This document shows, one piece after another, positions 1 through 64,000 of a DNA stretch of 64,000 bases. The DNA is from a virus. The DNA lies in the IMG/VR virus record IMGVR_UViG_3300025093_000018, positions 16,991-80,990 of that record, one strand, 5' to 3'. Within the stretch, counting starts at the first letter, position 1. The number at the start of each line of letters is the position of its first letter. Position numbers and translations under genes: made by a program. The notes beneath the pieces were generated by a model, which saw only the letters and a list, made by a program, of their open reading frames with translations, made no database searches and was not told the origin of the DNA.

Positions 1-1233
1 CCCATCAGACAACACAGTGCAAATCATTTTAGGATATCCTCTAGGTTGAGTGTTTTGAAAGTTATTAATAGTAGATGTTCCGTTAATAGATCTTATACGC
101 CCAAAATTACTAGAACCAGTGCCACCACCAATAAAATATCTATTATTCGATGATTTATCAGCTGTTGAAAACGCATAAATTAAATCATCGTTGGGGGTAC
201 AAATATAAGTTATCATACCTACGTTATCTCCTGATCTAAAATCTGAAAAGTTTTTATTAAATCCAGTAGATGTACCATTAAATTTAAACGTCTGTCTTCC
301 TTTGTAGTTAGAATCATCATATTGTATAGTGGGGTAATTCCATCCATGACTAGATAAATCGTGCGTCCCAGCATAATCATACAATACCACATGAGAAGTT
401 ATTTCAGTTTCAGCTATATCACCAACCTCACAATTTACCGAATCAGCTGTTATACTACTTATTTCATCATAAAATCTCCACTCATTAACTACATCGCTAT
501 TATAATTATCAGAAGCATTATCAAATCTATAGTAAACTATAGCATTAGATATACTACCTTCATCTTTAGGAAAACCATTATTATATATATCAGTTACAGC
601 AGCTGCATTTTTAGCATCACTTGTAATTAAGATATCACCAAACTTACCGTCAAAAAATTCGGTATTACCACCTGAATTGTAATTTAAACACCCAAGTCTA
701 CCATTATCCAATCCCGTGCAATCTGTAAACCATTTTGTACGATCTACATCCACAGCCCATATAGTAGATATATCAACCCCATTCACAAATAAATTAGGTT
801 TAACTCCATCATGAGCCACTAATAAATGTACCCAATTACCATCAGTTGTATCTATAGCGAAGGTAGATCTAATATTCCACTGGGTAGTACCGGCAATACC
901 TAAAGCCACTACAAATCTTCCAAGAGTATCTATTTGGAAGACTAAAAATTCATTAGCATCTGTATCACCAAATGTTATTAATCTGTGAGTAACACCAGCT
1001 ATTACATCTGGTAAATATACCCAAGTAGAAATTGTACCTGTAGTCTGAGATGCAACAGCAGTTAATACATTATCAAAATTAACATACTCATCTGTAACTA
1101 CAGTTAAAGCATTCTTAGTAGAGTATTCACTGATATTTTCAGCACTCCACATATGTAAAGGGCTATACTTATTATATATTACCGGTAAAGACGGAGGCTT
1201 TGCTCCCGCATATAAACTAGAATGAAAAAGCAT
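1..1233 (-). CDS. Partial LamG-like (concanavalin-fold) tail adhesin, 3' end beyond window
   Basis: The gene starts at 1233 and stays open for 411 codons to the window edge, so its C-terminus is missing. Its ATG overlaps the TAA of the upstream fibre gene (TAATG), suggesting translational coupling. Residues about 40-215 read like a LamG jelly roll: GTISTWVYLP, RLITFGDT, FLVFQIDTLGRFVVALG, GNWVHLLVAHDG, LFVNGVDIS and FFDGKFGDILI. A second beta-rich part with TFKFNGTSTG follows and may be another lectin-like domain. LamG domains bind glycans or surface proteins. Its place at the end of the tail module suggests a receptor-binding or fibre-tip protein. The fold call is from pattern only. Confidence 0.8.
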   Translation of the reverse strand, partial: MLFHSSLYAGAKPPSLPVIYNKYSPLHMWSAENISEYSTKNALTVVTDEYVNFDNVLTAVASQTTGTISTWVYLPDVIAGVTHRLITFGDTDANEFLVFQIDTLGRFVVALGIAGTTQWNIRSTFAIDTTDGNWVHLLVAHDGVKPNLFVNGVDISTIWAVDVDRTKWFTDCTGLDNGRLGCLNYNSGGNTEFFDGKFGDILITSDAKNAAAVTDIYNNGFPKDEGSISNAIVYYRFDNASDNYNSDVVNEWRFYDEISSITADSVNCEVGDIAETEITSHVVLYDYAGTHDLSSHGWNYPTIQYDDSNYKGRQTFKFNGTSTGFNKNFSDFRSGDNVGMITYICTPNDDLIYAFSTADKSSNNRYFIGGGTGSSNFGRIRSINGTSTINNFQNTQPRGYPKMICTVLSDG

Positions 1234-4200
1234 TAACTAAAAGTTTGATTGAATGATGCTAGATAGTTTGTCCCGTCGTAAAAAAGAATAATTAAATCTA
1301 TAGCTGAAGCTCCAGTAGAAATTACTGGTGCAGTACCTCCAGGCCATTTAACTGCTGCAGGCCACACAAGGTCTCTTGGTGTAGTAGCGTCTTGAATTAC
1401 TTTTACTACATAAGATGCTCCTGCTTTAGGATTACTTAATGTTAAGGTAACATCTCCCGTGGCAGAGGCTAAATCTACTGTAGCAGCATTACTATCATTC
1501 CAATCAATTGTTTCAGTAGTTCCTGTAGGTGTTAAAGTAGAAGCAGCCGCAGAATATGCTTGACCTTCAACTCTATGGTTACCTTTTACATCTAGTGCCT
1601 CTGTAGGAGAGGTAGTATTTATACCTACTTTTCCTGTACTATCTAATTGTAATCCTGTATAATGTATTTTATAAGCTTGTGATCCTACTGTTGCACTTGT
1701 ATCTACATCAATAGAAGTACCACTTGTATATGTAGTAATTGTACCTGCATTAGTACCATCAGCAAAAATAAATTGAGAACCAACCATCGCTGCTGTAAAT
1801 GTTGTACCAGAACCTGTAATAGTATTACCAGATTGTGATGCTGTACCTGTTTCATACTGTATAGGAGATACAGATAAATCATTAGCAGGCACTTTAACAA
1901 AAATACCTAATTTACCAGTACCAGCCATATAAGAATCGGCTGTCTTAGCTAATAAGAAACTTGGCGTAGTTTCCTCCCAACCTATACCAAAAGAATTTCC
2001 AACTGAATTAGTTAAATCTGTTGATGTTGGATTATCTGATCTACCTATTATTATAGCTCCAGCTGCCGATGCAACACATCCTCCACCTATTGCTATAGAT
2101 TCTATACCTGTAGCCTCTGCTTCTGTACCTATTGCAATAGTATGAGCAGCACCAACTATTGCTGTATGCCCTATACCTACACCGCTAGATGCTCCAGTAT
2201 CTGTTACAGAATATCCTATTAAAAAGTTTGCTGCTGTAGTAACAACAGATGTTCCAATAGCTATTGCATAATTAGCCCCGGCAGTTGTCGCTCCATTACC
2301 TATTGCTACTGAATACCCTGCCCCAGCATTTGCTTGAAATCCAACTGCTGTTGCTCTAAACCCAGTAGATACTGATGAACCGCCAAGTGCAACAGCATTA
2401 TTTCCTGTACCATCAGCGCCATTTCCAATAGCAACTCCTGCCCCTGTAGTTGATCCTACTCCAATAGCAATACCTCCATTAGCTGTGTTTGTAGCATCTT
2501 TCCCGATAGCTACAGATGATGAGGCTACACTTGCATTAGTTCCAATAGCAACTCCATATACAGCACCTGCTGCACTTTGAGTAGCACCTACACCTATAAT
2601 AATTTGTTCTCTTGTACTCCCCGCATTATCACTTGCTCCATTTCCAATCACGATAGATGAAGCATGGGTAGCTGATGCATTAAGACCTATAATAACAGTA
2701 GTGTTAGTATTAGGAACAGCACCTTCGCCTAATGACCAAGAACCATCATCTCTAATTTGAAAAAAGTCAACCCCCGCAGAATCTTCAACAAGAAAAGAGG
2801 TAGTTCCAGCATCTGTCCCTTCCCCTTGAACATGTAATTTTGCATCTGGAGCATCATCACCTATCCCTAACCTACCATTTATATAGTTATAACCAGAATC
2901 AGATAAATATAAACCGTATCTAGCTCCAACAGCAGGCGCTCCAGTTACAGCACTTAGATCAGGTGTATAATAAGCTTTAAATCCTGTAATAGTACCTAAA
3001 TTAGAAGTAGATAAACCACTCCAAGATCCTATAGCTTCGGTTATAGTACCATTAGCTGTAACAGTTTGAAATTCATTAAGAATGCCAATACCTTGGGTTA
3101 CAGTACCCTGATCAACTAAAATAATTCTATTAGCACTACCAACCATACCTCTAGATGCGGTAAGTGATTGTCCAGCAGTTGTTTGATTCCAAACAGCCAT
3201 ATTTCTAGACCCTCTAATAGAGGTAAGGGCATCACCAGCAACAACATCTTGTAAAACTCCTACAGATTGAGTCCCAAAGAAAGCAGCTCCAGGAAGAACA
3301 GTTTTTGTATTTTCTGTATAACTACCAACGTCTTGAAGTAATCCTGCGGTTGGCCCACCACCTTTAACAAACATTACAAGACCGTCTCTAACTTCAAATT
3401 TAGTCCCTACAGTAGGAGAACTTGTATTAATAGCTATCTGCTCTGATCCTCCGTCTATCCAAAATAAGTTAGATCCACCGCCAGTAAAAAATGTAAAATC
3501 ATCAGTTAAAGTAGCAACTACTGATGTAGGTACAGTACCACTTCCTGCGTAAATACCATAACTAAGCGGTGTGATGTCGCTTAACATAGCAAGTGTTCCG
3601 GACTTATCGGGAACAGTAACAGCTCTATCCGCAATACCAGCAAATGTAAATATTGATTCTACATTAGTTGTACTACTACTAAAAAATCCAAGCTTATCAA
3701 CATAAGCTGTATCGTTAGTTTTTAAATGTCTAAGAACCCCAGCAGAACCCCCACCAATAGCAACAGACCCTGTTACACCTATATCAGACTGGATTTTACT
3801 AGAAGTACCTATAAGTACAGGTGATACACTTGCGTTAAGAATTGAGTGAGTAGAAGTGTTTAAACCAGATTTAAGTATTATCTTATCACCAGCTTTAACC
3901 TGTATAATATTATCAGAAGCAAATGCTTGAAACCCTGCTTTAGGTGTTACCCCTATATAATCAAACCCCATAGTAGCTTCAGCATCATCAAAATAGATGT
4001 TTGCTTTAGCATATCCACCAGAATCATTCGTTATAGCTACAACATTGTCAGAACTATCTCTTAAATTAATCTGACCACCACCATTTAATGCATCAATAGT
4101 TTGACCATCATTAGTAGTATTTCCAGCCGCCAATACTTGAGCTAAAGTATCAACATTAGATTTAATACCTAAAAAATCTGCAGCTAAAATAGCAGAATCT

Positions 4201-4628
4201 GCAGTAGCCATTAATATATCACCTATATTTAGAGTAGTTTCCCCAGCAATACCAGCAATAGTACCACTAACAGAAATTATCCAAAAATCACCCTTTTGAA
4301 TATTAGCAGGTGCAGTAGCTGATAAACCTTCATCATCTACACCAGAACCTATTTGACCAGCCGTAACGCCGTCAGGGATAGCTCCAGTTGAGGCGTCATA
4401 AGTACCAATTAAAGCTCCAAATTTATTTAAATCATCAGCAGTTACTATCTTTTTAATAGTAGTATCGGAGTAAATATAAATGTCTTTTTCGCCTGTAGTT
4501 AATTGCCACATTCTACCCTCATAAAGATCACCTCCAGTAGGGTGGGCACCTAACTTTTCAACAGAAAAATTTCTTATCTCATGTTTATTATGGTCAATAT
4601 GTACGTGTATATTATTAGTGTCTGCCAT
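1233..4628 (-). CDS. Tail fibre with YadA-head-like SVAIG repeats
   Basis: An 1131-residue fibre-like protein, rich in Gly, Ala, Thr and Ser. Residues about 690-930 carry repeats of the SVAIGxxA type (for example SSVAIGKDA, GIAIGVGS, GVAIGNGA, YSVAIGNGA, HTIAIGTEA). These match the left-handed beta-roll of trimeric autotransporter (YadA/Hia) heads. The C-terminal ~90 residues (VTLTLSNPKAG, PRDLVWPAAVKWPGG, DLIILFYDGTNY) resemble a domain found at the ends of many phage fibres. A trimeric, host-contacting side or tail fibre is likely. It is followed by the coupled LamG gene and preceded by other tail genes in one minus-strand operon. Confidence 0.85.
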   Translation of the reverse strand: MADTNNIHVHIDHNKHEIRNFSVEKLGAHPTGGDLYEGRMWQLTTGEKDIYIYSDTTIKKIVTADDLNKFGALIGTYDASTGAIPDGVTAGQIGSGVDDEGLSATAPANIQKGDFWIISVSGTIAGIAGETTLNIGDILMATADSAILAADFLGIKSNVDTLAQVLAAGNTTNDGQTIDALNGGGQINLRDSSDNVVAITNDSGGYAKANIYFDDAEATMGFDYIGVTPKAGFQAFASDNIIQVKAGDKIILKSGLNTSTHSILNASVSPVLIGTSSKIQSDIGVTGSVAIGGGSAGVLRHLKTNDTAYVDKLGFFSSSTTNVESIFTFAGIADRAVTVPDKSGTLAMLSDITPLSYGIYAGSGTVPTSVVATLTDDFTFFTGGGSNLFWIDGGSEQIAINTSSPTVGTKFEVRDGLVMFVKGGGPTAGLLQDVGSYTENTKTVLPGAAFFGTQSVGVLQDVVAGDALTSIRGSRNMAVWNQTTAGQSLTASRGMVGSANRIILVDQGTVTQGIGILNEFQTVTANGTITEAIGSWSGLSTSNLGTITGFKAYYTPDLSAVTGAPAVGARYGLYLSDSGYNYINGRLGIGDDAPDAKLHVQGEGTDAGTTSFLVEDSAGVDFFQIRDDGSWSLGEGAVPNTNTTVIIGLNASATHASSIVIGNGASDNAGSTREQIIIGVGATQSAAGAVYGVAIGTNASVASSSVAIGKDATNTANGGIAIGVGSTTGAGVAIGNGADGTGNNAVALGGSSVSTGFRATAVGFQANAGAGYSVAIGNGATTAGANYAIAIGTSVVTTAANFLIGYSVTDTGASSGVGIGHTAIVGAAHTIAIGTEAEATGIESIAIGGGCVASAAGAIIIGRSDNPTSTDLTNSVGNSFGIGWEETTPSFLLAKTADSYMAGTGKLGIFVKVPANDLSVSPIQYETGTASQSGNTITGSGTTFTAAMVGSQFIFADGTNAGTITTYTSGTSIDVDTSATVGSQAYKIHYTGLQLDSTGKVGINTTSPTEALDVKGNHRVEGQAYSAAASTLTPTGTTETIDWNDSNAATVDLASATGDVTLTLSNPKAGASYVVKVIQDATTPRDLVWPAAVKWPGGTAPVISTGASAIDLIILFYDGTNYLASFNQTFS

Positions 4629-4636
4629 AATTTAAA

Positions 4637-5179
4637 TTATAATATATAAGTTGCTTTTACAGATAAATTAGCTAACGAATCTAATGAAGTTAAGGTTATA
4701 TCATCAACTGCTGTTAATTCAATATTAATACCATCAGTTATATTTTCACCTGTAGCAGTGTAAACACTTACAGATATAATATCAGCTGCTCCGGGTACAT
4801 TTACAACATAAGGAGTTGAAGCTACTAAAGATACAGATGTAACTATATGAGTACTGGCTACAACTGATAAACTAACAGTACCAGTCTCAACAAAGTTAAA
4901 ATCACGTCCACCATAAGATATACCATTAACTGTCAATCCAGCGGGGTAAGTAAATGATGATGGTAATTCACCTGTTGCAGACTCCTTCCATACATACTCC
5001 CTTTCTGTAGAAAGTACCCAAGCACGCATACCTTCATAATAACGATATGCATTAGAATCCCCGGCACCTAAATCTTGTAAGTCTGTAAGATCTGTAAATA
5101 CAACCCTATCATCTACAGGTGTTTGAGATCCTATACGAAGACCTTCTCCTTGAGCATTTTTATTAGTAATAGCTGACAT
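4637..5179 (-). CDS. Tail-module structural protein, unknown
   Basis: A 180-residue protein, mostly predicted beta strand in its second half (FVETGTVSLSVVAS, ISVSVYTATGENITDG). The N-terminal part has a fibre-adaptor flavour (YYEGMRAWVLSTEREYVWKE). That phrase resembles the start of the neighbouring fibre (LYEGRMWQLTTGEKDIYIYSD), so the two may attach to the same site. The start at 5179 overlaps the stop of the preceding gene by one base (TAATG). I do not recognise a family; a baseplate or fibre component is inferred from position. Confidence 0.7.
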   Translation of the reverse strand: MSAITNKNAQGEGLRIGSQTPVDDRVVFTDLTDLQDLGAGDSNAYRYYEGMRAWVLSTEREYVWKESATGELPSSFTYPAGLTVNGISYGGRDFNFVETGTVSLSVVASTHIVTSVSLVASTPYVVNVPGAADIISVSVYTATGENITDGINIELTAVDDITLTSLDSLANLSVKATYIL

Positions 5180-5868
5180 TAAAAGATAAATTTATAATAG
5201 TAAGTAGCTGGTGCTATTGTATTTATACTGCAATATATTTTTCTATTGTTACCAGCATCTACAATAACATTAAATTGACTAGTAATATCTAGACCTGCTC
5301 CATCCTCAATAGCCGTAACAGTACCATAAGAATCCGGTACAACAAACACTACCCTAGCTGTTACTGCAGCAACTAAACTAAATATATTAATAATAGTCGC
5401 TTTATCTGTCACAGTTAAAGCAGCTTCTAAAGGCGCTGTTAAATCTCCAGGAACAGTAATATTATCTCCAGGACCTGATAATTGGCCGTACTTAAACGCA
5501 GCAGTAACCACAACAGTTATAGACTCAATAAAACTTTGTGGATCTCCATTTGAATCTGTATAATATACAGTTAAATAGTAATTATATGTACCAGGTGAAG
5601 ATGGTATACTACCTCCGGTTAATGTTGTAGATGGTGTTAAATTAGTTCCTGTAGCTATAGGAGTTGGTGTTACACCTTCATTAATTGCCCAACTATCTAC
5701 AGTACCATCATTTTGTGTAATAGTTCCGGATAAAACGATACTACCAGGTAATGAAGTATCTACGTATGTATCTGGTGTAGCTGTAAATGTTGAGGTAGGC
5801 GGAGTGTACCCAGGTATTCCTGAGAACATATAATCTGCCATATTTTTAAATTGTTTTCCGCTTATCAT
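5179..5868 (-). CDS. Tail protein with Ig-like part and phage fibre C-terminal domain
   Basis: 229 residues. Residues about 25-120 look like an Ig-like or fibronectin-like beta sandwich (ending ITVVVTAA). The C-terminal part (YGQLSGPGD, TARVVFVVPDSYGTVTAIEDG) resembles a domain common at the end of fibre proteins in Bacteroidota phages and is paralogous in style to the protein at 7357-8061. It starts one base after the stop of the preceding gene. An internal ATG nine codons downstream is an alternative start. Function in the tail is inferred from neighbours. Confidence 0.7.
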   Translation of the reverse strand: MISGKQFKNMADYMFSGIPGYTPPTSTFTATPDTYVDTSLPGSIVLSGTITQNDGTVDSWAINEGVTPTPIATGTNLTPSTTLTGGSIPSSPGTYNYYLTVYYTDSNGDPQSFIESITVVVTAAFKYGQLSGPGDNITVPGDLTAPLEAALTVTDKATIINIFSLVAAVTARVVFVVPDSYGTVTAIEDGAGLDITSQFNVIVDAGNNRKIYCSINTIAPATYYYKFIF

Positions 5869-5869
5869 G

Positions 5870-7351
5870 TTATTTCAATTTAGTTATTTCTAAATAACCA
5901 GCTAATGTAGTATTTAAAGAACTGGCAGCCCAAGAACTAGTAGTTGTTAATCCAAGGATAACGCCGTCACCAACCCCAGCTGTAGATCCAATAATTAGTA
6001 AAGCCTCTACTTCATAAGAAGCTTGGTCAGAATCAGTCCACGCTGTTGTAGGACTAGCTACTGTTGCAATATCTTTTAAAACAGTAGTACCTGGAACACC
6101 TGCAGCTGCAGTAGTTAATCCATTTATACTGTAAAAATTAAATGTAAAATCATTATGTTTATCAGATACAACATTTATCTTTACCTTTACTTTATATGTA
6201 CCTTCAGGTAATGTGAACGATACTTTTTCCGTGGCTGGTCCGTCTGCATTCCACGCGGATACCAAAGCGTCCCCATTTGCAGTAGTTGTGTCAACTCTAG
6301 GGTTATAATTAGAACCTACAGCAGTTAAAGATGCATCTGCTGCAATATCGTATCTAACTATCTTAGAGTTATTTAACGGTTGATCTATTTGAATCCAGTT
6401 ATTAAATACCGTAGGGTCTTTTTGGGGCGGTAATAGATAAGCACCTTGGTCAGTAGACCTTAAATCTACCCAATAATAATTATCGGCCGGTGTAGAGTAA
6501 AGACCTGGTATCCATGTTGTAGGATCTATAGATTTAGGTCTAGTACCAGACCAAATTTCCCATGCCCATGGTAAAGCATATAATACATTTGGATCAGTTC
6601 CAGTCCACGCTAAATGTGTACCAAGATTAAAATTATCTACCTTTCCTTGTATAGCTTGGTTAAGTAAATTTCCTTGGTAAGCAGATAGTGGAGATGTTGT
6701 ACTTGTAGATGTAAGATTATTAATAACTCCTATAGCATCTAAGAAGTTAGTGATTAAATCCCCTTTCTTTATATACTGAACAGCATCCCACTGACACATT
6801 GCTGTACCATGATTCTTAAATGTAACAGATTCATTACCGGTTACACGACCATTAATAGTCATATCAAACCCGTCTTCCATTACAATATCGTTTGACCCAG
6901 CAACATCATAATCTTTATGTACAAAAGTTAATTGTTGTGCATCTGCTATATAAAATGTAACTTGCTCACCTGCAACTGCATTTGTAATGCTAGCAATAGT
7001 AGCGGATCCACCACCAACTACAGTAACTACTACACTATGACATGTAGCAATAGCTGGAGACACTAATGATAAATCTAATACAGTAGTAGTAGGTGTTATA
7101 TTAAGAGCTCCAGTCGTTTTAGATGTAGTTGTAGCTCCACCAATATTAACCCATGCTAGCACGCTAGGAGCTGATTCTTGGGCTTGGTAATTTAATTGTA
7201 CATCCTGTACATAAATAATAGCCCCTTCTGGGATAAAATTAGCAGCGGCATTAGGATCTGGTAAACTAGCAACATTAGCCACAGGAGCTAACCTTGCATC
7301 TAAAGATTCTTTTATCTTAGGATTTAGATTATTATTAATTTCTGTTGCCAT
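5870..7351 (-). CDS. Tail fibre or baseplate protein, unknown
   Basis: 493 residues, Thr/Ala/Val-rich. The N-terminus (MATEINNNLNPKIKESLDARL) is helical and could trimerise or attach the protein to the tail. The middle has TGALNITPTTTVLDLSL and a beta-rich segment. The C-terminal ~170 residues (YDIAADASLTAVGSNYN, FTLPEGTYKVKVKINVVSD, GYLEITKLK) look like a carbohydrate-binding jelly roll or C1q/TNF-like cap. It lies between other tail proteins in the same operon with gaps of 1-5 bases. Receptor-contact protein is a plausible role, not shown by a motif. Confidence 0.7.
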   Translation of the reverse strand: MATEINNNLNPKIKESLDARLAPVANVASLPDPNAAANFIPEGAIIYVQDVQLNYQAQESAPSVLAWVNIGGATTTSKTTGALNITPTTTVLDLSLVSPAIATCHSVVVTVVGGGSATIASITNAVAGEQVTFYIADAQQLTFVHKDYDVAGSNDIVMEDGFDMTINGRVTGNESVTFKNHGTAMCQWDAVQYIKKGDLITNFLDAIGVINNLTSTSTTSPLSAYQGNLLNQAIQGKVDNFNLGTHLAWTGTDPNVLYALPWAWEIWSGTRPKSIDPTTWIPGLYSTPADNYYWVDLRSTDQGAYLLPPQKDPTVFNNWIQIDQPLNNSKIVRYDIAADASLTAVGSNYNPRVDTTTANGDALVSAWNADGPATEKVSFTLPEGTYKVKVKINVVSDKHNDFTFNFYSINGLTTAAAGVPGTTVLKDIATVASPTTAWTDSDQASYEVEALLIIGSTAGVGDGVILGLTTTSSWAASSLNTTLAGYLEITKLK

Positions 7352-7356
7352 ATTAA

Positions 7357-8061
7357 TTATGTTGTTTTAATCGTAAATGTCTTCTTATGCGGTTCCGTAA
7401 ATATAGTATCATAATTTAATACCCAAAATTCATGAGATCCTACAGTGGTTTGAGTAAAATCTGATGCTGGAATCCATACTTTATTTGGTTCGATAGCCAC
7501 CCCTTTAAAATTGGCCCCTCCACTAGCTGTGGGTATAGCTACATATAATCTCTCTGGTACCCCATTTGTTGTAATTTCAAATGTATCTAATGAACTAGAT
7601 ATTTCAGATAGAGATGTACTATCTGGAGCTCCAACAGGAGCCGTCTTCATTCCATAATAAGTTGGTAGTACAGATGTAATGGTAAGTGAGGCATTTAAAG
7701 TTACCGGAGTAACACCATCAGTAATATCGACTGTAGATGTTACTACGAATGTAGACCCAACTGCTCCTAAAATAACACTGGTAGGTACACCAGATAACGG
7801 AGTAGCACTACCTACTGTATTTGGTTCAGCTGTAGGATATGTAATAACATGAGAACTGGCTACAATACTATAACCAGTTGGCATGTTTACTATTGTAGAA
7901 GTAAATACTACAGCACCATTATTATAATTTTCCGGTACTGTAATTTCACCTATAGATGATGAAAGTTCTAAGCGGGCTGTATTAAGACTTGCACCTTGCA
8001 GATCTTCTAGCCTTAGAATGATCTCAGAGATCGTTAAATCGTAAATATTATCTTTTGCCAT
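7357..8061 (-). CDS. Tail protein with Ig-like and fibre C-terminal domains
   Basis: 234 residues. The N-terminus MAKDNIYDLTISEIILRLEDLQG is helical. A beta-rich middle follows, then a C-terminal part with YYGMKTAPVGAPD, ERLYVAIPTASGG and HEFWVLNYDTIF. The last part recurs in short fibres of Bacteroidota phages and matches the C-terminus of the 5179-5868 product in layout. It lies between the muzzle-like gene and the 493-residue fibre gene and probably belongs to the tail tip. Confidence 0.7.
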   Translation of the reverse strand: MAKDNIYDLTISEIILRLEDLQGASLNTARLELSSSIGEITVPENYNNGAVVFTSTIVNMPTGYSIVASSHVITYPTAEPNTVGSATPLSGVPTSVILGAVGSTFVVTSTVDITDGVTPVTLNASLTITSVLPTYYGMKTAPVGAPDSTSLSEISSSLDTFEITTNGVPERLYVAIPTASGGANFKGVAIEPNKVWIPASDFTQTTVGSHEFWVLNYDTIFTEPHKKTFTIKTT

Positions 8062-8067
8062 TGTTTA

Positions 8068-11000
8068 TTAGTTAAATGAGTAAACGAACTTAGAAATGAT
8101 TGACTGTATCGTAACATAGTCGTTTCCTTCATATACAATTCTTATTTTTATTGCTTTATCTCTTACCCTTGATTTATCAGTACCCTTACCAACTTCAACA
8201 TATAAGTGATCTTCCCTATATTCCATATTTTGTTTGATGATCCCGAATTCTAATCTATTGATATTCAGACCAGTAAGTGGTGCTGTAACAGGAGCTCCAA
8301 ACTCATCAGTTATGCCTACATAGTTTACTCCATTCAACGTAATAGCATTCCCAATGATATAAAAAATATTGTTATGTACAAAGTGGGATCCTACAATACG
8401 TTCGGCTTCTTCAGCACTAATTCCAAAGTCTATAAGTAAGTTTCCACCATTCATAAACTGAGTAGCAGTCCATGAAATATATTCATGTCTTTGTTTCATT
8501 AATTGCGTATAAGATCCGTCAGTAACTGCGAATGTCTCATAATCAACATCAGAATCAATCTTATATGTAATTCTACCCGGGAAAGTTCTATTACATATAA
8601 AGTGTAAATTATTTAATATCTTTTGAGCTGAAGAATTATCAACCAACACAAATTCAAATTCAAACTTATCTTGATTACCATAGAAATGACAATAAGGTAC
8701 ATTAGGTGAAAAATGCTCCCAAACCTTATCCATATTATCTACAGCATTAAATGAATATAAATCATTACTTATATTAAATGTAAACAGAGGATTCCAACTT
8801 AATCTAGATACCCACTTACTTATAGTTTCATTAAAATATAAACTACCTAATTTATTAGTCTCTACTAATACAGGCTCATATATTTGAAGTTGTTCATTAT
8901 ATCCCGGTATAGTGGTATAACCGCCAGGCAATATAACCTCCCCTTTACTATTAGGACTTAATGTATCTAAACCATCTACTGCGTCATCAGTTGCTGTTCC
9001 CGCAGAAGCATCTGTGACAGGTGTGTCAGAAGCTGCTTTTGTTTTCTTAGCGGTTTCATACGCAGCAAAATCAGCAGCATTTACAGGACCACTTAAATCT
9101 ATATCTGTAAATTCATCGTCTACCGGCGGATCAACTGGAGTATCTCCTCCAACATCACCAACCTCTACAGGTACATCACCTATAGGATCTGGGTCATTAG
9201 GGGGAACTGCAACCATTTGATATAAATCTGTAGTATACTTACCATCTAATTGGTTTAAGAATGAGAATATAACATTATTTCTTTCCCTATCATAATTAGC
9301 TTTTACGAAACTTGGTAATCTATTATTATCTAACCTGTCCTTGTACTCGTTTAATATTACTTGTACTGCAAAATCACTAATAAGCTCCATACTATGCTGC
9401 TCACCTTGGCTTACAATTCTCCATATTTTGGTTTTATTTAAATCACACCCATATATGTACTCATCTGTTTTAATAATACTAAATTGTTGATCACTACCAT
9501 ATTCAGTAGAAATTATTTTCATTTTCTGTGCTAAGATCTTAGCATCATCAATAAATACTCCGTCTCCTTCACCCCCAACCATAGTACGTTGGTTCATAGG
9601 AACAACTCCTGTACCCTTTTCAAAAATACAGAATAAGTGATTATTATGAGCAACTAATTTTGTAATCTCTCCTAATTGTTTATTATAATCTCTAAAATTA
9701 AGACCACTAAAGTCTGTGTAACCATTTTTAAAGTTACCAGCAACAGCTGACTCAGAAACCATTACACGGTTACCATAATTTATATTTAAAACAGGAGACC
9801 TATCATTAAGAGCTGTATAATTACGATCACTAAATGCATAATGGTACCCGTGGTTATAACCAGCACTTTCATTTTGTCTAGAACCTCTAATATCTTCAAT
9901 AGTATCTATTGGAAAATAAGTTCTATTTTTACCATATAATACTTTTTCTTCCGGGCTAAAGAACTCAAATGTTCTCATAGATGTATTATAATTACTCTCA
10001 CATACAATAGGGAATACAGTACCTCTATCATATAAACCTGGTTGTAATAGATATGCATATAAAGTAGGGTCTGTGGCTGAAGGTGTACCTTCAATACCTA
10101 AAGAGTAATTTAATCTTTTATAAGCATAATTTATAAAACAATCCCCATCATAAATATCTATATCTGCATTATTTATTACATCTTCCCAACTATATCTTTT
10201 AGAAATTGCATAATAAGGTTCGACAACACCAGAATTATTATATTTATTTTTCCAGTCTGTTTGTGTTTGTGGACCTATTGGTGAACTATAGATGTTAGAA
10301 ACAACACCAAGTCTGAATCCTTCATGCTGTACTTTATATGTCCAATCAGCTATATCTGTACCAGCTAATCCATATCCATTTTGTTGAAATGCTAAATAAT
10401 TACGAACACTCTGATCATCATTTCTAAGTTCATTAGCTAGGTATATATCTGCTTTATCATTTTGTTCTATCTTAGATATTTTAACCCCAATATAATCTGC
10501 AAAACGAATTTGATCAGCTGCCCATATAATACCAGTATTTACACCGCTTAATGCTTGCTCACTATTAGGGTTACTAGAATAAGGTTGATCAATTAAATTA
10601 TTATCTTGCGCATCTCTTGCAGTATAGAATAGGTTTCGATCACTTTTAGAGGCAAACTGCCCGTTACTGAAAGAATCTTGATTATCGGGTATATAATTAA
10701 CTTTAATAGATTCACCAGTATCTAGATCATCTAATGGTGTAGGATCAAATACAATATTCTCAATACGTATATCTTGAATAGGTGTATTATCTGTAGAAGA
10801 TACAGTATGTAAATTATTATTAATTGTATTTTGCATACCAGTTAAAGTATATGTACCAGTAACTTCTACTGTTTCAGTATACGCTAGAGTAGGTGTATTA
10901 CCCTCACTATTACCATAATATTTATAATATCTATAGATAGGTAATTTTACTTGTATTGTAAATGTACCAGTTTGTCCGACAGACATTGTATTTAAAGGAA

Positions 11001-13677
11001 CGGAGAAAACAGCTGAGTTAACAACCCCAATTTCCCTATCATGTTGCGGTGATTGAGCAAATTGATTACCATATACAGATGGCTTCTTAGGTGATGAATC
11101 AAATACTTCTAAATACCTAAATGCAGTCCATGCACTAGTACCCGTGCTATATGTAGCATCTAACGCGTACCCACCAACAGTACCAGATCCTGGAACATAA
11201 TTACCAGAAGAATCTATTTGTAAATCTATTTTTAAAAACCCGGTCTCTGTTCTAGTATGAGAGATATTTAGGAGATCAACATATGTATGTGTAACAGGTC
11301 CTATACTCCATGCCCCATCTAAAGATCTAAACTCAGCATCTAAATTTAATGTTATATTACTATTAGGTGCTGTTTCAAAACCACCACCCCAAGGCCCTAA
11401 TATAGTTAAATCACCGTTTGCTGGCGGATTAGTACCACAAGTTAAATTACCTGTAGTAGCCGTTCCCGTAGTACATATATGTGAGTTAATAGTTTGGTTA
11501 CTTGGTATTGGAAACTCACCCTGCCACTGTATTGGGTACCCAGTACCACCACCTGGAGTTGTAGTTACTTGTAAGTTCTCTACTACATCTTGACGACCTA
11601 TAACTGTATTACCATTAACACCATTTATAGCTAATCCTTTATTTGATCCATTAAATATAGACGACATATAAGGCTTATTAACTAAAGCATCAGGTGTATA
11701 GAATGCGTAAGACATTGGAACAGCTTTCCCATTATGAGAGTAATAAGTTGGATCTGGCCAAACTATACCTTGCATAGATAATGGATCACCTCTTTTTATA
11801 CCAGGTACATTATTATTAGTAACAATAGGTGTATCTTGATACATTATAATATTTTCCCATATTCTACCTGGGGAAGGCATAACTTTTACATTATCTTCAA
11901 AAGCAGGTTGACCGTGATTATTTGAACCATATCTATCTTTACCAATGCCCCATCTACAATCTTGAACAGACTTGTATGTAGGTGTGGTTGGGCTTAACAG
12001 CGTAGGTATTTCTGCAGTGTTACACATGTAACCCTGAACTAAGGCGTCATTTTTTCTTTCTTTCCTAACAAAAAAGAATCCATCAGTCTCAGACTGAATA
12101 ATAGAATTATTAATTAATGATTGTACATTAACTCTAAGACCTTTTACCTCAGTAGTGTCGTAAGCTGCCCCCTTTAAAAGTACCTTACGTTTGTGAGTTC
12201 TGTAAACCCCAAGTCTATTTTCAGATGTGTTGCCAACAAAACCGTCAGCACTTGTTATTGGAGAGGTTCCTGTATAAGAGAAAGTCCCATCATAATTATC
12301 ACCACCTCTTATAGGTAATGCTGGTGTTAGACCTCGTCCATTATTTAAAATAAATATAATACCAACTTCATAAGTTTCTCCAGACCAATAACCTAAATTA
12401 TAGTAAACGTTAGAAGGATCAGCATATCCTTCACCTTTCTCTTTTATAGTTATATCTTTAGTAATCTCCTCTATGTGTAATCCTTGGGCGGCATCACTAA
12501 ATATATCAAAATTATCTGTAGTATTTGTAATATTACCTAAAACAAGTCTATCATCATGCTGAGCGATTGTTTTTACGGTATCAATAGAAGAATAATCTAT
12601 GTTAAGAGTAGCATATGATATTACATCTGTGACTTCAGTACCATATACAGTGATATTCATAGACCCACCAGTAGCTGGTAAATCATAAATATCTTGAATT
12701 TCATAAATTGTAGTTGTAGTATCGGTTTCTCCTACAGCATGAGAGTAATATACCTTTATACCACTAAATTTCTGGTCTAAGTTATTTAATGTAAAACTTA
12801 TTGTTTTACCAGTATCTTCTTGATCAGTTGCTCCATGATCATCATAACCCATAGAAATTAAACGAGATTCTTCTATAATGTCTGTTAATCCGCCATCACT
12901 ATCCGTGTATTTAAAATAAAATCTATATCCGCCACCTTTAATAGCCCCACCATAACTAAGACCATTATAAGTTAAGTCGACTATAGTATCCGACTGTCTT
13001 AGTAATTTAGTAGCACCAAACCTCGCTTCAGCATAAGTATTTGTATCTTTATCTTGACGCCTATCAGCAATAGCAGCATTTTTCCCATCCTCACTCACTT
13101 TAAATCTACTGTTAATTAATCTAACAGGGTTATAATCATCAGTAAATATAATATTCACTGAATCATCGTATGATGGTTGTATCTCTACTTCTATTAATCT
13201 ATCACTTAAAAAATTTAACTCTGGAGTTCTAAAAGGTTCATTATAGTTTACATCATCATCTAGTGGATGAGGTATAACTGGTGAATTATTTGGTATAGTA
13301 GAAAAATTCTTTAGTGGGGCATACTTATCCTTCATAGGTAAATAATAACTAGCATCTATACCATTATTTACCAGATTGTCCCAGTCTGGAGACGGGAAAG
13401 ACCCTATTTCTCCTTCGATAAAATTTCCGTTAGAGTCAAATCTACCAGATACTATATAAGATATACCTTTAAATACTTCAACACCTAATGGCTGAAATCC
13501 CTCAGTAAGTTGAGTAACATGCTCATTACCATTCATATTTTGAAGGATAAGCTGGTTTTTCCCTTTAGTTGTAAGAGCCGCGTTAATAGCGTCAGTCATC
13601 ACATTAGGTTTTGTATTAATCGGATGTGAATCTGTGTTAAGCTCTGTAAACTGATTAACTGACTGTTCTTGACTCAT
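8068..13677 (-). CDS. Muzzle-like / tail stabilisation protein of crAss-like phages
   Basis: 1869 residues, the longest gene here. The N-terminus has NQFTELNTDSHPINTKPN and DAINAALTTKGKNQ with LILQNMNGNEHVTQLTEGFQPLG, which matches the start of the crAss-like tail 'stabilisation' or muzzle protein as I know it. It forms the distal tail cap in podoviral crAss-like virions. A Pro/Asp-rich linker lies near residues 1485-1560 (PPNDPDPIGD, VDPPVDDEFTD) and is probably flexible. The start overlaps the end of the upstream gene by 23 bases. It sits downstream of three ring-like genes, as expected for the tail-assembly order. Confidence 0.85.
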   Translation of the reverse strand: MSQEQSVNQFTELNTDSHPINTKPNVMTDAINAALTTKGKNQLILQNMNGNEHVTQLTEGFQPLGVEVFKGISYIVSGRFDSNGNFIEGEIGSFPSPDWDNLVNNGIDASYYLPMKDKYAPLKNFSTIPNNSPVIPHPLDDDVNYNEPFRTPELNFLSDRLIEVEIQPSYDDSVNIIFTDDYNPVRLINSRFKVSEDGKNAAIADRRQDKDTNTYAEARFGATKLLRQSDTIVDLTYNGLSYGGAIKGGGYRFYFKYTDSDGGLTDIIEESRLISMGYDDHGATDQEDTGKTISFTLNNLDQKFSGIKVYYSHAVGETDTTTTIYEIQDIYDLPATGGSMNITVYGTEVTDVISYATLNIDYSSIDTVKTIAQHDDRLVLGNITNTTDNFDIFSDAAQGLHIEEITKDITIKEKGEGYADPSNVYYNLGYWSGETYEVGIIFILNNGRGLTPALPIRGGDNYDGTFSYTGTSPITSADGFVGNTSENRLGVYRTHKRKVLLKGAAYDTTEVKGLRVNVQSLINNSIIQSETDGFFFVRKERKNDALVQGYMCNTAEIPTLLSPTTPTYKSVQDCRWGIGKDRYGSNNHGQPAFEDNVKVMPSPGRIWENIIMYQDTPIVTNNNVPGIKRGDPLSMQGIVWPDPTYYSHNGKAVPMSYAFYTPDALVNKPYMSSIFNGSNKGLAINGVNGNTVIGRQDVVENLQVTTTPGGGTGYPIQWQGEFPIPSNQTINSHICTTGTATTGNLTCGTNPPANGDLTILGPWGGGFETAPNSNITLNLDAEFRSLDGAWSIGPVTHTYVDLLNISHTRTETGFLKIDLQIDSSGNYVPGSGTVGGYALDATYSTGTSAWTAFRYLEVFDSSPKKPSVYGNQFAQSPQHDREIGVVNSAVFSVPLNTMSVGQTGTFTIQVKLPIYRYYKYYGNSEGNTPTLAYTETVEVTGTYTLTGMQNTINNNLHTVSSTDNTPIQDIRIENIVFDPTPLDDLDTGESIKVNYIPDNQDSFSNGQFASKSDRNLFYTARDAQDNNLIDQPYSSNPNSEQALSGVNTGIIWAADQIRFADYIGVKISKIEQNDKADIYLANELRNDDQSVRNYLAFQQNGYGLAGTDIADWTYKVQHEGFRLGVVSNIYSSPIGPQTQTDWKNKYNNSGVVEPYYAISKRYSWEDVINNADIDIYDGDCFINYAYKRLNYSLGIEGTPSATDPTLYAYLLQPGLYDRGTVFPIVCESNYNTSMRTFEFFSPEEKVLYGKNRTYFPIDTIEDIRGSRQNESAGYNHGYHYAFSDRNYTALNDRSPVLNINYGNRVMVSESAVAGNFKNGYTDFSGLNFRDYNKQLGEITKLVAHNNHLFCIFEKGTGVVPMNQRTMVGGEGDGVFIDDAKILAQKMKIISTEYGSDQQFSIIKTDEYIYGCDLNKTKIWRIVSQGEQHSMELISDFAVQVILNEYKDRLDNNRLPSFVKANYDRERNNVIFSFLNQLDGKYTTDLYQMVAVPPNDPDPIGDVPVEVGDVGGDTPVDPPVDDEFTDIDLSGPVNAADFAAYETAKKTKAASDTPVTDASAGTATDDAVDGLDTLSPNSKGEVILPGGYTTIPGYNEQLQIYEPVLVETNKLGSLYFNETISKWVSRLSWNPLFTFNISNDLYSFNAVDNMDKVWEHFSPNVPYCHFYGNQDKFEFEFVLVDNSSAQKILNNLHFICNRTFPGRITYKIDSDVDYETFAVTDGSYTQLMKQRHEYISWTATQFMNGGNLLIDFGISAEEAERIVGSHFVHNNIFYIIGNAITLNGVNYVGITDEFGAPVTAPLTGLNINRLEFGIIKQNMEYREDHLYVEVGKGTDKSRVRDKAIKIRIVYEGNDYVTIQSIISKFVYSFN

Positions 13678-14428
13678 TTTGTTTCTTTTCTCTATTTAAT
13701 CTTTTCTTCTTGACGGATCTCATTACTTTATCATGATTTTTACCTAGAGGTCTATAAAATCTGATCTCACCGTCTTTATCTATGATCCTAAGTTCTTCCC
13801 CTCTCCTTAAATTGTAAGCCATTCTTCTGGATCCTATTCTTACAATCTTATTTATACTACTTTCTTTAATATAAGGAAATTGTTCGTAAATCTCCGGTAG
13901 AAAGTGATTAATATTTTTTGGTCGCTTAGAGAAGTTTTTACCACTATTAGCTGTATCTACTAGATGTTTATAATATGGTTTATTAACATAAACTTCTAAT
14001 TGCTGACGTCTAGAGTGTTTAGAAAATCTATACTTAACTCTAGGTATTTTATAATTAGTGGCTAAAAGATCGAATTCATGTAACTGACCTTTCTGCCTTC
14101 TATACTTAACAACTGAATCTTTCATTTCAGCTGTATATATCTCAGCTTTACAATTACCTGGAAACATATATGAACAATTTCCAGATATTATATCCCAAAG
14201 AACACTTTTTATATATAATCTAAAGATCTTCCTAACTAATGAAGAATTATCTTTAACATTATATAACTTTTGTAGTTTACCCTTAGGTGAGTTTGATTTA
14301 ACTTCCAATACTTCCTTAGCGAATTCTTTATCGTTAGGAAATATATCCTTAAGGGTAAGCATAAGACTTGCGTCAAATGCTGCTACCTTTATTAATTTTC
14401 CGTCCTCATTATAAACATGAGTAGGCAT
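13655..14428 (-). CDS. Basic tail-assembly protein, conserved-type, unknown
   Basis: 257 residues, strongly basic, especially at the C-terminus (KVMRSVKKKRLNREKKQNE). Residues 205-235 read like a small beta unit (NLRRGEELRIIDKDGEIRFYRP). It lies between a ring-like gene (14428-15195, TAATG overlap) and the muzzle-like gene (23-base overlap). The position is occupied by a conserved small gene in related phages. No catalytic motif is seen. A DNA- or RNA-contacting tail-assembly role is speculation from charge. Confidence 0.65.
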   Translation of the reverse strand: MPTHVYNEDGKLIKVAAFDASLMLTLKDIFPNDKEFAKEVLEVKSNSPKGKLQKLYNVKDNSSLVRKIFRLYIKSVLWDIISGNCSYMFPGNCKAEIYTAEMKDSVVKYRRQKGQLHEFDLLATNYKIPRVKYRFSKHSRRQQLEVYVNKPYYKHLVDTANSGKNFSKRPKNINHFLPEIYEQFPYIKESSINKIVRIGSRRMAYNLRRGEELRIIDKDGEIRFYRPLGKNHDKVMRSVKKKRLNREKKQNESRTVS

Positions 14429-15195
14429 TATTCTAAAGTTTTATAACTACTATAAAATACTTTTCTATCTGATCTAGTTTTTGCAGAAAGTAGTCTGTCT
14501 AAGAAGTTTTGAGATAAATATTCAGGAATTTTAGCTGCAGCGGCCATACGCTCAGCTTCTGGTTTAATATATGGTAGGAATTTAGTAGATTGATCATCCC
14601 CCATAAAAGCTTTCTTTTGTGTTACTAAGAAGGCCATCTTATAAGCAATGGCTTCAACTTCTTTCCTAGTTAACAACGGGTTTTGATCGGAATCCATTAA
14701 AATACCCCTATAAATAACGGTAACCATATTACCAACAAACTTCTTATCAAATCTAAGTTTCTTACAAGTACCAGATGCATCAATTTCATATGGAACAAAA
14801 TCACCCTTTGGATGAAGGTCTGATCTAGATAAATTATGTCTTTTAAAAGACGGATCACTAACCACATCAGGTAAAAATGAATAACTAGCTGTTATAGTTA
14901 TAGTTGTAGGGTCTCCATATAGAATTACTAGATCATCATCACTAAAATCTGCTGTTGACCCCTCTGATACAGCCTCTATATATTCGAAATTACAAGGAAG
15001 GTCTACAAAACCATCTTGATCTATATTAGCCGTAAACCCATGTACAGCTGTAGCAACATTTCCTAGGTCGCGAAATATAAAGTAAGAATCTTCAACGAAA
15101 TCATCATCAGTCATAGATATTCCAAATAATGCTTTCATTCTATGCTTACTAGTCAAGTATTCATATAAACGCTCTTGAGCTTCTTCTTGTGCCAT
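14428..15195 (-). CDS. Ring / tail-stub-like protein
   Basis: 255 residues with a helical N-terminus (AQERLYEYLTSKHRMKALFGI), a beta-rich centre (DGFVDLPCNFEYIEAVSEG, TITITASYSFLP) and a helical C-terminus. The plan helix, beta core, RKEVEAIAYKMAFLVTQKKA resembles the neck/ring proteins stacked below the portal in crAss-like podoviruses. The ATG overlaps the TAA of the next gene. The assignment rests on layout and position between capsid and muzzle genes. Confidence 0.65.
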   Translation of the reverse strand: MAQEEAQERLYEYLTSKHRMKALFGISMTDDDFVEDSYFIFRDLGNVATAVHGFTANIDQDGFVDLPCNFEYIEAVSEGSTADFSDDDLVILYGDPTTITITASYSFLPDVVSDPSFKRHNLSRSDLHPKGDFVPYEIDASGTCKKLRFDKKFVGNMVTVIYRGILMDSDQNPLLTRKEVEAIAYKMAFLVTQKKAFMGDDQSTKFLPYIKPEAERMAAAAKIPEYLSQNFLDRLLSAKTRSDRKVFYSSYKTLE

Positions 15196-15202
15196 AAATT
15201 AA

Positions 15203-15898
15203 TTAAGTTACTGGGTCAGACTGAGTATTAGGTAAAGGAGGCAGATTCATCTGTCTATAGTATCTAACATATTTCTCAGTCAAAGTATCAATTATAGCTT
15301 GTTGAACGTGTCCTGGTGCTGGATATTCCTTATCACCAAAATCAGGACTATCATCCCCAATTCTTGATGGGTGTTCAAAAATAGCTCTTATTGACATATA
15401 TTTTAAACCAACATGTTGACCAGCATTCATTAGATAAGCTGTCATCATGCCATTTTTATCTTGTGTTGTATCAATCCAAATAAACGGTCTTTTAGACGTT
15501 CTAACGCGATATTTATGGTTTTGCATACTATCGGTATCAAAATACACAATAAAGTCTTCCTGCTTATTCATAAGACCAAAATATTCTACAGCACTATCAT
15601 CGAATGTAGCTGCTACAGGTGGTATTTTAACAGCTGGTACTCCATCCCCGGAAGAAAACCCACATGGAGCATTCTGTGATAAGTCGTGACAGGTTACGTG
15701 TAAAGCATCTATAGTTTGGTATAAATATTTAGGATTAAGCTTTCTTCCGGAGTCTGCATATTTTTGTATATAAGCAGCTCTTTCTAAATCAACTTCCTCC
15801 TCAATTTGTTTAACTGAGTAAGCTTGGTTAGAAATATTTCCAGATAAACCATCTGAAACTCTATTACGTATTGCTGATGTTATCTCGTTTAGAGTCAT
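15203..15898 (-). CDS. Ring-like neck protein
   Basis: 231 residues. It begins TLNEITSAIRNRVSDGLSG and continues with a helical segment containing DLERAAYIQKYADSG, a beta-rich middle (FIVYFDTDSMQNHKYRVRTS) and a C-terminal helix (QQAIIDTLTEKYVRYYRQM). This plan is shared with the proteins at 14428 and 18925 and fits the portal-proximal ring proteins of crAss-like tails. It starts three bases before the 587-residue gene ends. Confidence 0.65.
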   Translation of the reverse strand: MTLNEITSAIRNRVSDGLSGNISNQAYSVKQIEEEVDLERAAYIQKYADSGRKLNPKYLYQTIDALHVTCHDLSQNAPCGFSSGDGVPAVKIPPVAATFDDSAVEYFGLMNKQEDFIVYFDTDSMQNHKYRVRTSKRPFIWIDTTQDKNGMMTAYLMNAGQHVGLKYMSIRAIFEHPSRIGDDSPDFGDKEYPAPGHVQQAIIDTLTEKYVRYYRQMNLPPLPNTQSDPVT

Positions 15899-15900
15899 AC

Positions 15901-17664
15901 TTATCTCTTTATAGTAGCAATCTTATTTAAATCTAAAGAGCCTTGTTTTTTTAATGCTTTCTTATAAGTCTTTTCAGATTTCTTAGCCCTTTTTTCTTTA
16001 TCTTTCTGAGACTTTTTATAATCTTTGTCATTCTTTTTAGTAACCGAATTATCCTTTACTACAAAACCTTTTTGACCTTTTCTAAGTAAAACCCCACCAC
16101 CTTTGTGAGATTTACCACCGCAGTTATAGCTAGCTGTTTTACTATCTGCTTTTCTTTCAGCTTTTCTTTTAGCTTTATTTAAAACACGTAATTCTTTTTT
16201 ATATAGTTCCTCTAATGAACCATCTCCACCACCTTGTTTCTTTCTTTTATTCTTACGTTTTTTAGATTGTTTAGTAAGCCACTTACCATAAGTTTCACTT
16301 ACTACCCCATCGTAACCCTCAACTTTAGTAGTTAACTTACCACCTTTCTGTGATTTTTTAAGTAAAACCCCACCTCTTTTATGTTTTCTAGCAGGCGCTT
16401 GAGATCCAGTAGTTAATCTATAACCAAAGTTTAAATCTCTAATATTTGTCTGAGGTGTATAACCTTGCTGTTCAGCTTCTTTACTTCCGTAATATTGTTT
16501 TTCTTTAAACCCCGCTCTTCTTCTATAAGCATTTTTCCACTCTAGATTTTTATAAAAATTTTCTAAGTCTTCTGCTGGTATCATTCTTTGACCTGCTTGT
16601 TTGTGGTCTTCCGGATAAACAGCATTAGGGTCGATTGTTTGGTTTATATCCATAGTATTAGGATCTATGCCATATTTCTTCTGAACCCCTTGTCTAAATT
16701 TAATTATCTCTTGATTTCTTCTATTTCTTTCTGCCATTATAGCTGCATTAGCTTTGGCTTTACTATCTAATTGAGTAGGTCTGTTTGGATCATAGGCTGG
16801 CTGCCATTCGCTTAAACCTTGATATTGTTTAGGATCTACTTCACCTGGAGTTAAAACAGCTGTATTTGTTCTTTGTACACCGTTTACTGCCTTAGGTGTA
16901 ATCTGGTAAGTATTTACAGAGTCTACTTTATTACCGGTTTGGTATTTTAGTAATCTACCTCCATTTCTATAATTTGTCATATTATTTTCCTTAATTTTAA
17001 TTCCTTGTGCTTGAGCTATATTTTGTGGTGTGCCCCAAGTAGAGGCAAATGCTCTTGGGTTTTCTTTAACCTGTTGAACTATCTCTTTACTACTTAAACC
17101 ATCTGTACCATATTTCTTAGCGTACATTTTGGCCATATTATAGTTGGAAGCTTCCCAATGTTCTTTTCCTGTATCCTTACCTTGTCTTCTTTGGTATAGT
17201 TGACCATCCTCATATTTAAATCCAGGTGTAAACCCTCTAGCACTATCTGATTGTCTCTGTGCAGCTATAGCATCAGCTTTTCTTTTAGCAGCTAATTCAT
17301 CAGTAGCTTTTCTATCAAATATCCAGTCTGCCTTTGTAGCATCTGCATCATACGAGTATACTTCTCCCATATCTCTAGCTACATCTTGAAAGAATTGTTC
17401 TCCTCCTTCTCTTCCTGTAGACCCCGGTAAACTTTTATAGTAATCTACAATACCTTGTTGTTTTGTATTACCTCGGGATGCTGCTGCTACATAATTTGGG
17501 TCACTTATATACTTTTCATATCCAGATTTATCCCAAACTGCAGGTTTAACCACTTTATTTGGTTGTGCTTTATAATTTGGAGCAGAAGCAGCTCTAGTAG
17601 CTATAATATTATCTCCTTTAGCGGCTATTAATTTATTACCTCCTTGATATTTTAATATTCCCAT
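15901..17664 (-). CDS. Basic multi-copy LLKYQ-GG motif protein, candidate cargo/capsid-targeted protein
   Basis: 587 residues, rich in Lys, Gln and Gly. A short motif of the form GG-x-LLKYQxGG occurs at the N-terminus (MGILKYQGGNK), near residue 235 (NGGRLLKYQTGNK) and, in degraded form, twice in the C-terminal part (GGVLLKKSQKGGK and GGVLLRKGQKG). The same motif begins and recurs in the protein at 33636-35900. The C-terminal 150 residues are almost pure Lys/Arg-rich helix and disorder. In crAss-like phages large disordered proteins are packaged in the capsid and tail barrel; this one sits in the structural operon. A cargo or ejection role is inferred. Confidence 0.65.
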   Translation of the reverse strand: MGILKYQGGNKLIAAKGDNIIATRAASAPNYKAQPNKVVKPAVWDKSGYEKYISDPNYVAAASRGNTKQQGIVDYYKSLPGSTGREGGEQFFQDVARDMGEVYSYDADATKADWIFDRKATDELAAKRKADAIAAQRQSDSARGFTPGFKYEDGQLYQRRQGKDTGKEHWEASNYNMAKMYAKKYGTDGLSSKEIVQQVKENPRAFASTWGTPQNIAQAQGIKIKENNMTNYRNGGRLLKYQTGNKVDSVNTYQITPKAVNGVQRTNTAVLTPGEVDPKQYQGLSEWQPAYDPNRPTQLDSKAKANAAIMAERNRRNQEIIKFRQGVQKKYGIDPNTMDINQTIDPNAVYPEDHKQAGQRMIPAEDLENFYKNLEWKNAYRRRAGFKEKQYYGSKEAEQQGYTPQTNIRDLNFGYRLTTGSQAPARKHKRGGVLLKKSQKGGKLTTKVEGYDGVVSETYGKWLTKQSKKRKNKRKKQGGGDGSLEELYKKELRVLNKAKRKAERKADSKTASYNCGGKSHKGGGVLLRKGQKGFVVKDNSVTKKNDKDYKKSQKDKEKRAKKSEKTYKKALKKQGSLDLNKIATIKR

Positions 17665-17717
17665 AATACAAGTTTTGCGTATTATACATTATAGTAAAAA
17701 TACTTGAATATATAAAG

Positions 17718-17750
17718 TAAAAAAGCCCGCCTTTGTAGACGAGCTTTCTT
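17718..17750 (-). terminator. Rho-independent terminator after 17772-18791
   Basis: On the minus strand AAAGCTCGTC pairs across a short loop with GGCGGGCTTT (two wobbles) and is followed by a T tract. It lies just after the 339-residue structural gene and may limit read-through into the 587-residue gene. Confidence 0.8.
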
Positions 17751-17771
17751 TTTAATCTATTTCTTAGACTA

Positions 17772-18791
17772 TTACGCGATAAACGCAGCAACAGTAGCAA
17801 CAGAACTTCTATCAGCTAAGATTAATGATTCTGTCTCTTCTTGTGCTCTTGTTAAAGGAGCAGCTTGAACAGTAGCTGTAGATCCAGCGTTAGCAGCAGC
17901 AGCTAAGATAGCAGCAGCAGCCATTTTAGAAATAGCAGCGTTAGCAGCAATCATTGTAGACTCATTCATCCAGATAGTAAATCTGTGAGTAGCTGGAAGC
18001 GGACCATGGTCAGCAGCTAAAGTAGATAGATTCTCATCGAAAGTAGTATCAATAGTGAAAGATACTTCAGTATACAATCCTCTAATATCTACGTTAGTAG
18101 AATCTTGATCTAATCCATAAGGATCAGTATTGTATCCTGTAGCCATTTTTACAGACTCTTCTAAGAATTTACCAGTACCTAATCCTGGCTCAGCAGATGA
18201 GTTAGTTACGTTTTTAGCTAATGATACTGGAGTTTGAGTTCCAATACCAGAGTTAGCTCTAGAAATTTCAATTTTAGTTACTTCAACTGACTCATAACCA
18301 GCAGTAGTAGCAACATCGATATCAGCAGCAGCAGCACCGTTAGTAATATTAATTACTGGATCCTCAATATGGAATTGAGTTACTCTATTAGTCCAAGCAG
18401 TTACAATTGCAGTTCTAATAGCAGCAGCGGTAACAGCTGTTAATGGTTGGGTCATAAAAGTAATTGGTCTAGCAGCACCAATAAAGTTATTTTTAACTTC
18501 TGATTGATATCTTCCAGTCTTAGCGTATACTCTAACTTCTACAGCATCACCAATAACAATACCAGCTGGAGCAACAATAGTCCAATCAATTGATTCGTTA
18601 GCAGCAGTAATTCCTCTGTGCATTTTCATATCTGAAATATCAGCAATAGCAAAGGTACCAAAACCTTCAATTGAGATAGTATCAGTATTTGCTACAGCAC
18701 CACTTGTGGCTACAGTAGCTCCGGTATTATCTCTTACGATAACTTCGGCATCTGAGTTTAATACTCTTAATTTGTCTCCTAATGTAAACAT
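17772..18791 (-). CDS. Abundant structural protein, candidate auxiliary capsid protein
   Basis: 339 residues, Ala/Thr/Val-rich, with few rare codons and strings of GCA and GCT, a use like the capsid gene and suggestive of high expression. It begins MFTLGDKLRVLNSDAEVIV and is beta-rich to about residue 140. The C-terminus is helical (AAISKMAAAAILAAAANAG). It has its own 133-base leader and its own terminator, so it is probably transcribed separately. Auxiliary capsid or tube protein is a guess from composition and its place downstream of the capsid gene. Confidence 0.6.
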   Translation of the reverse strand: MFTLGDKLRVLNSDAEVIVRDNTGATVATSGAVANTDTISIEGFGTFAIADISDMKMHRGITAANESIDWTIVAPAGIVIGDAVEVRVYAKTGRYQSEVKNNFIGAARPITFMTQPLTAVTAAAIRTAIVTAWTNRVTQFHIEDPVINITNGAAAADIDVATTAGYESVEVTKIEISRANSGIGTQTPVSLAKNVTNSSAEPGLGTGKFLEESVKMATGYNTDPYGLDQDSTNVDIRGLYTEVSFTIDTTFDENLSTLAADHGPLPATHRFTIWMNESTMIAANAAISKMAAAAILAAAANAGSTATVQAAPLTRAQEETESLILADRSSVATVAAFIA

Positions 18792-18924
18792 AATTTTCTT
18801 TTGTTTTTGATCTTACTTATACCAGTGTAGTAAAATCGTTTTTATAAATTTTATAAGGTCACAGCTGGTATCCGCAACCTATTGTTTTTGTAGTATACTA
18901 AATTAAATTCTAACTACAAAGGTA
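18792..18924 (-). promoter_or_regulatory. Structured 5' leader of the 339-residue structural gene
   Basis: On the minus strand TTTGTAGT (about 18911-18918) pairs perfectly with ACTACAAA (about 18886-18893). Further on, TACCAG and CTGGTA enclose an AT-rich loop. The gene behind it looks highly expressed. I see no clear TAnnTTTG box, so the promoter position is open. Confidence 0.4.
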
Positions 18925-19701
18925 TTATTCAATCGACTCATTTGTCGGTATATGTGTCTGTAATCTAGGGTTTTGTTGGTTTTCCAAAATTAATTTTACT
19001 GTACGTTTTATAATTTCATTACAAACATATTCTGGAAATTCCATTTGTGGGGTATTATCAGTTACTGCATCTCTTTGTGTAGCAGTCATCGTTATTAAAG
19101 CTGGTTGTTTTAAATAGTCAATATTAAACTCTGTCACGGAAAACTTATTGGGATCACCGTAATAAATTTCTATAGCTCCAGGTTTAATATTATCTCTATA
19201 ATCATCTACTATTTTATAATAAGTAGTTCTATAATCAGGCTTTAAAAATGCATTATTCATTATACCAACGGCTAGATCAGATGTCAATCTTTTCGTAACA
19301 CCTTGGTGTATATACCCAGCAGGTTGACACTTATAAGGTATATTAGTTTGTACACTTGTATTACAACTTAGTAAGTGAAAATAATCACTAGGAAGCCCAA
19401 CAACCATAAAAGCACTATTATACTTATTACCAAAATAAGTATTTCTAGACCCGGAAAAACTTCCTGTAAAAGTAGTGGTGGCTGGGGATGAATTTGTTAC
19501 ATACACCCCACTCGTAGAAGAGTGGAGCGCTTGTAAATCATCTGTAAGTTGTTGTGTATCTTGATACTTTCTGTATCTCTCATTGACATATTCTTGAATA
19601 CCTTTATTACCAAAGTATAAGAAATCTTCAAGATGTAATGACGGAGCTTTTACTGTATTAAGCTCTGTTAGTAGATATTCGTAAAATTGTCTGTGAGTCA
19701 T
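18925..19701 (-). CDS. Ring-like neck/tail protein
   Basis: 258 residues. The start THRQFYEYLLTELNTVKAPS followed by LEDFLYFGNKGIQEYVNERYRKYQ is the helical opening typical of this phage group's ring proteins. A beta core follows (SAFMVVGLPSDYFHLLSC, GAIEIYYGDPNKFSV) and a C-terminal helix (EYVCNEIIKRTVKLILENQ). It is downstream of the capsid gene and probably forms one of the rings joining portal and muzzle. Confidence 0.65.
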   Translation of the reverse strand: MTHRQFYEYLLTELNTVKAPSLHLEDFLYFGNKGIQEYVNERYRKYQDTQQLTDDLQALHSSTSGVYVTNSSPATTTFTGSFSGSRNTYFGNKYNSAFMVVGLPSDYFHLLSCNTSVQTNIPYKCQPAGYIHQGVTKRLTSDLAVGIMNNAFLKPDYRTTYYKIVDDYRDNIKPGAIEIYYGDPNKFSVTEFNIDYLKQPALITMTATQRDAVTDNTPQMEFPEYVCNEIIKRTVKLILENQQNPRLQTHIPTNESIE

Positions 19702-19707
19702 TTATTA

Positions 19708-20568
19708 TTATTTTGTGAAGTCGAAAGCAGCCCCCTGTTCTGTACCTTCCTCTTTGTCGTTTGCGGGGTCATTATCTTTCACAAAGTAATCAGGATTAGT
19801 TTCTTTTTCTAATAACGCTAATACTTCCTTATTATCTTTGTTTTGTAAGAAAGAAATTGCAGCTTCGTCAGACATTCCAAATACTTGAGATCCAAACTTA
19901 ATTGCTCCATTAGGAGTTGTAGTAATTACATTTTTTTGTTTAGCCTTCAAATAAAGTAAGTGAATACCTAAGAATTTACTTTCATATACTTCGATTACTT
20001 TTTTACAAGTTTTACTATTATTAGCTTGTTCTAATAGGAACTGTTTAACAACCTCAGGATTTTCACCCTTCATGTCAAATCCTAATAACAAAGCTCTATT
20101 TTCATAGTTTACTGGTGAATCCTCTAATACATATTTAATAGCTTCGAATTTCTTCTCAACTTCAATATTTTTCTTTAAAGCTTCTTTACCTTCAATTTCT
20201 ACGTAGAATCTTGCTGTCTTTGATTTTTGTGCTTCCTCAAATGATGAAGCAACTTCTTTAGTCTCCTTTACCCAGGCCCAGTTAATAGCATCTACTTCAT
20301 TATCAAGGTTAAACTCAATACCATCCTCAAGGACAATTGAAGTATTTTTTCTAGCATTTTCGCCTGTTTCACCTACAGTTACATAATAAGTAAGGGATTT
20401 TTTATCATCCTCTGTAATTCTTTTTACGCCTCTATACCACCCTACTTTAGGGTCAAAAGCCGGTTGAACTGTATGCTTTGTTTTAAAGATTCCCCTAAGG
20501 GTAATAATCTTATCAATAGGAGTACCATTCTCCTTCTGCTCTAAATTAAGCATTCCTTTTTCACTCAT
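19708..20568 (-). CDS. Head-associated protein downstream of the capsid gene, unknown
   Basis: 286 residues from the ATG at 20568, preferred over the in-frame ATG at 20610 because AAGAATAATATG precedes it, as before many starts here. It is rich in Glu and Lys. Regions KKIEVEGKEALKKNIEVEKKF-like charged helix and an acidic C-terminus (DPANDKEEGTEQ) are seen. A terminator separates it from the capsid gene upstream. No family is recognised. A head-tail joining or head assembly role is inferred from position. Confidence 0.6.
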   Translation of the reverse strand: MSEKGMLNLEQKENGTPIDKIITLRGIFKTKHTVQPAFDPKVGWYRGVKRITEDDKKSLTYYVTVGETGENARKNTSIVLEDGIEFNLDNEVDAINWAWVKETKEVASSFEEAQKSKTARFYVEIEGKEALKKNIEVEKKFEAIKYVLEDSPVNYENRALLLGFDMKGENPEVVKQFLLEQANNSKTCKKVIEVYESKFLGIHLLYLKAKQKNVITTTPNGAIKFGSQVFGMSDEAAISFLQNKDNKEVLALLEKETNPDYFVKDNDPANDKEEGTEQGAAFDFTK

Positions 20569-20647
20569 ATTATTCTTATTTGTTTTTATTAAAATGTTTA
20601 TAACAACCAAAATATAGTCATAATATTTTAATTTTCTATGTGTATAA

Positions 20648-20679
20648 TAAAAAAGAGGTACCTAAATAGATACCTCTTA
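20648..20679 (-). terminator. Terminator after the major capsid gene
   Basis: On the minus strand AAGAGGTA, ten-base loop, TACCTCTT, then six T. It directly follows the capsid gene stop at 20701 and probably gives a separate abundant capsid transcript. Confidence 0.9.
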
Positions 20680-20700
20680 GTATATTACGAGTAATTATTA

Positions 20701-22113
20701 TTACACAATTACTGACTCTTCCAAGATGAAAGATTTGTAAGGGTTGAATACAACTGTACCAGCGAACCCTAACAAGTGGTACTGAGAACCAGCAACTCCT
20801 GTAGAAACTTCTCCAGAAGTCATACCGTCTTGTCCACCCATACCGTTTAAGTTTCCAGAAATCATTTCTGACCCTTTTAACGTAAACATAGCGATATTAG
20901 GTCTTCCAGAGTTTAAGTCAACACCTGTATCTAAGAAGATACCGTATCCATGATCAGGATATTCTTGACCTAAAGATCTATCTGGCATAAAAGTAATTGT
21001 ATTACCTTGTACATGGTAAGATTTGAAAGTAGCTCCAACTTCAACCTCTTTACCTTTAGCTTTAGAGTAGAAGTAAGATCCATCAGATGGAGAAATAAAT
21101 CTCAAGTCATCTTTCATCAATTTACCAAATGCTCTCCATAATCTTTCGTTACAGATAACAGCATAAACATTTCCAGTTGGGTTATCTGATTTTTCAACCA
21201 TTGAAGTGATAACGTCATCTAAAATGTCAGCAGTTAAAATAGAGTAAGAGAATTTATCACAGTATCTCTCGATTTGAGCTACTACACCATCTCCCATAGG
21301 GATGTCACGACCGTGGTCATCTTGCAAACGACATTTACCGTTCACATCGTAGTTAGTCTCACCCCAAACACATGCTTGGTCTCTTGAGTTCAAGAAGTGA
21401 TCTAAACAATCTTTCTCTTTTTTATTCATTTTGTAGTAAGCTGAATCATCCTTACCTTTAGCAGTTTGGATATAGATATCTTCTTGTCTAGCATAGTCAG
21501 ATGACCAGTCTACAGAAGCTCTATGACGAGAAATGTAATTTCTGTGCTTTTCAGTGTTACTTACAAATTTAGTGTATCCTCTCTCAGATAACTCTGGGAA
21601 GTAGTTACTTCTGTATCTAGTAGTGAAACCAGCAGCAGCGTAAGCAGTGTTAATAGTCTTGGTTGGATCATTAGTCACCAATCTTACTCTGTACTCATAT
21701 TTCTTTTGTGAGATTTTCTTAGGAACTGCAGTAACAAATAATTGTTGCTTGTTCTCTAATGTGAAAGTATCATTTTTGTCATAATATCTTTCCTCCAAGA
21801 TGATAGTCTCAACTTGCTCTTGAGAACCGTCTCCCGAGATAGCACCAACAATCTTAACTTTCTTAATAAAGTTAACGTTGATATCCCACTCAATACACAT
21901 TGAGTTCACAGGGCTAAAAGACCCTTCTGATTTCTTAGGATTGTAATAAACATTTTTTAATGCATCAGTCAAAGTACTGATTGCTAAGTGTGGGTACATT
22001 GTAACCACAGTACCCAATTTGTGAGGCTTTTCTCCTAAAAGAGTACCAAAATGTTGGATAGTTTTCGTATCGCTCATATTCTGAGGGATAGTATTTCTGT
22101 CTACAATTTTCAT
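20701..22113 (-). CDS. Major capsid protein (crAss-like, HK97 fold expected)
   Basis: 470 residues, the length of crAss-like capsid proteins. The start VDRNTIPQNMSDTKTIQHFG is followed by LGTVVTMYPHLAISTLTDALKNVYYNPK, which I recognise as typical of the group. The C-terminus (GSQYHLLGFAGTVVFNPYKS) fits an HK97 A-domain end. Codon use is biased to a few codons, suggesting high expression. It has its own promoter box upstream at 22199 and its own terminator downstream, and follows the acidic scaffold-like gene, the usual order. Confidence 0.9.
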   Translation of the reverse strand: MKIVDRNTIPQNMSDTKTIQHFGTLLGEKPHKLGTVVTMYPHLAISTLTDALKNVYYNPKKSEGSFSPVNSMCIEWDINVNFIKKVKIVGAISGDGSQEQVETIILEERYYDKNDTFTLENKQQLFVTAVPKKISQKKYEYRVRLVTNDPTKTINTAYAAAGFTTRYRSNYFPELSERGYTKFVSNTEKHRNYISRHRASVDWSSDYARQEDIYIQTAKGKDDSAYYKMNKKEKDCLDHFLNSRDQACVWGETNYDVNGKCRLQDDHGRDIPMGDGVVAQIERYCDKFSYSILTADILDDVITSMVEKSDNPTGNVYAVICNERLWRAFGKLMKDDLRFISPSDGSYFYSKAKGKEVEVGATFKSYHVQGNTITFMPDRSLGQEYPDHGYGIFLDTGVDLNSGRPNIAMFTLKGSEMISGNLNGMGGQDGMTSGEVSTGVAGSQYHLLGFAGTVVFNPYKSFILEESVIV

Positions 22114-22198
22114 ATTATTTAGCTTTTGTTTTATGGAAGGTAGTTCCTCCCTTGATTATTATTGATATATCCACCTAAGCAAAATATTTTTTAATTCA

Positions 22199-22206
22199 CA
22201 AAGGTA
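22199..22206 (-). promoter_or_regulatory. TAnnTTTG promoter box before the major capsid gene
   Basis: The minus strand reads TACCTTTG, a match to the Bacteroidota -7 element, in an AT-rich stretch 86 bases before the capsid ATG. A hairpin (GGAGGAA-CTACC-TTCC) lies in the leader between box and ATG. No clear -33 TTTG is visible. Confidence 0.55.
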
Positions 22207-22223
22207 AAAATAAAATTATTTTA

Positions 22224-23468
22224 TTAAACGTCATCATGAAGTTCATCTAGAGTAATCCTCTCTGGTTCTCTATATGGAGTTGGTGGTCTATCATCACCTT
22301 TTCCACCTTCTGGCTTTTCTGTTCTACCACTAATAGGTTTAGTAGGCATACCGTCAGTAACGCTAGCTCTACCCTTTTTATGAGCTTTAGTTACCTCTTT
22401 CTTCCAATAATTATCTAAAGTATCAAGTGCTTCTTCTCCTTTATAATGTAAATAAGCTACTCTAAATAACTTAGCTGGATCAGAGAAAACCTCCTCCATA
22501 AACAAAGAGTCACCACTCTCACCTACCTCTAGAATTTTACTTAGTACCTCATTCTTAACATCATTATCTACAGGAAAACCTACAACGTTTTCAATATCAG
22601 CTACAGCATTAACGATAGTAGTTCTGTCTTGCTCTAGCTCTGCTTTATAGGCTTCATGCTCTTCAGCTGCTAACCTCTTTGCTTCCTCTTGCTGAGTACG
22701 TATAAAAGACTCTCTCATACGCTCCACATTAGCCTCAAAGAATTTACCTTCTTTAGCTTTTGATAGATCTTCCGCAACCTCTTCGTCAGTTGCTTCCGGA
22801 TTAGCCTCTTTAATAAACTTTGTGTAAATAGCATCTTCAGACATACCTTGATAGTCAATTCCAGTAGATTCCGCTAAAGCTCTTTCTTCAGCTAATCTAG
22901 ACTTAGCCATACCCTCTAGAATTTCTTCTACAGTACCTTCTTGACTTCTAATGTAATTAATTAAACCTACCTCATCTTCGTCTAAACCATGTTGTTGAAC
23001 AGATTGTCGTGCGCCTAAGTCTGCTAAAGATTTAAGGACATTAAACTGTTCTTGTTCATCTAGTTCATTGAAGTGACGCTCAACAGTATTACCTTCCTCA
23101 TCTTCCATTTCAATGAGTCCAGCCTGGATACCAAATTCAGAAAGATACTGCTCGATACCAGATACTACCACATCATCGTCATTACCTCCTGTATCATCAC
23201 CGCCGTCATCATCAGACCCTCCGGTAGGTTCATTACCTCCATCTGGTTCATTACCATCACCTGGTTCATCTCCCCCTTCAGGGTTATTGTCTGGATCATT
23301 TGGTGGGGTTGTAGCGCTTCTAGGATTCCCTTCTGGGTTAACTACGTAATTAGGATCATTTGGATCCCCTTTGTCATCACCTTCTGGTGCTTTTCCGCCT
23401 TCTGGCGTTTTTCCTTGTTCTAAGTTGTCATCTTCATCACTGTGAAGATCTTCTAATGTAATTGCCAT
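22224..23468 (-). CDS. Acidic scaffold-like protein with DLHSD motifs at both ends
   Basis: 414 residues, very acidic. Residues 15-100 are low-complexity (Gly/Pro/Asp/Glu-rich) and residues about 130-340 helical, the usual look of a phage scaffolding protein. The extreme N-terminus (AITLEDLHSDEDD) and extreme C-terminus (ERITLDELHDDV) carry the same short motif, also present in the small acidic protein at 39374-39652. It lies immediately upstream of the capsid gene, the normal place for a scaffold. The terminal motifs may bind the capsid protein. Scaffolding is inferred. Confidence 0.7.
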   Translation of the reverse strand: MAITLEDLHSDEDDNLEQGKTPEGGKAPEGDDKGDPNDPNYVVNPEGNPRSATTPPNDPDNNPEGGDEPGDGNEPDGGNEPTGGSDDDGGDDTGGNDDDVVVSGIEQYLSEFGIQAGLIEMEDEEGNTVERHFNELDEQEQFNVLKSLADLGARQSVQQHGLDEDEVGLINYIRSQEGTVEEILEGMAKSRLAEERALAESTGIDYQGMSEDAIYTKFIKEANPEATDEEVAEDLSKAKEGKFFEANVERMRESFIRTQQEEAKRLAAEEHEAYKAELEQDRTTIVNAVADIENVVGFPVDNDVKNEVLSKILEVGESGDSLFMEEVFSDPAKLFRVAYLHYKGEEALDTLDNYWKKEVTKAHKKGRASVTDGMPTKPISGRTEKPEGGKGDDRPPTPYREPERITLDELHDDV

Positions 23469-23535
23469 ATTATTCTTATTTAAGTTATTAACTTATTAAT
23501 TTTTTCATTATATAATATATGTATTCTTTTTGGTA

Positions 23536-23955
23536 TTAGTTAGTACTTTCACTAGATAATCTCCAGTGAAACTGACCATCTATTAATGTACCAAAGAAGG
23601 ACATTTTCTTTCCAGCAGTAATAGTATAAGACCTGGTTGTATTAGCAGGATCATCTAATAATATATGATCTGTATTAAAGATAAAAATCTTACTTACTGT
23701 ATTATTTGAATTATCCAATTCTAACCAATGCATAGTTCTATCCTCCCAATTAACCGGAGAATTAATATAAACAGTTTGTGCTTGATTTACTGGAGAAGTA
23801 TATTTCATCCTAGTATGGTCATGCATTAAATCAGGTGAAACGGTTAAACCGTAAGATACTAATTCAATCTCTCTGCTATCTGTATCAGGAGCATCAGTAT
23901 TTTTAAGTGTTTTACTATTCCTGGTTGCTTGTTCTAATATAGGTGTATTTGCCAT
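23536..23955 (-). CDS. Small structural protein, unknown
   Basis: 139 residues. The first 30 are polar (ATRNSKTLKNTDAPDTDSRE), the remainder beta-rich (ELVSYGLTVSP, NTDHILLDDPANTTRSYTITAG, GQFHWRLSSES). The layout resembles small capsid decoration or head-fibre proteins, but no family is recognised. It sits between portal-side genes and the scaffold-like gene. Confidence 0.6.
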   Translation of the reverse strand: MANTPILEQATRNSKTLKNTDAPDTDSREIELVSYGLTVSPDLMHDHTRMKYTSPVNQAQTVYINSPVNWEDRTMHWLELDNSNNTVSKIFIFNTDHILLDDPANTTRSYTITAGKKMSFFGTLIDGQFHWRLSSESTN

Positions 23956-23966
23956 AATTTAAATTT

Positions 23967-24305
23967 TTAGTTGTTAGAGTTTTTTAATGCATTCAGATCT
24001 ACTGGATCTGGTAAATTATTAAACACTCTATCAGGTAATTGACTATTTGTTCCGCAAAGATCCTTAGTCAATAATTCTTTTAATATATCTAATAAATACT
24101 CATTATCTGCAACTTCTTCATTATCTTCATACTCTAAGTGATCAATAATAGCTCCAATTGCAATAGATAAAGCATACATCTTATCTAATTCTACTGAATT
24201 ACCTACAAAAGGCTCCTTGCTGGCAATCTTATCTATAAGTCTACCAACAAGAGCTCTACCCTCTATAAGATAAGGCTCATAACTATCTGTAAATTTAATT
24301 AACAT
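23967..24305 (-). CDS. Small acidic helical protein, unknown
   Basis: 112 residues, helical and acidic (EPYLIEGRALVGRLIDKIAS, IIDHLEYEDNEEVADNEYLL). Its start overlaps the end of the 356-residue gene by seven bases. It belongs to the portal-to-capsid operon. No motif suggests a specific role. Confidence 0.6.
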   Translation of the reverse strand: MLIKFTDSYEPYLIEGRALVGRLIDKIASKEPFVGNSVELDKMYALSIAIGAIIDHLEYEDNEEVADNEYLLDILKELLTKDLCGTNSQLPDRVFNNLPDPVDLNALKNSNN

Positions 24306-25369
24306 AAGTGTTCTTTATCATGGTATAAGCATAGGTAACATAATTCTCTTGTAGATTCAATGATCTTTTGAGATGTTTTAAATACCTCAGCGTTAAATTT
24401 AACTAATGCCCCAACTCTCTTCTGAGTTAGTTTTATCCAGTTATGGATAGTAGACATACCAAAATCCTTTTTATCACAACAACATGCTATTTTTAATAAC
24501 TCCTTTCTAATCGCCTCGTTTAAATCTGGTGTAGCTAAATGTTGAGTTTCAACAAAATAAACAGGATCATTAGTCATTGCTGGTCCCATATTATTTCTTA
24601 AAAAATCCATCCACTCTACAAACGTAGGAGTTTCTTTCCAATCTGTTGGATCTGGTATAGTTAAATTAGAATCATTAGGGTCTACAACAGGTGCTCCTGT
24701 ATTACCTGTAATATTCACATAAAACTTTTCTTGAGTTGGGTAGTAAATGATTTGTCCATTAGCTGCACTTGTAGCAGCGTTTGCAGCAGTCCAAGTCTTA
24801 CAAGCTATAACATAAGAAGTATACCAACCATCTGTATAAATTTTAGTCCCTATAGCATTAGCTAATTCAAACGAGTGTTGAACTGGAGCCCTATAGAAAG
24901 CTGTATATCTATTTTCAACTAAACCAGACTCTCCACCTAAAAATTGTTTTACAACAGTAATTCCTTGAGATTGATCGTATGGCCAGTTAGCTGTATCTAA
25001 TGGGTTAGATGTTTCTGGAAAGGATCCAGGTAGTTGAAATTCTGCTGGTTTATATACCCATTCATTTGAGTTGTTATACCCGGCTAATTGTGTAGCGCTA
25101 GCCCCTGAATCAGATTCCATAACTACAGTTTGTATTAATTCCTGAGTTTCACAAGAAATACCATTATAAGTTAAGAAAGTTTTCTTAACCATATCAGTCC
25201 CTAATTGCCACGGTAATACAGCGTAATTTAAATTAGTATCAAGTAGAGCTAGATCCTTGTCAGTGAAATCATAGTCTAATGATATATTCTCAACATTAGG
25301 GTTTAATCTAAATGCTGAGTCAGATAAACTACCTGCAGTAGGCATTGACTCTACTATTCTAATATCCAT
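24299..25369 (-). CDS. Head/neck structural protein, unknown
   Basis: 356 residues, mixed. The C-terminal 90 are helical and Cys-rich (KELLKIACCCDKKDFG, ESTRELCYLCLYHDKEHLC), with CCC, CxxC and a terminal Cys that could bind metal. It is coupled to the 52-residue gene by TAATG. Its position just downstream of the portal suggests a portal-associated or head-completion protein. Confidence 0.6.
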   Translation of the reverse strand: MDIRIVESMPTAGSLSDSAFRLNPNVENISLDYDFTDKDLALLDTNLNYAVLPWQLGTDMVKKTFLTYNGISCETQELIQTVVMESDSGASATQLAGYNNSNEWVYKPAEFQLPGSFPETSNPLDTANWPYDQSQGITVVKQFLGGESGLVENRYTAFYRAPVQHSFELANAIGTKIYTDGWYTSYVIACKTWTAANAATSAANGQIIYYPTQEKFYVNITGNTGAPVVDPNDSNLTIPDPTDWKETPTFVEWMDFLRNNMGPAMTNDPVYFVETQHLATPDLNEAIRKELLKIACCCDKKDFGMSTIHNWIKLTQKRVGALVKFNAEVFKTSQKIIESTRELCYLCLYHDKEHLC

Positions 25370-25527
25370 TATTTATAATTTTTAATAAATTCTTTTACTT
25401 TATCTACAGAACCAAAGTAATTAATCCATCTCGGTTTAAAAAGTTGTCTAATATTAACAGTTACAACCGCTCTATTTTCTAACTCAATTTTATACTTTTG
25501 ACTTGTATTTTCCGAAATCTCTGCCAT
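25369..25527 (-). CDS. 52-residue protein between portal and head genes
   Basis: A short gene joined on both sides by TAATG overlaps: its ATG overlaps the portal stop at 25527 and its stop overlaps the ATG of the next gene at 25369. The product starts AEISENTSQKYKIELENR and ends DKVKEFIKNYK. The double coupling makes it very likely to be translated. Function unknown. Confidence 0.75.
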   Translation of the reverse strand: MAEISENTSQKYKIELENRAVVTVNIRQLFKPRWINYFGSVDKVKEFIKNYK

Positions 25528-27893
25528 TATATATTATTTCTAATTTCTCTCGCATTACCGGCAGTGTTCTCAGCATATAGTTGTTCTCTTTCTAATTGTA
25601 CAATCTCCCTATCTTTTTCAATATCTGCGGCATCTTTCTTAATTTTACGTTCTATCTCTTCTTTACCAAGATCAATCTTATCTTGATCATTTTTAGCTTT
25701 AAGAGCTAACTCTCTATTTTTTAGGTCTACATCCTCTTGAGATTTTTTATCAATCTCTTTTTGTAACTGATCTATTAATTTAGCTTGTTCTTGGCTATCA
25801 TTACTCATTTGCTCTACCTGACCCTCTAACTGACCAACCATATCGTTCTCCTCCCTACGTTTCCTTATACTAGTTTGTACTAGTTGTAGGATATTTGTAG
25901 TAGAATCAGACATAATCATTTCGATTAAAATTTCTGGATCTATAACACCAGCTGCAATTAACTCTGGTACAGCAGCTGATAACTTCTCTAACTTAGCGTT
26001 CTCCCTACTAGAATTAACAACTTGTATATTGAAATCTGTAAAACAAAAGTCTTTAGCTTGGACATCAAATAAAATTGATCTATGACCAACAATATAAGAA
26101 CCTCGCTTACCTTTTATATAGGAGTATCTTGCTCTATTAATTAAGTCAATAAGCATATATCTCCTAGCCGTATGAACTAATTCAAATAAATCTTTCGTGA
26201 TTAAAGATGTTTGTTGTTGACCAACTTTAACATTACTAACCGCATCTCTAACCTCAGCGGCTTGATACATATGTCTATTTATACCAGATACAACATCTGC
26301 TTGAGCTTGTATAGTCTCAAGTACCGCATTTAATGAGGCTATAACATTACCATCTACCGAACCTTTAAAATCTCCGTAATGTTGGAATAAATTTGCCCCA
26401 TCTTCTGTAGGGTCTATTATTTCAACGCCTTGCTTTCTTAGTGCGATAAATTTTAATAACCGCTCCATAAAATCATTACCAAGTACTTTTGGTATAGCTG
26501 CTAGGTTAATACGTGACCCATCAACACCAGAGTTAGCTATTAAGTTATCTCTAAAGAACATTACAATATCAAAAGAGTCTTGTAAATCCTTTAAAGACCA
26601 TGCTAATGAATATGGTTCTCCATTTCTTTCATTATACCCTACACCATTATAAGATAATTTAGTTTTCCACGGGGTACCTATACTTCTTACGGTATTTCTA
26701 CTCTTACCACATTCCAGGTAAATATTATAACCAATTCTAATTCCTTGATATTTATCAAGTCTATAAGCTTTCTTTTTTACCTTACTAGCCCCAGCATCTG
26801 CTCCATAAAATTCTCTATACTCCTCTGTTGATACTTTACTTTCATTTACAACTTGTAAGTCGTCTTGTGTCTCGTCATCAATGTCAACCTCATTACTAGC
26901 TAACCACTCAACAAAATATACCGGTATATAATCAGTTCCTCTTCTAGTGTATTGATTAGTTTTACCTATAGTTCCATCAATACTTCTATTGGCATACTCG
27001 ATTTCTCTTGTAGATCTTACTATATTTGTATGTCCAGTACCTCTACCAGGTGCTTTACCAAATAAGTCTTCTTTATCCTGTTTACTTAGTAAATGCCCCC
27101 ATCTATTTAAGATCTCTTCCCTCTTCATATACTCTCTCTGAACAACAGTGTCTACATTAGGATTATTTCCTGTAGACATAAATTGATGGTTAGTATTCTT
27201 ACTAAAGAATATATTTTCTGGTTTAACTATCTCTAAAACAGGGTCAGCACCTATCTGAGGTACTGATGTTTTATAGTAAGCTTCCCCAGTAACTAAAAGG
27301 TCTAAAAAGAATAATTTAACCTTCTGCTTTAAGTCTATAGTTGGGTCTTGTGAAAAGAATTTAATTAATGATTGAGCAGCTATTTCGAAGGAAGATATAA
27401 AGGATTCATTTATCAAAGAGTCAATGGATTCCAAATATCTTTGGCTAACCATATTATCCTCTATAGGCATCCCTTTCTGGAGATTTGTTTTATTCCTACT
27501 TAACTGCTCTTGGTACTTTGCTCTAACACGTTTTACTCTCTCCTCTGTTTTCTGTGTCTCTATGTTTTCTAGGGATACAGAATCATTAACAGTTACCCTA
27601 TATGTAAATGTTTCATCTAATAAAATTCCAAGTAATACATCAATCCTTGTTTTTACAAGAGGGGTCATTTTAAGCGCTAACGGGGTTTCAATTCCGAAAG
27701 TCTCTTGTAAATAACGAAATTCATCATCATCCCTAATACCTTCGTAAAGGTTTCTGGCTCTTCTAATATGATCTCTCTCGTAAACTAATTGAGCAATACT
27801 GAAGTCTATACACTTGTGTAGATACTCAAAGGTATTCTTTTCCTTTTCTGTAGTATATACATCTTCTATATTTTTATTAGTTACATATGGCAT
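25527..27893 (-). CDS. Portal protein
   Basis: 788 residues, the size of crAss-like portals. It starts with a helical region (HKCIDFSIAQLVYERDHIRR) followed by a beta-rich wing and stem. Residues about 570-600 (VVSGINRHMYQAAEVRDAVS) resemble the portal stem-and-crown approach helices. The C-terminal 100 residues are a long charged coiled coil (EGQVEQMSNDSQEQAKLIDQ), fitting the barrel extension. It lies between the large terminase and head genes. The assignment is based on length, order and segment similarity. Confidence 0.85.
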   Translation of the reverse strand: MPYVTNKNIEDVYTTEKEKNTFEYLHKCIDFSIAQLVYERDHIRRARNLYEGIRDDDEFRYLQETFGIETPLALKMTPLVKTRIDVLLGILLDETFTYRVTVNDSVSLENIETQKTEERVKRVRAKYQEQLSRNKTNLQKGMPIEDNMVSQRYLESIDSLINESFISSFEIAAQSLIKFFSQDPTIDLKQKVKLFFLDLLVTGEAYYKTSVPQIGADPVLEIVKPENIFFSKNTNHQFMSTGNNPNVDTVVQREYMKREEILNRWGHLLSKQDKEDLFGKAPGRGTGHTNIVRSTREIEYANRSIDGTIGKTNQYTRRGTDYIPVYFVEWLASNEVDIDDETQDDLQVVNESKVSTEEYREFYGADAGASKVKKKAYRLDKYQGIRIGYNIYLECGKSRNTVRSIGTPWKTKLSYNGVGYNERNGEPYSLAWSLKDLQDSFDIVMFFRDNLIANSGVDGSRINLAAIPKVLGNDFMERLLKFIALRKQGVEIIDPTEDGANLFQHYGDFKGSVDGNVIASLNAVLETIQAQADVVSGINRHMYQAAEVRDAVSNVKVGQQQTSLITKDLFELVHTARRYMLIDLINRARYSYIKGKRGSYIVGHRSILFDVQAKDFCFTDFNIQVVNSSRENAKLEKLSAAVPELIAAGVIDPEILIEMIMSDSTTNILQLVQTSIRKRREENDMVGQLEGQVEQMSNDSQEQAKLIDQLQKEIDKKSQEDVDLKNRELALKAKNDQDKIDLGKEEIERKIKKDAADIEKDREIVQLEREQLYAENTAGNAREIRNNI

Positions 27894-27905
27894 TGATACT
27901 AGCTA

Positions 27906-28493
27906 TTATAATGTGCACAGTATATCTCTACTGTTTAATGTTTTTATCTGCTCACCAGGTTTATTTACAATTAAATTACCTGCATGAGGTTCAAAGAAAA
28001 CTACAGTACCTTCCGAATAACCGGTAGAGTTTATACCACATTTAATAACCTTTCCCTTTTGTGTTACAGCCTCTCTCGGGTCATTGTGATCTCCTATATA
28101 TACTTCGTCTTCTACTTTTTGATCTTCTATAAGTTCTACTAAAATTCTATCATTAGTAGGTTTAAGTTCTTCTTTTGTCATCTCTAAACTATCTGAAATT
28201 GCTACTATATTATATGCTGGAATTATTTTCGTATAAACACCTTTGGTTGCTAGTGCGTGGCCTGACCACTGTGAAAATATTGCATACTTACCTTCTTCTA
28301 TACTAGGACACTGATCCTTATCTTTTGCTTTAGGTCCAAACTTATGAATTTTACCTATATAAAACTCTGTTGGATGTGCATCTGTCTCGACAGCATTTTG
28401 ATTTCCTACGTATAAACCTTCAGATACTTCTTCTAGTTTTTCAACTTCTACCAGAACATGTTGATTTTCTGGTTTTACATCATTTACTTCCAT
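27906..28493 (-). CDS. Tandem GroES-like (Cpn10) protein
   Basis: 195 residues containing two copies of a co-chaperonin fold. The second (about 110-195) is clear: PTNDRILVELIED, a mobile-loop-like EVYIGDHNDPREAVTQ, KGKVIKCGINSTGYSEGTVVFFEPHAG and SRDILCTL, matching the GroES plan PLHDRV...G.V..VG...VGD.V.F...I. The first (about 8-100) has ENQHVLVEVEKLEE, YIGKIHKFGP, EEGKYAIFSQWSG and YNIVAISD. Phage Cpn10 proteins (T4 gp31) help host GroEL fold capsid protein. Here a fused pair lies between terminase and portal genes. Confidence 0.75.
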   Translation of the reverse strand: MEVNDVKPENQHVLVEVEKLEEVSEGLYVGNQNAVETDAHPTEFYIGKIHKFGPKAKDKDQCPSIEEGKYAIFSQWSGHALATKGVYTKIIPAYNIVAISDSLEMTKEELKPTNDRILVELIEDQKVEDEVYIGDHNDPREAVTQKGKVIKCGINSTGYSEGTVVFFEPHAGNLIVNKPGEQIKTLNSRDILCTL

Positions 28494-28551
28494 ATTATTT
28501 ATATTTACATTACCTCGATAATATATTAAATTCTATTTAATTAAAAATGTG

Positions 28552-30876
28552 TTAATACATTGGCTTTGGGTCATCAGGATCGGTCATATCTATCCATCTT
28601 ACCCCACCATGTTTTTTAAATTTTTCAGCTTCTAAGAATTGCTCCATCTCATTTCCTCCTTGACCTTTTTTCTCGGGAATTACTCCGTACCTTTTAATTC
28701 TACGACCGTCTGGTAACTTTTCTGTCCAATAACCAAAAGATTGTAATTGTTGAGTTTCTCTTACTGGTGGTTTAGCTACCTTACCCATTAAATCTTCATC
28801 TGATAATTCACATAACCCCATAGCTATTACCATATCATACTTAGTACGATTATCTCTATCATAATCTTGTAGTTGAGCTAGTAAATCCGGAAACCATATT
28901 TTATCATAACTATCATCAATATATGATTTAATTTTACCGTCCATATGATCAATAAGATAAGAACTTACCTGAGTACCTATTAAATTAGAGCTCTTCTTAG
29001 GGTCTCCCCCTTGTAAAGCAATAGATGGTCTCTTCTTTAGTAAGTGATAAAACCCCATATCTCTAAAATAACCAACAATACCAATTTTAGTATACTCTAT
29101 ATTTACTTGAGAGTTATAGTATATGGCCAGCTTAAGTGCATTACCCCAATCATCCCTAACATCGTCAGAACGTTTATTATATTTAGCAACATAAATATTT
29201 GATGTGTATTTAAAGTACCCTTTATCCACAACACGTTTTTTAACCATCATACAAAGTTCAGAACCTTTTTTATTATCTGTTGCGTAAGATGAATCAATAT
29301 TACCTTGATCAATACTATCACAACCGGATACATATAAATCTTTCATTGGTTGTTTCTCGTCGTCAGGTAAATCTGTTATATCCTGCAACCAGTGTGGATG
29401 CTCTAGTATTTCTATATCACCAGTAGTTGGTGCTGGATCCCATTCTACCCCAATAATTTTACCATTCTCAGCTTGTTTCCATTTAAGGAAACCTCTACCA
29501 GGTTTTGGTATATTATCTTTACCAAAGTCAATTGTGGTCCTTTGTGTGGCTATCTTATCCTGATCAAAGATATTTACTCCTGTACGTAAGAATACCTCTT
29601 TAATAGTCATAGGGAATTCTTGTAGAAGCCCCATGTATGCAATTGGGTCTGATTTCTTCTTGGCTCTCTCTTCTTCCGTTTCCATTCTACCTAAAGCTAC
29701 ATCTGGGCATCCACTATCTTCCCAAGTACCAGAACGTTTTATATGTGTTGGGATAAATATTCCACAACCTTTATCGCCAGCTTCTTCCCAATCCCATGTT
29801 GGTATACATTCACTAGCAATAGGATCCATAAATATCCCTTCTGCTTGATCATTTTCTACAGTACCTCCAGTCCCAGAATATAAAACTGTACATTTCTTCA
29901 TACCACCCATTACATACCAAGATCCTCTAGATTCTCTCATGCATGATTTAAGATCTCCTTTTTGTCCTGTAGGTGGGAACGCAGCAAACTCCTCTATTAA
30001 CTGTATAGTAGGACGCTTACCCCTTGTCTTACCGGCGTTTTTACCATAAGTAATTTTTTCCATTTTAGCTAGATACCCTCTATCTTCTGTTGTACCATCT
30101 GGTAATTCTACCACCTCTCCAGAATATTTCATTGTTAGCGAGTCGGTAATACGTTTATGTTTAAGAGCTCTATGTAACTTTTCAATAGCTGTTAAACATT
30201 CCTCAACCTTATTCCAAGCCTCGGAAGTTGTTTCATCATTTGTAGAAGATACTACAGTCCAAGAGTTAGGGAATAATCTATATTCTCTATCCATAATCGA
30301 GCCCCATAGGTATGATTTACCTATACCACGACCTCCCATTAAAGATACATCTTGTTTTGTAAGTCTTGCCTTCCAAGCTATATCAAGTATATATCTATCG
30401 ATATTACAATAAAAAGGATGACCTGGGTCAAAATCAGGAACTAAGTTTCCGTCTTCATCATATTTTGGGACTGGGAATACAAAAACATTTAACCAGTAAA
30501 CCATATAAGGATTCCAATACTCACCATCAACCCAAACACCATGTTTACAATATTCTATAAGATCTCGATACCAATTCTCCATATCTAAAGAATCCGGATG
30601 ATAAGCTGGTAAGTCTCTCCATTGTATTAGTTCTTTAGGTACAGGTCTATATACTAAGTAATCTTTTAAATTAATTTCTTCATTACCTGTTGGACAACCA
30701 TATAATTTATCTGGTACATCAGTAACATCAAACTCACCATTCATGATTTTTCCATCTTTCTTAACTAAGAAATCTAAATCAAACTTATCATAGTCATTTT
30801 CAAACGCAGCTCTTGGAAGTTTATTAATATCAATAAACTTTACCGGTTTTGGTTTATGTAATTCTCTAGTTGTCAT
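28552..30876 (-). CDS. terL: Terminase large subunit (TerL)
   Basis: 774 residues, typical of crAss-like TerL. It powers DNA packaging and cuts the concatemer. Walker A is GGRGIGKS at about 181-188, preceded by DVSLM. Walker B is TIQLIEE at about 290-296, ending in the catalytic Glu. The C-terminal nuclease half has VSGCDSID near 520 and YDMVIAMGL near 715 carrying acidic residues. The start overlaps the stop of the upstream gene (TAATG), tying it to the probable small subunit. Confidence 0.93.
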   Translation of the reverse strand: MTTRELHKPKPVKFIDINKLPRAAFENDYDKFDLDFLVKKDGKIMNGEFDVTDVPDKLYGCPTGNEEINLKDYLVYRPVPKELIQWRDLPAYHPDSLDMENWYRDLIEYCKHGVWVDGEYWNPYMVYWLNVFVFPVPKYDEDGNLVPDFDPGHPFYCNIDRYILDIAWKARLTKQDVSLMGGRGIGKSYLWGSIMDREYRLFPNSWTVVSSTNDETTSEAWNKVEECLTAIEKLHRALKHKRITDSLTMKYSGEVVELPDGTTEDRGYLAKMEKITYGKNAGKTRGKRPTIQLIEEFAAFPPTGQKGDLKSCMRESRGSWYVMGGMKKCTVLYSGTGGTVENDQAEGIFMDPIASECIPTWDWEEAGDKGCGIFIPTHIKRSGTWEDSGCPDVALGRMETEEERAKKKSDPIAYMGLLQEFPMTIKEVFLRTGVNIFDQDKIATQRTTIDFGKDNIPKPGRGFLKWKQAENGKIIGVEWDPAPTTGDIEILEHPHWLQDITDLPDDEKQPMKDLYVSGCDSIDQGNIDSSYATDNKKGSELCMMVKKRVVDKGYFKYTSNIYVAKYNKRSDDVRDDWGNALKLAIYYNSQVNIEYTKIGIVGYFRDMGFYHLLKKRPSIALQGGDPKKSSNLIGTQVSSYLIDHMDGKIKSYIDDSYDKIWFPDLLAQLQDYDRDNRTKYDMVIAMGLCELSDEDLMGKVAKPPVRETQQLQSFGYWTEKLPDGRRIKRYGVIPEKKGQGGNEMEQFLEAEKFKKHGGVRWIDMTDPDDPKPMY

Positions 30877-31478
30877 TACTCTTCATCATCCCTAAACACG
30901 CCACGTTCTATCATAGAACTTCCCTTATCTCCTCTAACTCTACCAACATTTTCTACTTTCTTAGCTGTTTCCTTGGCTTTTAACATACCAACTGCTAGTA
31001 CTTCTAATTGTTTTACAAATCCAGCAATAGCTCTCTCATTAGTAACAACCTTATCTAGTTGACCGTCTTCATCATGAACAATCTCTATAAAGGGTTCTGT
31101 TTTATTTAATAAAGCACTGATTTCATCAATTTTCTTTTGTTGTACCATAGCAGATCTTTCTAACGCATCCTCATTAAAGTAGTTGTATGCGTCCATAGCA
31201 GCATCTATAAGACTCTGTTCTTTATTAGTGAATGATGTTTTATTGATAGGACCTAGAGCTCTGACCATGGCTTGTCTAGGTTTTTCGCGGTAGTCTACAT
31301 CTTTCATAGGATTGCTGTTTGTAAGATCACAACAATAAAATACGTATAATAACATACGCATGCCTAGCTCTTCTTTGTTCTTTTTACTAGCGTATTCAAG
31401 GATATTAGTAAATTCCTCAATCATAGCTAATTTAGGATCAATAGCTAGTTTACCACCAAGTAGTGTAAACGATATCAT
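30876..31478 (-). CDS. Candidate small terminase subunit
   Basis: 200 residues, mostly helical (EEFTNILEYASKKNKEELGM, EQSLIDAAMDAYNYFNEDAL, GFVKQLEVLAVGMLKAKE). It lies directly upstream of the large terminase and is translationally coupled to it, the usual place of TerS. The basic C-terminus (VENVGRVRGDKGSSM) could contact DNA. No helix-turn-helix is obvious, so the role is inferred from context. AAGAAGAATATG precedes the start. Confidence 0.6.
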   Translation of the reverse strand: MISFTLLGGKLAIDPKLAMIEEFTNILEYASKKNKEELGMRMLLYVFYCCDLTNSNPMKDVDYREKPRQAMVRALGPINKTSFTNKEQSLIDAAMDAYNYFNEDALERSAMVQQKKIDEISALLNKTEPFIEIVHDEDGQLDKVVTNERAIAGFVKQLEVLAVGMLKAKETAKKVENVGRVRGDKGSSMIERGVFRDDEE

Positions 31479-31501
31479 ATTCTTCTTATTATCTTATATT
31501 A

Positions 31502-31720
31502 TTATTTCGAATGTACTAAATCTTTAGTATTAAAGATCTGTTCTTGATATTCTCCTTTATTTGTAAACCAAAAACATAAAACACCCATTAGCTGAGGTTT
31601 ATTAGTCTTCTCATCTTTCATTCGACTTTTCTTGATCTCTTTAACGATCATTTGAGGTCTAAACATAATTTCCTGTTTCAACTCTACAACTTCTCCAGGA
31701 ACAAAATATACCATACTCAT
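31502..31720 (-). CDS. Small beta-rich protein, unknown
   Basis: 72 residues. FVPGEVVELKQ followed by MIVKEIKKSRM and LMGVLCFWFTNKGEYQEQIF looks like a small SH3-like barrel. It precedes the terminase genes and follows tRNA group 1, so it may be the first coding gene reached by transcripts running through the tRNAs. Unknown function. Confidence 0.6.
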   Translation of the reverse strand: MSMVYFVPGEVVELKQEIMFRPQMIVKEIKKSRMKDEKTNKPQLMGVLCFWFTNKGEYQEQIFNTKDLVHSK

Positions 31721-31824
31721 AACTTATTAACATTAAAATTTATATTACTTTAATATAAGAAAGTTTTTAATAAGGTCAATGGGATTCGCGATTCGCGTAT
31801 TGCATATCGTGATATGGAATATTG

Positions 31825-31897
31825 TTACCCCGCTAGGACTCGAACCCAGATCTGCGGGGCCGTAACCCACTGTTTTATCCAATTAAACTACAAGGCA
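31825..31897 (-). tRNA. tRNA-Arg(ACG)
   Basis: Acceptor TGCCTTG pairs with CGGGGTA using three G-U pairs. D arm GTTT/AAAC, anticodon stem GTGGG/CCCGC with loop TTACGGC, T arm with TTCGAGT. CCA is not encoded, as in all tRNAs here. Last of tRNA group 1. CGC, which it can read after inosine formation, is in leader peptide 1. Confidence 0.85.
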
Positions 31898-31903
31898 ATA
31901 TAG

Positions 31904-31974
31904 AGCACCTGGTAGGATTCGAACCTACGTCTGAGGTTTTGCAGACCCCTGCCTAGCCACTCGGCCACAGGTGC
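31904..31974 (-). tRNA. tRNA-Cys(GCA)
   Basis: Perfect acceptor GCACCTG/CAGGTGC, D arm GCC/GGC, anticodon loop CTGCAAA, T arm GTAGG-TTCGAAT-CCTAC. Discriminator T. Its codons TGT and TGC both occur in leader peptide 1. Confidence 0.92.
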
Positions 31975-31978
31975 GTAG

Positions 31979-32049
31979 CACGACAGGAAGGATTCGAACC
32001 TTCATGATACGGTTTTGGAGACCGATCAGCACAACCTACGCTCTGAAGT
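31979..32049 (-). tRNA. tRNA-Trp(CCA), degenerate acceptor and D arm
   Basis: The anticodon arm (CGGT-CTCCAAA-ACCG) and T arm (GAAGG-TTCGAAT-CCTTC) are clear. The acceptor (ACTTCAG against CTGTCGT) pairs at only five of seven positions and the D arm is short. It may still be functional with editing or may be decaying. TGG occurs once in leader peptide 1. Confidence 0.75.
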
Positions 32050-32055
32050 AAATAT

Positions 32056-32110
32056 TGTTATTTATATCCGATTAGTAAGGTTATAAGTGACTAACCAGAT
32101 ATAAATAACA
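32056..32110. repeat. Perfect 13-bp inverted repeat hairpin inside tRNA group 1
   Basis: TGTTATTTATATC and GATATAAATAACA are exact inverted repeats around a 29-base loop. The loop itself can form GGTTA/TAACC. It fills the spacer between tRNA-Trp and tRNA-Leu, and may guide processing of the polycistronic tRNA transcript. Confidence 0.8.
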
Positions 32111-32118
32111 AGTTTTGT

Positions 32119-32199
32119 AGCCGGGGCGGGAATCGAACCCGCACGTCCTAGGGACAACGGATTTTAAGTCCGTCGCGTCTACCTGTTCCGCCACCCGGC
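32119..32199 (-). tRNA. tRNA-Leu(TAA)
   Basis: Class II tRNA: acceptor GCCGGG with one terminal mismatch, D arm GGCGGAACAGGTAGACGC, anticodon arm ACGGA-CTTAAAA-TCCGT, long variable arm (TGTCCCTAGGACG), T arm with TTCGATT. TTA, its codon, occurs three times in leader peptide 1. Confidence 0.92.
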
Positions 32200-32262
32200 C
32201 ATAGATTATATTTGTTTCATTACCATTCACGTACAGTGAACAGGGACTTTTATTGAACATTG

Positions 32263-32343
32263 TAGCTTCGGTGGGATTCGAACCCACAAACCTCTTGCTT
32301 CTAAGGCAAGGTACTCTTCCATTCGTCTTTACGGCACGAAGCT
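32263..32343 (-). tRNA. tRNA with TAG anticodon (Leu-type reading), atypical D region
   Basis: Acceptor AGCTTCG/CGAAGCT is perfect, and so are the anticodon stem CTTGC/GCAAG (loop CTTAGAA, anticodon TAG, reading CUA and perhaps CUN) and the T arm GTGGG-TTCGAAT-CCCAC. Two features are odd. The variable loop is only about six bases, unlike class II Leu tRNAs, and about 26 bases lie between acceptor and anticodon stem instead of about 19. Identity as Leu is therefore uncertain. Confidence 0.75.
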
Positions 32344-32348
32344 ATTTG

Positions 32349-32424
32349 TAGCCCTAGAGAGGATCGAACTCTCTTTTCCGCAGTGAAAACGCGACGTCCT
32401 AACCAACAATTAGACGATAGGGCC
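32349..32424 (-). tRNA. tRNA-Glu(TTC)
   Basis: Acceptor GGCCCTA/TAGGGCT with a first G-U pair, D arm GTC/GAC, anticodon loop TTTTCAC, T arm GAGAG-TTCGATC-CTCTC. It is the first tRNA after the group 1 attenuator. GAA occurs three times in leader peptide 1. Confidence 0.9.
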
Positions 32425-32430
32425 ATAAAA

Positions 32431-32459
32431 CAAAAAACCCCGGTGGTTACCGAGGTTCT
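32431..32459 (-). terminator. Attenuator terminator before tRNA group 1
   Basis: On the minus strand AACCTCGGT, loop AACC, ACCGGGGTT (one wobble) then six T. It lies between leader ORF 1 and tRNA-Glu. The AGAACCTC of its 5' side is perfectly complementary to GAGGTTCT inside the leader ORF (32525-32532), so the two structures exclude each other. Confidence 0.92.
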
Positions 32460-32500
32460 TTAGTGTTTAACTTTAAAACTTTAAATTATGTCAATCAAAT

Positions 32501-32587
32501 TCAAATATCTTTAGCGCATACACCAGAACCTCCGTTGGATTCTTCCAACAGCCATAAACAAAGTTCTAATGTGCGTAATGTTTTCAT
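32501..32587 (-). CDS. Leader peptide 1 (28 aa), attenuation of tRNA group 1
   Basis: Starts at 32587, five bases after a TAAATTTG box, so the transcript may be almost leaderless. Residues 4-16 are LRTLELCLWLLEE: 12 of 13 are Leu, Arg, Glu, Cys or Trp, the amino acids of the six tRNAs that follow. The codons include TTA x3, GAA x3, TGT, TGG and CGC, matching those anticodons; TGC recurs at residue 24. A pause-type hairpin (GTTGG-AAGAAT-CCAAC) lies at codons 13-18, and the antiterminator strand GAGGTTCT at codons 19-21. A ribosome stalled for lack of these tRNAs would leave the antiterminator free and allow tRNA transcription. The peptide itself probably has no other role. Confidence 0.85.
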   Translation of the reverse strand: MKTLRTLELCLWLLEESNGGSGVCAKDI

Positions 32588-32591
32588 ATTG

Positions 32592-32599
32592 CAAATTTA
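32592..32599 (-). promoter_or_regulatory. TAnnTTTG promoter box for leader 1 and tRNA group 1
   Basis: The minus strand reads TAAATTTG four bases before ATATG of the leader start. Spacing implies transcription starts near the ATG. The same TAnATTTGCA form precedes leader 2 and the RepL-like gene. Confidence 0.65.
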
Positions 32600-32626
32600 A
32601 TAATAAAATTTAAAAGTAAAATGGGG

Positions 32627-33073
32627 TTAATCGTAAACTCGAACTTCTATAGTGTGATTTTTATAAAACTCGTTATTTACATAAGTTCCAGCAGAGTTAA
32701 CCATTTCATAATAAATAGTATTTACATCTTCCCAATACGCTAATACGTGACTATTACCATTTTGTGCTGTATTATTATGAAAAACTGCAGTTTTACCTTC
32801 TGTAAATACTCCAGCTAAGGTCATATAATAACCACCTGGGTACCCAGCATAACTCCAAACAGGTGTTCCTCCTAAAGTATTTTCTAATACAGTAGCATCA
32901 GGAGCACTAGTACCTGATTGTGTTAATGTTGCTGTATATACTCTATAGGGTCTTACAGTCTTATTGGCTAAAGCTATAAGTTCCTCTCTAAGTCTATTAA
33001 TATCTTTTACATCTTTACCAGTATGTTGTATATTGGCTTTGATAGAATCTGTAGTATCAGATACTTGTCCCAT
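32627..33073 (-). CDS. Small tail-fibre-like protein
   Basis: 148 residues. The N-terminal 40 are helical (VSDTTDSIKANIQHTGKDV) and could trimerise. The rest is beta-rich, starting PYRVYTATLTQSGTSAPDAT and LENTLGGTPVWSYAGYPGGY, phrases I associate with fibre and structural proteins of Flavobacteriia and their phages. It precedes the attenuator of tRNA group 1 and follows a similar small gene. Confidence 0.65.
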   Translation of the reverse strand: MGQVSDTTDSIKANIQHTGKDVKDINRLREELIALANKTVRPYRVYTATLTQSGTSAPDATVLENTLGGTPVWSYAGYPGGYYMTLAGVFTEGKTAVFHNNTAQNGNSHVLAYWEDVNTIYYEMVNSAGTYVNNEFYKNHTIEVRVYD

Positions 33074-33099
33074 AATTGATTATTTTTAATTAAATTTTA

Positions 33100-33534
33100 T
33101 TAACTCTTAACTGACCAATCAATTACCATTGCAGCGTCTAATGCGTTAGAAGCGTGAGCATTAAAGATCTTAATAGTAAGGGTATCATCTGTAGGCTCTA
33201 CTTTAGAGATTACAGGCATTCCAGCTCCTGTATAACTAGAGATTACAGCTGTAACAATTGAACCTGTAGTTAGTAAAGTATTAGAAATAGTTAATACAGT
33301 TGCTTCTGTAAGAGCAGCAGTTGATAACGCAGCAGTAGTAGATTTACCAACTGAGTTATTTAATGTAGGTGTTGCACCTGTTGTTGTGTTGTCTGAAGCT
33401 TCACCTGTTAAGTAGTTAGCTACATCAGTCATGAAGTTTCTAAGGGTCGTAGTAAAATCTTTTCTATCTGAATTGTATTGTAAGTCAGCTAAGATTCTAG
33501 TTTTAAGACCCGCGGATCCTGTAATAGTTGCCAT
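33100..33534 (-). CDS. Small Thr/Ala-rich structural protein
   Basis: 144 residues, beginning ATITGSAGLKTRILADLQYNS, with a helical start and a beta-rich remainder (TAALTEATVLTISNTLL, TDDTLTIKIFNAHASNALDA). Composition and length resemble head-fibre or decoration proteins. It pairs with the 148-residue gene downstream. Function is not recognised. Confidence 0.6.
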   Translation of the reverse strand: MATITGSAGLKTRILADLQYNSDRKDFTTTLRNFMTDVANYLTGEASDNTTTGATPTLNNSVGKSTTAALSTAALTEATVLTISNTLLTTGSIVTAVISSYTGAGMPVISKVEPTDDTLTIKIFNAHASNALDAAMVIDWSVKS

Positions 33535-33635
33535 AATTTTTTATTTAAAATATTAATTAATATTGTTTATACGACTAAAGAATACAAAAATTTATCGTAA
33601 ATACAAGGTTAATTACAAACTATTTAATTTAAGTA

Positions 33636-35900
33636 TTATTTATAAGGTAATAGATTACTCTTTTTTACTGAGTTTGTTTTAAATTCTGGTAATGTATAAG
33701 CATTTCCAGTCTTTAAATAATCTTGTAACTGGGTAAACTTCTCTTTAATCTTGGTATCTTTTAAATATACTTCTCTAGCTTTAGGCCAATATCTAGCCTT
33801 TTCAAACTCTTCTTCAGTTCCTTCAAACATTAATCCCCTGATCTGTCCATCTATCCAATTCTCTTTAAACTGCTCTTTACCATCTCCCTCTCCATAATCT
33901 TCCTTAGACATTTCCCAATCACGCTCAAAATCTCCTTTATGTTTTTCCAAGAAAGCATCCTCAAATTCTTTTCTATGTTTTTTGTACACTTTATCACTAG
34001 TCATACCATGCATCATATCTAACATGATAGACTGCTCGTTGTTAGTTTTAGGGTCATAGACTATACCATGAGTACCAGGTTTAGGGTGATCATATGAATA
34101 TCCACTATAATAAGTTACTTTTTCTCGTCCTTCTTTAGGACTGAAATACTCTATACTACCAACACCAGTCTTATCTCTTGTGAACTCTGGGTCAGATTTT
34201 ATAGTAACTTCACCCATGTTTTTAAATGCTGGATATTTATTATAGATGTTATCAAGCATTACCCCACCTTGTTGATACTTCAATAACACTCCTCCATTCC
34301 TTTTTGATTGTATTGATACAGCTCCAGATACTCCCACCAAAGGTGTTGTAGTGTAAACAGCATTTAAAAACTGTTTTAGGTCTTTTTTATCTAAATTCAC
34401 TACTAAATTAGTAATATCATTTGGTAAATCTCCTCCTATTCTACTGCTAGATTTTAATTGATCAATGGCTGCATCAGATATATCCCCACCACTCCATAAG
34501 CCCTTTTCTTTTAGATAGGATAGAGCTCTAACACCTCTAACTTGTTGTTCTGGTTTTTTATTTAAATATTCTATTGTACGAATAACTTGTGGATTATCAG
34601 ATTGTTGTCGTATAGTTTTAAAAGGTATCCCTTTCATACTATAGTCAATATTATACGTATTTGAGGCGTGTATAAATTCATGGTTAGCTATATTACTTAA
34701 CTCCTTATTATTAACGTTTTTATCTATACCTAACCAAACATGCGGGTTTTCATCTATAGTAGAAGAAAATCCTAACTGTCTAGTATCTACCCCGGTCATA
34801 TCTTTATACGTAACTTCAGTTTTATTTAACTTATGTAAAGCTATTGCTCTAGCTCTCTTAGCATCAGCCTTACTTTCTTTGGCTACAGACATTCTACGTT
34901 TTAACCATTCATCTGATTTTAACCAATTTTCTTGTTCTTTAAATGCTTTTTGTACTACCTCCAAATTCTTCTTACTTGGTATCACAGTAGGTGTGTTTAA
35001 TAAATCTTTCTTTTTATATAATTGCTTATTTATAATATGTTGTTGTTTATCTTTTGGAGACTTTTTAACTATTTCCCAAAACTCTCTATCTTTTGATGTT
35101 AATAATTTAATTTTATCATTTGATAATTTTAATATATCATCAACTGACTTAATATTATTAGTATTTGTATTTAAAGCGTCATATACATTTTTTACACTAC
35201 CATCCTGATTATAATGTATAGTTCTCTTTGTATCTATCTTTGCTTTACCTTCTGGGGATAAAAAAGAATTAAATATTTCCTCTTCTTTACTATAAATCGG
35301 TTTCTTTTTAGATAAATAAGGTTCTAATTTAGGGTCAAGAGTTGTTTTATTTAGTTTAGGATATATAACTGTTCCTTTATATACTTTAGGTGAAGGGGAT
35401 TTTCTTAGTAATCCTAAACCACTCTTACTTACAGGTTTAACATACTTACCAAGTTTAAGAGTATGCGCTGCTGCACCTATTTCTGGGGCTACAGCAATTA
35501 CATCTAAAGCTTGATCAACACCTTCCCAATAAGGGCTCTTAGTGATAGGATTTACATAAGACATTTGAGCGTACATAGCTGAACCTGGGTTTGCGTACAT
35601 AGTTAAATCTGCGGCAGTCTTCGCGGTACCTTTTGCTGTCCCTACAGGGTCATCTATAATTCTTGTCATAGAATTAAACGGTGTTATATCACCTAAAAAA
35701 TTCATAACACTATGACCTATTTGATCTAATTCTTCAGTTGTAGACTTAGATTTAACTGTAAATTCTGATAAATCAGGTGCCTGATAAACATCTGTTTTAG
35801 GGTTATACTTAGTTACGGTACCTTTTTTATAAGCTTTTTTATAATCAGAAGTTCCGTATTTAATCCCGCCACCTTTTTGGTATTTTAATAATATACCCAT
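33636..35900 (-). CDS. Large LLKYQ-GG motif protein with HExxH metalloprotease-like site, candidate cargo
   Basis: 754 residues. It starts MGILLKYQKGGG, and the motif returns at about 535-546 (NGGVLLKYQQGG), linking it to the protein at 15901-17664. A zinc-protease-like HEFIH lies at 407-411 in NIANHEFIHASNTYN. Residues 300-350 are Lys/Glu-rich helix, and the last 200 are charged. An Ala/Gly-rich stretch (IDDPVGTAKGTAKTAADL) occurs near residue 82-100. A virion cargo protein with peptidase activity, delivered or acting in maturation, would fit. The third zinc ligand is not identified. Confidence 0.65.
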   Translation of the reverse strand: MGILLKYQKGGGIKYGTSDYKKAYKKGTVTKYNPKTDVYQAPDLSEFTVKSKSTTEELDQIGHSVMNFLGDITPFNSMTRIIDDPVGTAKGTAKTAADLTMYANPGSAMYAQMSYVNPITKSPYWEGVDQALDVIAVAPEIGAAAHTLKLGKYVKPVSKSGLGLLRKSPSPKVYKGTVIYPKLNKTTLDPKLEPYLSKKKPIYSKEEEIFNSFLSPEGKAKIDTKRTIHYNQDGSVKNVYDALNTNTNNIKSVDDILKLSNDKIKLLTSKDREFWEIVKKSPKDKQQHIINKQLYKKKDLLNTPTVIPSKKNLEVVQKAFKEQENWLKSDEWLKRRMSVAKESKADAKRARAIALHKLNKTEVTYKDMTGVDTRQLGFSSTIDENPHVWLGIDKNVNNKELSNIANHEFIHASNTYNIDYSMKGIPFKTIRQQSDNPQVIRTIEYLNKKPEQQVRGVRALSYLKEKGLWSGGDISDAAIDQLKSSSRIGGDLPNDITNLVVNLDKKDLKQFLNAVYTTTPLVGVSGAVSIQSKRNGGVLLKYQQGGVMLDNIYNKYPAFKNMGEVTIKSDPEFTRDKTGVGSIEYFSPKEGREKVTYYSGYSYDHPKPGTHGIVYDPKTNNEQSIMLDMMHGMTSDKVYKKHRKEFEDAFLEKHKGDFERDWEMSKEDYGEGDGKEQFKENWIDGQIRGLMFEGTEEEFEKARYWPKAREVYLKDTKIKEKFTQLQDYLKTGNAYTLPEFKTNSVKKSNLLPYK

Positions 35901-35938
35901 ATCTAGGTAATGTACAAAAAATTATTAAAAATATAAAG

Positions 35939-36012
35939 TACTCCCGGTAGGATTCGAACCTGGAACCGTCCCCTTAGAAGGGGGATGCTCTATCCAGTTG
36001 AGCTACGGGGCC
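35939..36012 (-). tRNA. tRNA-Arg(TCT), imperfect acceptor and T stems
   Basis: D arm TAGCTCAACTGGATAGAGC and anticodon arm TCCCC-CTTCTAA-GGGGA are canonical, anticodon TCT. The acceptor (GGCCCCG against CGGGAGT) has two mismatches, and the T stem (CCAGG against CCTAC) pairs at only three positions around TTCGAAT. It follows its own attenuator, whose leader carries AGA. Confidence 0.85.
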
Positions 36013-36015
36013 AAA

Positions 36016-36048
36016 TAAAAAAGCCCCGGAACTTTGTAGTCCGAGGCT
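36016..36048 (-). terminator. Attenuator terminator before tRNA-Arg(TCT)
   Basis: On the minus strand AGCCTCGGA, nine-base loop, TCCGGGGCT, then a T run. Its 5' arm AGCCTCGGACT can pair at ten of eleven positions with AGTCCGCGGCT in leader ORF 3 (36097-36107). Confidence 0.9.
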
Positions 36049-36074
36049 TCCTGTTATATATGAATTATTCTTAC

Positions 36075-36167
36075 TTACATATTTACAAATACAGATAGCC
36101 GCGGACTCCGTCTCGAATCGACAGTTCCGTTACTCTTAATGCCTGTATTTATAATTATTGCTTGCAT
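36075..36167 (-). CDS. Leader peptide 3 (30 aa), attenuation of tRNA-Arg
   Basis: A 31-codon ORF between the metzincin gene and the terminator. Residues 17-24 are DSRRSPRL with codons AGA and CGG at 19-20 and CGG at 23; AGA is read by the downstream tRNA-Arg(TCT). Codons 21-24 contain the antiterminator strand. Flanking AAATACAG and CTGTATTT can close the whole region into a long stem with CGGA/TCCG inside. A box-like TATATTGC lies at 36175-36182, one T short of consensus. Support is weaker than for leaders 1 and 2 because only one amino acid is tested, but the architecture is the same. Confidence 0.65.
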   Translation of the reverse strand: MQAIIINTGIKSNGTVDSRRSPRLSVFVNM

Positions 36168-36199
36168 GTTGATTGCAATATAAATATTAAATTTTAAAC

Positions 36200-36799
36200 C
36201 TAAAAGGTCTTAGAATAATTTTTTAGCTTTTCTTTATCAGAACTTGAAAATTTAGATGAGTAGGTTAGGTTACCTTCTTCGCTCATTATATAATCCTCTG
36301 TACCACTATGGTATAAACCAAATAGATGTCCAAACTCATGTATAATAACCCTTGAACAATCCTTATTCGAATCCTGAAGACTGAGATCTACAAGGGCTAC
36401 AGCCTTTAAAGTACCTATACAGTTAGTATGAGCTGCTCCTATAACATCTTCGTCACTTCTACCTGTAATATACAAACTTATATCGGCCCAATTATTAGTT
36501 AACCTTTTAATAGAGGCTATTACAGAAAGATACGGGTTATAATCACTACCTCCATATGTAAAGGTAGAAATTTTAAAGTGGATGCCTACTTGAGCATATA
36601 CATTATTAACGTGGATCATAATCTCTTTAAGATCACTATAAGTTTTACTGGATGTGGTATCTACAAAGATATTTACGTTATAATGTTGGGTAGCTACTAA
36701 CTCCTGCGCATTAGATTTCAACACAGGATCAATTTTATATTGCCCTAGTAATGTAAAGCTGCAAACAAATAAGGCTAAAAATAATAAAAGTTTTTTCAT
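36200..36799 (-). CDS. Secreted metzincin-type metalloprotease
   Basis: 199 residues with an N-terminal signal peptide (KKLLLFLALFVCSFTLLGQ). The extended zinc motif HEFGHLFGLYH at 154-164 gives three His ligands and the catalytic Glu, and YIMSE at 170-174 supplies the Met-turn expected of metzincins. Only a minimal catalytic domain is present, without propeptide or sorting domain. It would act outside the cytoplasm on host envelope or extracellular protein. It lies among tRNA genes and is followed by the leader 3 attenuator. Lysis, surface remodelling or exclusion of other phages are possible roles. Confidence 0.85.
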   Translation of the reverse strand: MKKLLLFLALFVCSFTLLGQYKIDPVLKSNAQELVATQHYNVNIFVDTTSSKTYSDLKEIMIHVNNVYAQVGIHFKISTFTYGGSDYNPYLSVIASIKRLTNNWADISLYITGRSDEDVIGAAHTNCIGTLKAVALVDLSLQDSNKDCSRVIIHEFGHLFGLYHSGTEDYIMSEEGNLTYSSKFSSSDKEKLKNYSKTF

Positions 36800-36833
36800 A
36801 ATTTAAATCATATTTACATTCTCATAGTACTAA

Positions 36834-36874
36834 GGTAACACTTTTTATTTGAATAAAAAAGTGTAATTGTTACC
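36834..36874. terminator. Strong hairpin after tRNA group 2
   Basis: GGTAACA...TGTTACC-type ends enclose ACACTTTTTAT/ATAAAAAAGTGT with loop TTGA. On the minus strand it begins in the 3' end of tRNA-Gln and holds a T run inside the stem. It probably ends or trims the tRNA group 2 transcript. Confidence 0.65.
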
Positions 36875-36940
36875 AGGAGAGGATTCGAACCTCTACCTTC
36901 TGGACCAAAACCAGACGTCCTGCCATTAGACCACCCGGCA
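36870..36940 (-). tRNA. tRNA-Gln(TTG)
   Basis: Acceptor TGCCGGG/CCTGGTA with wobble, D arm GTCT/GGAC, anticodon arm TCTGG-TTTTGGT-CCAGA, T arm AGAGG-TTCGAAT-CCTCT. Last of group 2. Its codons CAA and CAG are both in leader peptide 2. Confidence 0.92.
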
Positions 36941-36946
36941 ATTTTG

Positions 36947-37019
36947 TGGACGAGGGCGGATTCGAACCACCGACGCTAGGCTCTTCAGGCCCACGCTCTA
37001 CCAACTGAGCTACTCGTCC
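36947..37019 (-). tRNA. tRNA-Phe(GAA)
   Basis: Acceptor GGACGAG/CTCGTCC, D arm GCTC/GAGC, anticodon loop CTGAAGA, T arm GGTGG-TTCGAAT-CCGCC. TTT occurs three times in leader peptide 2. Confidence 0.93.
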
Positions 37020-37026
37020 AGTTTAG

Positions 37027-37114
37027 GGTGTACGATGGGATTCGAACCCATGACGTGTCACTAACCGTACCGGGACCACAACCCAGCGCCTTCGACCGCT
37101 TGGCTACGCACACC
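37027..37114 (-). tRNA. tRNA-His(GTG) with a long variable arm
   Basis: Acceptor GTGTGCG/CGTACAC, extra 5' G opposite discriminator C (the His identity pair), anticodon arm CTGGG-TTGTGGT-CCCGG, T arm ATGGG-TTCGAAT-CCCAT. The variable region is about 18 bases, whereas tRNA-His is normally class I, and the D arm (GCCAAGCGGTCGAAGGC) looks like Ser/Leu/Tyr tRNAs. CAT is in leader peptide 2. Confidence 0.85.
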
Positions 37115-37120
37115 ATGTAG

Positions 37121-37202
37121 TGGGACCGGGAGGACTCGAACCTCCAAGCCGTTAGGACCCGGGTTACAACCGGGGACGCTACCAATTACGCTCTACGTTC
37201 CC
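37121..37202 (-). tRNA. tRNA-Tyr(GTA)
   Basis: Acceptor GGGAACG/CGGTCCC with one mismatch, anticodon arm CCCGG-TTGTAAC-CCGGG, class II variable arm as expected of bacterial tRNA-Tyr, T arm GGAGG-TTCGAGT-CCTCC. TAT is in leader peptide 2. Confidence 0.9.
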
Positions 37203-37318
37203 ATATTATATACGATCACATATAATCCCCGATATATCAGGTAATTTTATAATATTATACCCGCTATAGCATGGTTTTATATGTTTTACATATATTATAC
37301 CCTAATAGGTATAATTTG
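37203..37318 (-). other. AT-rich spacer with hairpins in tRNA group 2
   Basis: 116 bases between tRNA-Ala and tRNA-Tyr, with ATATG-TTTT-ACATAT-type and TATACC/GGTATA hairpins. No gene is seen. It may separate two processing units. Confidence 0.4.
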
Positions 37319-37392
37319 TGGAGCTACCGGGATTCGAACCCGGAACCTCTTCCGTGCAAAGGAAGCGCTCTTCCAGTTAGAGCTACAGCCCC
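37319..37392 (-). tRNA. tRNA-Ala(TGC)
   Basis: Acceptor GGGGCTG/TAGCTCC carries the G3-U70 pair that specifies alanine. Anticodon arm CTTCC-TTTGCAC-GGAAG, T arm CCGGG-TTCGAAT-CCCGG. GCA and GCC are in leader peptide 2. Confidence 0.94.
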
Positions 37393-37397
37393 ATATG

Positions 37398-37471
37398 TAG
37401 CGGGGGCGAGATTCGAACTCGCGTCCTTCGGGTTATGAGCCCGACGTCCTAGACCCCTAGACCACCCCGCT
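37398..37471 (-). tRNA. tRNA-Met(CAT)
   Basis: Acceptor AGCGGGG/CCCCGCT, anticodon arm TCGGG-CTCATAA-CCCGA. The three G-C pairs next to the loop are an initiator trait, but position 1-72 is paired, unlike typical initiators. Elongator Met, initiator or Ile(CAU) cannot be told apart here. An internal ATG codon is in leader peptide 2. Confidence 0.88.
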
Positions 37472-37474
37472 AAG

Positions 37475-37547
37475 TCGAGTGAGCTGGATTCGAACCAGCG
37501 AATTCGTGCTCCCAAAGCACGCCCGTATAGCCTCTGCGTACCACTCG
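37475..37547 (-). tRNA. tRNA-Pro(TGG)
   Basis: Acceptor CGAGTGG/TCACTCG with wobble, anticodon arm CGTGC-TTTGGGA-GCACG, T arm with TTCGAAT. First tRNA after the group 2 attenuator. CCG is in leader peptide 2. Confidence 0.92.
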
Positions 37548-37555
37548 ATATAATA

Positions 37556-37587
37556 CAAAAAGCCCGAACTCTTTAAGAATCCGGGCT
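37556..37587 (-). terminator. Attenuator terminator before tRNA group 2
   Basis: On the minus strand AGCCCGGA, 11-base loop, TTCGGGCT, then TTTTTG. GCCCGGA of the 5' arm can pair with TCTGGGT inside leader ORF 2 (37633-37639), so terminator and antiterminator are alternatives. Confidence 0.92.
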
Positions 37588-37614
37588 AATCAGCTTAGTA
37601 TATGTATGATCACA

Positions 37615-37692
37615 TTATAACACACTAATATCACCCAGAGAGCTAAAGGCCATCGGCTGAAAATAAAATGCGTTATGTTGTGTTTTTCTCAT
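37615..37692 (-). CDS. Leader peptide 2 (25 aa), attenuation of tRNA group 2
   Basis: Residues 5-16 are QHNAFYFQPMAF: 11 of 12 match the seven tRNAs that follow (Gln, His, Ala, Phe, Tyr, Pro, Met), and all seven are represented. The codons CAA, CAT, GCA, TTT, TAT and ATG are the direct readers of those anticodons. The antiterminator strand TCTGGGT follows at codons 18-20, six codons before the stop. A promoter box TATATTTG lies 33 bases upstream of the ATG. A ribosome waiting at any of these codons would favour the antiterminator and so tRNA synthesis. The chance of this match by accident is very small. Confidence 0.87.
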   Translation of the reverse strand: MRKTQHNAFYFQPMAFSSLGDISVL

Positions 37693-37725
37693 TGAAGTTA
37701 TTTCTTCGTTTTGTTTATCGTACTG

Positions 37726-37733
37726 CAAATATA
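37726..37733 (-). promoter_or_regulatory. TAnnTTTG promoter box for leader 2 and tRNA group 2
   Basis: The minus strand reads TATATTTG followed by CAGTACG, with an untranslated leader of about 30 bases before leader ORF 2. Confidence 0.65.
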
Positions 37734-37772
37734 AATATATGTTTTTAATCTACAAGGTACTAAATAAAAATT

Positions 37773-38504
37773 TTAAATATCTGTTACATCAGGTAATGCT
37801 TTATATGTCTTCAATTCTTCTTCAGCCTTTAATCTAAGCTGTCTCTCCTTCAACCCCATAGATTTCCATTTGGCCTCACTTTGTACAGCTCTAGAGTACT
37901 CGTATTCGGCTTCATCTATTACTACAGCATAGATATTTATTGTGTCTTCATCAGATACATGGCCTAACGATTTAAGCTTTTTAGCTAAATCATTTAAAGC
38001 TTTATTTGTAAAACCACAGGGCTTGACTCTGTTACTTTTTGCATCATTAAATTCTATCTCCTTGCCTGTTTTTACCGTATAGATGTATAGTTGTCCTATC
38101 ATTAACTTCTCTTCCCAGGTAAGATTCTTTGAATTAAGAAAAGCACTGGGGATCTTCATCACATCTCTATAACTACTGCTTACTCTATACTTGCCATTAG
38201 ATATCTTCCCAAGGACACCGAGTTCTTCAAGATCTTTAAAAGCTCTTTTGATCGTACTAAGTGATGCTCCAGTAATTTCCGCTATCTCAGACCTATTAGG
38301 CAATGTTAAGGTATTTGATCTCGAATCATAAACACCTATTGTTTTAAGTATGGCTAGTACCATTAATTGTTTTGGATAATTAATAAAACCATCAGGTAAT
38401 GTTACATACCCTCCGGTTCTTAATGTGGCTTTCATACCACCAACCCCTTTAAAGGTTACAGGACTTCCGTCGTCCTTTAGTGCATTAAACTTCTTCATTT
38501 CCAT
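37773..38504 (-). CDS. RepL-like winged-helix protein, candidate replication initiator
   Basis: 243 residues. Residues 45-105 form a winged helix: KQLMVLAILKTIGVYD, then the helix-turn-helix NRSEIAEITGASLSTIKRAFKDLEELGVL and a wing KISNGKYRVSSSY. The plan matches RepL-type plasmid initiators and related phage proteins. Four direct 18-base repeats lie immediately upstream, the arrangement of an initiator with its iterons or an autoregulator with operators. The ATG is four bases after a TATATTTG box; an ATG two codons later is also possible. The C-terminal 60 residues are a charged helix. Confidence 0.7.
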   Translation of the reverse strand: MEMKKFNALKDDGSPVTFKGVGGMKATLRTGGYVTLPDGFINYPKQLMVLAILKTIGVYDSRSNTLTLPNRSEIAEITGASLSTIKRAFKDLEELGVLGKISNGKYRVSSSYRDVMKIPSAFLNSKNLTWEEKLMIGQLYIYTVKTGKEIEFNDAKSNRVKPCGFTNKALNDLAKKLKSLGHVSDEDTINIYAVVIDEAEYEYSRAVQSEAKWKSMGLKERQLRLKAEEELKTYKALPDVTDI

Positions 38505-38508
38505 AATG

Positions 38509-38516
38509 CAAATATA
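38509..38516 (-). promoter_or_regulatory. TAnnTTTG promoter box of the RepL-like gene
   Basis: The minus strand reads TATATTTG-CATT-ATG. The very short spacing predicts a near-leaderless message. The first iteron-like repeat starts about 34 bases upstream, so a protein bound there could repress. Confidence 0.6.
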
Positions 38517-38549
38517 AGGAAAATTAATGAATTAAAAAAGGTTCATTTT

Positions 38550-38775
38550 AAAAAGGGTCAGATTTCCTCACCCGTCTTTAAAGGGCTAGAGAGCTTTTAG
38601 TAGTTTTAGTATGGTTCATTTAGGTGTTTTTCGGTAGTTTTTCGGTAAAATTTCGGAAAAAGGGTCAGATTTCCCCCAAAAAGGGTCAGATTTCCTCAAT
38701 GATTTTTGGTAAAATTTTTGGGGTTAAATAGTTGAAAATAAAAACGTTAAAAAGAAAAAGGGTCAGATTTCCTCA
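38550..38775 (+). repeat. Four direct iteron-like repeats (AAAAAGGGTCAGATTTCC)
   Basis: Copies begin at 38550, 38657, 38678 and 38755, all in the same orientation. The 18 bases are exact in all four, and three extend to TCA. Copies 2 and 3 are spaced 21 bases apart, two helical turns. Between them lie GGTTCATTT (two copies), TTTCGG (three copies) and an AT-rich stretch. Together with the adjacent RepL-like gene this looks like a replication origin or a multi-site operator. Confidence 0.8.
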
Positions 38776-38808
38776 TCTTTTTAACGCTATTATATATTAA
38801 GGATTATT

Positions 38809-39132
38809 TTATTTTGAAGTACTACAAGTAACCCAAAACGGTTGATCAAGTGGTCTATATGTCCAATCAGGTCTACTTAGAATAGGGCCATGGATTGGGC
38901 ACCAGGTTGAGTTCCACCAACCGCATGTACATGTTTGGGAAATATATGGTACTGGAGATGTTACCGGAGGTACGTAAACTTCCTCCTCTACCTCCTCATG
39001 TTTGTCCGTAGATTTGTCGGAAAACTTTGCTAATTTATCTTTAATCTTTTGTACTTGTTCTTCATTTAAGGTCTTAGCTCCTGATATATCAAAGAAACCA
39101 TTTAACCAGATTATAAATTCTTCGTGTGTCAT
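38809..39132 (-). CDS. Small protein with Cys/His zinc-knuckle-like motif
   Basis: 107 residues. The N-terminus is helical (HEEFIIWLNGFFDISGAKTL), followed by an acidic linker and a Cys/His cluster, CTCGWWNSTWCPIHGP, which could bind one zinc. Such knuckles occur in many small phage proteins of unknown role. Its ATG overlaps the TGA of the preceding gene (ATGA). Confidence 0.65.
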   Translation of the reverse strand: MTHEEFIIWLNGFFDISGAKTLNEEQVQKIKDKLAKFSDKSTDKHEEVEEEVYVPPVTSPVPYISQTCTCGWWNSTWCPIHGPILSRPDWTYRPLDQPFWVTCSTSK

Positions 39133-39308
39133 TTCTTATTAAATATTAAATTAAATTCAAACGTTGTTACAAGGAAAGTAAAACTATACGGCTTTTTACT
39201 CTTTTCATAAATCTCTATATCATCTTCTTCATTATCATGTAATCTTTCCCAGTATTTACTATTTTCAAATATTACCTCAGGGTTATATTCATATTGTTTT
39301 TTCGTCAT
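39129..39308 (-). CDS. 59-residue acidic protein, unknown
   Basis: Starts at 39308 after AAGAAGAATATG, the usual start context here, and ends overlapping the next start by four bases. The product has an acidic centre (RLHDNEEDDIEIYEKS) and a beta-like end (YSFTFLVTTFEFNLIFNKK). The start context and coupling support translation. Function unknown. Confidence 0.7.
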   Translation of the reverse strand: MTKKQYEYNPEVIFENSKYWERLHDNEEDDIEIYEKSKKPYSFTFLVTTFEFNLIFNKK

Positions 39309-39344
39309 ATTCTTCTTATTTTGTACCCACCAACCCGCCCTTTG

Positions 39345-39366
39345 AGTAAAGCGGCTTCGCCGTGTT
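39345..39366 (-). other. GGCGAAGCC hairpin after 39374-39652
   Basis: The minus strand has GTAAACACGGC-GAA-GCCGCTTTAC, an imperfect stem closed by a GAA loop. The same GGCGAAGCC core recurs on the plus side near 46820. It may be a processing or termination signal. Confidence 0.45.
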
Positions 39367-39373
39367 TACGATG

Positions 39374-39652
39374 TTAAATCCTATATTTATCCCATTTTGA
39401 ATCAATATCGTCTTCTTGATCTGTAATTTTTATAGATCTTTGATCACGAAGTCCTTTATTAATTATTTCCTCAGGTTCATTTATAGGTTTGATAAAATCT
39501 TGCTGAATGTCGGTATTCGGTTCTGACTCTTGAGATTTGGCCGGCCCAGATTCATCATACATTTCAATATCGTCATCATCATCACTATGTAAGTCATCTA
39601 AACCACTTGACTCTTCACCTTTATCTATGTCATCCCAATCTTTAAAATCCAT
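39374..39652 (-). CDS. Small acidic protein with DLHSD motif
   Basis: 92 residues, extremely acidic (GLDDLHSDDDDDIEMYDES). The LDDLHSDDDDD segment repeats the terminal motif of the scaffold-like protein at 22224-23468. This suggests that both bind the same partner, perhaps the capsid protein. The gene lies far from the head genes, next to the small genes left of the divergent region. No known family. Confidence 0.65.
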   Translation of the reverse strand: MDFKDWDDIDKGEESSGLDDLHSDDDDDIEMYDESGPAKSQESEPNTDIQQDFIKPINEPEEIINKGLRDQRSIKITDQEDDIDSKWDKYRI

Positions 39653-39654
39653 AA

Positions 39655-39927
39655 TTAATCTTTTAGTTCATATGTTATTTGTTCCAGGTGTTTAAAATCT
39701 TTTATATCCGCTAAATTAATTCTAACTAACGTGCTACAGGATGCAGCTACATTACATACTTTACCTACCTCTAAAGATACTTCAATTTCTACATAATCCA
39801 CAGCCTCGTCAAAGGTGATCTTCATCTTATTTATACTGCAAATTAATTTGGTTGGGTCGTCCTCCGGACTGAAGACGAAATTCTTTGGTAAGCCATCTAA
39901 GTATTCATATACTTCTTCTATTGTCAT
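39655..39927 (-). CDS. 90-residue acidic protein, unknown
   Basis: Starts at 39927 after AAGAATAATATG. The product (IEEVYEYLDGLPKNFVFSPE, YVEIEVSLEVGKVCNVAASC) looks like a small alpha/beta fold. It is the first gene of the minus-strand set at the divergent region and may be expressed early. Unknown function. Confidence 0.65.
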   Translation of the reverse strand: MTIEEVYEYLDGLPKNFVFSPEDDPTKLICSINKMKITFDEAVDYVEIEVSLEVGKVCNVAASCSTLVRINLADIKDFKHLEQITYELKD

Positions 39928-40408
39928 ATTATTCTTATCAAGTGATTTAATTTAATTATCAAATCGACTACATACCTAATATAGTGATTTATAACGAAAT
40001 AACCATGGGTATGCTAAAGTAACACTATGTATGTTATACAAGAATCTTCTCTGTTAGTTTTCTGATATACAGGTACTTATATACAAACCCCCGCCCTTTA
40101 TATTAAAGAGGTACTTTATATAATAACCCCCATCGAATTATATTATAGCATGTTAGGAGGTATAAAGAGCTTGTATAGTATGTGACAAGGTGGCAGGAAC
40201 GTGACAAGTTGACATAAATAAGGAAGGGGTGGGGCTAATCTTACAACCTCCCCGGCTAAGTTTCAGTGGGAAAACAATATATATTGAACTTCGATTTATA
40301 TTTTGGAAAACTCCAATCCCAAATTAAATTGCTAAATAATTAGCATTTGTTTCAACAACCCGATAACGGTGTGGGTGCTCATATACATGAGTTTTGGCCG
40401 TCTTTGTC
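39928..40408. promoter_or_regulatory. Divergent intergenic region between the two genome halves
   Basis: 480 bases without a supported gene between the leftward and rightward blocks, so promoters for both are expected. It contains two GTGACAAG direct repeats (40182, 40201), a hairpin with GGGGTGG/CCTCCCC and TAATCTT in its loop (about 40227-40258), TTGGA-AAAC-TCCAA, GCTAA-ATAA-TTAGC and CTCAT-ATAC-ATGAG hairpins in the rightward leader, and TATATTTTGG, a near match to the promoter box. A 14-codon ORF at 40387-40428 overlaps the first rightward gene but has no further support. Confidence 0.55.
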
Positions 40409-40828
40409 ATGAAGGAGAATTTAAGTAAGGTTTCAGACTACATCAGAGCAATCTCTGAGCATTTTAACCATGACCCTAAGTATATAACTCTGCGTGTGCT
40501 GGTGGGTAATATGCATTTTGACGGTAGTGTGAGTGAGTCTGGTATGAAGGTTATCAAGGCTATGAAGGCTCTAAGCCCTGAGGATCATGTTGTTTCTCAT
40601 ATTTACAATGAGCTTGATATGATCAGGATGGGTGCTGAGTATGAAGCTAGTATTGTTAAGGAGCCTGTTATCATAGGTCGTATAGATCTTGATAATGAGG
40701 TTAAGGAGCAAATAGCTCTTGAGGTTGCAGAGGATAGGGCTAACATGCCTGATATGAACCCTGGACCACAGGAGCATTGTCCTGAATGTAGAGAGATGAT
40801 AGTGTTGGGTCATTGCAGATGCTTCTAA
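40409..40828 (+). CDS. Small protein with C-terminal Cys/His cluster, unknown
   Basis: 139 residues from the ATG at 40409; an in-frame TTG at 40394 would add five codons. A helical body (KVSDYIRAISEHFNHDPKYI, VVSHIYNELDMIRMGAEYE) is followed by CPECREMIVLGHCRC, which can bind zinc. Codon use (GAG, AAG, GTG) is less AT-biased than in genes further right. First gene of the rightward block. Confidence 0.65.
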   Translation: MKENLSKVSDYIRAISEHFNHDPKYITLRVLVGNMHFDGSVSESGMKVIKAMKALSPEDHVVSHIYNELDMIRMGAEYEASIVKEPVIIGRIDLDNEVKEQIALEVAEDRANMPDMNPGPQEHCPECREMIVLGHCRCF

Positions 40829-40875
40829 TAATTTATTAACTTGCCGGAACTAGTGGCGGCACTCTTGATTGAGTT

Positions 40876-41175
40876 ATGGCTAGAATTATCATGGCGAAGG
40901 CTTTGATTAGTGGTGTTGTGACTAAGGTCAGTTTATTCACACAGAATGAACCACCGCGTTTTGTTGACATGCCTGTCAGGTGTGTGTCAGTTTATAAGGG
41001 GAAGTCTGATCTTCTTATAAATACTAGTGACTTGAACGATGAAGCTATTGCTTATATCACTAAGCATGCTTTAGACAGTCAAGTTGAAATTGTAGGACTT
41101 GGTAGTCTTACAAGAGTAGTATTTGCTCCGGCTGATGGCGTTGTTATGGGGTTTGGCGCTGATGTTATCCCTTAA
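40876..41175 (+). CDS. Small beta-rich protein, unknown
   Basis: 99 residues, beta-rich and OB-like in rhythm (ALISGVVTKVSLFTQNEPP, VRCVSVYKGKSDLLINTSDL, VEIVGLGSLTRVVFAPADGV). A single-strand nucleic-acid binder is possible but not shown. A hairpin (TGCCG/CGGCA) lies between it and the preceding gene. Confidence 0.6.
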   Translation: MARIIMAKALISGVVTKVSLFTQNEPPRFVDMPVRCVSVYKGKSDLLINTSDLNDEAIAYITKHALDSQVEIVGLGSLTRVVFAPADGVVMGFGADVIP

Positions 41176-41217
41176 TAATCTTTCAACTACCCTGCTAAGA
41201 TTTAGTGGGGTAGCTGT
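41176..41217 (+). terminator. Post-stop TAATCTT plus hairpin element
   Basis: The stop codon is followed by AATAATCTTTCAA and a stem CTACCC/GGGGTAG around CTGCTAAGATTTAGT. The right arm shares bases with stem III of the hammerhead that follows, so the two folds compete. Confidence 0.55.
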
Positions 41218-41266
41218 CTACAGATGTGTGTCTGTACTGATGAGTTCCAAAAGGACGAAACAGCTA
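41211..41266 (+). ncRNA. Type III hammerhead ribozyme
   Basis: All core elements are present. Stem III TAGCTGT pairs with ACAGCTA (7 bp). The cleavage triplet is GTC, with the cut after C41218. Stem I is TACAGA-TGTGTG-TCTGTA. The core CTGATGA (41237-41243) is followed by stem II G(T)TCC-AAAA-GGAC and GAAA (41257-41260). The open end is at stem III, so it is type III. It lies in the 5' leader of the 41304 gene and would self-cleave the transcript between two small genes. Stem II has a one-base bulge. Confidence 0.9.
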
Positions 41267-41303
41267 ATTTAATAGGTGATGACTTACCATCGAAATTCAT
41301 GTT

Positions 41304-41822
41304 ATGAAAATGTATTCAATCTACCTACGGGGTTCAGAAGGACAGTACGAACACGTAGGCGCAGTAGATGCGACAAATCTTGAAGAAGCGTTTGTAATGA
41401 CGCAAAATATTGATGAGCGTCCTAACGCTTTAGGCAATTGTAGAAGTACATCAGTTGGTGATATCTTTGTTGAATTTGACTTAGACTCACAGGAACCAAT
41501 ACCTTACAAGGTAGAGGTGACTGGGTTTAGTATTTCTGATGTAGATCCTAGTGCTCCTGGTAGACACTATTTCCAAGAGAAGATGACAGAACAAATGTGT
41601 GCTCCTGCACCTAGTTATGTTATTAGTTTCGAAGGAGTAGATGTTGAGTTAGAAAGTGCTAGAGATCTTATACCAACAATTGTTAAGTTATTACCATTGT
41701 ATGATGATGATACTAAATTCGAAGTAATCCAAGTAATTGGTAACCAAGAAGGTATTGTTGCACAAGGGTATGGAGAAGAAGTATTACCTAAAGTAGCTCA
41801 ATACATCTTTGAAAACTACTAA
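41304..41822 (+). CDS. 172-residue protein, unknown
   Basis: A soluble acidic protein (YSIYLRGSEGQYEHVGAVDA start, then IFVEFDLDSQEPIPYKVEVT). A helix near residue 110-135 (VELESARDLIPTIVKLLPLY) and the end PKVAQYIFENY. The message is predicted to be released by the hammerhead upstream. Codon use is close to AT-rich neighbours. No family is recognised. Confidence 0.65.
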   Translation: MKMYSIYLRGSEGQYEHVGAVDATNLEEAFVMTQNIDERPNALGNCRSTSVGDIFVEFDLDSQEPIPYKVEVTGFSISDVDPSAPGRHYFQEKMTEQMCAPAPSYVISFEGVDVELESARDLIPTIVKLLPLYDDDTKFEVIQVIGNQEGIVAQGYGEEVLPKVAQYIFENY

Positions 41823-41825
41823 TAA

Positions 41826-41868
41826 TCTTATATCCACCTAGCTATTTTATAGTTGGGTGGATTTATTA
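41826..41868 (+). terminator. Terminator with TAATCTT after 41304-41822
   Basis: After the stop, AATAATCTTAT leads into ATCCACCTAGCTAT, short loop, ATAGTTGGGTGGAT and TTATT. A long, nearly perfect stem. Confidence 0.75.
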
Positions 41869-41881
41869 CTAATTAATAAGC

Positions 41882-41893
41882 CCTGGAAACAGG
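41882..41893 (+). promoter_or_regulatory. CCTG-GAAA-CAGG leader hairpin, copy 1
   Basis: CCTGGAAACAGG followed by CAATATAAAATG, the ATG being the start at 41903. The GAAA tetraloop hairpin belongs to a four-copy family (also 42741, 43344, 44323) whose closing pair covaries between G-C and A-T. Confidence 0.65.
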
Positions 41894-41902
41894 CAATATA
41901 AA

Positions 41903-42115
41903 ATGAAAACATCGTTAAAAATATCCAAGAAACATTTACTGTACTTAATAGACCTATGTATAACATTATGTGGATACACAGTGACATTAGGCTTAGGTAA
42001 AATGAATGACAACCCTTACTACAAAAGCTATTACATATCTCTTCACAATAAGAAAGGACATACAATAGCTGAGTGCGGGAGAACTAATAAGTATAAACAA
42101 TTACTAAATAAATAA
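41903..42115 (+). CDS. 70-residue protein, unknown
   Basis: Basic, with a short hydrophobic stretch (LLYLIDLCITLCGYTVTLGL) that may be a membrane segment, followed by NPYYKSYYISLHNKKGH. It starts nine bases after the tetraloop hairpin. Four bases separate it from the next gene. Function unknown. Confidence 0.6.
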   Translation: MKTSLKISKKHLLYLIDLCITLCGYTVTLGLGKMNDNPYYKSYYISLHNKKGHTIAECGRTNKYKQLLNK

Positions 42116-42119
42116 AACA

Positions 42120-42677
42120 ATGAACAAAAAAGAAATAGTAACTATGCTACAATTTGCAGTAGACAATACTGCTGCAAGAAATCCTGCTTTGACTAAGGAC
42201 GTAGCGGACAGAATTTACAGTCTAATTAATGATGACTATATGGAGCCAAACTATAGTTCTGCTAGCCGGATTCTAAAGGTTAACATGTCTATGAACTTTG
42301 GTAGTATAGAAATCCAAACAGTTGATCATCTTGATCAAGATGGTGGTGATGTACGTGAGGGTGAAAGAGTAAGTGTTGAAGGAACAAGCACTGTTATCTA
42401 TTTTGGTGAAAAAGGTAAGAAAGGACCTGAACCATACAATAGACAAGGTGTGCAATACATACCACTACAGTGGTCAAGCCTTGAACTTGTAGATGAGAGA
42501 GAAGAGTGTGATGTGTATGCTACACTTCCTATGAAATGTAATACATCAATAGAAATAGGAAGGTTCAACTACAACGATCACTGGAATACAATAGAATTCA
42601 CTATAGTTGTTGAGCAATTTAATAAAGATGATTTCATCAATGAATTGTTCGAAATACTACAGTATTCTAACAAATAA
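42120..42677 (+). CDS. 185-residue protein, unknown
   Basis: Begins with a helix (KKEIVTMLQFAVDNTAARNP) and continues beta-rich (KVNMSMNFGSIEIQTVDHL, STVIYFGEKGKKGPEPYN, WNTIEFTIVVEQFNKDDF). The message shares a leader with the 70-residue gene. No catalytic pattern is seen. Confidence 0.6.
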   Translation: MNKKEIVTMLQFAVDNTAARNPALTKDVADRIYSLINDDYMEPNYSSASRILKVNMSMNFGSIEIQTVDHLDQDGGDVREGERVSVEGTSTVIYFGEKGKKGPEPYNRQGVQYIPLQWSSLELVDEREECDVYATLPMKCNTSIEIGRFNYNDHWNTIEFTIVVEQFNKDDFINELFEILQYSNK

Positions 42678-42687
42678 AATAAGTAGG

Positions 42688-42720
42688 GCAAGGTAATCTT
42701 ATCACTACCTTGCTCTATTT
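42688..42720 (+). terminator. Terminator with TAATCTT in the loop
   Basis: GGGCAAGGTA, loop ATCTTATCAC, TACCTTGCTC then TATTTT. Ends the 41903-42677 transcript. Confidence 0.8.
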
Positions 42721-42740
42721 TAACCTTTAATTAATAAAAT

Positions 42741-42752
42741 CCTAGAAATAGG
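42741..42752 (+). promoter_or_regulatory. CCTA-GAAA-TAGG leader hairpin, copy 2
   Basis: CCTAGAAATAGG then TAATATAAAATG, starting the gene at 42762. Relative to copy 1 both sides of the closing pair changed (G-C to A-T), preserving the stem. Confidence 0.65.
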
Positions 42753-42761
42753 TAATATAAA

Positions 42762-42875
42762 ATGAAAAAGTTATTAAGTAAAATCGTAAGTCTCCTAGTA
42801 ATGACACCTAGAGAGAACAGATTGGTAAGAGTGTCAGCGTTAATGATAACAGGTCATAGACCACAAAACAAATAG
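42762..42875 (+). CDS. 37-residue basic protein, unknown
   Basis: A short gene with the same leader hairpin and start context as its neighbours, ending two bases before the next start. The product begins KKLLSKIVSLLVMTPRENR. It is basic with an amphipathic N-terminus. Conserved context supports translation. Confidence 0.55.
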   Translation: MKKLLSKIVSLLVMTPRENRLVRVSALMITGHRPQNK

Positions 42876-42877
42876 TT

Positions 42878-43333
42878 ATGTTGGTAGAGATAATAAAAGA
42901 TGACGAAGGATGTCCAATCCTTTTAGAAGATGGTAAGAGGGTAGATTCTCATACTATAGCAACTAGTAGAGGGGATTACATAGGTAAATCAGCTTATATG
43001 TTATTCCGAAGATATGGGTGGGGATGTAAAGGTAAACTTACAGGTCCTGCTGAGGATTGTAAAGAAATAGATGCTGAATTACATGAAAAGTATTTCACTA
43101 TTAATGGTGAAGATGCTTCTAAGTATGTTATTCATTTACCTCCGAGTTTAGCTAATTTAAATTGTAGAATAGCTAGATTGCATGGGTATGAGTATTATAA
43201 AGAGTTAATTAAAGCTGGATTTACAGAGTATTTCTCAGCTACTACTGCTTATAACTACGGACTACTGCTTGCAAACCCGGATAAAGAAGAAATCTTCGAC
43301 ATCTTAGGTATAAAATCAAAAACTAATTATTAA
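42878..43333 (+). CDS. 151-residue protein, unknown
   Basis: Soluble protein with DDEGCPILLEDGKRVDSHTI at the start and IHLPPSLANLNCRIARLHGY plus EYYKELIKAGFTEYF later. It is cotranscribed with the 37-residue gene. No family is recognised. Confidence 0.6.
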   Translation: MLVEIIKDDEGCPILLEDGKRVDSHTIATSRGDYIGKSAYMLFRRYGWGCKGKLTGPAEDCKEIDAELHEKYFTINGEDASKYVIHLPPSLANLNCRIARLHGYEYYKELIKAGFTEYFSATTAYNYGLLLANPDKEEIFDILGIKSKTNY

Positions 43334-43343
43334 TTAATAAAGT

Positions 43344-43394
43344 CCTGGAAACAGGCAATAAAAGCAAGGTAATCTTACGGGACTGCCTTGCTTT
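43344..43394 (+). promoter_or_regulatory. Tetraloop hairpin copy 3 followed by a terminator with TAATCTT loop
   Basis: CCTGGAAACAGG (43344-43355) is followed directly by AAAAGCAAGG, a loop containing TAATCTTACGGG, and CCTTGCTTTT. Here the leader element is not next to an ATG, so a gene may have been lost between the two elements. Confidence 0.6.
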
Positions 43395-43424
43395 TATTAA
43401 GTGTCTAATTTAAAATGAAACAAA

Positions 43425-43640
43425 ATGATAGCACGTATCAACGGTATCGTCATGCCGGTAGTATTTGATGGCGAAAACATAGTAATAGCTCTTGACCCTT
43501 CAATTGAGGGTGACGACCAAAGAGTGAGTATTAACAAGGCAGAGAACGAGGTCGTGTTCACTGAAAACACTCGTTTAACAAAACGACCAAAGAGACGACG
43601 CATGAAGCGAAGTCCTATTAACCTAAGCAGAATAAAATGA
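43425..43640 (+). CDS. 71-residue basic protein, unknown
   Basis: Begins ARINGIVMPVVFDGENIVIA and ends with a very basic tail (TKRPKRRRMKRSPINL). A small beta domain with a nucleic-acid-binding tail would fit. It overlaps the next gene start by four bases. Codons CGA and GAG are commoner than in nearby genes. Confidence 0.6.
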   Translation: MIARINGIVMPVVFDGENIVIALDPSIEGDDQRVSINKAENEVVFTENTRLTKRPKRRRMKRSPINLSRIK

Positions 43641-44068
43641 AAAGAACATTTGCTCCGCTTGTCCTAATGATGATATTCTCGTTGGGACTAGCACTGACCT
43701 CTGTATGTCAGTCCAAAACTGCAGAAGCTAAAGTAGCTGAAACAGCTGTATTTGATTACGATTTAAATCGCTACTTGAGTAGTAAAAACGGTGAGGTGGA
43801 TAACCACTACACCGAAGCTGTAATCACTAAAAAGAATAACCTAATGACTTTCAAGATGAAAGTAGGAAAGGATTCTGTACATACAGCTGTATACAAGATC
43901 GTTGAACGAAAGCAGGGTCATCGAGTAATTTTAGCCAAACGTGTTGACACTAAGGCTAAGATAAAGATAATTCAGCGGAAGCACGAGCTCGAAGTACTAT
44001 GTGACTTTAACCGGAAACATAATAGATTCGATGGTGCTATTATATTTACCGATCTTGAATTTAAATAA
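43637..44068 (+). CDS. Exported small protein
   Basis: 143 residues with a signal peptide (KRTFAPLVLMMIFSLGLALT, then SVCQS). The cleavage site may be signal peptidase I or, via LTSVC, a weak lipobox. The mature part is beta-rich and basic (RHELEV-type strands; GAIIFTDLEF at the end). One of several exported products of this half. Confidence 0.65.
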   Translation: MKRTFAPLVLMMIFSLGLALTSVCQSKTAEAKVAETAVFDYDLNRYLSSKNGEVDNHYTEAVITKKNNLMTFKMKVGKDSVHTAVYKIVERKQGHRVILAKRVDTKAKIKIIQRKHELEVLCDFNRKHNRFDGAIIFTDLEFK

Positions 44069-44070
44069 TG

Positions 44071-44103
44071 TTTAACCGGGGATCATTTCGGTGGTCCCCA
44101 TAT
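44071..44103 (+). terminator. Hairpin after 43637-44068
   Basis: GGGGAT, loop CATTTCGGTG, GTCCCC then an AT-rich stretch. Placed between the stop and the ATG at 44116, it argues against a start at 44068. Confidence 0.65.
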
Positions 44104-44115
44104 TATTTGTCAATC

Positions 44116-44268
44116 ATGAAAGGATTAACAAAAGAAGAGTTTGAAACAGAGTATATAGCAATAGCTAATACAAACTTCAACTCTAAACCCTGGAAGATAA
44201 TCGTCCGGGCCCTCGCTCAAAAAGCTATACAGAGCTCAATGGTTGGGGACAAACTAGACAGTAAATAA
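44116..44268 (+). CDS. 50-residue protein, unknown
   Basis: Starts at 44116 (KGLTKEEFETEYIAIANTNF) after the terminator-like hairpin; an in-frame ATG at 44068 would place that hairpin inside the gene. The product is helical (WKIIVRALAQKAIQSSM). It is followed by TAATCTT. Unknown function. Confidence 0.55.
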   Translation: MKGLTKEEFETEYIAIANTNFNSKPWKIIVRALAQKAIQSSMVGDKLDSK

Positions 44269-44322
44269 TCTTACTGTCAACCCAGCTTTAATTAAGTCAA
44301 TCAATTGTTTAACTAATAAAGT

Positions 44323-44334
44323 CCTAGAAATAGG
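44323..44334 (+). promoter_or_regulatory. CCTA-GAAA-TAGG leader hairpin, copy 4
   Basis: CCTAGAAATAGG then CATTTTTACTATG, starting the gene at 44345. Preceded by the same TAATAAAGT sequence as copy 3. Confidence 0.65.
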
Positions 44335-44344
44335 CATTTTTACT

Positions 44345-44830
44345 ATGAGTAAAATCAAGTATTCCAAGAAGAGGTTAACCTCTCAAGCGAGATTGAAGAA
44401 CTTCATCTCGAAAATTATCCCTGTAGGGACAGTGTTAATGGTTACTGACCTTATGAAGGGTCACTACGAAGACAACGACGGAAACGAAGTTGCCAACGAT
44501 GTGATTCTTTGTCAGGATCCTGATGGTCAAATTCTTAAATTGTCAGTTCGTGAGTTCATGAAGATGACAGTGAAGGATGGTGAGCACTATCAGGGTGAGT
44601 CTGACAACGATGATATCTTCTTACCTGAGAAGATTGAAATTGTTGCTAGTGAGGACCGAAAAGGTAAGGGCGAGGATGAACCTCGGTACCCTACTTACGC
44701 GTACAATGGTGCGCAAGAGTTCATCGACTCTAAAGGTCAGCTTGATTACGTTGAAACCGTGATTAAGTCTGGGCTAAGAGAAGATAACCCTTTCGACCCA
44801 CTTCAGAACTACACTGTAGTATTGTCGTAA
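44345..44830 (+). CDS. Tandem paralogue A, 161 residues, unknown
   Basis: Clearly homologous to the next gene: both start MSxxKYSKKR, have PGTVL or VGTVL near residue 30, QDPDGQ/RDADGQ near 60, DIFLPEKI/EIFLPESI near 98, a YPTxAYN motif and end EDNxFxPxQNYTV. The fold appears beta-rich. Codon use (GAG, GTG, CGA, TAC) is distinctly less AT-biased than in the paralogue, suggesting a different history. Function unknown. Confidence 0.75.
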   Translation: MSKIKYSKKRLTSQARLKNFISKIIPVGTVLMVTDLMKGHYEDNDGNEVANDVILCQDPDGQILKLSVREFMKMTVKDGEHYQGESDNDDIFLPEKIEIVASEDRKGKGEDEPRYPTYAYNGAQEFIDSKGQLDYVETVIKSGLREDNPFDPLQNYTVVLS

Positions 44831-44837
44831 GACTTAT

Positions 44838-44872
44838 AGCATCTCCGGCTAACCACCGGGGGTGCTTTTAAA
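44838..44872 (+). terminator. Terminator after paralogue A
   Basis: AGCATCTCCGG, loop CTAACCA, CCGGGGGTGCT, then TTTT. Confidence 0.85.
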
Positions 44873-44893
44873 AAATTTTGCCAGTAAAAAATT

Positions 44894-44929
44894 TAATCTT
44901 CCGATCGACTACATAATCTTCCAATCGAC
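44894..44929 (+). repeat. Tandem TAATCTTCCRATCGAC repeat
   Basis: Two 16-base copies (44894-44909 and 44914-44929) differ by one base with a 20-base period. They contain the TAATCTT word found after many stops here. Confidence 0.7.
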
Positions 44930-45013
44930 CCAGCTTTGCCGTAGGCGCGATGGATTGCAGTAGAAATCGATGTCGCATTAATTAAATTAATTTTATAATT
45001 AAAAATAAAAATT

Positions 45014-45505
45014 ATGTCAAGAGTAAAATATTCAAAGAAAAGAATGGTAGGTCAATCAAGAACTAGTAACTTGAAATACATGCAACCACTTAAACCTGGA
45101 ACTGTGTTGCACGTTGAAGATACCGTAGAAGGTAGCTTTATTGGACCAAATGGACAGGAAGTAATGAATGATACAATCTTATGTCGTGACGCTGATGGTC
45201 AAGCTATCAAAGTTCCTGTAAGAGAGTATGCAAAAATGGATATCGACGGACAACCTTGGGATTCTGAAGGTGATTCTGATGAAATCTTTTTGCCTGAAAG
45301 TATTACTATTATCTCATCTGAAGATAGAGTATATACTCCTCAAGGTGGAGAAGAGCAAAAGCTTTATCCAACATTCGCTTACAATGATGCAGAAGCATTT
45401 GTAGCATCTCAAGGTGGAATGGAATTTGATGACTTGGTGAAGTCAGGAGTTAAAGAAGATAACAACTTCGCTCCAGTGCAAAACTACACTGTACAAGTAA
45501 AATAA
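45014..45505 (+). CDS. Tandem paralogue B, 163 residues, unknown
   Basis: Second member of the pair described for 44345-44830, with the same motif order. It uses AGA, GAA, GTA and other AT-rich codons and looks codon-optimised (few rare codons), unlike copy A. A GGGGAG/CTCCCC terminator follows directly. Possibly abundant. Function unknown. Confidence 0.75.
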   Translation: MSRVKYSKKRMVGQSRTSNLKYMQPLKPGTVLHVEDTVEGSFIGPNGQEVMNDTILCRDADGQAIKVPVREYAKMDIDGQPWDSEGDSDEIFLPESITIISSEDRVYTPQGGEEQKLYPTFAYNDAEAFVASQGGMEFDDLVKSGVKEDNNFAPVQNYTVQVK

Positions 45506-45511
45506 TGTAAC

Positions 45512-45536
45512 ACGGGGAGGCTACTGACTCCCCTAT
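45512..45536 (+). terminator. Terminator after paralogue B
   Basis: GGGGAG, loop GCTACTGA (with edges), CTCCCC, then TATACA. The T run is weak. Confidence 0.7.
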
Positions 45537-45539
45537 ACA

Positions 45540-45868
45540 TATTAGATTCATACTTGAAGAAATCTTAAGTTGGTAGAACATAAATCCAATCTCTAAGTAG
45601 GTAAGAAATCATAGAAATGTCGCCTTAAAGAACATATTATTTGATAATTAGCCGAGTTTAATCACTTGAACTCTTAGGCTTGAATTATATAACCTTATAA
45701 CCCTTTGGTGGTATGGATCGAATCCAGTTATAAGGTCAATAACTATTACTTTTGGTAAATTGTTTATTAATCTGTTGACATAATGGCAGAAATTGCTACG
45801 TTTTAGATTGATAAATATTAGTTAGGTTGATTGACTGAAGGCTCCTGGGTAACACCGGGAGCTTTTTT
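45540..45868 (+). ncRNA. Candidate structured non-coding RNA with its own terminator
   Basis: About 330 bases with no supported ORF, between two terminators. It contains GAGTT/AACTC within GCC/GGC. It also has a perfect 10-bp stem ACCTTATAAC/GTTATAAGGT (about 45691-45735) enclosing a T-arm-like TGGA-TCGAA-TCCA. It ends in the strong terminator GCTCCTGG-GTAACA-CCGGGAGC plus six T (45841-45868). This looks like an independent small RNA gene of unknown class. Confidence 0.55.
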
Positions 45869-46029
45869 AATGACAATCTGGCGGGATTCGGGGGAAATGT
45901 CACCCTCTCAATTACCCATACAAGCCATTTTGACACATCTGTCAATCTGTCACTTAAATAAAAGTAATAATACTGCACGTCCTTGAGACTTGCTCTTAAA
46001 AAATTTAAACCAACAAAAACACTATAAAA
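45869..46029 (+). other. Leader region of the microprotein cluster
   Basis: No gene is supported. It holds near-palindromic TGACACATCTGTCA and precedes the 46030 start. Promoters for the microprotein genes are probably here, but no clear box is seen. Confidence 0.35.
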
Positions 46030-46188
46030 ATGAACTTAATTAAAGGAATTTGGACCCTATTTCTTATCAGTTTAATACTATTTTTATGGTGGATAGGTGG
46101 TTGGTTATTTTGGGCCGTATGTATAACAGCTAGTTTTATGTTAGCGTTATTCTTTGTAATAATATATTTATTAAACGAAAATAAATAA
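46030..46188 (+). CDS. 52-residue membrane microprotein
   Basis: Almost entirely hydrophobic: ISLILFLWWIGGWLFWAV and ITASFMLALFFVIIYLL predict two membrane helices. It starts in an AAAAATG context and ends two bases before the next gene. Holin-like size, but nothing specific supports holin function. Confidence 0.65.
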   Translation: MNLIKGIWTLFLISLILFLWWIGGWLFWAVCITASFMLALFFVIIYLLNENK

Positions 46189-46190
46189 TC

Positions 46191-46430
46191 ATGAAAAGAC
46201 CTAGACTAAAAAATGGTTCACAAATAAACTTAGACTCATTTGTCTTAACAATGGACCAACCAAAAGAAGAGTATAAAAAACCGGATACACTCTGTAAGAT
46301 CACAGTAGAGAATATCCGTGAGACCAGAGCTCGACGAATTGCTAATAAATTTATTCCAATATTTTTATCAGAAGCTCGTAAGATTGCTGGACCTAGAAGA
46401 ATCCTTGAAAACCTTAATTATGATTTTTGA
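46191..46430 (+). CDS. 79-residue basic protein, unknown
   Basis: Basic protein (KRPRLKNGSQINLDSFVLTM, NIRETRARRIANKFIPIFLS). It follows the membrane microprotein after two bases and overlaps the next start by 11 bases. Unknown function. Confidence 0.6.
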   Translation: MKRPRLKNGSQINLDSFVLTMDQPKEEYKKPDTLCKITVENIRETRARRIANKFIPIFLSEARKIAGPRRILENLNYDF

Positions 46431-46560
46431 AGATAATTCTAAACAAAAACCAGTGAAACGCTGGGCAAACGCATTGCTTTCCGCAGTAGTATTTGTGATC
46501 GTGTGGTTAGCATTTTGGTGGTGTGTTAATTCAATTATTTGGTTAATATCATTACTATAA
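46420..46560 (+). CDS. 46-residue membrane microprotein
   Basis: Starts at 46420, overlapping the previous gene by 11 bases. It has a polar N-terminus (IFEDNSKQKPVKRW) and one membrane helix (LLSAVVFVIVWLAFWWCV) plus a hydrophobic end. An in-frame ATG far upstream is less likely because it would overlap the 79-residue gene completely. Confidence 0.6.
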   Translation: MIFEDNSKQKPVKRWANALLSAVVFVIVWLAFWWCVNSIIWLISLL

Positions 46561-46629
46561 AGATCGATAAGATGCCCAAGCATGTAAACGCCCTGGTATA
46601 TGAGATCTGTAACTATTAAATAAACTATT

Positions 46630-46725
46630 ATGAAAACATTAATTGCATATTATATAGGCTTAGGCATAGGTTGGTTAATGTTTCATCCTGATAGTCCATT
46701 TAATAAAACTAAAACTAAAACTTAG
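46630..46725 (+). CDS. 31-residue membrane microprotein
   Basis: KTLIAYYIGLGIGWLMFHPD is a short membrane or amphipathic helix, followed by a Lys/Thr tail. It starts in a TATTATG context within a cluster of similar microproteins. Confidence 0.5.
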   Translation: MKTLIAYYIGLGIGWLMFHPDSPFNKTKTKT

Positions 46726-46779
46726 TAAGACAAACCAATTTCATGCAAAGAAATGGTAGACTAATAACGGGTAGAATAA

Positions 46780-46838
46780 GATCCAAAGTTATTAATCTTT
46801 ACTCAAATTACGAGACTACGGCGAAGCCGTATCTCTTC
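46780..46838 (+). other. Hairpins between microprotein genes
   Basis: GTTATTAATCTTTACTC carries the TAATCTT word and pairs back to TAATAAC (46761-46767). GAGACTACGGC-GAA-GCCGTATCTC follows and shares the GGCGAAGCC core with the hairpin at 39345. Confidence 0.5.
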
Positions 46839-46879
46839 ATGTGCTTGCCCAGCACTTTAATGAACTAGTAGATAAATAA

Positions 46880-47005
46880 ATGAGTAGTTATAAGAGACAA
46901 GCGGAGAAATTCGCTTTAAGGCACCTGTACTCCCAGGTTAAGAAAACAGCCGTAAACATTATTGAACTTAAGGTAGTAATAAAAGGAGAACCCTACCAGT
47001 CTTAG
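46880..47005 (+). CDS. 41-residue basic protein, unknown
   Basis: SSYKRQAEKFALRHLYSQVK begins a basic amphipathic helix, ending VVIKGEPYQS. It begins right after a TAAATAA stretch. Codon use matches neighbours. Small and unproven. Confidence 0.45.
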   Translation: MSSYKRQAEKFALRHLYSQVKKTAVNIIELKVVIKGEPYQS

Positions 47006-47188
47006 AAGTTCTTCTCATTTATTTTGATAAAAATACTATAGTAAACAACTGACACAAAAGTAACCCAGTAATGATTGGTCATACAATAAGATAACAGGTA
47101 ATGCTGATAAACGATATTTAATATTGAGGCGGGTTTCAATCTGAGTGTAACATGAAGTTGTATTATTAACTTAACTAAAACTAATATT

Positions 47189-47386
47189 ATGATAGCAATT
47201 TTTATATTATCCGCTTTAGGATGGTTATTTAATGCCATCGGAAATGAAGATGAATTAAATTTAGCTATGTCAGCTATACTATGTATTTCAGCTTGGAATA
47301 TATGTACATTATGGTTAGCAATAACTATTTTATGTATTGTATGTATAGTCGATATAATTAAATTTCTAGTTATCAAATTTTACTAA
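47189..47386 (+). CDS. 65-residue membrane protein
   Basis: Two or three hydrophobic helices (IAIFILSALGWLFNAIG, MSAILCISAWNICTLWLAIT, ILCIVCIVDIIKFLVI). It starts in AATATTATG context. Unknown function; may be part of an envelope-modifying set with neighbours. Confidence 0.6.
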   Translation: MIAIFILSALGWLFNAIGNEDELNLAMSAILCISAWNICTLWLAITILCIVCIVDIIKFLVIKFY

Positions 47387-47408
47387 TTTTTAACTAAAAT
47401 TAAATAAA

Positions 47409-47795
47409 ATGAAAAACTTAATTTTATTCATGTTAACCTTCTTACTATCAGTAGGGTTATATGCACAGAACAAAACAAATCCTTTAAACGGTAGATTTAT
47501 ATCTCCTGAAAAAGGTACCATTGAAATATTTGCTAGTGATAAAACAATTGTTACTAGTCCACATGATGTAAATCAAGAAATTATTACTCATGTAGTACAT
47601 AAAATTAAAAGTTTAAATCAAATAACTTATGTAGAAACTATTGATGGTTTATTATTTATTTTTCTTACCGGTAATTATAATACTGATGTTTGGATAGGAC
47701 CTGGACAAATAGAAGAAAATGAAATAGATTTTATGGAAGTCGCTGGTATAGAATATGAGCGAGTCAAACATAAAAGATACGAAGGGATTAGATGA
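47409..47795 (+). CDS. Secreted protein, 128 residues
   Basis: N-terminal signal peptide KNLILFMLTFLLSVGLYAQ, the YAQ end being typical of Flavobacteriia. The mature domain is beta-rich (GRFISPEKGTIEIFASDKT, ETIDGLLFIFLTGNYNTD). Layout resembles the secreted protein at 51842-52216 (both of about 105 mature residues with INxLN-type repeats), so they may be distant paralogues. Exported, unknown function. Confidence 0.65.
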   Translation: MKNLILFMLTFLLSVGLYAQNKTNPLNGRFISPEKGTIEIFASDKTIVTSPHDVNQEIITHVVHKIKSLNQITYVETIDGLLFIFLTGNYNTDVWIGPGQIEENEIDFMEVAGIEYERVKHKRYEGIR

Positions 47796-47867
47796 TCTTT
47801 CATTTTATTAATTAGGCGTTAATAATTTAAATTCCTGTGAAACTAAATAAACTTAGCATGCTTGATG

Positions 47868-47905
47868 CCGAATTCACGTTCGTATATAACGTGCCAGGAA
47901 TTTTT
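47868..47905 (+). promoter_or_regulatory. Leader hairpin before 47919
   Basis: CACGTT, loop CGTATAT, AACGTG: a perfect 6-bp stem located about 20 bases upstream of the start. Confidence 0.5.
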
Positions 47906-47918
47906 AAAAAATTTTATT

Positions 47919-48314
47919 ATGAGGAAAGTAGAATCTAATCGATGGGAAACTTGGTTAATAATGAGTATAGCATTATTATTTTTAATAATATCTTTACCAT
48001 TATTATCAGCATTTTATTTAATGCCAGCATTATCATTTTTTCTTTTAAGTATAACTTTATTTATAACTTGTTATAAATTTGATCCTCAATGGTTTGATTG
48101 GGATATACAAGAAGAAAAAAAGATAAAAGTAAATGATCCTAATTTTCCTGTTGATCACCCAATTAATAAGCCTTTAAAAGCTGTTAATAAAATGACTCCA
48201 GTTAAAATGAGAGATCCTGAAAGATACATAAAATTTGTTCCACTTTGCAGGAAGAGAACTTTTAAGGAAAAGGTAATTTATTATTTTGAAAAAGCTCGTG
48301 ACTGGTTTAATTAA
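47919..48314 (+). CDS. Membrane protein, 131 residues
   Basis: Start chosen at 47919 (RKVESNRWETWLIMS) after an AT-rich leader, not the in-frame ATG at 47862 which would include a leader hairpin. Two membrane helices (IALLFLIISLPLLSAFYLM, LSFFLLSITLFITCYKF) precede a basic cytoplasmic part (IKKVND-like, CRKRTFKEKVIYYFEKARDW). Unknown function. Confidence 0.6.
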   Translation: MRKVESNRWETWLIMSIALLFLIISLPLLSAFYLMPALSFFLLSITLFITCYKFDPQWFDWDIQEEKKIKVNDPNFPVDHPINKPLKAVNKMTPVKMRDPERYIKFVPLCRKRTFKEKVIYYFEKARDWFN

Positions 48315-48372
48315 ATTAATAATTATAATTATTGAATTTAGATAATAATCTTTTTACAGTCACGACTTTTTT
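48296..48372 (+). terminator. Long-range terminator stem after 47919-48314
   Basis: TCGTGACTG at the gene end pairs with CAGTCACGA before a six-T run; the loop holds the stop codon and TAATCTT. Confidence 0.6.
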
Positions 48373-48392
48373 AACCTTAAACTTTATTTATT

Positions 48393-49778
48393 ATGAAAAA
48401 ACTTTTATTTATTGCACTATTATTGATACCTTTCTTAGGTACATCACAAATAGTGTATACAAACGCAAATGACATTGTGATATTATCAATGAATGATATC
48501 CAGTCAACATACTCAGCTACCTGGGACTTTGATATTGATGGTGATAATCAAAGAGATTTTGTATTTAAAATCAAAAAAGGTAGTATATCAAATTTATTTC
48601 AAAGCCTTTCAATTGCTAAAGACGCAACTTGGGATAATCAAGTATTTACAGAAATAACTGGTAATCCTTTAGGTAGTAATCCAAACACGGACCAAATGGT
48701 TGATATGGAAGGACAATTAGTATGTCCGGGATTATATATTCCATCTCCATATACATCAGCTTGGATAGGTACTCAAGGTTGGTTTGAAGGTACAGCAATT
48801 GAATGGGAAAATGATGATTTACATAATGGAGATATATCTCTCTATTTAGGGTTAGAATTTACAAGAATTCATCCTATTAGTGGTGATACTAATTTACATT
48901 ATGGATATGCACATATTGGATTAGGAGCTAATAGAGCTCTTGTATTACATAGTTATGCATGGAATCCAAACCCTGGAGAATGTATAGTAGCTGATGATTA
49001 TAATTTAGCTAACTCCGGAATAATTTGTACACAAAATGTAACAGTTTATGATACCACAAATATATCAGTATTTGATACTACTATGGTAACAATAAATGAT
49101 ACTACATTTTTTAATGTTCCTATTTGGGATACAATTATTCAAACTGTATTTGATACAACTTTTATTCAATCCAATGATACCATTTATTGGAATGATACAA
49201 TATCATATGTAGACACTACGTATTTTCAATCTAATGATACTATTTATTGGAATGATACTACGTTTGTAACACATGTTGATACAATGACTTTTAATGATAC
49301 AATTACCTATGTGGATACTCTTACATATATTCATATAGATACAAATTGGATTAATTTAGGTACTTATTTAGATACATTAACTATAACAGTCGTCGATACT
49401 ATTATATTTAATGATACTGTCACAACACAAGTTTACGACACTCTCAATTTATATGTAGTAGATACTATATATCAAACAGTTTGGGATACAGTTGATTGTG
49501 GTGGAGGCAGTCCTATAGGAACTGATGATCCAATAGGAAATACTTCAACACTCAGATCTGGTAATTTTGGTTTATATCCAAATCCAGCAGAAACTGTAGT
49601 AAATATTCAAGGTTTCTTTGATGATGTAGCTGATTATTATTTAATAGATATTTTAGGTAGTCGAACGGAAATTAATGATCCAACTATTTATGTTGATCAT
49701 TTTCCACCTGGTATTTATATGATAGAGAAGATACACTCAGACGGAAAACGAGAAGTTGAAAAATTTCAAAAACATTAG
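48393..49778 (+). CDS. Secreted protein with Asp-Thr repeats and T9SS C-terminal sorting domain
   Basis: 461 residues. Signal peptide KKLLFIALLLIPFLGTSQ. Residues 25-205 form a beta-rich domain (SATWDFDIDGDNQRDFVFKI). Residues about 213-375 are repeats of a DT(T/I) unit such as FDTTFIQSNDTIYWNDT, suggesting an extended stalk. The last ~70 residues (NFGLYPNPAETVVNIQGF, YYLIDILGSRTEIN, FPPGIYMIEKIHSDGKREVE) match the type A sorting domain of the type IX secretion system (Por_Secre_tail). The protein would be exported and anchored or released by host T9SS, found only in Bacteroidota. Confidence 0.85.
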   Translation: MKKLLFIALLLIPFLGTSQIVYTNANDIVILSMNDIQSTYSATWDFDIDGDNQRDFVFKIKKGSISNLFQSLSIAKDATWDNQVFTEITGNPLGSNPNTDQMVDMEGQLVCPGLYIPSPYTSAWIGTQGWFEGTAIEWENDDLHNGDISLYLGLEFTRIHPISGDTNLHYGYAHIGLGANRALVLHSYAWNPNPGECIVADDYNLANSGIICTQNVTVYDTTNISVFDTTMVTINDTTFFNVPIWDTIIQTVFDTTFIQSNDTIYWNDTISYVDTTYFQSNDTIYWNDTTFVTHVDTMTFNDTITYVDTLTYIHIDTNWINLGTYLDTLTITVVDTIIFNDTVTTQVYDTLNLYVVDTIYQTVWDTVDCGGGSPIGTDDPIGNTSTLRSGNFGLYPNPAETVVNIQGFFDDVADYYLIDILGSRTEINDPTIYVDHFPPGIYMIEKIHSDGKREVEKFQKH

Positions 49779-50039
49779 ATAATGGGGCCAATTAATTTTG
49801 GTCCCTTTCTATAATAACCATAGCATCATATCACGGGACGTAAAGGATTTTTTATCCCAGTATTTATACTGAATAGCTTAAATTAAATGGACAAAGAAAG
49901 CACGTGAAGATTTGCACTTAAATACTATTCGAAAAATGGTAGATTGTCACTGCCCATCGGATGTCCTGGGTAACTATACTTTGTATACAATCAAGGTCCG
50001 GTAAGTATAGCGTTTAGTATTTATTTAAAATTAAAAGTC
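49779..50039 (+). other. Structured intergenic region, 261 bases
   Basis: Begins with terminator-like GGGGCCA/TGGTCCC. Later ACTATAC-TTTGTAT-type hairpins and GGATGTCCTGGG are seen. No gene is supported. It ends with an AT-rich start context. Confidence 0.45.
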
Positions 50040-50492
50040 ATGAATACTAAAATTAAAATGTGGGTTGGTTACATATGTTCTATTTTATGTATTTTACTTA
50101 TGGTATCAATGCATAAACATGTACCAACAGCAGCAACTGCAATTATTTTATCTGCAATATTTTTCTGGGTAGGACAATATTATAATTCAAAAATACCCAA
50201 AATTTGTAAAGCTAAACCTATTGAAGACGTTTTTGATCTTCATTTTATGTCTCAAATCGGTTATACTATAATCAAGGATGATGCATATGGTGAAGCTCAT
50301 AGTCAAAGAATAATAGGTAAAACTATTATTTATTGGAATAGAAAAGGCCCTAAATTTGATTACTTTGGTGATCCATTAGAACCTGGTGCAATATATTTAG
50401 GTATAAAAGAAGATGGTGGTACAAGAACTGTCTTTCATGGTTATATCTATAGTCGTGAAGAATTATTGTTAATTCTTAAACGAATCTTGTAA
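50040..50492 (+). CDS. Membrane-anchored protein, 150 residues
   Basis: Two N-terminal membrane helices (WVGYICSILCILLMVSM, AATAIILSAIFFWVGQYY) followed by a cytoplasmic alpha/beta part (YLGIKEDGGTRTVFHGYIY, EELLLILKRIL). Unknown function. A strong terminator follows. Confidence 0.6.
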   Translation: MNTKIKMWVGYICSILCILLMVSMHKHVPTAATAIILSAIFFWVGQYYNSKIPKICKAKPIEDVFDLHFMSQIGYTIIKDDAYGEAHSQRIIGKTIIYWNRKGPKFDYFGDPLEPGAIYLGIKEDGGTRTVFHGYIYSREELLLILKRIL

Positions 50493-50542
50493 ATAACTGA
50501 AGCATGTCTTTTTAGTCATGATGGTTATTTAATTTTGTGGTT

Positions 50543-50570
50543 AGAGAGGGTACAATGTACTCTCTCTTTT
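50543..50570 (+). terminator. Terminator after 50040-50492
   Basis: AGAGAGGGTAC, loop AAT, GTACTCTCTCT, then TTTC. Confidence 0.85.
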
Positions 50571-50613
50571 CATAAATTAATTAAAAAATTTATAAAAACT
50601 AAACTTAAATAAA

Positions 50614-51165
50614 ATGAAAACAACAATTAAATTATTCATCGTACTTATAATTGGAGCAATAACTTTTTCAAGTTGTAATAAAGGTATTGCCTTTAATCAA
50701 CGTGTTCAAGACAAATATAGTCTTACTAAACAAGATATTCCTAATATGCAATTTTTTGTATCTAGTGATATCATGCTTGAAAGAAGTGAAAAAATCGTTC
50801 CAAAAAAGAGATTTGATTCTCATGGAAAATTAATAGTAAATACTTACTCTTCAATGAATCTTATTAAGATTGATGCGAAGACTCCAGGTGTATGTGTTAA
50901 AGTATATGGAGACCGTAAACTTGCTATTACTTTCTTTGATGATGAAAGTAAACAATTAATATTTGGCGACCCTGATAACATCGGTAAGTATAAATTATTA
51001 GCTGAATCGTGGGAAAATGGTAAAGGTAAAATAAAATTAGGAGGAATTACATACCATATTAGACCCGGCGGATCTAAAGCTTATTTAAAGTTTAAGATTT
51101 CTAGAGTTGATACTGAAGACACTGTTATACAGAGTGCTAAAGGTAGAAAAGTCTATAAAGATTAA
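50614..51165 (+). CDS. Lipoprotein, 183 residues
   Basis: Signal peptide with lipobox: KTTIKLFIVLIIGAITFSSC, with Cys followed by NKG. The mature part is beta-rich (KIVPKKRFDSHGKLIVNTYS, KIKLGGITYHIRPGGSKAYL). A phage-encoded lipoprotein may alter the host outer membrane, for example for superinfection exclusion. This is inference from localisation only. Confidence 0.7.
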   Translation: MKTTIKLFIVLIIGAITFSSCNKGIAFNQRVQDKYSLTKQDIPNMQFFVSSDIMLERSEKIVPKKRFDSHGKLIVNTYSSMNLIKIDAKTPGVCVKVYGDRKLAITFFDDESKQLIFGDPDNIGKYKLLAESWENGKGKIKLGGITYHIRPGGSKAYLKFKISRVDTEDTVIQSAKGRKVYKD

Positions 51166-51170
51166 ATTTT

Positions 51171-51635
51171 ATGAACGAAACAATCAATCAACAAGAAGGA
51201 GTAGTCGAAGAGGCTACTCCTCAATTTACTGAAAAAGAGCAAGCAATTGCTAAAATGAGATATTATGGTCAACAATCTGGTAAAGGATTTAGACCTAATA
51301 ATACTAAAGGTTCTAACCGTGGTGTTAAATTAACTAAAAATGATCAAAAAAGAATTGGTAAAGCATATGAAAAATATGTCGACTATTATTTTGAATTATC
51401 TTTAGATGATTTAGAAGCAATGATAGAGGATAATATTGCTTATAAAATTGTCGAAGATAAAAAAGTTAAATTAACAGGTACAGAACTTGAAGCATTTGCT
51501 AACTCATATAACTTCAAACTTAGAGAGAAGATTCATAAAGAAGAAGAAGAAAAAGAGAAAAGAGAAGAAGAAGAAAACTCTAAAAAAGAAGAAAAATCTG
51601 AGGATATTCCACAAATAACTGTGGACCCTAAATAA
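51171..51635 (+). CDS. Charged helical protein, 154 residues
   Basis: Gln/Glu/Lys-rich, starting NETINQQEGVVEEATPQFTE. The central part (KRIGKAYEKYVDYYFELSLD) and a long Glu/Lys helix at the end (HKEEEEKEKREEEENSKKEE) predict a coiled coil or disorder. It begins six bases after the lipoprotein gene. Unknown. Confidence 0.6.
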   Translation: MNETINQQEGVVEEATPQFTEKEQAIAKMRYYGQQSGKGFRPNNTKGSNRGVKLTKNDQKRIGKAYEKYVDYYFELSLDDLEAMIEDNIAYKIVEDKKVKLTGTELEAFANSYNFKLREKIHKEEEEKEKREEEENSKKEEKSEDIPQITVDPK

Positions 51636-51822
51636 ATCTTATATACAGAGTCTCAAATAAAGTATATAAGTGGTTTGGACAGAGTTTAGCCATAAAATTT
51701 TGTACGTAGTTTTTAAGAGTTAGCTTATTGGCGACATCAAAAAGCACTCCTATTATACAGGGAAAGTATAAGAACAGACTAAAGAAAGGGGGAAAAAGTA
51801 TACTTAGTACCCCTTTTTTATT
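51636..51822 (+). ncRNA. Candidate structured RNA with terminator
   Basis: After the stop, CTTATATAC pairs perfectly with GTATATAAG (9 bp). TTATAC-AGGGAAA-GTATAA follows, and the region ends with AAAGGGG...CCCCTTTTTT. No ORF is seen. It may be a 3' RNA of the preceding gene or an independent RNA. Confidence 0.5.
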
Positions 51823-51841
51823 TAACTAAAATTAAACTAAT

Positions 51842-52216
51842 ATGAAAAAATTATTTTTTATGGTATGTTTACTACTAGGTAGTTTAAGCATGCAAGCGCA
51901 ATGCGCGATCGAATTACAAAATGAAGGTATATTTGCTGACCCTAAATCAGGACAAATAGTTAACTTCAGTGTAAATGGGTTAGAAATTACATTTCAAGAT
52001 CCAAATTTGGTAACTGACACTAGTCAAATTGAAATTATTCAATTATTAAATCTTAATGGGCAAAATTGTGCATTCTTAACTATAGAACATAATTATAAAG
52101 AACTTACTTTAATAGTTTGGCCTAATAATTTAAATAAAATAGGTATTTATGCCGGTGAAGAACAAGATGAACATGGCGATCCTATTATTATGATTCAAGA
52201 ATTTAAACGTATCTAG
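51842..52216 (+). CDS. Secreted protein, 124 residues
   Basis: Signal peptide KKLFFMVCLLLGSLSMQAQ, mature domain beta-rich (GQIVNFSVNGLEITFQDPNL, ELTLIVWPNNLNKIGIYAGE). Layout resembles 47409-47795. Ends two bases before the next start. Confidence 0.65.
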   Translation: MKKLFFMVCLLLGSLSMQAQCAIELQNEGIFADPKSGQIVNFSVNGLEITFQDPNLVTDTSQIEIIQLLNLNGQNCAFLTIEHNYKELTLIVWPNNLNKIGIYAGEEQDEHGDPIIMIQEFKRI

Positions 52217-52218
52217 CT

Positions 52219-52821
52219 ATGAAAAAGTTACCACAAGAGCAAGAAAAACAAGAGCAAGATGCAGTAATGAATTATATGAAACCTTATAAAGTGAACTTAG
52301 TAGCCCTAGGTTCACTTGTTAGGGATCATGAAGGGTATCTTTATCTTTTACATAATGGTATTGTTTCTGACTATAGAAACGATGTAAATACTACATCTGA
52401 AAATATAAATCTTCAAACATTTAATGGTAATTCTGGTCATATCCATTTACCAATAGTAAATTTTGATGGTACTTTAGTTATGTTATTAGATAATATAACT
52501 CCTTACCATCGAAAAGTACTTCAATGTGGGGAATTTAATCCAGTAGTTAATCAAGGCGTAATAAATGAAAGTCATCCTATAGAATTTTACTCTGTAGATG
52601 ACCCAGATTTATTAGAAGAGTTAACTATTGAAGGAATGCATCAATTGATGAAATTTTATGCAGCTACTGAACAATATAATTGTGCCGCAATAGTTCGTAA
52701 AAGAATTGAAGACGATGAATTTCTAGAAAAGTTAGATCCTGAACTTGATAATATTAATATGCCTTATGAAACTGCTAATGAGCTAGCACAAAAGATAGGT
52801 TTAAAAATTGTTGAGCCATAA
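52219..52821 (+). CDS. UVR-motif-like protein, 200 residues
   Basis: Residues about 130-170 (DLLEELTIEGMHQLMKFYAA, TEQYNCAAIVRKRIEDDEF) match the UVR motif (helical hairpin L..L...M..A....yE.Aa.iRdrI) of UvrB, UvrC and ClpC-associated McsA. The rest is a beta-rich domain without a match I recognise. UVR motifs mediate binding to protein partners such as Clp ATPases. No other NER features are present. Confidence 0.55.
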   Translation: MKKLPQEQEKQEQDAVMNYMKPYKVNLVALGSLVRDHEGYLYLLHNGIVSDYRNDVNTTSENINLQTFNGNSGHIHLPIVNFDGTLVMLLDNITPYHRKVLQCGEFNPVVNQGVINESHPIEFYSVDDPDLLEELTIEGMHQLMKFYAATEQYNCAAIVRKRIEDDEFLEKLDPELDNINMPYETANELAQKIGLKIVEP

Positions 52822-52862
52822 TTTCTTATTGTTATTTGAAAGTTTAAGGTTAAACAATGGCA

Positions 52863-52974
52863 TGCCTATTAGCTCAAATGGTAGAGTATTATTATATTTC
52901 ACGGGGGATGCTCGTGTTTTAAAGAGCTTGCTCGAATATAATAAAGGTTATAGGTTCGAACCCTATATAGGCAT
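52863..52974 (+). ncRNA. tRNA-like RNA with expanded anticodon arm
   Basis: Acceptor TGCCTAT/ATAGGCA is a perfect 7 bp; U8 and A9 are in place; the D arm is GCTC-AAATGGTA-GAGT; the variable loop is AGGTT; the T arm is ATAGG-TTCGAAC-CCTAT. Where a 5-bp stem and 7-base loop belong, a perfect 10-bp stem TTATTATATT/AATATAATAA (52889-52898 with 52935-52944) holds 36 bases with CACG/CGTG and GAG-CTTG-CTC hairpins. No anticodon is defined. It may be processed by RNase P and RNase Z but cannot decode in the usual way unless an insert is removed. Confidence 0.8.
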
Positions 52975-53097
52975 CACTTAGTATGATGGGTTGAGTCGCT
53001 TTAGGGTGACTTGTGAAGTTGGATTATTAAGTTTAGTTTTAGTTAGGCAGAGGGTAATTTTATTACTCTCTGCTAATAACCATAAAATTAAATTAAA
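52975..53097 (+). other. Region after the tRNA-like RNA, with terminator-like hairpin
   Basis: Contains AGTC...GACT and a long stem GCAGAGGGTAAT/ATTACTCTCTGC (53047-53073) of terminator type but with few following T. No gene is supported. Confidence 0.5.
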
Positions 53098-53709
53098 ATG
53101 AATACAAATAAAATAAGCCCATTAATTATATATTCTGGTGATTTAAAAGAATGTATTGAATTTAGATATAGGTATAATCGATTATTAGAAAACCCAATAG
53201 CTAAAGAAATATTAGAAAATCTAGATATAATGTTTCAAGAAATTAATGCCAGTATTGAGAAATTAAATGCTGGAGGTTGCGGTGTATTTGCTTATTATAT
53301 GTCTAAAAAATTTAAAGAAGTTAATATACCTCATCAAATACTAGTTTCTGATACATTTCGAGGAGAACATTGGGATTGGGAAACTAGAAATCTTGAATAT
53401 TTAAATGGTAATATCAATACTTTATCTTGTTCACATGTATTTATAAAATTATGGGGATTAATGTTTGATGGATATGGATGGTTAATTGAACATAAACATA
53501 GAAGTGAATTTAATGTGCATGCTATTTTAGATTTAACTGAAGGTAAAACTATTATTGATAATACACATTATGACCCAATTGTAGGTGAATTTGATTTTAA
53601 CTTATTAAAATGTTCTGCTATTGATAGTAATGGAGCAGGGTGGAACCCTAAATATAATCGAACACAAAATGAAATAATTGAAACTATAATAGAAAATCGA
53701 TTTAACTAA
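53098..53709 (+). CDS. Possible papain-like cysteine hydrolase, 203 residues
   Basis: Residues 57-70 (NAGGCGVFAYYMSKKF) give a Cys in a GGCG turn before a helix. About 60-70 residues later is CSHVFIKLWGLMFDGYGW with a His, then HAILDLTEGKTIIDNTHYD. This Cys, then His with strand order, is the pattern of small papain-like or transglutaminase-like proteins in phages. The catalytic assignment is tentative. Confidence 0.55.
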   Translation: MNTNKISPLIIYSGDLKECIEFRYRYNRLLENPIAKEILENLDIMFQEINASIEKLNAGGCGVFAYYMSKKFKEVNIPHQILVSDTFRGEHWDWETRNLEYLNGNINTLSCSHVFIKLWGLMFDGYGWLIEHKHRSEFNVHAILDLTEGKTIIDNTHYDPIVGEFDFNLLKCSAIDSNGAGWNPKYNRTQNEIIETIIENRFN

Positions 53710-53720
53710 ACTAAACTAGT

Positions 53721-54044
53721 ATGAAAAATTTACTAAATAAATTATTAGTCACATACAAAGAAAGATGTGATAGATGTCTTTGTGATACTATTGATTATGT
53801 AAATATATCAAAAGAATTTAAAAATGAATTAAAAGAATTCATAGATAAAAAATTAGAAGAAACACCAGCTAATAAATTATGGTATTCTGATAATATGACT
53901 ATAAATGAAAAAGATAATTTAGATAATCTTACTCCCTCTAAAAGAGATATAAATCCTAAAACTAAAAGAGGTTTATATTTATTTAAACCTGGTGATGTTA
54001 AATCTAGAATTAAATTTTTAGAAGATGAAATAAATAAATTATAA
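53721..54044 (+). CDS. 107-residue basic protein, unknown
   Basis: Helical N-terminal half (KNLLNKLLVTYKERCDRCLC with CxxCxC, FKNELKEFIDKKLEE) and a basic C-terminal half. CDRCLC could bind metal. It starts 11 bases after the previous stop. Unknown function. Confidence 0.55.
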   Translation: MKNLLNKLLVTYKERCDRCLCDTIDYVNISKEFKNELKEFIDKKLEETPANKLWYSDNMTINEKDNLDNLTPSKRDINPKTKRGLYLFKPGDVKSRIKFLEDEINKL

Positions 54045-54374
54045 ATATCATTCCATCGTGTAATGCGGTTATTATAACCGGGTCTGAGTTATGATATTAT
54101 TTAAAATTCTCTTCCCATATGGGATAATTTGTATAATTAATCTGTGGGGGTTTAAACACCTCGGATATCGTAAGATAACTCAGAAACTTCAATGGGCGGA
54201 AAGTCGAAGTTTTTCTAATGAGTATGCTCTGTTTATATCAATATACTAGTAAGTCATAGAGTTGACAGTGAAAACGTATAGGTTAAAGTCCTATTTAGTG
54301 TCACCTAGTTAGAATTATTTGGTTGTGCACAGCCATGAGAGAATTTATTTAACTAAAATTAAAAAACTAAAACT
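54045..54374 (+). ncRNA. Candidate structured RNA with long-range pairing and tRNA-like end
   Basis: About 330 bases without a supported gene. CTGAGTTAT pairs perfectly with ATAACTCAG about 90 bases on, enclosing CCCATATGGG and other hairpins. CGGTTA/TAACCG precedes it. AAACTTC/GAAGTTT (loop AATGGGCGGAAAGTC) follows. Near the end a tRNA-like fold is possible: acceptor ATACTAG/TTAGTGT, T-arm ATAGG-TTAAAGT-CCTAT, but no normal anticodon arm. Folded by eye. Confidence 0.5.
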
Positions 54375-54908
54375 ATGAACTTTCAAATAATACCAAATGA
54401 ACAAACACCTGCAGTTCCAAGAACTGATGATGTTGAAGTATTTATTAATGATAATAAAGAATTAATATATGCATTTAAATCATACGCAGAGTCATTAGAT
54501 AATTGCGCAGGTCTTGCTGCTAATCAATGTTCTTTAAACGACAAACGTTTAATGAAAAGAATTATTGCTGTAAGAAACCCAGAAACTAAAGAATTTATTA
54601 TAGCTATAAATCCAATGATTATATTCAACTCAAAAGAAGAAAAAATTTGTGTTGAAGGATGTTTAACCTGGAAAGAAAAGAATATTATAGCTAATCGTTA
54701 TAAATCAATTGTAGTTGAATATTATAATGAAGAAGGAGAATTAAAAGAAATACATGCTGATAATTTTCATGCTCAAATTTGGCAACATGAAATAAACCAT
54801 ATTAATGGTGTAGAAGAAATGTTTGAATTTCCAATTAAAGTTCAAAATAATGAACTATGTCCTTGTGGATCCGGAAACAAATTTAAAAAATGTTGTAAAT
54901 TTAAATAA
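54375..54908 (+). CDS. def: Peptide deformylase with C-terminal SEC-C zinc motif
   Basis: 177 residues. All three deformylase motifs are present: CAGLAANQ at 44-51 (motif 1), EGCLTW at 94-99 with metal-binding Cys96 (motif 2), and QHEINHING at 137-145 with His138, Glu139 and His142 (motif 3). The enzyme removes formyl from nascent N-termini at the ribosome exit. Unlike other phage deformylases I know, the C-terminus adds CPCGSGNKFKKCC (162-174), a SEC-C zinc motif as at the end of SecA. Start in AACTATG context. Confidence 0.9.
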   Translation: MNFQIIPNEQTPAVPRTDDVEVFINDNKELIYAFKSYAESLDNCAGLAANQCSLNDKRLMKRIIAVRNPETKEFIIAINPMIIFNSKEEKICVEGCLTWKEKNIIANRYKSIVVEYYNEEGELKEIHADNFHAQIWQHEINHINGVEEMFEFPIKVQNNELCPCGSGNKFKKCCKFK

Positions 54909-55782
54909 TACTAATCCTACATCACTTACTAGTACTATTAGGAACGGAGTAAAAGGAGAAGTCCTGATGTTAGGCTTAAAGACCTTCTAAAGATAACAAG
55001 GTGATCCGGCAGAGACACCGATAGAAAGATTTCACAACCGATACCTTGCAGTCGCACTGTTTAAATGGCGGAAAGGGTATATACATTCAAATATTAGGAA
55101 GTATATTATCTGATAATTTGGAGGAATCACTAGACAAAAAAGAAGCCTTGAAGGTCTTTTAGAAATTAATAGTCATAAGGTCGATACGTTCAAACCAATA
55201 GGTTAACCACTAAATAGGAAATCGTTTAGGGGCTAATGGATGAGACCTAAGTGACTATTATTAATCTCTCTGCTTGAAAATAAACAGTAATATAGTCGCT
55301 TAGTACGAATACGAGTGTTAAAGGTTAAGAACGTTTAATACTTAGGACAATAAAGGAGATGACGTATTACAAACTGCTCCAACAATTGTTGTTTATTAGA
55401 TAGGACGAATGTAATTAAAAAGCGTAATGGGTTTATCGAATTTCCCACATTAATAAAAAAAAATACAAAGCCGAGTGTTGCACTCAATTATTATTCAATG
55501 TCTCCAATGGAACGGACAGAGAGATTATTTAAAACTTATAGAGAAAATAATTAAACTTATTGTACAATAGCGAGTCTGGCGCTTCCATGAGCTCTGAACC
55601 AGAAATTGTTAACTCATGGGTCATATTAACGGTTCCCAAATACCAAGTAAGTTAAGGTAAAAGACTTACATAATCAACTAGTAAGGTGGTATAGTTGGAT
55701 TCTACATTGTAATAGAATTAAAGTCTACTGTTGAACCGTGGTAGACAGCCTTTAAATTTAAATATATACTAAAATTAAACAA
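54909..55782 (+). ncRNA. Large hairpin-rich non-coding RNA candidate (~870 nt)
   Basis: No reading frame of useful length is seen, but paired segments run through the whole stretch. Examples are CAAGGT/ACCTTG closing an inner CGG/CCG hairpin (about 54998-55047), AAAAGA/TCTTTT around CCT-TGA-AGG, AGTCA...GGTC with GACC...TGACT over about 90 bases, GAGTG-TTG-CACTC, CCATGAG/CTCATGG (7 bp), GTAAGT/ACTTAC, ATTCTA/TAGAAT and GTCTAC/GTAGAC. Size, ornate folding and phage tRNA-rich setting recall the GOLLD and ROOL RNA classes. Membership is not claimed. The structured part ends near 55750, before the next gene's AT-rich leader. Confidence 0.6.
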
Positions 55783-56106
55783 ATGAAAAACTTAATATTA
55801 TTAAAAGATTTACCCGCAATAGAAATATATGGAGTAATTTATCAAAGACCAGCTGGTACAGTTTATGCTTGGGATGGTGATGAAGAATGGGATTTAATAC
55901 CAGAATATACTGGAGGAAATATTACAAAAGAAGATTTAAAAAATAATTCTGATTTTTATAAGCTTACTACTAAAACCCCAACATATAATAAACCTCTTGA
56001 AATAAATAATAAACCAGTTGTATTTTTAAAGGGGGAAATAAAAATAGGTTGTGTTAATGTTGATAATAAAACTGTTTTAGAAATAGCATCTTTATTAAAA
56101 GATTAA
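55783..56106 (+). CDS. 107-residue protein, unknown
   Basis: KNLILLKDLPAIEIYGVIYQ, then YAWDGDEEWDLIPEYTGGN. Partly beta-rich. It shares phrasing with the start of the 712-residue protein at 61351-63489 only loosely. It may be the first coding gene after the large RNA. Confidence 0.6.
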   Translation: MKNLILLKDLPAIEIYGVIYQRPAGTVYAWDGDEEWDLIPEYTGGNITKEDLKNNSDFYKLTTKTPTYNKPLEINNKPVVFLKGEIKIGCVNVDNKTVLEIASLLKD

Positions 56107-56283
56107 AGATAAACGTTTCGGTAGATTTAGCCGCTTAACGTGGGTGTTGTAGTTTATACCTGTGAAGAGAACCCAAAAACTACAGTCGTCATATACTAAA
56201 ATATGTCCGATAATAAATCAAAGAGAGGGGATTGGCCTTATATTCCCCTCTTTCTTTAAAAAACATTTATTATATTAAAAACT
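56107..56283 (+). terminator. Structured 3' region ending in terminator before the tmRNA gene
   Basis: TGTAGTTT/AAACTACA (8 bp) and CATAT-ACTAAA-ATATG hairpins are followed by the terminator AGAGGGGA...TCCCCTCT with T-rich tail (56223-56258). This separates the preceding gene from the tmRNA locus. Confidence 0.65.
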
Positions 56284-56640
56284 TAATTACTGTTAGGCTT
56301 TTATACTTAACTGTTTGGACGAGGGTTCGAATCCCTCCGACTCCACAACGCATCAGTTAGCGAAGGTAGAAAACGCTTGCGTAAACCTACCTAAAAAATT
56401 GGCAGAGTACCCGGAGATACTTGTACACTAAATGGTTGAAATAACCACTGCCAACAATATGGGGTCGTTTTTGGTTTTGACAGCAGAAGACGAGGTATTA
56501 GATAGGTAATTATAATCTCTTAAACGGAGAATTTGATATGGAGCACAATCCATTTATTGTGCAAGAAGAAGCAGTTGCTGAGAAATTGGCAGCCTAATCT
56601 CATTAGTCCCGGTGAAGTATAGTACCCGGGACTTCTTATT
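56284..56640 (+). ncRNA. ssrA: Circularly permuted, two-piece tmRNA gene
   Basis: The acceptor piece comes first (56284-56345): GTTTGGAC, T arm GAGGG-TTCGAAT-CCCTC, acceptor CGACTCC, A73. The coding piece follows (56461-56634): acceptor GGGGTCG, TTTTTGGTTTTGACAGC as in tmRNA D regions, then the tag ORF. GGGGTCG/CGACTCC pair with G3-U70, the alanine signal. Helix 2 can form from AGGTAT/ATACTT and GGTAAT/ATTACT, nested correctly. The tag frame ends AVAEKLAA then TAA, with the stop inside the TGAGA/TCTCA hairpin (H5). Pieces H5 and GCACAAT/ATTGTGC precede a terminal AGTCCCGG/CCGGGACT stem. tmRNA rescues stalled ribosomes with SmpB. Confidence 0.88.
56346..56460 (+). other. Intervening segment of the permuted tmRNA
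   Basis: 115 bases between A73 of the acceptor piece and G1 of the coding piece, expected to be cut out. It is highly structured: AGGTAG/CTACCT around ACG-CTTG-CGT, and TTGGCAG/CTGCCAA enclosing GTAC/GTAC and TGGTT-GAAAT-AACCA. The CTTG tetraloop also occurs in the tRNA-like RNA at 52863. Confidence 0.65.
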
Positions 56641-56655
56641 GAACTAAAATGAAAT

Positions 56656-57042
56656 ATGGAAAGAGATATTCTAATCAAAAAAATTACAGAAGGTAACCCA
56701 GATAAAACTACAATACTTACTTGGATAAGATCTTTACCTAATTACAATAAATTAAAACCATCTACTTATAAAAAAGGAGATATATTGATGCATCCAATAT
56801 TTGCGCATCCTTATATACTTATTGAATATCATGAAGATAGAGGTTGGATTTGTTGTATGTTAACAAGTAAAGAAGAATGCGATGAAGTATTAGTTAAATG
56901 TAATTCAAGGTTTTTACCTGATTCTTATGTAACTAAAATGTTATTTACAATTAATGAGCCTGTTGGATCTTATATGGGGCCTTATGAAAATAATACTCAA
57001 TTAAATTCTATTATTAGAAAATTAAAGAAAATATTTAAATAA
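56656..57042 (+). CDS. 128-residue protein, unknown
   Basis: Soluble protein starting ERDILIKKITEGNPDKTTIL with later HPIFAHPYILIEYHEDRGWI. It begins 22 bases after the tmRNA terminal stem. No family recognised. Confidence 0.6.
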   Translation: MERDILIKKITEGNPDKTTILTWIRSLPNYNKLKPSTYKKGDILMHPIFAHPYILIEYHEDRGWICCMLTSKEECDEVLVKCNSRFLPDSYVTKMLFTINEPVGSYMGPYENNTQLNSIIRKLKKIFK

Positions 57043-57051
57043 AAATTAACT

Positions 57052-57294
57052 ATGAAGCGAGTACATCAACACATCGCTCTTAAAAGAAGAAGAGAAGGTG
57101 TAAAAGAGCGTTTAGAAGCTCAACTTGAAAGTGGAGTTAAGCCAATAAAAGGCAAACCAGGTGAATTTATTCCTTTAACACCTCAAGATATTAAAAGGAT
57201 AAATAAAGAAATTGAAGTTCTTAATGGTCCTATTATGAAGTATCGTAAAAAGAATCGTAAATATGATAAAAAAGGTAATAAATTAGGAGCTTAA
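57052..57294 (+). CDS. 80-residue basic protein, unknown
   Basis: Very basic, Lys/Arg-rich and helical (KRVHQHIALKRRREGVKERL, QDIKRINKEIEVLNGPIMKY). Could bind nucleic acid. It begins nine bases after the previous gene. Confidence 0.6.
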   Translation: MKRVHQHIALKRRREGVKERLEAQLESGVKPIKGKPGEFIPLTPQDIKRINKEIEVLNGPIMKYRKKNRKYDKKGNKLGA

Positions 57295-57480
57295 AAATAT
57301 TATAGGGTGGACAACTTTTCAAAGAGACAAACAAGCCCCTACAATTGAAGGAAAGAAAGGGGGTATAAGTTATAAGTAAGTCTGGTAGTCATGTCCACGC
57401 TGAATCCTCTGGCAATGAGTGAAATATTTCGTCGATGATCACGATGGCCTGTACTTTCCAAAATTTATAAAAAATATTTA
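57295..57480 (+). ncRNA. Candidate structured RNA closed by GTGGACA/TGTCCAC
   Basis: GTGGACA (57307-57313) pairs perfectly with TGTCCAC (57391-57397). Inside are GCCCCT/AGGGGGT-type and CTTTTCAA/TTGAAGG pairs. No ORF is supported before the small gene at 57483. Confidence 0.5.
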
Positions 57481-57482
57481 TT

Positions 57483-57611
57483 ATGTGTGAATTTATAAGA
57501 GATCTTATATTTTATGGTCTATTATTTATGGCTGCAGGTATTGCATGGATATTAGCTAAAATATTTCCATCTAAAAAATCCACTCGTCATTTATATGATT
57601 ACTATCCATAA
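57483..57611 (+). CDS. 42-residue membrane microprotein
   Basis: CEFIRDLIFYGLLFMAAGIA and WILAKIF form one membrane helix, followed by a basic tail KKSTRHLYDYYP. It starts in a TTATTATG context after the structured region. Confidence 0.6.
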   Translation: MCEFIRDLIFYGLLFMAAGIAWILAKIFPSKKSTRHLYDYYP

Positions 57612-57627
57612 ACTAAACTTAATTAAA

Positions 57628-57915
57628 ATGAAAGAAATATTACAAAAAGTTTTAGAAGAATTAAAAAATGATAGAGAAATACATGATGATGGTCATTTTT
57701 TATGTATTTTAGCTAGACAAGTACTAGATAAATATGATTATAATATATTTAAAGATTATTTATATTCTAATGTAGATAATATTATATTACCTGATCATGA
57801 TATTACTTTTAAAGAATTTAAAAAAGAAAATAATACACATCACACAGCTATTTGGAAAGGTAATGAATATGAAGCTAGACTTAAGTGGTTAACTAAACAT
57901 ATATCTTTAAACTAA
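57628..57915 (+). CDS. 95-residue protein, unknown
   Basis: Start at 57628 (KEILQKVLEELKNDREIHDD) behind AACTTAATTAAAATG; an in-frame ATG at 57595 would overlap the microprotein gene. Helical N-terminus with HDDGHF. Unknown function. Confidence 0.6.
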   Translation: MKEILQKVLEELKNDREIHDDGHFLCILARQVLDKYDYNIFKDYLYSNVDNIILPDHDITFKEFKKENNTHHTAIWKGNEYEARLKWLTKHISLN

Positions 57916-57921
57916 AAAATT

Positions 57922-58602
57922 ATGATGAAAGGAATGACACCTGAACAATATGCTGAAGTATTAGCATTTGTTAAAAAATATCATGGGTTTTATGGGTTTA
58001 AGGATGATAAACAACTAAAAGAAATAGCTAAATTATTTCCAGGGCTAAAAGAAAAAGATCGATTAAGAGGTTATTCTATTAAATATGTAGAAGCTACATA
58101 CGATAGTCGAGATGGATGTATCTGGTCAATTAAATTTAGAATAGGTAATGGTATTTGGTTTGCTACAAACGGTGATCAAGGAGACTATAACTTTACTAAT
58201 TTATATGATTGGGTTATGGCTTTTCTTAAAGGTGAAATAGAAGTTAATAAATGGCAACATTCTGGTCCTATATATTGTGATGGAGCAGAAGTTTTAAAAT
58301 GGGCTGGGAAGCAAGCAGAAAAAGTTAAAAGATCTATTGAATCATTTGATGCTATGCAACCTGACTCACACCCTGATGATGGATTTGTAGATAAAAAAGC
58401 TTTAGAAGTTCCTATATTAGCAGCTATAGTTGAAGCATTTCATAAAGGACGTGATAGAAATCATAAATTAGATGTAGAATTATTAAAGAAGTTTACACTA
58501 GAAATGTTCGCTGAAAACCCACATACAAATGATATAGAAGAATGGTATGAAGATCACACATTTACTGAGCGTATGGAAAATGTAATCGATCTTGGAAGAT
58601 AA
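57922..58602 (+). CDS. 226-residue protein, unknown
   Basis: A soluble alpha/beta protein: helical start (GMTPEQYAEVLAFVKKYHGF), central beta (GCIWSIKFRIGNGIWFATNG) and helical end (LLKKFTLEMFAENPHTNDIE). It starts six bases after the previous stop. No known family. Confidence 0.6.
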   Translation: MMKGMTPEQYAEVLAFVKKYHGFYGFKDDKQLKEIAKLFPGLKEKDRLRGYSIKYVEATYDSRDGCIWSIKFRIGNGIWFATNGDQGDYNFTNLYDWVMAFLKGEIEVNKWQHSGPIYCDGAEVLKWAGKQAEKVKRSIESFDAMQPDSHPDDGFVDKKALEVPILAAIVEAFHKGRDRNHKLDVELLKKFTLEMFAENPHTNDIEEWYEDHTFTERMENVIDLGR

Positions 58603-58644
58603 ATCAATTAAAATTAAAAATAAGTTAAATTAAAATTAAACAAA

Positions 58645-59850
58645 ATGTTAAAAACATTATTTACACACAAGTGGAAAATTATTATTACTGCATTAATATT
58701 ATTTATAGCAGTACCGATTTTAAATCCGTTTTCAACCAATGATGCTGGAAATAGGCAAGTAGTACAAACTTTTAGTGGTGACCTTTATGTTCGATTTGAG
58801 CCAGGTTTCTATTGGGCAGGTATATTAAGCAAAGTAACAACTTGGCCAAATAATGTATCTGTACAAATATCTCAAGAGAAAAATAAATCAGAAGATTCTG
58901 ATTTATGGATAGAAGGTAGTATGAAAGATGGTACATTTTCAGAAGGTGATAATGCTTATTTAGAACATACTGTAAAATGGGATTTACCAGGTAATGCTGA
59001 ACAGATGTTAGATATTCATAGAACGTATAATAATATACAAAATCTAATGACTACTACATTATTATCTTATCAAAAGAAAATTGCATCATTTAGTACACAA
59101 CGATTATCATCTGAAGCACATTATTCAGGAGGAAAATCTCAATTAGATGACTATTTTGCAGATCAATTAGAAAATGGACAAGTATTTTTAAATACAGAAA
59201 CCAAAACTAGAACACTTGCAGATAGTAGTACTCAAACATATATTCGAGTAACTCCTAAAGAAGATAAAAACGGAAATATTCTTAGAAAAGAATCCGAATT
59301 GTTAGATTTAGGTATAAAAGCTACTTACACATCAATGGATAATGTTCATTATGATAAAAGGATTTATGAAAAATTAAAAGCTAAAATTGATGCAGCTGCA
59401 GATGAAGCTACAGCTAAACAGGAATTAATTACTGCTCAACAAGTTGCTAAAACAGCAGCTGCTGAAGGAGAAAAATTAATAGCTCAAACTAGAGCAACTG
59501 AAGAAGCAGATAAAATAAAATCAGTAATTCAAGCTGAAAAAGAAGCTTTAGTAGCTGGAGAAAACCTTAAAAAAGCTAAACTTGATGCACAATCAGAGCT
59601 TGTACAAAAGAAAGCTGCAGCAGAAGGAGATAGACTTAAAGTATTAGCAGGTTTAACACCATTAGAAAGAGCTAAAATCGATAAAGAAACTGCTATTGGT
59701 GTAGCAGCTGAATTAGCTAAAGTTAAATTTCCAGAATCTATGATTATTGTAGGAGGTGATGGAAAATCTTCCGGGAGTGTAAACCCCTTTGATGCGGTTG
59801 GATTACAATCATTCCATGAATTATCTAAAAAGATGAGTACTAAAAAATAA
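58645..59850 (+). CDS. SPFH/band-7 (prohibitin/flotillin-like) membrane protein
   Basis: 401 residues. An N-terminal membrane anchor (KIIITALILFIAVPILN) is followed by an SPFH-like domain (RQVVQTFSGDLYVRFEPGFY, YLEHTVKWDLPGNAEQMLDI, YNNIQNLMTTTLLSYQKKI) to about residue 240. A long Ala/Glu/Lys coiled coil (AKQELITAQQVAKTAAAEGE) reaches about residue 355. SPFH proteins build ring or cage scaffolds at membranes and interact with proteases such as FtsH. In phages their role is unclear. The leader has AAATTAAACAAAATG. Confidence 0.8.
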   Translation: MLKTLFTHKWKIIITALILFIAVPILNPFSTNDAGNRQVVQTFSGDLYVRFEPGFYWAGILSKVTTWPNNVSVQISQEKNKSEDSDLWIEGSMKDGTFSEGDNAYLEHTVKWDLPGNAEQMLDIHRTYNNIQNLMTTTLLSYQKKIASFSTQRLSSEAHYSGGKSQLDDYFADQLENGQVFLNTETKTRTLADSSTQTYIRVTPKEDKNGNILRKESELLDLGIKATYTSMDNVHYDKRIYEKLKAKIDAAADEATAKQELITAQQVAKTAAAEGEKLIAQTRATEEADKIKSVIQAEKEALVAGENLKKAKLDAQSELVQKKAAAEGDRLKVLAGLTPLERAKIDKETAIGVAAELAKVKFPESMIIVGGDGKSSGSVNPFDAVGLQSFHELSKKMSTKK

Positions 59851-59857
59851 ATAATAT

Positions 59858-59938
59858 AAGAGTGGGTATCTTACGTCGATGTGAAAATGTCATAATACCT
59901 GCAGGGACTAATAAGCTCTACCCCCTCTTACTTTTAAA
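59858..59938 (+). terminator. Structured terminator after the SPFH gene
   Basis: AAGAGTGGGTA pairs with TACCCCCTCTT before ACTTTT, enclosing about 50 bases with further hairpin potential. Longer than a simple terminator, so it may also be a 3' small RNA. Confidence 0.55.
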
Positions 59939-59947
59939 CTAACTATT

Positions 59948-60073
59948 ATGATTGTAGATACACCACCTCAACCTAATAATTTTAATACTAATTCAGATAA
60001 TTTTTGGTTTAATATTTTAATATTAATTATAGTATTAATTATTTGTATTTATACTATATTAAGCCCTTTTTAA
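59948..60073 (+). CDS. 41-residue membrane microprotein
   Basis: Polar N-terminus (IVDTPPQPNNFNTNSDNF) followed by one strong membrane helix (ILILIIVLIICIYTILS). Single-pass small protein, unknown function. Confidence 0.6.
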   Translation: MIVDTPPQPNNFNTNSDNFWFNILILIIVLIICIYTILSPF

Positions 60074-60100
60074 TATTAAAAGCTAAATAAATAATTTAAA

Positions 60101-60559
60101 ATGTTAAGTAAAGCTATATCAATTACCGCTCAAGCATTTGAGGGTATAAAAGATAAAGGAGGAGCTCCGTATATATTACATTGCTTAACAGTAATGAACG
60201 GAGTTAAATACCTCGGAGAAGACGCTATGTGTGTTGCAGTAATGCATGACCTCATAGAAGATATTGACGAGATAACCATGGACACAATTATAAGATATAA
60301 GTTTAACCAAACTATATGTTATAGCCTTGGTTTATTATCTCATAATCCAAATATGGATTACATGGATTACATTAAAATGGTTGGAACAGATTTTATTGCA
60401 ACTGCAGTAAAAATGGCCGACCTTAGACATAATACCGATATTCTTAGAATGAAAGGTATTCGAAAAAAAGATTTTGAACGTTTAGAAAAGTATCATAGAG
60501 CTTTCATGTACTTACAAAAACAAAGAGAAATACAAGAATTACAAATTTTAAAACCATAA
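60101..60559 (+). CDS. HD-domain protein, small alarmone hydrolase (MESH1/SpoT)-like
   Basis: 152 residues. GGAPYILHCLTV with His27, CVAVMHDLIED with the HD pair at 49-50 and ED at 53-54, and VKMADLRHN at 103-111 match the SpoT/MESH1 hydrolase pattern (HP..HP...A.LHD..ED...KLADR.HN). These enzymes remove pyrophosphate from ppGpp, which would blunt the host stringent response. The substrate is inferred from the motif. The gene ends four bases before the next start. Confidence 0.8.
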   Translation: MLSKAISITAQAFEGIKDKGGAPYILHCLTVMNGVKYLGEDAMCVAVMHDLIEDIDEITMDTIIRYKFNQTICYSLGLLSHNPNMDYMDYIKMVGTDFIATAVKMADLRHNTDILRMKGIRKKDFERLEKYHRAFMYLQKQREIQELQILKP

Positions 60560-60562
60560 ATT

Positions 60563-61333
60563 ATGGAAGATAACTATTTTGAAGAAGAAGAAGAAGAAAT
60601 TACTAATGTATTCGGATTAGAAGTTGGTGATATATTATTAGCAGAAGATATAAGCGCTTGGTCCGCTAAAGGTATGAATTATTATGCATCTCAATTTGCT
60701 AAAAATTGGGAAGCTTGTGATACACCCTTTGGAGGTAATAGAGAAATTGGAGGGTTTGAACAACTTAATGGAGAATGGGCATTTGCTGTATCAGGTACAA
60801 ATGGTGTTTATTTAAGAGCTGAAGGATTTAAAAGATTTTGTGCAAATAGACATAATCAAGAAGAAAAACCTATTATTAAAACATCTTATAGAAAATTTCT
60901 AGAATCATTTGATCATGGAGATATTGTAGTAATTAGTGATGGAGAACATAATGTTGCAGGTGATACTGGTAAAATAGGTACTTTTGTATCTTGTGTTATG
61001 AAAGATGTACCCAATACAAGTGATCTTACATTTGAAGTTAATTCTTATTATGAAGATAAAGATCATAAATTAAATGTGTGGTTTAATTGTATTCGTCATG
61101 CTACTCAAGCTGAAGTTGATCGTTATTTAAATGGGTTTCACTATATTTCAGGTTATGGACCTGCTAAATCTGTGAATCCTAATGAAATTGATCAGGTTTA
61201 TGATGATGATGGAAATTTAATTGAAGACGAACCTTTTGTTTATGAAGAACTTGATTATTCTCGAGAAAACGAAACTACACGAGAAGATATTGTAATTGAA
61301 CAAATTGCTATGATATCAGTTCCAGAAAGATAA
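60563..61333 (+). CDS. 256-residue protein, unknown
   Basis: Acidic start (EDNYFEEEEEEITNVFGLEV), then VGDILLAEDISAWSAKGMNY and beta-rich parts (DIVVISDGEHNVAGDTGKIG, KIGTFVSCVMKD) with the SH3-like rhythm 'GDxVV...GxxG'. A similar rhythm recurs in the 712-residue protein that follows, so they may share repeats. Unknown function. Confidence 0.6.
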   Translation: MEDNYFEEEEEEITNVFGLEVGDILLAEDISAWSAKGMNYYASQFAKNWEACDTPFGGNREIGGFEQLNGEWAFAVSGTNGVYLRAEGFKRFCANRHNQEEKPIIKTSYRKFLESFDHGDIVVISDGEHNVAGDTGKIGTFVSCVMKDVPNTSDLTFEVNSYYEDKDHKLNVWFNCIRHATQAEVDRYLNGFHYISGYGPAKSVNPNEIDQVYDDDGNLIEDEPFVYEELDYSRENETTREDIVIEQIAMISVPER

Positions 61334-61350
61334 AATTAAAATTTATTAAA

Positions 61351-63489
61351 ATGAAAAATTTACCAAGATACTGGGCTATTACTAATTTAGAGGGTGATAA
61401 AGCTGATATTATATCAGATTTTGTTTATAAAGAATATAGTTCTAAATGGTCAATAAATTCTAAAAATGATATTATAGGACATAATGGAAATTCATTCTAT
61501 ATAAATGGTACCTTCTGTGAAGAATCATTTTCTACAATTAATGATCTAAAAAATAGTTCTCCTGTTACTCCATTAACTTATGAAGAATTAACCACAACAG
61601 AAGAATTTCAAAATTTCTTAGATTTAAATGGATTATCACTTCCAGATGATGAAGAGGATAGTTTATATAATAATCAAATTATTGTAATAACTGATGATTC
61701 TATAGAAGGTTATCCAGCTGGTACTATGGGTAAAGTTTTAGATGAAAATTATGATGGTGCTCTTCGTATAGATTTTCCAAAAAAACCTAAAAATGATAAA
61801 GGTATTATTTGGCTTATGAATGATTGTGTAAGACTAGCTACCCCAAAAGAAGCAGATTTCTTTGGTGATATATATCATATTGATGATATATTAAAGTTAG
61901 ATACTTATAAATTCTATAAAAAAGTAGGTGTTAAAAGATATTATTTTAAATCACGTACTTCTTTATGTAGAATTGATCCATTTAACGAAGATGTTGGAAC
62001 AAATCCTAATTTATTAGTTAAATTAAAACCTATAGAAAAAGCCCAAGCACTAGAATATCTTTATGAAACAGCTTTAAAGAAGTATAAAAATAAAAACTTT
62101 AATTGTTTAATGGGTGAAAGCCCTTTTCGAGGAGATATTACAGAATATCCTATTAAAAACTTTGAATATGATACTAGTTTATGGTTTACCCCAAGTAAAG
62201 GTATTGCTATTCAATTATTTAATAGAAATGATGGATGGGCTAAACCTTTAAAAAAAGTAGAAAACGTATCTCATAAATTTAATGAGGGAGATTTAATTAG
62301 AGTTACTGAATGGAGATATAACAAATCAATACCTACAGATCTTACTAAAGATATTCTTATTAAATTAGGAGGTAAATATTGGGATAAATATAAAGACGGT
62401 GTTAATAATTTTAAACATTTACCATTTATAAATAAAAGAAAACCTGATGGAGATGCTTATTCTGATTTAAAAGGTTGTTTATGGAGACATGCAACTGAAG
62501 ATGAGATAGCTGTATATAATAAAGAAGATGAATCTAATATAAGTACTTCTTATAATTTTAATTTAGGAGATTTAGTTATAGTAACTAAATTTGGAGGAAA
62601 AAATGATTGGAATCGTCATTGGTTTAAACCAGGAGAAATTTTAAAATTAGGTGGTAAATTTTGGGATAATAAATCTTTAAAAGGTATAAATGAATTTAAA
62701 GAATTTGCAGCTATATCTGAAAAATCTCCAAAAGGTAATGGTATGAATAGTCAATCCGGTTTTGAATTTAGACTTGCTACTACTAGAGAAATAGATTACT
62801 TTAATAAGGTAGGTTATGGAGCTAATATTAATGATATGGATAAAAAGCTAACACCTAAATCAAATGTAAAATTTGAAGTAGATAAATATTATAAAGAACC
62901 CTTTGGTGATATAATGGTTAAATGCCTTAAAACACATCCTAACTTTGATATTATTACTGAAGGATTTGGTGTACCTTTAATATCTCATTTTGATGAATCT
63001 AGTTTTGAACCGCCTGATAAAAGAATGGAGTGGGGAGAATTAGATAATGAACAAATTAGAGAATGTTTAATTAAACAAGCTACAATCAGATATAAAGATA
63101 AATATATTAAATCTTTATATGAAGAAGAACAAGGTATTTATAAATTTGATCCTAGTCAAATAAATAATTATGTAAGTCATGTAGATTCTTTAAATTATAG
63201 AGTAGGTAATAATTTAATTACTATTTATAAAAATTGTAAATGGACAGAAGCTTTAACATCATGTTCAACTGAAATTAAAGATCCTGTACTTGAAGATCTT
63301 AGTGATAAAATTGATAGTATTGAAGACCCTATTTATGATAAACAACCTTTATTATCCGGAGATGAAATAGAATTTGATGTTGAAACTAAAGGTAATGATG
63401 GAAGAGGTAGTATTTATATGGTAATTAAACATCCAAAGAAAATAATAGAAAGTCAAGAAATTTCTATGCTTAAAGTTAAAGAAAGATAG
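61351..63489 (+). CDS. Large protein with repeated SH3-like units, unknown
   Basis: 712 residues. At least three units start with an xxxGDLxxVTxx phrase: NEGDLIRVTEWRYN (about 310), FNLGDLVIVTKFGGKNDW (about 405) and NNQIIVITDDSIEGYPAGTM (about 125). Each is followed by ILKLGGKFWDN-type or LDENYDG-type segments and a CLWRHATEDEI or CVRLATPKEA phrase. These repeats look like small beta barrels flanked by helices. The regular structure suggests a scaffold or binding protein. I recognise no family. Confidence 0.65.
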   Translation: MKNLPRYWAITNLEGDKADIISDFVYKEYSSKWSINSKNDIIGHNGNSFYINGTFCEESFSTINDLKNSSPVTPLTYEELTTTEEFQNFLDLNGLSLPDDEEDSLYNNQIIVITDDSIEGYPAGTMGKVLDENYDGALRIDFPKKPKNDKGIIWLMNDCVRLATPKEADFFGDIYHIDDILKLDTYKFYKKVGVKRYYFKSRTSLCRIDPFNEDVGTNPNLLVKLKPIEKAQALEYLYETALKKYKNKNFNCLMGESPFRGDITEYPIKNFEYDTSLWFTPSKGIAIQLFNRNDGWAKPLKKVENVSHKFNEGDLIRVTEWRYNKSIPTDLTKDILIKLGGKYWDKYKDGVNNFKHLPFINKRKPDGDAYSDLKGCLWRHATEDEIAVYNKEDESNISTSYNFNLGDLVIVTKFGGKNDWNRHWFKPGEILKLGGKFWDNKSLKGINEFKEFAAISEKSPKGNGMNSQSGFEFRLATTREIDYFNKVGYGANINDMDKKLTPKSNVKFEVDKYYKEPFGDIMVKCLKTHPNFDIITEGFGVPLISHFDESSFEPPDKRMEWGELDNEQIRECLIKQATIRYKDKYIKSLYEEEQGIYKFDPSQINNYVSHVDSLNYRVGNNLITIYKNCKWTEALTSCSTEIKDPVLEDLSDKIDSIEDPIYDKQPLLSGDEIEFDVETKGNDGRGSIYMVIKHPKKIIESQEISMLKVKER

Positions 63490-63532
63490 AAAATAATAAA
63501 ATTTTATTAATTAATTTTTAAAACGACAAGAC

Positions 63533-63976
63533 ATGTCAGAAACAAAATCAAAATTTGCAATTGTAAACAAAATTGCTGCAGCCCTTAAACTGGGAGAATT
63601 TGGTAAAATCGAAAATTTTATCAATAAAGTAGATAGAACTCTTAATAAAGAGATTACTGCTTTACAAAAAAATAAAGAAAATGAAGCTTTTAATTCTAAA
63701 AACAGAACTACAGATCTTAAAGATCAGTTAGAAGATGCTAAACAAGATTTAGAAAATGCTTATTTAAATATCGACCCTAACCAGGTAGATACTAATGAAA
63801 AAGCAAAAAGTTTTATTGATCCTTATTTATCAAACATCAAAAGAAAGCAAGACGAAGTTAAACGTTTAGAAGATGCTATTAAGGATGAAGCAACTGCCCT
63901 TAAAGATTCTAATAAAGTAACTGATGAAAAGATTGCTTATAGAAAAGAAGCTTTAGCTAGTATTACTGGGAAGTAA
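63533..63976 (+). CDS. Coiled-coil protein, 147 residues
   Basis: Helical throughout (NKIAAALKLGEFGKIENFIN, KDQLEDAKQDLENAYLNIDP, NIKRKQDEVKRLEDAIKDEA). Start in ACATGTC context. Codons are well-adapted, suggesting abundance. Function unknown; the gene ends near the right window edge. Confidence 0.65.
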   Translation: MSETKSKFAIVNKIAAALKLGEFGKIENFINKVDRTLNKEITALQKNKENEAFNSKNRTTDLKDQLEDAKQDLENAYLNIDPNQVDTNEKAKSFIDPYLSNIKRKQDEVKRLEDAIKDEATALKDSNKVTDEKIAYRKEALASITGK

Positions 63977-64000
63977 TAATAGTTAATCAACAAAAACGGC

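Follow-up and report, generated by a model that had tools for sequence, protein, structure and literature searches.

Circularly permuted (two-piece) tmRNAs have been described from alphaproteobacteria, betaproteobacteria, cyanobacteria and mitochondria. Among phages, 53 of 133 unique tmRNA structures have been called two-piece, and 50 of these 53 came from marine or aquatic phages (PMC9004378). A literature search by title and abstract returned no description of a permuted tmRNA in crAss-like phages (Crassvirales). Several of the crAss-like permuted tmRNAs treated below are nevertheless already in GenBank under the plain label 'SsrA', and they may also be among 2025 tmRNA database entries. Here we report a complete circularly permuted tmRNA gene, with the acceptor piece before the coding piece, at positions 56284-56640 of a 64,000-nt stretch of DNA (hereafter the window; positions 16,991-80,990 of the 80,990-base IMG/VR virus record IMGVR_UViG_3300025093_000018). 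Based on our data, it is very probably a functional, phage-encoded, two-piece tmRNA of a crAss-like phage.

The assignment of the phage to Crassvirales draws on its predicted proteins. Crassvirus capsid and muzzle proteins are both encoded in the window (Crass_capsid, PF23898, E 2.5e-19; crAss_MUZ, PF25731, E 2.5e-25), and the portal is related to crAss-like portals, with 20-30% identity. In a 461-aa ORF at 48393-49778, the C-terminal sorting domain of type IX secretion gave a weak match (25.6 bits, against a cut-off of 27), which fits a Bacteroidota host. Eleven tRNA genes lie on the minus strand at 31824-37547. No permuted tmRNA was found in 12 portal-related contigs, all of which are fragments.

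The Rfam model of permuted tmRNA, RF04321 (tmRNA_permuted), matched window positions 56286-56597 over model positions 1-213 with 51.1 bits (cmscan, E 4.3e-7; cut-off 47 bits), and ARAGORN independently called a tmRNA* (permuted) with a 23-aa tag, GEFDMEHNPFIVQEEAVAEKLAA. RF04321 merges the alphaproteobacterial (RF01849), betaproteobacterial (RF01850) and cyanobacterial (RF01851) families, for none of which a match in the window was reported after clan competition. A one-piece tmRNA in the window was rejected, RF00023 reaching only 21.8 bits (cut-off 47) and the region between 55.5 and 57.5 kb holding a single T-arm-like site; the predicted order of the two pieces was verified, with no one-piece alternative nearby. 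A T arm followed by a fully pairing 5' acceptor half with a T[TC]GAC motif is seen at a single place in the whole window, whereas none of 30 mononucleotide shuffles contained one; a chance match was rejected on this ground.

The score of the window gene only just exceeds the cut-off, and this cut-off lacks full specificity. It was passed by 4 of 369 Gammaproteobacteria, three of which have one-piece tmRNAs (RF00023, 189-242 bits), and some one-piece gammaproteobacterial tmRNAs (L134-L138) scored about 47-53 bits with it (47.8-52.7). Used alone, RF04321 can mislabel some ordinary one-piece gammaproteobacterial tmRNAs as permuted. Acceptance on the Rfam score alone was rejected for this reason, and the claim of permutation rests on gene order and covariation rather than on bits.

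The features of the gene are listed in the table below. Both alanine identity elements, G3-U70 and A73, are present, and CCA is absent from the gene, the bases after A73 being CAA. As predicted from the letters, the acceptor halves pair completely with G3-U70 among their pairs, and the T arm is canonical. The predicted KLAA end of the tag was confirmed, and the H5 hairpin that had been placed around the stop is plausible (TGAGA 56579-56583 with TCTCA 56598-56602). When the coding piece is folded by itself, however, the minimum-energy structure lacks this hairpin and prefers another.

Features of the permuted tmRNA gene (window coordinates)
Feature	Position	Strand	Basis or remark
Acceptor piece (5' E-helix strand to discriminator A73)	56284-56345	+	RF04321, ARAGORN, covariation
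E-helix strand TAATTAC (partner GTAATTA, 56506-56512)	56284-56290	+	Covariation
GGAC	56317-56320	+	Part of acceptor piece
T arm, canonical TTCGAAT loop	56321-56337	+	Part of acceptor piece
3' acceptor half CGACTCC	56338-56344	+	7/7 pairs with 56461-56467
A73	56345	+	End of acceptor piece
Intervening sequence, about 115 nt, expected to be removed	56346-56460	+	Position between acceptor halves
Coding piece (5' acceptor half, GGTTTTGAC, P2 strand, tag, 3' hairpin)	56461-56640	+	RF04321, ARAGORN, folding
5' acceptor half GGGGTCG	56461-56467	+	Start of coding piece
GGTTTTGAC	56473-56481	+	Coding piece
E-helix partner strand GTAATTA	56506-56512	+	Coding piece; covariation
Tag frame GEFDMEHNPFIVQEEAVAEKLAA, 23 codons	56526-56594	+	ARAGORN
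Stop TAA	56595-56597	+	RF04321 match ends there
GTCCCGG/CCGGGAC hairpin past the stop, probable 3' end of coding piece	56606-56632	+	Minimum-energy and centroid folds

The intervening sequences of the relatives measure 15-215 nt. That of cr114_1 contains a gene for tRNA-His (L002, 2576-2648), and PMC11915505 notes a comparable case. Just upstream of the window gene, at 56107-56260, there is a structured intergenic stretch (z -2.35) in which a GC-rich hairpin is found close to the 3' end. We found no Rfam match at cut-off for it and, searching with 56105-56270, no credible homologue among phages. The Rfam scan of the window returned no riboswitch.

Covariation was studied in 20 phage or prophage sequences, the window included, parsed by motif; cr272_1 was left unparsed. 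The parser required seven acceptor pairs, so that complete pairing in 20/20 sequences follows from selection and only the compensating changes count. Such changes, affecting both sides, were found at acceptor positions 4 (GC 16, CG 4), 5 (CG 12, GC 5, TA 3), 6 (TA 10, AT 7, CG 3) and 7 (GC 13, TA 7), and G3-U70 is present in all 20. The E helix, which joins both pieces, was assessed in 11 distinct phage sequences, its register being set by two sequence motifs and not optimised for pairing; four Oafivirinae sequences without the motif were left out of the count. We found 59 of 66 cells paired, against a mean of 36.8 in shuffled controls, and only one of 20,000 shuffles was as good. Together with the model match, the ARAGORN call and the Crassvirales capsid and muzzle proteins, these results uphold the prediction of a phage-encoded permuted tmRNA.

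Covariation also bears on whether the gene is merely the decayed, non-functional remnant of a permuted tmRNA. In favour of such a remnant are the lack of SmpB in the phage (none was found in 15 phage records) and a tag that is long and unlike host tags. We regard it as very improbable, since the acceptor stem, G3-U70, the T loop, GGTTTTGAC and the E helix are all intact, the 23-codon tag is open and closed by a stop, and the paired positions covary in relatives.

For a working gene, the following course may be drawn from established tmRNA biology, on which processing, charging, tagging and degradation are all modelled here. A single precursor would be transcribed, host RNase P would cut at G56461 to give the coding piece its 5' end, and 3' processing followed by host CCA addition would produce the acceptor end at A56345. 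The intervening sequence of about 115 nt would be lost, and both pieces would be kept together by pairing in the acceptor stem, in P2 and in the E helix. Host AlaRS would charge the molecule via G3-U70. As no SmpB was found in the phage records, host SmpB would be used, bringing the tmRNA to stalled ribosomes with EF-Tu. The ribosome would then restart at GGA 56526 and append the 23-aa tag, whose KLAA end should direct the product to host proteases. The alanine identity elements (G3-U70 and A73), together with the resume codon and a tag that ends in KLAA, suggest working trans-translation with proteolytic tagging.

The tag could also serve another end, the tmRNA freeing ribosomes and the tag protecting, marking or mistargeting proteins, so that host rescue would be reprogrammed. 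Tags in these phages are longer than, and unlike, those of the hosts (GxxNYALAA, ANDYSYAMAA), and the ends NVA, HVA and IGA occur among them; that the window tag may differ from host tags had been anticipated in the original prediction. The KLAA end of the window tag is, however, close to the LAA and MAA ends of host tags, and we consider a role mainly other than degradation unlikely.

The permuted form, scored as found by ARAGORN and/or RF04321, spans four subfamilies of Suoliviridae, that is, Uncouvirinae (cr114_1, cr125_1), Boorivirinae (cr50_1, cr10_1), Loutivirinae (cr53_1, cr52_1) and Oafivirinae (cr7_1, cr124_1, cr130_1, cr131_1, cr272_1). A cr60_1-like contig, Chryseobacterium phage MA9V-3 and additional IMG/VR contigs have it too. 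The loci of cr125_1, cr52_1, cr272_1, cr131_1, the cr60_1-like contig and L030 score below the RF04321 cut-off. No permuted tmRNA was found in cr1_1, cr109_1, cr113_1, cr4_1 and cr56_1, nor in the Steigviridae examined (crAss001, Kolpuevirus, cr108_1, phi14:2), and two pattern matches (L226, L227) gave no tmRNA call. Most of the gut crAss-like permuted loci examined have RAGATH sRNAs (RAGATH-9, -22, -20, -7-assoc) within about 2 kb upstream on the same strand (L009-L012, L028, L029, L031, L032, L181), a possible association between these sRNAs and the permuted tmRNA of gut crAss-like phages. For the window, the Rfam scan showed no RAGATH RNA in the corresponding position.

On the host side, RF04321 exceeded its cut-off in only 1 of 395 Bacteroidota genomes, in a search that ran under the stricter filters of Infernal and could therefore miss weak permuted genes. 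The sole locus is on a 1.6-Mb contig amid phage-type replication genes, as judged from ORF translations, in what seems to be a prophage-like region. An ordinary one-piece tmRNA (160 bits) is also present in that genome. One-piece tmRNA was over cut-off in 59 of 61 Bacteroidota genomes. When bacterial genomes were scanned for the phage motif by pattern, tRNAs and chance matches turned up, and 14 loci passed through ARAGORN gave no tmRNA. The contrast drawn beforehand between a two-piece phage gene and one-piece Bacteroidota hosts therefore holds; the phage case as such had been called unexpected, but it is not isolated, given the many crAss-like phages listed above and the earlier two-piece reports (PMC9004378).

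The origin of the permutation was approached through the 56-column tRNA-like domain, used both for identity comparisons and for a tree. Over these columns, the window gene is 91% identical to a Bacteroidota one-piece tmRNA (L094) and at most 62% identical to 25 alphaproteobacterial permuted tmRNAs. Identity to the Rfam consensus is 73% for the betaproteobacterial and 62% for the cyanobacterial type, two lineages represented by Rfam consensus lines and one genome only. The T loop of the alphaproteobacterial permuted genes differs (GGCGGTA type). Phage tags were called with G or D as their first residue, where alphaproteobacterial permuted tags almost always have A; one-piece host tags of the L094 type (GEDNYALAA, GNEEFALAA, DNTSYALAA) share the G/D start with the phage tags. 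On a maximum likelihood tree, with few columns and rough support, the phage sequences fall among Bacteroidota sequences. The AU test rejected a clade of phage and alphaproteobacterial sequences (p 0.019) and, weakly, a single clade of all permuted sequences (p 0.044). The phage permuted sequences do not form a single clade on the tree, though the AU test did not reject one (p 0.106).

With a tRNA-like domain and resume context of Bacteroidota type, the phage permutation is probably separate from the alphaproteobacterial one; over the 56 columns compared, a separation from at least that lineage is likely. The same data weigh on an acquisition by transfer, with a permuted tmRNA of alphaproteobacterial, betaproteobacterial or cyanobacterial kind as the source and no separate permutation required. 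Gene order is identical in these lineages, and the betaproteobacterial and cyanobacterial Rfam models match some of the relatives' phage loci with 27-41 bits, below their cut-offs of 84 and 70. The T loop and the mostly A-initial tags of alphaproteobacterial permuted genes, the lower identities to all three permuted types than to the Bacteroidota one-piece gene, and the AU test against a clade of phage and alphaproteobacterial sequences make a transfer improbable in our judgement. We consider it reasonably probable that a Bacteroidota one-piece tmRNA was separately permuted in or alongside crAss-like phages and kept across Suoliviridae as a rescue tool borrowing host SmpB. If so, there would be a further two-piece lineage in abundant gut phages, meaning that this permutation has happened repeatedly and that viruses can retain it. 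A host with the one-piece form and a phage with the two-piece form would make a natural pair for studying the roles of two-piece architecture and altered tag in infection.

The window gene shares with the RF04321 family the succession of acceptor piece, intervening sequence and coding piece, the tRNA-like domain and a tag with its stop, but differs in its canonical T loop and GGTTTTGAC of Bacteroidota type, its G-initial tag and its low score. Compared with the alphaproteobacterial RF01849, for which no model match was reported, it has the T loop TTCGAAT and a tag starting GEF instead of the ANDN type. The marine phages Melnitz and pelagiphage Mosig also encode a permuted tmRNA, that of Melnitz being of alphaproteobacterial type with a glutamine riboswitch (PMC9004378), whereas ours is of Bacteroidota type with no riboswitch found. 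The SsrA genes of cr114_1, cr125_1, cr50_1, cr10_1 and MA9V-3, whose annotations are silent on permutation, have the permuted architecture and conserved elements in common with the window gene, the tag of which is longer (23 aa) and of other sequence. Finally, the tmRNA of Cellulophaga phage Calle (Pervagoviridae) is one-piece, unlike the permuted one described here, and yet the two have GGTTTTGACAG, GGACGAGGGTTCGA and the resume context AAACGGA in common.
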